This document shows positions 1 to 16,228 of a stretch of DNA of 16,228 bases, in pieces. How positions within the stretch are numbered: position 1 is the first letter of the stretch; each line of letters starts with the position of its first letter. A model generated the notes under the pieces. It was not told the DNA's origin and searched no databases. It saw only the letters and a list, made by a program, of their open reading frames with translations. The stretch comes from an uncultured Actinomycetes bacterium (GTDB lineage: Bacteria; Actinomycetota; Thermoleophilia; Solirubrobacterales; Thermoleophilaceae), in contig CAMLNW010000029.1 in assembly GCA_946481495.1 (NCBI GenBank), forward strand, positions 1 to 16,228. The letters run 5' to 3'. Position numbers and translations under genes: made by a program.

Positions 1-571
1 CGAAGCGCTGGAAAGACCAGCGGCGCTCGAGCCGGAACAGCTCCTGGACGTCCTTGGCCCAGTACGCGTCGATCCAGTCCTGGAAGTCACGCTCGGGCAA
101 GTTGGTCGCCAGAAAGTGCGGCGGGAGACCCCCGTGGAGAAAGCGATGGGGAAGATCCTCGTTGCCAAAGGCCGCCAGATCGGAGGCGATCATCGGCGTC
201 AGCCAGACCGTCTCCCTGCGACCGGTCAGGGTGTCGCGGAACTTGGCGCTCGCGTCGAGGGTCGACGAGCCTGTCGCGATCACGCGCGTCTCAGGAAAGT
301 GGTCGGCCGCGATCTTCAACAGCTCCGACGGATTGGCGAGCCGATGGACCTCGTCGAGGACGATGCGCCGTCCGCGCGTCGCGCGCAGGAAGGCCTCCGG
401 ATCCTCCAAGGCACGCCGTGTCCGAGGCAGCTCGCAGTCGAGGTACTCGATGTCTTCGAGACCCTGGCAGAGCACGGTCTTGCCGGCGCGGCGGACGCCG
501 GCGAGCCAGAGGACCGAGCGTCGCCGCCAGGCTGCTTCGATCGTCTCGATCCAGAATGTACGTTCTACCAT
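1..571 (-). CDS. AAA+ ATPase, DUF4143-type ATP-binding protein (3' end missing)
   Basis: The minus-strand frame opens at ATG 569-571 and stays open to the left edge, giving 190 residues without a stop. Visible motifs are a Walker A (GVRRAGKT, residues 25-32), a Walker B (IVLDE, 70-74, followed by VHR) and a sensor-1-like ATGSS (99-103). This order is typical of the AAA_14/DUF4143 family, proteins of about 380-450 aa whose C-terminal half is a DUF4143 domain; that half lies outside the window. The biochemical role of the family is poorly defined; members are often found in variable genome regions, sometimes near toxin-antitoxin genes. A promoter-like pair directly upstream suggests a leaderless or nearly leaderless transcript. 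Family assignment is firm; function is not. Confidence 0.85.
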   Translation of the reverse strand, partial: MVERTFWIETIEAAWRRRSVLWLAGVRRAGKTVLCQGLEDIEYLDCELPRTRRALEDPEAFLRATRGRRIVLDEVHRLANPSELLKIAADHFPETRVIATGSSTLDASAKFRDTLTGRRETVWLTPMIASDLAAFGNEDLPHRFLHGGLPPHFLATNLPERDFQDWIDAYWAKDVQELFRLERRWSFQRF

Positions 572-579
572 ACGCAATC

Positions 580-608
580 AGATTAGCGTTTGATAGATCT
601 ATACGCAA
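580..608 (-). promoter_or_regulatory. candidate promoter of the DUF4143 ATPase
   Basis: On the minus strand a TTGCGT (603-608) and a TAATCT (580-585) are separated by exactly 17 bp. The -10-like box ends 8 nt before the ATG at 571, so transcription would start at or just before the start codon, which is common in actinobacteria. No Shine-Dalgarno sequence precedes this gene. The call rests on motif match and spacing only. Confidence 0.35.
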
Positions 609-630
609 TTTCAATGCCGTTTAGTTTCTA

Positions 631-686
631 TATAACACCACGTCTACTGTTGTAAACCGCCTCTCGGCGTGGCATCCTAAGAGGCG
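631..686 (+). promoter_or_regulatory. candidate promoter (-10) and operator-like inverted repeat for the TetR gene
   Basis: The stretch 571-690 is clearly AT-richer than its surroundings. It contains TATAAC at 631-636, a good -10 match with only a weak -35 (TTTCAA, 609-614, 16 bp spacing). Downstream, a perfect 7-bp inverted repeat CGCCTCT (658-664) / AGAGGCG (680-686) ends 2 nt before the ATG at 689. The right arm contains AGAGG, the only Shine-Dalgarno-like sequence of the gene. The repeat could be an operator for autoregulation by the TetR product or an RNA hairpin that hides the ribosome site. Confidence 0.35.
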
Positions 687-688
687 CG

Positions 689-1306
689 ATGTGGGACCAG
701 GCAGCCACCAAGCTCCCCGCCGGCCCGCACGGGCTCGACCCCGCTCTCGTAACGCGCGTCCAGCGCGAGCGGGTGCTCGAGGCACTGGCCGCCGTGGTCG
801 CCGAGCTCGGCTATCAGGAGGCCACCGTCCGCAAGATCCTCGACCGCGCGCGGATCTCTCGGATCACCTTCTACGAGCTGTTCGACAACAAGGAGCAGTG
901 CTTCCTCGCCGCCTACGACGACGCGCTGCGCCAGATCTTCGCGCGCGTCGAGCGGGCCTGCGACGCCGAGGCGCTGGCGCCCCCGCCGCAACGCCTCGAC
1001 GCGGCGCTCGACGCGCTGCTCGGCTTCCTCGCCGAGGAGCCCGACATCGCCCGCCTCTGCGTCGTCGAGGTGCTCGCCGCCGGTCCCGCCGGGCGTGAGC
1101 GGCGCGCCGCCACGATGGACCGCTTCGCGGCGATGATGGAGTCCTTCCTCGCCGAGGCCCGCCCCGACCGCGACCTCGGACCGATCGCCGCCCGCGCGCT
1201 CGTCGGCGGCGCCGAGGAGGTCATCTTCGGCGCCCTCGAGCGCGGCGACGACCTCCCCTCCCTCGCCACCGAGATCGCCGACACCCAGCTCAAGCTGATC
1301 GCCTGA
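689..1306 (+). CDS. TetR/AcrR family transcriptional regulator
   Basis: 205 aa, the usual length for TetR repressors. Residues about 28-74 form the N-terminal DNA-binding domain: an amphipathic first helix, then ATVRKILDRARIS leading into the recognition helix and the family hallmark TFYELFDNKEQC. The rest (about 80-205) is Ala/Leu-rich helix, as expected for the ligand-binding and dimerisation domain, which gives no clue to the inducer. The start at 689 is chosen because an inverted repeat and an AGAGG sit directly before it. The neighbours give no obvious target: the divergent gene is a DUF4143 ATPase across 117 bp, so the regulator may control itself and that gene. Family is certain, regulon unknown. 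Confidence 0.92.
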   Translation: MWDQAATKLPAGPHGLDPALVTRVQRERVLEALAAVVAELGYQEATVRKILDRARISRITFYELFDNKEQCFLAAYDDALRQIFARVERACDAEALAPPPQRLDAALDALLGFLAEEPDIARLCVVEVLAAGPAGRERRAATMDRFAAMMESFLAEARPDRDLGPIAARALVGGAEEVIFGALERGDDLPSLATEIADTQLKLIA

Positions 1307-1310
1307 CGAG

Positions 1311-1324
1311 TTCCTCTCGCAGGT
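1311..1324 (+). repeat. 14-bp direct repeat, left copy
   Basis: TTCCTCTCGCAGGT occurs here, 4 bp after the TetR stop codon, and again in the same orientation at 2083-2096, 18 bp beyond the cyclophilin stop. Between the copies lie the small ORF, the truncated toxin and the nucleotidyltransferase. The match is exact over 14 bp and does not extend further on either side. Confidence 0.7.
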
Positions 1325-1370
1325 AACTGCAGCATATAGTCTGTCCTATCACAATGGGCTACGGTCTCCA

Positions 1371-1571
1371 GTGAAAACCTCGGAACGATCCCTACCCGCC
1401 CTGCGGGGCGAGGCAAATCGCCGGGGTTCCACCTTCCCTGAAGACGTCATCGATGAGTGGGGCAACCTCTCGAAGATGACCCGTGAGGCGACAGCCTCAA
1501 CGCTGCGCCATCTTGACGAGGAGGAGGCCGCGGCGGGCATCCCGCCCTGGACGCGCGAGGACCTGCTGTGA
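1371..1571 (+). CDS. small protein, putative antitoxin of a MazF/PemK-type pair
   Basis: 66 aa starting at GTG 1371. I recognise no conserved domain. The sequence is acidic toward the C-terminus (HLDEEEAAAGIPP, ending WTREDLL), which suits the short, largely unfolded C-terminal arm by which MazF antitoxins bind the toxin. The TGA stop at 1569-1571 overlaps the GTG at 1568 of the next frame by the 4-base GTGA arrangement, so the two genes were translationally coupled, as toxin-antitoxin pairs usually are. A TATAGT at 1335-1340 is a possible -10. The antitoxin role comes from gene order and from the MazF-like start next door, not from the sequence itself. Confidence 0.55.
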   Translation: MKTSERSLPALRGEANRRGSTFPEDVIDEWGNLSKMTREATASTLRHLDEEEAAAGIPPWTREDLL

Positions 1572-1690
1572 GACGTGGCGAGATCTGGCTTTACGAGCCA
1601 CCCCACAGCAAGCGTCGACCGGTGGCCGCCTGTGCTCGTTTGCGGAGCTCAGCGTCGGCTACGACAGCCGCTCGAGCGATCGACGGGTAG
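1568..1690 (+). pseudogene. truncated MazF/PemK-family toxin remnant
   Basis: From GTG 1568 the frame begins MRRGEIWLYEPP (the initiating GTG is read as Met), the characteristic opening of MazF/PemK endoribonucleases, and reaches KRRPV, which in the family leads directly into the hydrophobic LVL strand. Here that strand is lost: the next residues resemble nothing in the family and the frame stops at 1688-1690 after 40 aa, against about 105-120 aa for an intact toxin. The break falls near 1622-1630. Beyond it the DNA is better explained as the 3' end of the minus-strand nucleotidyltransferase. The remnant lacks most of the fold and should be inactive as an RNase. Confidence 0.6.
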
Positions 1691-2007
1691 TCGGTCAGAA
1701 GCTCACACCACGTTCTCTCGCGGTCTAGAAGGACTCGACCATCCTCGATCACGTCGGCGAGGAATATCGGCGCCTTACGGATGCTGTCCAGAGCGACGAT
1801 CTGTACCGGCAGTCCCAGCTCCACCTCCAGGATCCGTTCGAGCTCCATCCTGCGCCAAACCGAATCCCCTCCGATCACCATGAGGAGGTCGACATCCGAA
1901 TCCGGACGCTCGTCGCCGCGCGCCCGTGACCCATAGAGCACGGCAAGTTGCACATCGAATTCCAATGCCAGGCGATCCCTCAGCGCCACGAGATCTACAG
2001 ACGGCAT
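1591..2007 (-). CDS. nucleotidyltransferase domain protein (MNT/MntA-like)
   Basis: 138 aa from ATG 2007; an in-frame ATG at 2016 would add three residues, but it lies within a TAGGAT box (2015-2020) that looks like the -10, and 7 nt separate that box from the 2007 start, so a leaderless start at 2007 is preferred. The minimal nucleotidyltransferase signature is clear: LYGSRARGDERPDSDVDLLM, with GS and the two metal-binding Asp of SDVD. Such MNT domains are the antitoxin half of HEPN/MNT pairs, where they AMPylate the HEPN toxin, but no HEPN gene is adjacent here. The C-terminal residues read into the truncated MazF remnant on the other strand, so the original C-terminus may have been altered by recombination. 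Confidence 0.75.
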   Translation of the reverse strand: MPSVDLVALRDRLALEFDVQLAVLYGSRARGDERPDSDVDLLMVIGGDSVWRRMELERILEVELGLPVQIVALDSIRKAPIFLADVIEDGRVLLDRERTWCELLTDYPSIARAAVVADAELRKRAQAATGRRLLWGGS

Positions 2008-2045
2008 AAATACCATCCTATCCCCTGGCGGGCTGGCCCAGAACG

Positions 2046-2076
2046 ACGAACGCCCCGGCCGGACCGAGGCGTTCGT
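2046..2076 (-). terminator. hairpin terminator after the cyclophilin gene
   Basis: A perfect 9-bp inverted repeat, ACGAACGCC (2046-2054) and GGCGTTCGT (2068-2076), with a 13-nt GC-rich loop. It lies 38 bp beyond the cyclophilin stop and upstream of the nucleotidyltransferase start on the same strand, so it separates the two transcripts. Only a short T-containing stretch follows, as is usual in high-GC genomes. Confidence 0.6.
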
Positions 2077-2082
2077 GAGAGC

Positions 2083-2096
2083 TTCCTCTCGCAGGT
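2083..2096 (+). repeat. 14-bp direct repeat, right copy
   Basis: Exact second copy of TTCCTCTCGCAGGT (first copy 1311-1324), same orientation, offset 772 bp. It lies between the cyclophilin stop and the hairpin at 2046-2076. Confidence 0.7.
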
Positions 2097-2114
2097 GTAG
2101 ACGAGGCTAGCGCC

Positions 2115-2582
2115 TCAGCCCGTGCCGTCGGCCAGCTCGACGCGCTCGATGATGACCGGCTCGTCGGGCATGTCGCCCGGGCCGGTGGGGACGCCCTCGA
2201 TGGCGTCGACGAACTCCATGCCGGTGACGACCTCGCCGAAGACGGTGTGCTTGCCGTCGAGCCAGGCGGCCTCCTGGGTGGTGACGATGAAGAACTGGCT
2301 GCCGTTGGTGTTCGGGCCGGCGTTCGCCATCGCGAGCGCACCGCGGACGACCTTGTGGTCGTTGAACTCGTCCTCGAACGTGTAGCCGGGACCACCGGTG
2401 CCGGTGCCCTCGGGGCAGCCGCCCTGGATCATGAAGTCCTTGATCACGCGGTGGAACGAGAGGCCGTCGTAGAAGCCGTCGTCCGACAGCTTGCGGAAGT
2501 TCTCGACCGTCTTCGGCGCGTCGTCGTCGAAGAACTCGATCTCGATCGGACCGTGCGTCGTGTGCAGGGTCGCCTTGCTCAT
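2115..2582 (-). CDS. cyclophilin-type peptidyl-prolyl cis-trans isomerase
   Basis: 155 aa, a single cyclophilin domain with no signal peptide, hence cytoplasmic. It catalyses cis-trans isomerisation of X-Pro bonds. The active-site residues of the family are present: the FHR of FHRVIKDFMIQGG (R45, with F50 and Q53), the NTNGSQFFI block (91-99), and W107 in the WLDGKHTVFG block, the tryptophan linked to cyclosporin sensitivity in this family. The ATG overlaps the stop codon of the helicase gene by 4 bases (ATGA), so the two are co-transcribed and probably translationally coupled. A hairpin at 2046-2076 closes the operon. Assignment is secure; specific clients cannot be read from the sequence. 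Confidence 0.95.
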   Translation of the reverse strand: MSKATLHTTHGPIEIEFFDDDAPKTVENFRKLSDDGFYDGLSFHRVIKDFMIQGGCPEGTGTGGPGYTFEDEFNDHKVVRGALAMANAGPNTNGSQFFIVTTQEAAWLDGKHTVFGEVVTGMEFVDAIEGVPTGPGDMPDEPVIIERVELADGTG

Positions 2583-4264
2583 CGCTTCGCCACCTCCAGC
2601 CGGAGCGCCACGCCCCGGACCTCGTTGCCGTTGACCTTCTCGACCACCTCGCTCGCGCGATCGGCGGGAACCTCGACGAAGCTGAAGCGCTCGAGCACGC
2701 GCACGTTGCGCACGTCCTCGCCGTCGAGGTGACAGTTGTCGACGATCGCCCCGATCAGATCGGCGGGCTCGAAGCCCTGCGCGCGACCGGCGCCGATCAG
2801 CAGCTTCGCCACGCTCCCGTCGCGCGGGCGCGGCTTGGTGTGGCGCGGGCGGCGCGTCTGCGGGCGCTCGTCGTCGTCCGAAGCGGTCTGCGCGGCGGCG
2901 ATCGCCGCCGGCTCCACGACGACCTCGTCGCTGCGCGTGCGTCCGCCGCCTCCGCGGCCACGACGGCGGCGCGGCCGGTCGCCCTCGCGCAGCTCCTCGT
3001 CCTTCTCGGCCGCAACGGTCGGCCTGGGCGCCTCGTTGACGGGCGTGGGTTCGTCCGCCGCGGCCTTCGGCTGCTCCTCAGCCTCGGCCGGCTTCGACTT
3101 GTCCTCCGCCTTCGACGCGTCCTCACGCTTCGGCCGCCGCGACGGCGCCCCGCCGTTCGGCGCGGTCCAGACCGGGATCTCGGTGTTGGCGTGGCGCTCG
3201 ATCGCCTCGAGGTCCTCGTGCTGCTTCGGCGTGATCAGCGTGATCGCGCGGCCGGTCTCGCCGGCGCGACCCGTGCGACCGATGCGGTGGACGTAGACGT
3301 CCGGGGAGTTCGGCACGTCGTAGTTGACGACGTGCGACACGCCCGTGATGTCCAGCCCGCGCGCAGCGACGTCGGTCGCCACGAGCAGCTTCTCGCGCCC
3401 GCCCTTGAAGGCGATCATCACGCCGTCGCGCGCGCCCTGGCTCATGTTGCCGTGCAGCGTCTTGACGCGCAGGCCCTGGCGGTCGAGCGTGCGGGCAAGC
3501 CGGTCGACGCCGATCTTCGTGCGCGCGAAGATGATCGCCTGGGTCGGCCGCTCGGCCTTCAGCACCTCGCCGAGCCGCTCCGCCTTGTCCTTGTCGGCGA
3601 CCTCGATGTGGAACTGGGCGACGGTGTCGATCGTCAGCTGGGCGGCCTTGACCTTGATCGTCTCCGGGTCGAACATCCGCTTCTCGGCGAGCTTCTTGAT
3701 CGGCGGCGGCATCGTCGCCGAGAAGAGCGCGGTCTGGCGGCCGGACGGACAGCGGGCGAGGATCTCGTCGACGTCCTCGAAGAAGCCGAGGTCGAGCATC
3801 TCGTCGGCCTCGTCGAGCACGACGTAGCGCGCCTGGTCGAGGAAGAGGTAGTGGCGGCGGATCATGTCCATCACACGGCCGACCGTCCCGACGACGACCT
3901 GGGCCTCGTTCTTCAGCCGCGACGCCTGGTCGCGGATCGGCGCGCCGCCGAAGACGGCGACGACCTCGATGCCGCGCTTGGCGCCGTAGGCGCGCAGCGC
4001 CTGGGTCACCTGGATGCAGAGCTCGCGCGTCGGCGTCAGCACCAGTGCCTGGACCGAGGGGTCCGACGGATCGAGGTAGTCGAGCAGCGGCAGGCCGAAG
4101 GCGGCGGTCTTGCCGGTGCCGGTCTGCGCCTGGCCGATCACGTCCCGTCCCTGCAGCAGCAGCGGGATCGTCTCCTGCTGGATCGGGGTCGGGTCCTTGT
4201 AGCCGAGGTGGTCGAGCGCGTCGAGCACCTCCTGAGAGAGGCCGAGATCGGCGAAGGTCGTCAT
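2579..4264 (-). CDS. DEAD-box ATP-dependent RNA helicase (DeaD/CsdA-like)
   Basis: 561 aa from ATG 4264; a start 60 bp further upstream would add 20 residues (Pro/Arg-rich, unlike the family), whereas 4264 gives the standard opening TTFADLGLS. Motifs in order: Q motif (PTPIQQ), Walker A AQTGTGKT (46-53), PTREL (78-82), GTVGR (126-130, where the family normally has TPGR), DEAD (151-154), SAT (182-184), ARGLD and HRIGRTGR (326-333). A charged, disordered linker with an RGRGGG stretch (about 370-483) leads to a C-terminal DbpA-type RNA-binding domain (about 485-561). Such enzymes unwind short RNA duplexes in ribosome assembly and mRNA turnover, often induced in the cold. It lies downstream of the oxidoreductase and is coupled to cyclophilin. 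Confidence 0.95.
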   Translation of the reverse strand: MTTFADLGLSQEVLDALDHLGYKDPTPIQQETIPLLLQGRDVIGQAQTGTGKTAAFGLPLLDYLDPSDPSVQALVLTPTRELCIQVTQALRAYGAKRGIEVVAVFGGAPIRDQASRLKNEAQVVVGTVGRVMDMIRRHYLFLDQARYVVLDEADEMLDLGFFEDVDEILARCPSGRQTALFSATMPPPIKKLAEKRMFDPETIKVKAAQLTIDTVAQFHIEVADKDKAERLGEVLKAERPTQAIIFARTKIGVDRLARTLDRQGLRVKTLHGNMSQGARDGVMIAFKGGREKLLVATDVAARGLDITGVSHVVNYDVPNSPDVYVHRIGRTGRAGETGRAITLITPKQHEDLEAIERHANTEIPVWTAPNGGAPSRRPKREDASKAEDKSKPAEAEEQPKAAADEPTPVNEAPRPTVAAEKDEELREGDRPRRRRGRGGGGRTRSDEVVVEPAAIAAAQTASDDDERPQTRRPRHTKPRPRDGSVAKLLIGAGRAQGFEPADLIGAIVDNCHLDGEDVRNVRVLERFSFVEVPADRASEVVEKVNGNEVRGVALRLEVAKR

Positions 4265-4288
4265 GCGGCCAATCAGACTACTGACGGC

Positions 4289-4312
4289 CAGCCGCCTGGC
4301 CGGGGCCGGCTG
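4289..4312 (-). terminator. weak hairpin between the quinone oxidoreductase and helicase genes
   Basis: CAGCCG (4289-4294) and CGGCTG (4307-4312) form a 6-bp inverted repeat with a GC-rich loop, in the 108-bp gap after the oxidoreductase stop. No T tract follows. It could terminate the upstream transcript or merely be GC-rich chance; a TAGTCT box at 4275-4280 on the minus strand, 10 nt before the helicase ATG, hints at a separate helicase promoter. Confidence 0.25.
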
Positions 4313-4372
4313 CCACGGCGGCACGGTCGAAGGGTTGTAAGGGTCCCAGCCCCTAAAAGGCTTCGGCGGGCG

Positions 4373-5410
4373 CTAGATCGTCGGATCGAGCGTGAGCTTG
4401 CCGGTGGTGCGGCGGGCCTCGATGTCTTCGTGGGCACGGGCGGCGTCGGCGAGCGGGTAGCTGCCGCCGACTCGCGGTCGCAGCTCCCCCCGCGCAGCGC
4501 GCGCGAAGAGGTCGGCAAGCGGCTGCTCGAGCATCTCGCGGCGATCGAGCAGATGCATCAGCCAGAAGCCGACGACCGCGCGGCTCTCCTTGAGCAGTTC
4601 GCCATTGGTCACACGCACCTTCTCGCGTGTGGAGTTGCCGTAGGCGACGATGCGGCCGAAGGGCGCCAGCGCGGCGAGACTCTGGGCGAAGATGGCTCCG
4701 CCAGCGGCGTCGAGCACGACGTCGACAGGACGACCACCGTTCGCGACGACCAGCGCCTCCGTCAGCGGCCCATCTCCGCCAACGCGGCCAGCTCCCTTGC
4801 CGTCCTCACCGCCTGGGCCGTGGTCCGCACCCTCACCGACGTCTGGAGCGACCGCGACATCCGCGCCTAGCGCGAGCGCCTCCGCCCGCCGCTCCTCCGA
4901 CCCCGCGGTCGCGATCACCCGACCCGCCCCCATCGGCTTCGCCAGCTGGGTCAGCAGCGAACCAACCCCACCCGCCGCCGAGTGCACCACCACGCTCTCG
5001 CCCTCCGCCAGGTGCGCCGAGGTCCGCCACAGGTGCCAGGCGGTCAGGCCCTGGATCAGCAGCGCGAGCGCATCGGCGTCGGACACACCGTCCGGAATCC
5101 GGAAGGTCCTGGCCGCCGGCGCAACCGCGTACTCCGCGTACCCGCCCGTCCGCAGCAGCGCGATCACCCGCTCGCCCTCCGCGAACTCGCCACCGGCGCG
5201 CTCAACGACGCCCGCCACCTCGCCGCCCAACACCACCGGCAGCTCGTGCTTGGCGATGTACTGGTTGCGGCGCTGGTGGGTGTCGCCGAAGTTCAGCCCG
5301 GCGCGCGCGACCCGGATCAGGACCTCGCCCGGCCCCGGCTCGGGCAAGGGCAGCTCGGCTACCTGCAGGACCTCCGGCCCCCCGAACTCCATGAGCTGAA
5401 CCGCGCGCAT
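4373..5410 (-). CDS. zinc-less medium-chain dehydrogenase, NADPH:quinone oxidoreductase family
   Basis: 345 aa. The N-terminal GroES-like domain has the family opening (MRAVQLMEFGGPEVL) and GLNFGDTHQRRNQY, lacking the catalytic-zinc ligands of alcohol dehydrogenases, as in quinone oxidoreductases (QOR). The Rossmann domain carries AAGGVG (145-150) for NADPH binding, and the C-terminal part ends in the usual substrate-domain return (GGSYPLADAARAHEDI, then TTGKL). Members reduce quinones or enoyl-type carbonyls with NADPH in the cytoplasm. An unusual Gly/Asp-rich insertion (residues 191-215) interrupts the Rossmann domain where relatives have a short loop. The start codon lies within a perfect palindrome at 5401-5418, 29 bp from the divergent kinase gene. 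Substrate unknown. Confidence 0.9.
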   Translation of the reverse strand: MRAVQLMEFGGPEVLQVAELPLPEPGPGEVLIRVARAGLNFGDTHQRRNQYIAKHELPVVLGGEVAGVVERAGGEFAEGERVIALLRTGGYAEYAVAPAARTFRIPDGVSDADALALLIQGLTAWHLWRTSAHLAEGESVVVHSAAGGVGSLLTQLAKPMGAGRVIATAGSEERRAEALALGADVAVAPDVGEGADHGPGGEDGKGAGRVGGDGPLTEALVVANGGRPVDVVLDAAGGAIFAQSLAALAPFGRIVAYGNSTREKVRVTNGELLKESRAVVGFWLMHLLDRREMLEQPLADLFARAARGELRPRVGGSYPLADAARAHEDIEARRTTGKLTLDPTI

Positions 5411-5418
5411 ACGCGCGG
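5401..5418. promoter_or_regulatory. palindrome over the oxidoreductase start codon, between divergent genes
   Basis: CCGCGCG (5401-5407), CATA, CGCGCGG (5412-5418): a perfect 7-bp inverted repeat with a 4-bp centre. The oxidoreductase start codon (5408-5410, minus) is in the centre. The divergent start codons are only 29 bp apart, so both promoters must overlap coding sequence or the transcripts are leaderless; a bound regulator here could affect both genes. CG-alternating sequence also arises by chance in such DNA. Confidence 0.35.
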
Positions 5419-5439
5419 CAGGCTACCCTTGCGCGCCCT

Positions 5440-6363
5440 ATGAGCCTTGTTGTAGTCGGATCGATCGCCTTCGACGCGGTCAAGACACCATTCGGAGAGC
5501 GCGAGAAGATGCTTGGCGGCTCGGCCGTCCACTTCTCGCTCGCGGCGAGCTTCTTCACCGACGTGCGCGTCGTCGGGCCGGTCGGCGACGACTTCGGCGA
5601 CGCCGAGTACGCGGTGCTGCACGGCCGTGGCGTCAACACCGACGACATCGAGCACGTGGCGGGCGGCGACACCTTCTTCTGGCGCGGCCACTACGAGTAC
5701 GACTTCAACCAGGCGCACACCGACGACACCCAGCTCAACGTCTTCGGCGAGTTCGAGCCGAAGCTGTCGGAGGCGTCGCAGGCGGCCGATCACCTCTTCC
5801 TCGCGAACATCCAGCCGGACCTCCAGCGCGGCGTGCGCGGCCAGTGCGGCGGCGTCCGCTGGGCGGGGCTCGACTCGATGAACCTCTGGATCGAGATCGC
5901 GCGCGACTCGCTCGTCGAGACGATCTCCGGCGTCGATCTCGTCTTCCTCAACGACGCCGAGATCCGCCAGCTGACCGAGCAGCCGAACCTCGCGCGCGCG
6001 GCGCGCGCGGTGATGGAGATGGGACCGAAGGTCGTCGTCGCCAAGCAGGGCGAGTACGGCGCGGCGCTGTTCACCGAGAACGGCTTCTTCGCGCTGCCGG
6101 CCTTCCCGCTCGAGACTGTGATCGACCCGACCGGCGCCGGCGACTCGTTCGCCGGCGGCTTCCTCGGCTACCTCTCGTCCCAGGACGACTGGACCGACGA
6201 GGCCACGCTGCGCCGCGCGATGACCTACGGCTCGGCGCTCGCCTCGTTCAACGTCGAGGAGTTCGGCACCGAGCGCGTCGCCCGCCTCGAGCGCGACGAG
6301 GTCGACTCCCGCTTCGAGCAGTTCCGCCAGATCACAGCGCTCGAAGCACCAACAACCGCCTGA
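5440..6363 (+). CDS. PfkB-family carbohydrate/nucleoside kinase
   Basis: 307 aa, normal length for the ribokinase/PfkB family, cytoplasmic. The N-terminal glycine pair (LGGSAVHFSLAAS, residues 25-37) matches the substrate-binding opening. The C-terminal signature DPTGAGDSFAGGF (229-241) contains the anion-hole GAGD with D235 as catalytic base. NDAEIRQLTE (171-180) is the usual family segment before the ATP-binding part. Members phosphorylate sugars or nucleosides with ATP; residues that would fix the substrate cannot be read with confidence. The gene stands alone between the divergent oxidoreductase and a convergent coupling-protein gene and ends at a hairpin, so it is probably monocistronic. 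No Shine-Dalgarno precedes the ATG, consistent with a short or absent leader. Confidence 0.92.
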   Translation: MSLVVVGSIAFDAVKTPFGEREKMLGGSAVHFSLAASFFTDVRVVGPVGDDFGDAEYAVLHGRGVNTDDIEHVAGGDTFFWRGHYEYDFNQAHTDDTQLNVFGEFEPKLSEASQAADHLFLANIQPDLQRGVRGQCGGVRWAGLDSMNLWIEIARDSLVETISGVDLVFLNDAEIRQLTEQPNLARAARAVMEMGPKVVVAKQGEYGAALFTENGFFALPAFPLETVIDPTGAGDSFAGGFLGYLSSQDDWTDEATLRRAMTYGSALASFNVEEFGTERVARLERDEVDSRFEQFRQITALEAPTTA

Positions 6364-6373
6364 GCGGCAAGGC

Positions 6374-6396
6374 CCCCCGGCCGTGACGACCGGGGG
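6374..6396. terminator. hairpin between convergent kinase and coupling-protein genes
   Basis: CCCCCGG (6374-6380) and CCGGGGG (6390-6396) form a perfect 7-bp stem with a 9-nt loop in the 42-bp gap between two convergent stop codons. It can serve both directions. It also marks the visible edge between core-like and accessory content. Confidence 0.6.
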
Positions 6397-6405
6397 ACCC
6401 GCGCA

Positions 6406-8031
6406 TCAAGCAGCGAGGTCGGTCTCCGCTGCGCGCCAGTGCGGATGAAACCGTACGACTGCTGGCGGCCGTGACCCCGACACGACCAGGCCACGTCCCC
6501 AGGTGAGTTGCTGGAGGTCTTGGGCGGTCGCCTTCGGTGCCAAGGTGGCGTGATCGTCAACGTCGACCTCGTGCTGGCCGAGTAGATCGACAACCTCGTC
6601 GCGGGTGCTCTTGTCGGTGATCGGGCCAAGGAACACCTTGTCGGTCGATGCTCCCATGATCGCGTCTTTGGCGTCCCCGTAGCGGTCGCGTAGCTGCGCG
6701 ATCGACTGCCACACCGTTGCGATCCGAACGCCGTACGCGGCAACGTCGGATAGATGGCCTGGCAGCGTTTGAAGCGGCGCGCAGTTTGCCGTCTCGTCGA
6801 GCAGTACCCGCAGTAGCGGGTCTAGTGGCGAGCCCACCGAGCGGGACTTCTCGATCGCCGCATCAAGGACTGACGACACCAGCGCGACGAGGATGGGCGC
6901 GAGCATCTTCTGATGCCGTGATGACGAGGTGAGGTACAGCGTTCCCGCGCCTCCGTCGAGCAAGTGACCGGCCGCAAACCCCGTCGTTGCCGTCTCCAGC
7001 ACCTCCGGGAATCGGTACGCCTGTAATAGGTGGGCGGCTGACATGTACGTTGTGCCCGCGTTGCGCGGATCTAGGGCGAGAACCCCCTCAAGCTGACTCT
7101 GCGCGGCCCCGTCGCCGTCGGAGTTGAGAATCTCCATCGGCGCCGAGCGATCCTCTGTCTCGAGCCACTTGACGACCTGTCCGATCGGCCGTTCGCCGCC
7201 GGCGAGCGCAGCCGCGTGGAGGAGCGGCGCGAGCAGCTTCGCCGACTCGCCGCTCCAGAACTGCTCGACGTGGCTACCCTCGCCCGGCTTGGTAGCGGAG
7301 TCGGCGAGCCAATGCGCTTGCCGTAGCGCTCGGCCCCAGTCCTCGCAGCCCTCCAACGGGTTCCAGTTGCAGCTGTCCGCTGAGAACGGGTCGTAGACCC
7401 ACACCTGTCCGCCTTGTGCTCGGCGGCGCTCGGTCGCTCTCCAGACGTCGTGCTTGGTCGAGGTCACGACTGCTGGCCCGTCGTGCTCGAGGAGCCACGG
7501 GATAATGAATCCGGTCGTTTTGCCAGCTCGCGGCGGGGCGCAGAGCAGCGTGTGCGCCTCGGGATCGCCGGCCAGCAGCCGTCGGTCGAGCGTGCCGAGC
7601 GTCATCCGCGTGCCTGACGGCTCTCGAACGATCAGCGACTTGACGTCACGCGGCCTCGCCCACTCACGCGGACGCGTACCGCGGAAGTCATAGCCCCGAC
7701 GTCCGAACTTCCGCTGTGCGATGAGAACGTCGAGCGGCCGAGCGGCGAACGCCGCTATGCCCGCCAAGACACACGCGGGAGCGAACAGGAGCGCCCACCA
7801 CATCGCGCCGTCTGGCATCTGCTCGCGCGCGCGGGGCGGATAGCCGGCGGTCGGGTCGCTGAGGTTCAGCTTCCCGGCGAACGCTCCGGTGCCGATCATC
7901 GCCTCGGCCAATGAGAGCCGCGCGATCTCTTGCCGGTAGATCGCCGTTACGACGAACGGCGGTCCTGCGAGCACCGCCATCAAGCACACCACTACGAACA
8001 GCGCGCCTACTGGCTGTCGTCCACTTTGCAT
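6406..8031 (-). CDS. type IV secretion coupling protein, VirD4/TraG/TraD-like ATPase
   Basis: 541 aa. Two N-terminal membrane segments (about 9-31 and 78-98) flank an extracytoplasmic loop, then a cytoplasmic ATPase domain carries Walker A APPRAGKTTG (165-174) and Walker B VLLDETANCAP (409-419). The stretch WQSIAQLRDRYG (441-452) is typical of the coupling-protein motor. These hexameric ATPases bring the relaxase-DNA complex or effector proteins to a type IV secretion channel at the inner membrane. A Shine-Dalgarno AAGGGA sits 6 nt before the ATG (8038-8043). No relaxase or other secretion gene is in the window, so whether this belongs to an integrative conjugative element or to a resident secretion system cannot be decided. 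It is divergent from the sigma-fusion operon. Confidence 0.9.
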   Translation of the reverse strand: MQSGRQPVGALFVVVCLMAVLAGPPFVVTAIYRQEIARLSLAEAMIGTGAFAGKLNLSDPTAGYPPRAREQMPDGAMWWALLFAPACVLAGIAAFAARPLDVLIAQRKFGRRGYDFRGTRPREWARPRDVKSLIVREPSGTRMTLGTLDRRLLAGDPEAHTLLCAPPRAGKTTGFIIPWLLEHDGPAVVTSTKHDVWRATERRRAQGGQVWVYDPFSADSCNWNPLEGCEDWGRALRQAHWLADSATKPGEGSHVEQFWSGESAKLLAPLLHAAALAGGERPIGQVVKWLETEDRSAPMEILNSDGDGAAQSQLEGVLALDPRNAGTTYMSAAHLLQAYRFPEVLETATTGFAAGHLLDGGAGTLYLTSSSRHQKMLAPILVALVSSVLDAAIEKSRSVGSPLDPLLRVLLDETANCAPLQTLPGHLSDVAAYGVRIATVWQSIAQLRDRYGDAKDAIMGASTDKVFLGPITDKSTRDEVVDLLGQHEVDVDDHATLAPKATAQDLQQLTWGRGLVVSGSRPPAVVRFHPHWRAAETDLAA

Positions 8032-8108
8032 CCGTCATCCCTTCAGTCGAGGTCATTGACGGGCGAAGACGCGACCCCCTCAAGCGAGTGGCAAGACGAC
8101 GGTTCGAT

Positions 8109-8136
8109 TTGACGTAGCGAGAAGTAGGCGTACGTT
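8109..8136 (+). promoter_or_regulatory. promoter of the sigma-fusion operon
   Basis: TTGACG (8109-8114) and TACGTT (8131-8136) with 16 bp between them, a good match to actinobacterial housekeeping promoters. Transcription would begin near 8143, giving a leader of about 180 nt before the ATG at 8322. It is the best promoter candidate in the 290-bp divergent gap 8032-8321. Confidence 0.5.
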
Positions 8137-8142
8137 CTTAGT

Positions 8143-8321
8143 AGGCCGTTTGGCGCTTCAGCGCAGACCACGGCGGGAGACAGATGCGCCAAGCGAGGGG
8201 AGAGGACCCAGCAGAACCAGCCACCCGGCCCGCCCGATGGGCGGGCCGCGCCGCGCTGGCCTGGCCGTTCTCAAACGGCGATGCGAAAACTTCGAGGGGG
8301 TCGCGTCTACGTCGAAGACGC
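8143..8321 (+). promoter_or_regulatory. structured leader with several hairpins ahead of the sigma-fusion gene
   Basis: Between the predicted transcription start and the ATG lie three perfect inverted repeats: a 9-bp stem GGCCCGCCC/GGGCGGGCC with a 3-nt loop (8227-8247), a 6-bp stem GCCGTT/AACGGC with a 4-nt loop (8264-8279), and a 6-bp stem GCGTCT/AGACGC ending directly at the ATG (8303-8321). A GAGGGGG at 8294-8300 is the only Shine-Dalgarno-like site, and the third hairpin lies between it and the start codon. The region stays open in the sigma frame from 8184, but the encoded 46 residues are Arg/Ala-rich and unlike sigma factors. It matches no riboswitch class I know. Confidence 0.45.
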
Positions 8322-9635
8322 ATGTCCCTCATCACCGACATAGACACCCGCCGCAGCGAGCAAGACCGCCAAGCCCGCCGCCAGCTCGAGGACGAATACC
8401 GCGAGCACGCCGCCACCGTCGACCGCTACCTCGCCGGCACCTTCGGCACCGCCCTCGACGCCGACGAGCGCGAGGCACTCCGCCAGCAGGCGTTCGTCGG
8501 CCTCGCCGACGAGATCGCCAAGGGCACCGAGATCCGCAACACCGAGGCCATGCTCATCACCTGCGCGCGCAACGCCGCCTACAGCCACCTGCGCTCGGCC
8601 GACCGCCGCCGCCGCTACACCTTCGACCCCCAAGACTCGCCCGAGGCTCGACGGCCCGACCCCACGACTGCCGCAGTCGACGTCGCGGTCGTCGACGCCG
8701 ACGAGGACCGCCGCGTGAAGATGCTCGTCGACCAGCTCGACCCGCGATCCCGCATGGTGCTCCAGCTACGCCTTGAGTTCGCGATGGAGATGCCCGAGAT
8801 CGCCGACCGCCTCGGCGTCAGCACCAGCCACGCCTACAAGCTGCTCAAGGGAGCCGGCGCCGCCCTCTCTGACGCGATTGCCGCGAACAACGCCGGAGCG
8901 CACTCACGCCAGCAACGCGCCCTGCTCACCGCCTACGAGCTGGGCACCGCCACCGACCAACGCGACCAGGCCGAGCGGATGCTCCACGCCGACACCCACG
9001 CCCGCGTCCTGCTCGCCGAGATCCGCGGCCTCAGCCACCAGGCCGCCGCGCTCATGCCGCCCGTTGCCATCGCCGGAGCCGCGCCGCCCTCATCGGGACG
9101 GATCAGCCACATGCTCTCCAGCATCAAGCAGCAGGTCTCCGATCTCGTCGGTCGCGGCGGGTCCGCACAGGAGGCAGCGACACAGGTCGCCGCTGGCGGC
9201 GGCCTGCGCGGCGGCGGCGCAGTCAGTCAAGCCGTCGTGGCCGGCGTCCTCGCGTGCATGGGCGCCGGCGGCTATGCCGCCACGGTCTGTGTCACCCAGG
9301 GGCCGGCGGCTCTCGTCGACAAGCTCCCAGGCACCGACGACTCCAATGCCGAGCCTCAGCAGCCCAAGGTCGTCGAGGCTCCCGTCGCGCCGGTCGTCGA
9401 GCCGTTGACGACGGTGCCCGAGCAGCCCGTCGCGCGGGGCCAGGCCGATCCAGCGCCCGACGCACAGGCCGCCAACGAGCCAACCCCGGCGCCGGCAACA
9501 GCCAGCGACGCCGTTAGCGGACTCGGTGGCGATCCCACAGCAACCGCGACCCCAGCACCGCCGCCACCGCCCGCCGCTTCAGGCGGCGGGGGCGGGGGCG
9601 GCGGGTCGTCGGGCTCGACGTTCGGAGGGCTCTAG
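8322..9635 (+). CDS. sigma-70 family (ECF-like) factor fused to anti-sigma-like, membrane and Pro/Gly-rich segments
   Basis: 437 aa from ATG 8322. Residues about 25-100 fit sigma region 2 (a helical segment ending NAAYSHLRSADRRRRY); about 130-185 fit region 4, with QLDPRSRMVLQLR and the helix-turn-helix MPEIADRLGVSTSHAYKLL. Residues about 198-245 (AYELGTATDQ, then AERMLHADTHARVLLAEIRG) resemble the N-terminal domain of RskA-type anti-sigma factors, without zinc ligands. A Gly-rich linker leads to a probable membrane helix (about 300-325, with two Cys), then a Pro/Ala-rich stretch, a run of eight Gly and the tail SSGSTFGGL. Sigma factor and its own restraint on one membrane-bound chain suggests release by proteolysis or direct membrane tethering; that is inference. 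It heads an operon with two surface proteins. Confidence 0.8.
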   Translation: MSLITDIDTRRSEQDRQARRQLEDEYREHAATVDRYLAGTFGTALDADEREALRQQAFVGLADEIAKGTEIRNTEAMLITCARNAAYSHLRSADRRRRYTFDPQDSPEARRPDPTTAAVDVAVVDADEDRRVKMLVDQLDPRSRMVLQLRLEFAMEMPEIADRLGVSTSHAYKLLKGAGAALSDAIAANNAGAHSRQQRALLTAYELGTATDQRDQAERMLHADTHARVLLAEIRGLSHQAAALMPPVAIAGAAPPSSGRISHMLSSIKQQVSDLVGRGGSAQEAATQVAAGGGLRGGGAVSQAVVAGVLACMGAGGYAATVCVTQGPAALVDKLPGTDDSNAEPQQPKVVEAPVAPVVEPLTTVPEQPVARGQADPAPDAQAANEPTPAPATASDAVSGLGGDPTATATPAPPPPPAASGGGGGGGGSSGSTFGGL

Positions 9636-9673
9636 CGATGCCGACCCCAAGCACCACCAGGAGGAACCTGCCC

Positions 9674-11863
9674 ATGCCAGCCCGCGCGCTCATCGCCGCG
9701 ACCGTCGTCATCGCCGCTCTTGTGACCCCGCAGGTCGCCGCTGCCGGCACCTACGCCGTCTCGTCCTGCGACGCCGCCGGGCCGACGCACAACGTCAACG
9801 CATGGTGGGTTCAGGGCGGCAGCGTCAACAGCTACGCGCTCTGCCCGAGCGCGCAAGGCAGCGGCATCAACACGCGCGGCATGTCGACACGCGCGACCGG
9901 CCGCACGTTCAACGGCGGCGAGTTCTCCCGATGGTGGTTCACCGCGCCCGGTGGCACCCACATCACCCGGCTCGATTGGTCAGGACGTCTCGCTCGCGAC
10001 ACACCCTCATGGGCCACTGAGATCAGCGCCCAAGGCGGCGTCTCGAACACGCGACTCATCGGATACCCAGCTCAGCCCGGAGCGGCGGGATGGACCAGCG
10101 GCTCCGAGTGGCCCAACCCGGTCCCGCTATGGACACCCGCCGGCACGACCAGCCTCACCCAGAACGTCCAGTGCGGCGCAGGGAGCTGCGGTAGCGGAGC
10201 GACGATGCACACCTACTCGGCCGTCGTTCACCTCAACGACTTCTCCGGTCCCAGCGTGTCGATGGGCGGCATCGAGAACAACGATTGGGTTCGGTCCAAC
10301 CGGACAGTCAGCTTCTCGGCGAGTGACAACATCGGGATCAAGGCCGTTCAGCTCTACGTAGACGGCGGACTCGTTGACGCCATCAACTACGGCTGCGACT
10401 ACACCATTCCCACGCCTTGTAGCAACAGGTCGGGCGGCTTCGATCTCGGGACGACCAACCTCGCGAGCGGCACCCACCGCGTTGATGTGGTGGCGATCGA
10501 CGGTTCTGACACCACGATCTCCACGGCGCGTACGATCCGTGTCGACAACGTGCCACCTGCCCAAGTCGCCCCCAGCGTCGTCAGCGGCGACGGATGGCGC
10601 AAAGCCAACGGCTTCACCGTGGCATGGCCTTCGGTGGCAGATGGCGGCTCGCCGATCATCGGCGGCTCCTGGCAGCTCTGCCGCCCCGGTCGAACCGCGT
10701 GCAGCGACGCCTACCCGATCAACCAGGCCGATCCCACCGCCACGCCGAAGATCGACCTGCCTGCCGACGGTGCCTACGAGCTGCGGGCGGTCGTGCGGGA
10801 CGAGGCCGGCAACGTTGCGAACATCGTTGACGCGCGGCCTGCCCAGCTGCGTCTGGATCGCGCCGCACCTGCACTCACGATCGACGCGCACGATCCCAAC
10901 GAGCCCGTCCAGGCGTCGGCGGCGATCAACGATCTGTTATCGGGTCTCGCGGGCGGCCAGCTCGAGATCCGGCGTGTTGGCACGAACACCTGGCGCGAGC
11001 TCGCCACGACCGTCGAAGGTCAGCGGCTCGTTGCGCAGATCGACGACGAGCGGTTCGCCGACGGCAGCTACGAGCTGCGCGCGCAGGCCGACGACCGCGC
11101 GGGCAACCACGCCTCGACCGGCCTCGAGGCGAACCAGGCGCGAGCGCTGCGCCAGTTCCCTGTGCGAATCAAGACGCAGCTGCGCGCGGGGCGGGAGCAC
11201 GTCACAACGGTCAGGCGCAAGGTCGGACTCGGCAAGCGTAAGCGGCTTGTGAAGCGGCGCGTCGTCCGCTTCCGATCGAGCTTCTCAGTCGCTCGCGGCC
11301 ACCGCGCCGACGTCGAAGGCGTCCTCACCAACCCCGACGGCCAGCCGCTTGACGATGTCCCGATCCAGGTTCTCGCGCGTCCTGAGCTGCCCGGCGCGGG
11401 CTTCGCCGCGACGGGCATCGTCAGGACCGATCGCGACGGCCGATTCAACTACAAGGTGCGCGGCACCATCAGCCGCACGATCCAGTTCCGCTACGGCGGC
11501 GCAACGCGCATCCGGCCATCGACTACGGAGGTCAAGGTCGCCGTCCCGGCATCCAGCACCTTCACACTCAACCCGTCGCGCATCCTCAACGGCGAGACGG
11601 TCACGTTCAAGGGCCGAGTGCGAGGCGGGCCGATCCCGCCCAATGGCAAGCTAATCGAGCTTCGCAAGTGGACCGGCAGACAGTGGGCGCCGTTCCGACT
11701 CGTCCGAACCGACGCATCCGGCCGCTGGCAGCACACTGAGCCAGTGGTTAGCGTCCGCGGCCTGGTCATCTTCAAGCTGCGGGCCAGCATCCCCTCCGAG
11801 GCCGGCTTCCCATTCGCGGCCGGTCGCACGGTCGCTCGCAAGCTGCGCGTCCAAGGACTGTGA
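9674..11863 (+). CDS. secreted multi-domain Ig-like protein
   Basis: 729 aa. The start at 9674 is set by a perfect AGGAGG (9659-9664) 9 nt upstream; an earlier in-frame ATG at 9638 lacks such a site. A signal peptide (1-24, cut after VAAA) is followed by an N-terminal beta-rich domain rich in Trp/Gly (25-188), an Ig-like domain with the pattern SASDNIGIKAVQLYVDG and two Cys (189-293), a second with a FTVAWPS strand and a GTYELR-like end (about 298-398), and a third (about 400-485). A very basic segment (514-534) precedes a carboxypeptidase-regulatory-like domain (about 538-625) and a last beta domain. No sortase signal or C-terminal helix is seen, so it is secreted or held by partners. It follows the sigma fusion by 38 nt, so it is probably co-transcribed. 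Confidence 0.8.
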   Translation: MPARALIAATVVIAALVTPQVAAAGTYAVSSCDAAGPTHNVNAWWVQGGSVNSYALCPSAQGSGINTRGMSTRATGRTFNGGEFSRWWFTAPGGTHITRLDWSGRLARDTPSWATEISAQGGVSNTRLIGYPAQPGAAGWTSGSEWPNPVPLWTPAGTTSLTQNVQCGAGSCGSGATMHTYSAVVHLNDFSGPSVSMGGIENNDWVRSNRTVSFSASDNIGIKAVQLYVDGGLVDAINYGCDYTIPTPCSNRSGGFDLGTTNLASGTHRVDVVAIDGSDTTISTARTIRVDNVPPAQVAPSVVSGDGWRKANGFTVAWPSVADGGSPIIGGSWQLCRPGRTACSDAYPINQADPTATPKIDLPADGAYELRAVVRDEAGNVANIVDARPAQLRLDRAAPALTIDAHDPNEPVQASAAINDLLSGLAGGQLEIRRVGTNTWRELATTVEGQRLVAQIDDERFADGSYELRAQADDRAGNHASTGLEANQARALRQFPVRIKTQLRAGREHVTTVRRKVGLGKRKRLVKRRVVRFRSSFSVARGHRADVEGVLTNPDGQPLDDVPIQVLARPELPGAGFAATGIVRTDRDGRFNYKVRGTISRTIQFRYGGATRIRPSTTEVKVAVPASSTFTLNPSRILNGETVTFKGRVRGGPIPPNGKLIELRKWTGRQWAPFRLVRTDASGRWQHTEPVVSVRGLVIFKLRASIPSEAGFPFAAGRTVARKLRVQGL

Positions 11864-11923
11864 TCCGCCACAATCGGCCCAGGCCGACCAACCAGTGAAC
11901 CTGTCCGCCGGAGGGACCGCCAC

Positions 11924-12580
11924 ATGCGCAAGCTGATCCGCCGCCCAAGCCCCGCAATGATCGTCTCGCTGATCGCTCTGTTCGTCGCGCTCGGCGGCAC
12001 CGGCTACGCCGTAACCGCCCTGCCCAAGAACAGCGTGGGCGAGAAGCAGGTCCGCAAGGCGGCCGTCACCTCGCCGAAGATTCGTGACGGTGCTGTCCGT
12101 TCCCGCGACATCGCCGACAGCACGATCATCGGTCGCGACGTTCGAGCGGGCACGCTCGGAGGTCGCGAGATCGACGAGTCCAAACTCGCAACAGTGCCCC
12201 GAGCCAGTGCTGCCGACGCCCTCGGCGGACTCACCGCCGATCAGCTCAAGGACCACTGTCCAGCCGGCACGATCGCATCCGGCGATGCGTGCTTCGAGGC
12301 CACAGTCCGGCCAGCACAGAGCTATGGCATCGCCAACGCCATGTGCAAGGTCGCCGGTCGCCGGCTTGCCACCTACGCCGAGCTGGTCAACTTCCTTGAT
12401 CCCCAACAGCCAATAGCGCCCGGTGGCGAGATCACCGCCGACGTCAGCGAGTCCAGCACCACAGCAGGCCAACTGGTGGCCGTCGTCCTTTTGGACAACA
12501 CCGGGTCGACCTTCGAGTTCATTGACGCGACCGGCAACGTCCAGCGACAGTTCCGCTGTGCCGCTACTCCAAGGAACTAG
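11924..12580 (+). CDS. membrane-anchored stalk protein with C-terminal Cys-containing (lectin-like?) domain
   Basis: 218 aa with a strong GGAGGG (11910-11915) 8 nt before the ATG. An N-terminal helix (about 12-30, IVSLIALFVALGGTGYAV) acts as an uncleaved anchor or signal. Residues 31-90 have a hydrophobic residue at every fifth position (see the repeat entry), forming a stalk. The C-terminal domain holds four Cys (C112, C123, C141, C212) around AGRRLATYAEL, a pattern recalling C-type-lectin-like or related domains seen in Thermoleophilia; that domain name is tentative. The anchor-plus-stalk type is common in Solirubrobacterales. It lies 60 nt after the Ig-like gene on the same strand, closing a three-gene run. 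Probably displayed on the cell surface; ligand unknown. Confidence 0.75.
   Translation: MRKLIRRPSPAMIVSLIALFVALGGTGYAVTALPKNSVGEKQVRKAAVTSPKIRDGAVRSRDIADSTIIGRDVRAGTLGGREIDESKLATVPRASAADALGGLTADQLKDHCPAGTIASGDACFEATVRPAQSYGIANAMCKVAGRRLATYAELVNFLDPQQPIAPGGEITADVSESSTTAGQLVAVVLLDNTGSTFEFIDATGNVQRQFRCAATPRN
12014..12193 (+). repeat. protein-level repeat of period five in the stalk protein
   Basis: In residues 31-90 a V, I or L recurs every five residues without a break: L33, V38, V43, V48, I53, V58, I63, I68, V73, L78, I83, L88. From about residue 41, alternate units begin with a basic residue or Pro and with Ala, Gly or Ser, so the true unit may be ten residues. It resembles pentapeptide-repeat beta-helices but is not canonical. 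Confidence 0.75.
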
Positions 12581-12640
12581 CGGCGCCTGTCGGCCGGTAC
12601 TAGACATCGCGGCTTCTACGCACTCAGTATGGGCACCGGC

Positions 12641-12646
12641 TAGGTT
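12641..12646 (+). promoter_or_regulatory. candidate -10 for a leaderless Schlafen-domain gene
   Basis: TAGGTT ends 6 nt before the ATG at 12653. No Shine-Dalgarno site precedes the ATG, so a leaderless transcript is likely. No convincing -35 is seen. Confidence 0.35.
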
Positions 12647-12652
12647 CCAGCA

Positions 12653-13930
12653 ATGGCACTCGGCTCTTTCGCGCATGGAGCGCTCGTAGACCTCTCACCC
12701 GACGATCTCAGCCGGATGCTGGAGCTCGACGAGACCCTGTTCGTGGAGCACAAGAGCGACCTCGGGCGTGACAGCGCATACGGCCTAGCCAGCTCAGTTG
12801 CGTCGTTCGCCAACACTCTTGGTGGTTGGGTACTAGTGGGGGTGAAGAACGGCGCCCCCACCAACAGCGAATCCGCGTGGGCCGATCCCGACCATGATCT
12901 GACACTGGTAGACGCCGTTCGTGACCGCCTACGCGACCAGATAGATCCATTGCCAGCCTTCGAGGCCAAGGTGCTTTCGCATCCCGATGGTCCGATCGGA
13001 GTGATTCGCGTCTACGAGTCCTCCGACACGCCTCACGTCGTTCTTCAGTCTGGAGCTGTCTTCGTTCGCGAGGTCGCAGGCGTCACCGATGCTGGCAACC
13101 CTGCGCGGCCTGGAGCAGGCTCACGCGGCGAGCGCGCCTACCGGGCGGCCCAGATCCGCAGCCGCGCCCAACTAGTTGAGCTGGCGCTGCGCGGAGAGGC
13201 AGCCCGGGAACGCGCCACCAGCCTGGTCGATCCGAGGAGGCCGCTCCCCCTGATGCTGGATGGGTTAGGACTCGCGATCGGCGCTGACGGCCTCCGGCTT
13301 CCCGGCGATGGCTGTGCCTCTATCGTCGTTCGTTTGGCGCCATACACGCTGTCACCTCGATTTCGGCAGTGGGCAACAACACCAGATGCGGCGACAGCCG
13401 TTCTCAGAGCTGGCGAGGCTCTTTCACATCGAGCCGGATTGTCCAGCGGGTGGCTTGACCCGCATCCCGCAGGCGTCGCAGTCAGCGTTGGGCTCGATCG
13501 AGGCCGAGCGCATCGTGATGACGTGGAAGGAGGTCTCGATGCGACAGCTCGGATCGCGCTTGACGGCGCCGGAGCAGTAGGCGCAGCGCTAGAGCTAGCT
13601 GGACCCGACGAAGGTCGCCGACGATCGCGGGTAGAGCTCTACGATCTGGCGGACAATCTGATTCGTCCCGTGCTTGACGCGGCAACAGGCGTTCTCGCTG
13701 CGGGAGAGTTCATCGGTCGCGCGTGGTGTCAGGTAGACATCGTTGCGTTGCCCGTCGCTCTCTTGCTCGAGGGGCAGGGGGACCAGGAGGCAAGACCCTG
13801 GGTACCAACCGGCGCCGAGCTTGCCCTTCCCGTCGAAGACGAGCAAGCGACACGGCTGGTCCGTCACTCGGCAAATGCCTACGCGCGAAGCGCGCGGTTG
13901 CCCGCCTGGGATTCGCCCGCCCGTTCTTAG
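12653..13930 (+). CDS. Schlafen/AlbA_2-domain protein, putative DNA- or RNA-binding
   Basis: 425 aa. Residues about 20-145 form an AlbA_2 (Schlafen-type) domain: LFVEHKSDL (29-37) with the conserved E32 and K34, SFANTLGGWVLVGVKNG (51-67), and a closing VFVREV strand (136-141). In bacteria these domains occur in transcription regulators and predicted nucleic-acid-binding proteins; in animal SLFN proteins a related fold cleaves tRNA. The remaining 280 residues match nothing I can name and contain no visible AAA or helix-turn-helix motif. Third codon positions are less GC-biased than in the core-like genes, suggesting acquisition. It lies 72 bp after the stalk protein but has its own candidate promoter. 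A defence role is possible but unproven. Confidence 0.75.
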   Translation: MALGSFAHGALVDLSPDDLSRMLELDETLFVEHKSDLGRDSAYGLASSVASFANTLGGWVLVGVKNGAPTNSESAWADPDHDLTLVDAVRDRLRDQIDPLPAFEAKVLSHPDGPIGVIRVYESSDTPHVVLQSGAVFVREVAGVTDAGNPARPGAGSRGERAYRAAQIRSRAQLVELALRGEAARERATSLVDPRRPLPLMLDGLGLAIGADGLRLPGDGCASIVVRLAPYTLSPRFRQWATTPDAATAVLRAGEALSHRAGLSSGWLDPHPAGVAVSVGLDRGRAHRDDVEGGLDATARIALDGAGAVGAALELAGPDEGRRRSRVELYDLADNLIRPVLDAATGVLAAGEFIGRAWCQVDIVALPVALLLEGQGDQEARPWVPTGAELALPVEDEQATRLVRHSANAYARSARLPAWDSPARS

Positions 13931-13972
13931 CGGCGTCGCAGGGCTCCTGCGCGATATAGGTGGAACGCTGAG

Positions 13973-14006
13973 GGTAGACGGTTAAGTCTACCGTGCATGG
14001 TAGAGT
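13973..14006 (+). promoter_or_regulatory. compound operator and -10 box of the PadR gene
   Basis: Three half-sites alternate in orientation: GGTAGA (13973-13978), TCTACC (13987-13992) and GGTAGA (13999-14004). The first two form the perfect GGTAGAC-N6-GTCTACC, and the last two TCTACC-N6-GGTAGA. A TAGAGT (14001-14006) overlapping the third half-site ends 8 nt before the ATG at 14015 and is a good -10 for a leaderless transcript. A repressor bound here would block the promoter, so autoregulation by the PadR product is the natural reading. Confidence 0.6.
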
Positions 14007-14014
14007 TAGTGTGG

Positions 14015-14356
14015 ATGGCTCGTAAACCCCGACGAATCAGTGATGAGACGGCCACGGTTCTCCGACTGTTTCTCGACGAACCGACGACGGAGCGCTTCGG
14101 GCGGGAGATCATCAAGAACACTGGTCTGAAGTCGGGGTCCCTCTACCCGATCTTGAGCCGGCTGCAGGACCTGGGCCTTCTCACCTCGACTTGGGAGGAA
14201 GAGGATGCCGCTGCGGCTGCGCAGCGGAGACCAAGACGGCTCTACAGGCTAGATCCAACCAACGCCCAGCAGGCGGAGACGGCGTTCGACGAGTGGCAAC
14301 AGGCTAAGCGTGTCAATCGCGTCATTCGTTCTGATCTGAAGGGTGTAGTGGGATGA
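14015..14356 (+). CDS. PadR-family transcriptional regulator
   Basis: 113 aa from ATG 14015; an ATG at 13997 would add six residues but lies inside the operator and upstream of the -10 box. The family signature is plain: REIIKNTGLKSGSLYPILS (the recognition part of the winged helix), RLQDLGLLTSTWEE and the wing strand RPRRLYRLD. The short C-terminal helix is the dimerisation arm, making this a small (subfamily-2-like) PadR. Its stop overlaps the ATG of the next gene by 4 bases (ATGA), so regulator and membrane protein are coupled, a standard arrangement in which PadR controls its own operon. Effector unknown. The three half-sites directly upstream fit dimer binding. Confidence 0.88.
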   Translation: MARKPRRISDETATVLRLFLDEPTTERFGREIIKNTGLKSGSLYPILSRLQDLGLLTSTWEEEDAAAAAQRRPRRLYRLDPTNAQQAETAFDEWQQAKRVNRVIRSDLKGVVG

Positions 14357-14847
14357 ACAGCGTTTCAGCTCTGTTAGTCGTGGGAGGCATGTCTCTGCTC
14401 TGGGCTGTTGCCGGCGTGATCCGCGAGATCCGGGCCAAGCTAGCCCGACGAGCAGCGGACTGGCTGATTCCAGACGGGCAAGCGTGGACGGTGCGCATAG
14501 CCTTCGCCTTAGCGATTGTCGCCCGATGGGTGCAACCGCAGACGGAGATGTACTTCGAGGCCCGAATCGCTCGTGTCCAATGGCGACCTGCGTTCTGGAC
14601 CGGACCCGACGAGGCACTAGCCGAGTTGGCAGCGGACCTCCGTGCCGAGGAACGTGTAGTGGATCCGGTCAGATTGATTCTGCCGGTTGTGCGCATGGCA
14701 GTAAGGGCACGATTGCTGTGGGCTCTCCCCATGCTTGCCGCTACAGCTTTTCTCTGGGCTTGCATGCCCATTCTCCGGAGTGTCGAGTTCTACCGGTGGA
14801 TGCGCCGACTCGGGTCTAAGCCGGAACGGCCTACTGACGCCGACTAG
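14353..14847 (+). CDS. membrane protein of unknown function, coupled to PadR
   Basis: 164 aa with two clear membrane helices, about 5-23 (ALLVVGGMSLLWAVAGVI) and 120-141 (LLWALPMLAATAFLWACM), and a less certain amphipathic segment at 46-60. The middle (about 62-118) is charged and probably cytoplasmic or peripheral. I recognise no family. The 4-base overlap with padR makes it a partner gene under the same operator; PadR-linked membrane proteins are often transporters or stress-related, but nothing here shows transport function. The C-terminus is short and charged. Confidence 0.7.
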   Translation: MNSVSALLVVGGMSLLWAVAGVIREIRAKLARRAADWLIPDGQAWTVRIAFALAIVARWVQPQTEMYFEARIARVQWRPAFWTGPDEALAELAADLRAEERVVDPVRLILPVVRMAVRARLLWALPMLAATAFLWACMPILRSVEFYRWMRRLGSKPERPTDAD

Positions 14848-14880
14848 CGCGGCGTCAAACCACTGTCAGCGGAGGGTTGC

Positions 14881-14906
14881 GTCTGCGGTCTGTAGATGCC
14901 GCAGAC
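14881..14906 (+). promoter_or_regulatory. perfect hairpin with a start codon in its loop
   Basis: GTCTGCGG (14881-14888) and CCGCAGAC (14899-14906) pair perfectly; the 10-nt loop holds the ATG at 14896. A GGAGGG at 14871-14876 is the only Shine-Dalgarno-like site and lies 19 nt from the ATG. The structure could restrict initiation or be a protein-binding palindrome. An alternative register pairs GGTCTG (14887-14892) with CAGACC (14902-14907). Confidence 0.55.
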
Positions 14907-15303
14907 CGCTCCGCCTGACACCGCCGCCGCAGCCGTCGAGTCGCCCCGCCGGGGTGACTTCAAGCGCTCGGTCGCCCTCGCTGCGCTCGGCGGTGTCGTC
15001 GCGGTCGTCGTTGCCGTAGTCGCGCTCGGAGGCGGCGACGGCGAGCGAGTAGACCGTCCGACCGTGCAGGCGGCTTCGGAGCCGACCTGGCGGCACGGGG
15101 AGTCGACGTTGCCGGCGGCCTGGTTGGTGCCGGATCGGCGCGAGGCGCCTCGGCCGAGCCGAACTGTCGAGACTCCGGTCCCGTCGGCGCCTGCTCCGGT
15201 TACGGCGGCTCCCGTGGTGTCGGCGCCCACTGCGCCCGTGCCGGCGGCGCCGACGTTGCCGCAGCCCGCCCAGCCGGGGGAGGACTTCACTTGGCAGCGG
15301 TGA
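14896..15303 (+). CDS. single-pass membrane protein with Pro/Ala-rich extracytoplasmic tail
   Basis: 135 aa. An N-terminal cytoplasmic stretch of about 24 residues precedes one membrane helix (about 25-46, ALAALGGVVAVVVAVVAL), then GGGDGER and a low-complexity Pro/Ala/Val-rich outer part to the C-terminus. An in-frame TAG directly before the ATG excludes an earlier start. The stop TGA overlaps the GTG of the next gene by 4 bases (GTGA), so the two are coupled. Its layout of helix, GGDxER-like junction and Pro/Ala-rich stretch recurs in the next protein. No enzymatic motif is seen; it may be a structural partner in an envelope complex, perhaps of the type IV secretion locus, which is inference from location. 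Confidence 0.65.
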   Translation: MPQTAPPDTAAAAVESPRRGDFKRSVALAALGGVVAVVVAVVALGGGDGERVDRPTVQAASEPTWRHGESTLPAAWLVPDRREAPRPSRTVETPVPSAPAPVTAAPVVSAPTAPVPAAPTLPQPAQPGEDFTWQR

Positions 15304-16228
15304 CGCCCCACCGGGCGGCCGTGGTCGACGGGCTCGTCGACTCCGAGACGTTCTTCGAGCGCGCAGCCCGCGGCGAGCGCGACGGCCAGGCCGCAACGGC
15401 CCCGCCCGACCATGCGCTCGGCGCGGCAGCTCTGCCGCGCACCCCGCCGCTGGCCCCTGTCCGGCCGCAGCCACGGCCCGACCGACACGATGATCCGCCG
15501 ACACCGGCACGCCGGCGTCCCGCCGCGCGTCGCGTCGCCATCGTCGGGCTACCCGCCGTCGTGATCGTCGGCGGCGCCGTTCTGGTCGCGGCGTCGGTCG
15601 GCGGCGATGAGCGCCAGGCGACATCGGCCGCAGTCGAGCGTGCGCCGGTGGCGCTGGCGGCACCCGCCGACGTGCTCGCGCCGCGTGCCTACGGCGTCAC
15701 CGTGCGCAGCGACGGACGCCTCGCCGGTGTCGTCTACGACCCCGGCAGCGGCGTGCGGTCGGTTGAGCTGGTCATCGACGGTCGGCGCCGAGACCTCCAG
15801 CGCGGCACCTGCCGGCCCGGTTGCCCGCCCGCGCTGCGGTTCTCGCTCGCCAGCGGCCCGATGGATGGGATACGCGCCGTCGAGGTCGTCGTCGCCGACG
15901 CGGCCGGCAACAAGGCGATCGGCTGGCAGACGCTCACGGCGCCCGCGCGCAGGCCGCTGGCGGCGAAGCTAACGGCCCGCCTCGAGCAGCCGGCGAGCGC
16001 CCACGCCGGCCAAGCCGTCGGCGGGCACCTCACCGACTCCGACGGCGTCCCAATCCGCGGCGGCCGTGTCGAGCTCGTCGGCGCCGCGCGCACCGACGAC
16101 GCGGTTTCGCGCGTGGCGGGGATCGCGACGACCGACGACGACGGCCGCTGGCGGATCTACGTCGACAAGTACACGAACGGCGGCGTGTGGACGGCGACCA
16201 GCTCCGACCTGAACACCTGGACCGGCCT
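15300..16228 (+). CDS. membrane-anchored Ig-like domain protein (3' end missing)
   Basis: The frame opens at GTG 15300, overlapping the previous stop by 4 bases, and runs off the right edge after 309 full codons. A 78-residue cytoplasmic N-terminus rich in Pro and Arg leads to one membrane helix (about 79-100, VAIVGLPAVVIVGGAVLVAASV), then GGDERQ and a Pro/Ala linker. Residues about 132-212 form an Ig-like domain (SGVRSVELVIDG, two Cys at 171 and 175, VVVADAAGN). From about 222 a carboxypeptidase-regulatory-like beta domain begins (LTDSDGVPIRGGRVEL, then TTDDDGRWRI). The Ig-like module resembles one in the secreted protein at 9674-11863. The product is probably an envelope protein with its bulk outside the membrane; its C-terminus is not visible. 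Confidence 0.7.
   Translation, partial: MTPHRAAVVDGLVDSETFFERAARGERDGQAATAPPDHALGAAALPRTPPLAPVRPQPRPDRHDDPPTPARRRPAARRVAIVGLPAVVIVGGAVLVAASVGGDERQATSAAVERAPVALAAPADVLAPRAYGVTVRSDGRLAGVVYDPGSGVRSVELVIDGRRRDLQRGTCRPGCPPALRFSLASGPMDGIRAVEVVVADAAGNKAIGWQTLTAPARRPLAAKLTARLEQPASAHAGQAVGGHLTDSDGVPIRGGRVELVGAARTDDAVSRVAGIATTDDDGRWRIYVDKYTNGGVWTATSSDLNTWTG

Follow-up and report, generated by a model that had tools for sequence, protein, structure and literature searches.

P0001, a protein encoded in the analysed DNA, carries on one chain ECF-type sigma2 and sigma4 domains, a three-helix segment, a helix of low confidence, a hydrophobic run with two cysteines and a Pro/Gly-rich tail, in this order (Table 1). 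We consider it rather probable that this protein is a self-restrained, membrane-tethered ECF factor, which would be released by proteolysis on a surface signal. Inhibition, topology, cleavage, signal and targets are what we infer beyond the computed domain order. The window, by which we mean the whole stretch of DNA that was analysed, comprises 16,228 nucleotides. P0001 is the window protein, P0002–P0016 are its 15 close relatives, and P0001–P0016 together are referred to as the window clade.

Table 1 Features of the P0001 gene and its downstream neighbour (positions are those of the window).
Feature	Position	Strand	Basis
Fused sigma / anti-sigma-like / membrane / tail protein P0001	8322..9635, stop included	+	Open ORF, 437 aa
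Sigma2 domain, about residues 10–98	8349..8615	+	Pfam region 2 (sub-threshold); NCBIfam sigma70-ECF; fold matches
Sigma4 domain, about residues 117–190	8670..8891	+	
Zinc-less anti-sigma-like three-helix segment (putative), residues 193–245	8898..9056	+	AlphaFold helices; alignment with zinc-bearing relatives; profile comparisons, one negative
Further helix, residues 260–290, candidate anti-sigma helix 4	9099..9191	+	Low-confidence AlphaFold; aligned KQ-containing region in relatives
Hydrophobic run, residues 304–325, with Cys312 and Cys323, candidate transmembrane segment	9231..9296	+	Hydropathy, composition
Pro/Gly-rich tail, 112 aa, presumed outside the membrane	9297..9632	+	Block pLDDT mostly below 50
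Conserved C-terminal tip FGGL	9621..9632	+	End residues of the family compared
Ig-like (Big_7, Big_13) protein gene, signal-peptide-like start by eye	9674..11863	+	38 bp downstream of the P0001 gene

The mechanical open reading frame begins at 8184. For P0001, we favour the ATG at 8322 because nine of the 15 close relatives (P0002–P0008, P0010 and P0011) begin at the matching MS and because GC3, at 0.92 for the sigma part, is lower in 8184–8321 (0.65). Among the other close relatives, the annotated start lies upstream of the MS in P0009, P0012 and P0016 and downstream of it in P0013–P0015; the long start was not preferred, although P0009 and P0012 are annotated in this way. The in-frame stretch 5' of the ATG has a similar peptide, beginning MRQ, in these two proteins, and by eye we noted inverted repeats at about 8226–8248 and directly before the ATG. 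It is possibly a conserved leader or promoter, and translation is also conceivable.

The layout of P0001 is more than chance, because the same order of sigma part, hydrophobic two-Cys run and Pro-rich tail recurs in about 90 proteins at identities down to about 19–25%; these relatives rule out a chance low-complexity open reading frame. A comparison with the plasmid collection gave no match to P0001 at E 1e-5, which speaks against plasmid cargo, and other mobile elements are still conceivable. The preliminary description of this DNA had arrived at the same order of parts, and its placement of the hydrophobic stretch, the two Cys, the Gly-rich linker and the low-complexity tail is borne out. 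It had also read sigma region 2 and 4 segments in the N-terminal part, and this reading holds: Pfam sigma-70 region 4 (26.8 bits, cut-off 24.1) and the NCBIfam sigma70-ECF model over residues 43–182 (50.4 bits, cut-off 42.9) score above their cut-offs, with region 2 below its own (18.2 bits, cut-off 24). Both domains are confident in the AlphaFold model, and the matches listed in a fold search with P0001 are sigma chains, with an effective coverage of residues 2–192. P0001 thus contains sigma2 and sigma4 and no sigma3, the composition that defines ECF factors.

Behind the sigma domains, AlphaFold places helices at residues 193–207, 214–223 and 225–244, with a block pLDDT of 86–95 for residues 191–240 and of 76 for 241–250. 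A continuation of region 4 through 193–245 is not favoured, since the last sigma4 helix closes at residue 190 and separate helices begin from 193; the outcome that the preliminary description had set against its own reading, namely that residues 198–245 merely prolong region 4, did not occur. The zinc-bearing relative P0054 has the same order of helices (194–201, 207–219, 221–240 and 254–282). In the alignment with nearby zinc-bearing relatives, the C-H-C-C ligand columns of zinc anti-sigma domains are occupied by S195, M220, D224 and A227 in P0001, which agrees with the anti-sigma-like segment without Cys/His ligands proposed earlier, and the ZAS ligands (C and HxxxCxxC) are absent. Because the segment aligns with the zinc-finger anti-sigma domains of relatives, residues 193–245 most likely represent an anti-sigma domain that lacks zinc and is joined to its own sigma factor. 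Loss of zinc would not be strange in itself, because zinc-less and zinc-bearing class I domains are mixed across the tree according to the available part of the study describing them (PMC7406223). The AlphaFold helix at 260–290 of P0001 is of low confidence. Over this candidate helix 4, residues 264–289 (9111–9188) gave a match of 16.7 bits to NCBIfam permease prefix domain 1, under its cut-off of 30.

Of the profile families considered in the preliminary description, those of sigma factors were recovered and zf-HC2 was not: Pfam at E up to 1 over the 437 aa of P0001 returned sigma and HTH families only. Among ten zinc-bearing relatives scanned with zf-HC2, P0019 alone passes (27.2 bits, cut-off 22.2) and P0068 comes nearest among the other nine (20.2), and a scan of the 18 rows of alignment A3 gave four matches at E up to 1, the best of which (E 0.0098) lies under the cut-off. 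Using hhalign, nine window-clade rows together with P0037 compared with the zinc-bearing P0038, P0039 and P0044 gave a probability of 90.8% (E 1.2e-6), a figure without a shuffle control; the window clade against zinc-less intermediates gave 91.4%, and 97.1% resulted when the membrane part was also taken in and the window set was compared with the larger zinc set. The window-clade segment alone against the larger zinc-bearing set yielded 4.4% at a score of 16.2, inside 100 column-shuffled controls (mean 9.9, maximum 17.3), and this segment-only comparison rises to 59.3% once P0037 is added. BLAST aligned residues 26–246 of P0001 with 12–234 of P0039 (E 8e-13), a match that spans sigma and anti-sigma parts and to whose score the sigma part may contribute much. 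A PDB profile search with the zinc-domain profile found ChrR at E 0.59 only, behind an unrelated zinc finger at 0.067, and the fold search with P0054 listed sigma chains as well as LuxR-type and other helix-turn-helix regulators. Step by step, profile comparison supports a putative homology of residues 193–245 to the zinc-bearing anti-sigma domains.

The general design of sigma and anti-sigma factor on one chain is already known. In the available text of two studies, ECF48, ECF52 and ECF53 carry both parts on one chain and release by proteolysis is proposed, with cleavage of SCO4117 (ECF52, Streptomyces coelicolor) suggested and unproven in the cited work (PMC8999054, PMC5826349). For IutY (ECF243) of Pseudomonas putida, the portion available describes sigma and anti-sigma factor on one polypeptide and release of the sigma factor by Prc and RseP (PMC5411451). 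Because these proteins already join the two functions, the design of P0001 is not new in kind. As far as the partial descriptions go, P0001 shares with the actinobacterial ECF48, ECF52 and ECF53 the joining of an ECF sigma factor to an anti-sigma-type domain and one or more membrane segments in a single chain, the domain here being putative and the segment probable by hydropathy, and with ECF52 also a Pro-rich extension (18% Pro in the low-complexity tail of P0001). Unlike ECF52 in the same descriptions, P0001 has neither a zinc finger (no zf-HC2 at E up to 1; ligands replaced) nor a C-terminal carbohydrate-binding domain (Pfam, E up to 1; low-complexity tail). Compared by description only, the traits on the side of P0001 relative to ECF48, ECF52 and ECF53 are the two-Cys segment, the conserved tip, the linked Ig-like gene and a module that also occurs on sigma factors without an anti-sigma domain.

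P0001 resembles IutY in uniting sigma and anti-sigma factor on one polypeptide and differs in that IutY, according to the parts available, is part of a system for iron (aerobactin) that includes an outer membrane receptor, and its anti-sigma domain is periplasmic (PMC8999054, PMC5411451). A Pfam scan of the eight window proteins returned no protease, no FecR match in P0001 and no receptor gene; the FecR-like domain with an outer membrane receptor gene that marks the IutY type is thus missing among them. The anti-sigma domain of IutY is of the FecR type and presumably has no relation to the three-helix segment of P0001. In its predicted arrangement, this segment would resemble the class I factors RskA and RseA (zinc-less) and ChrR and RsiW (zinc motif), in which, in the excerpt available, a three-helix bundle is followed by a fourth helix (PMC7406223), the fourth helix of P0001 being of low confidence. 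Unlike P0001, those factors are separate proteins, and sequence similarity to them is not significant in the PDB search with the zinc-domain profile. Extra C-terminal domains on ECF factors are also found in ECF41, ECF42 and ECF56; the ECF56 extension is described as SnoaL-type in the text at hand. The ECF41 extension is SnoaL-type as well, and we know of no membrane segment or outside tail in ECF41, ECF42 or ECF56. Among open-licence papers, we found none on ECF sigma/anti-sigma pairs of Solirubrobacter; for Thermoleophilia, the sigma/anti-sigma literature found includes PMC8325347, whose accessible part deals with RsiG. None of the open-licence texts examined brings together a fused domain without zinc, a two-Cys segment, a conserved tip, an exchangeable module and a linked Ig-like gene.

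In the resting state of the proposed mechanism, the anti-sigma helices at 193–245 would hold the sigma domains, with 260–290 as the likely sigma2-binding helix, and the hydrophobic segment would anchor the protein in the cytoplasmic membrane. The Pro-rich tail would cross the cell wall and present the tip FGGL. Changed binding at the tip or tail, or a changed state of the wall or surface, could then open the tail to a protease, and trimming followed by intramembrane cleavage would set the sigma part free. The freed sigma part might activate its targets, probably including the downstream surface-protein gene. Of the self-restrained, tethered sigma factor put forward in the preliminary description, it is the parts that stood, as judged from sequence: one chain joins sigma domains, a zinc-less anti-sigma-like domain, what is probably a membrane segment, and a tail.

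Stretched out, a chain of 112 residues would roughly match the thickness of a Gram-positive wall. At the end of the tail, GL forms the last two residues in 16/16 proteins of the window clade, in which the last three residues are nearly fixed and a glycine run deeper in the tail is likewise well conserved. Across 93 proteins, the commonest four-residue ends are FGGP (33), EFGP (11), LYGP (10), FGGL (9) and DFGP (8). In a gap-free reading of the full set from the right end, a way of counting that favours the very end, the last two positions are the most informative of those printed (3.15 and 3.54 bits; next 2.74). Because the C-terminal letters are nearly fixed behind a variable Pro-rich tether, the comparison suggests that the conserved tip is recognised by some partner.

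The mechanical open reading frame of the neighbouring Ig-like gene runs from 9638, and P0095, identical over the aligned part, begins at ATG 9674; 39 homologues of the protein were found. Nine of the 15 close relatives P0002–P0016 share an equal-sized longest contig with an Ig-like homologue record, and the six without such a match lie on contigs of 2.7–8.6 kb. As a control, 0/75 relatives from the second search and none of the other four from the first search match. Judged by these equal-sized longest contigs, the Ig-like gene seems to travel with the sigma gene as a conserved pair, and its product is probably secreted in view of the signal-peptide-like start. The "one-protein" surface-sensing system of the preliminary description is therefore doubtful, because this probably secreted neighbour appears linked in relatives.

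In 9/9 linked pairs, sigma tail and surface protein both end in -GL. This common ending is suggestive and may be chance: of the 39 surface-protein hits, 20 end in GL, 3 in GP and 16 otherwise, and the distant homologues P0122–P0124 end in -GP, as does most of the wider sigma set. The tip could be a dock for a C-terminal-recognising (PDZ or tail-specific) protease for which exposed C-termini of surface proteins compete, so that unassembled surface protein would be reported, a possibility that we regard as unlikely. DegS reports outer membrane proteins in a comparable manner; to our knowledge, Gly-Pro ends are no PDZ consensus. The paired endings, including the -GP of P0122–P0124, would fit such a dock, as would the fact that the final two to three residues rank with the best conserved positions in a tail that otherwise varies. 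So would the trimming of the periplasmic part of IutY by Prc before the RseP cut, in the available account (PMC5411451). Against it, the ending of only two residues may be coincidental, and the eight window proteins include no such protease by Pfam.

Other parts of the window were inspected as well. A promoter and terminator scan of 8000–12700 gave 0 and 2 sites against shuffle means of 0.3 and 2.1, hence no promoter above chance. The third gene in the same direction, 11924–12580 (+), encodes an N-terminal membrane or signal segment by eye, with a sub-threshold C-type-lectin-like match (PF05473, E 0.0046). It is followed by a Schlafen AlbA_2 protein (12653–13930, +), a PadR-like regulator (13997–14356, +) and a small protein with hydrophobic stretches and no Pfam match (14353–14847, +). 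Divergently, 6406–8031 (−) encodes a TraG/VirD4-like coupling ATPase (T4SS-DNA_transf) whose plasmid matches are all under 60% identity, and no conjugation genes besides it were found among the eight window proteins scanned.

The first protein search yielded 19 relatives and the second, started from the distant relative P0018 (residues 120–330), 75 including P0018, which is in both lists. Each search scored only the roughly 8,000 candidates sharing most words, and more members may exist; P0090 carries the name of a dehydrogenase and was excluded as unrelated. The phylogenetic tree comprises 88 of the 94 proteins P0001–P0094 (all except P0032, P0056, P0065, P0075, P0087 and P0090), with HxxxCxxC present in 46 and absent in 42. 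Zinc presence calls for three changes on this tree, two of them being forced by well-supported branches (bootstrap range 2–3); the number of losses is unsure, because the count takes in seven domain-less proteins and several joins with long branches.

P0083–P0086, P0089, P0091 and P0092 form one clade without HxxxCxxC. In the four whose sequences were read (P0083, P0086, P0089 and P0091), the anti-sigma domain is absent and the membrane/tail module is kept; P0084, P0085 and P0092 probably also have no anti-sigma domain, judging by similar length and place in the tree. Between P0083 and P0055, the membrane/tail module is 71% identical (E 3e-97) and the sigma parts have no significant similarity (E 0.79). 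Compared with P0054, sigma parts are weakly similar (P0083, E 5e-5; P0089, E 2e-5), and the sigma heads of P0083, P0086, P0089 and P0091 are nearer to that of P0001 (E 1e-7 to 1e-10). The head of the anti-sigma-less relatives, four of which were compared, appears to be a different one, at most distantly similar. The simplest reading would be that the membrane/tail module moved between sigma heads, the alternative being loss of the anti-sigma domain together with fast change of the sigma head. Records named by organism (P0054 and P0089 of the sigma family, P0112 and P0128 of the Ig-like homologues) are from Solirubrobacterales. Scans of genome contigs with P0001 and alignment A2 gave 43 and 185 pattern stretches, and scans of viral contigs with alignments A4 and A2 gave 17 and 54, none of them confirmed.

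Taken further, the module of helix, two-Cys segment, roughly 110-residue wall-spanning Pro-rich tether and FGG(L/P) might define a lineage-specific "tail-tip" sensor family, exchanged between sigma heads and reporting the state of the adjacently encoded surface protein by exposing a tip that resembles the C-terminal end of that protein and vies with it for a shared receptor or protease; we hold this to be an unlikely, speculative extension.

The hydrophobic run at residues 304–325 extends over 22 residues and contains none of D, E, K, R, N, Q, H or P. The segment is Gly/Ala-rich, its Kyte-Doolittle value of 1.73 over 19 residues lies at the margin for a membrane helix, and AlphaFold models the helix at this place with low confidence and with breaks at glycines. 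For the family, the longest run of this composition after residue 200 that was more than half hydrophobic and did not consist of a Gly/Ser repeat was counted in the 90 proteins with 300 residues or more (P0090 and three that fell short of this length were dropped). Its median length is 22, compared with a median of 9 and a maximum of 16 for the longest run of any kind in the first 190 residues; P0065 has a run of 3 residues only. K/R are more frequent in the 25 residues preceding the run than in those following it in 61/90 proteins and less frequent in 17, and acidic residues average 1.1 before and 4.6 after the run, a charge bias that fits an inside N-terminus. Based on hydropathy, the uncharged run and this bias, 304–325 is a probable membrane segment, and the corresponding proposal of the preliminary description fares favourably in spite of the marginal hydropathy.

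If counting begins 15 residues ahead of the run and continues to the C-terminal end, 88/90 proteins have exactly two Cys (exceptions: P0065 with none and P0067 with five), the first two of which are spaced by 11 in 64 proteins and by 9–17 overall. The pair may serve in a disulfide, in redox sensing or in helix pairing. Such constancy would suit a sigma factor that stays tethered and uncut, in which a tail ligand or Cys redox shifts the anti-sigma helices and the sigma part works at the membrane, or in which the state of the membrane itself is sensed. Tethering itself may be the control, because seven relatives keep the membrane/tail module without an anti-sigma domain. We nevertheless judge control without cleavage unlikely: a membrane-held sigma factor would presumably reach the chromosome poorly, and the fused precedents act by proteolysis, shown for IutY and proposed for ECF48, ECF52 and ECF53 in the portions of their descriptions cited above. 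It is quite improbable that the run crosses no membrane and forms a buried or disulfide-closed loop of a cytoplasmic sigma factor with a disordered tail, as the marginal hydropathy, the broken helix and the nearly constant company of the two Cys would allow, given the conserved long uncharged run, the charge asymmetry and the Pro-rich tail with acidic residues behind it.

For the proteolytically released, membrane-tethered factor that we prefer, the new elements are the conserved tail tip and the surface-protein neighbour, added to a known one-chain design. If this is true, an actinobacterial lineage would possess a family of switches that connect surface and genes through a single chain, with sigma heads, brakes and sensor tails that can be exchanged for one another. 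The natural series of zinc brake, zinc-less brake and no brake would allow one to ask what the anti-sigma domain and the membrane tether each contribute, and the chain would show how sigma factors can be placed under membrane control in a compact form. In that case, the variable tail with its nearly fixed tip would point to a receptor or protease that is open to direct search.
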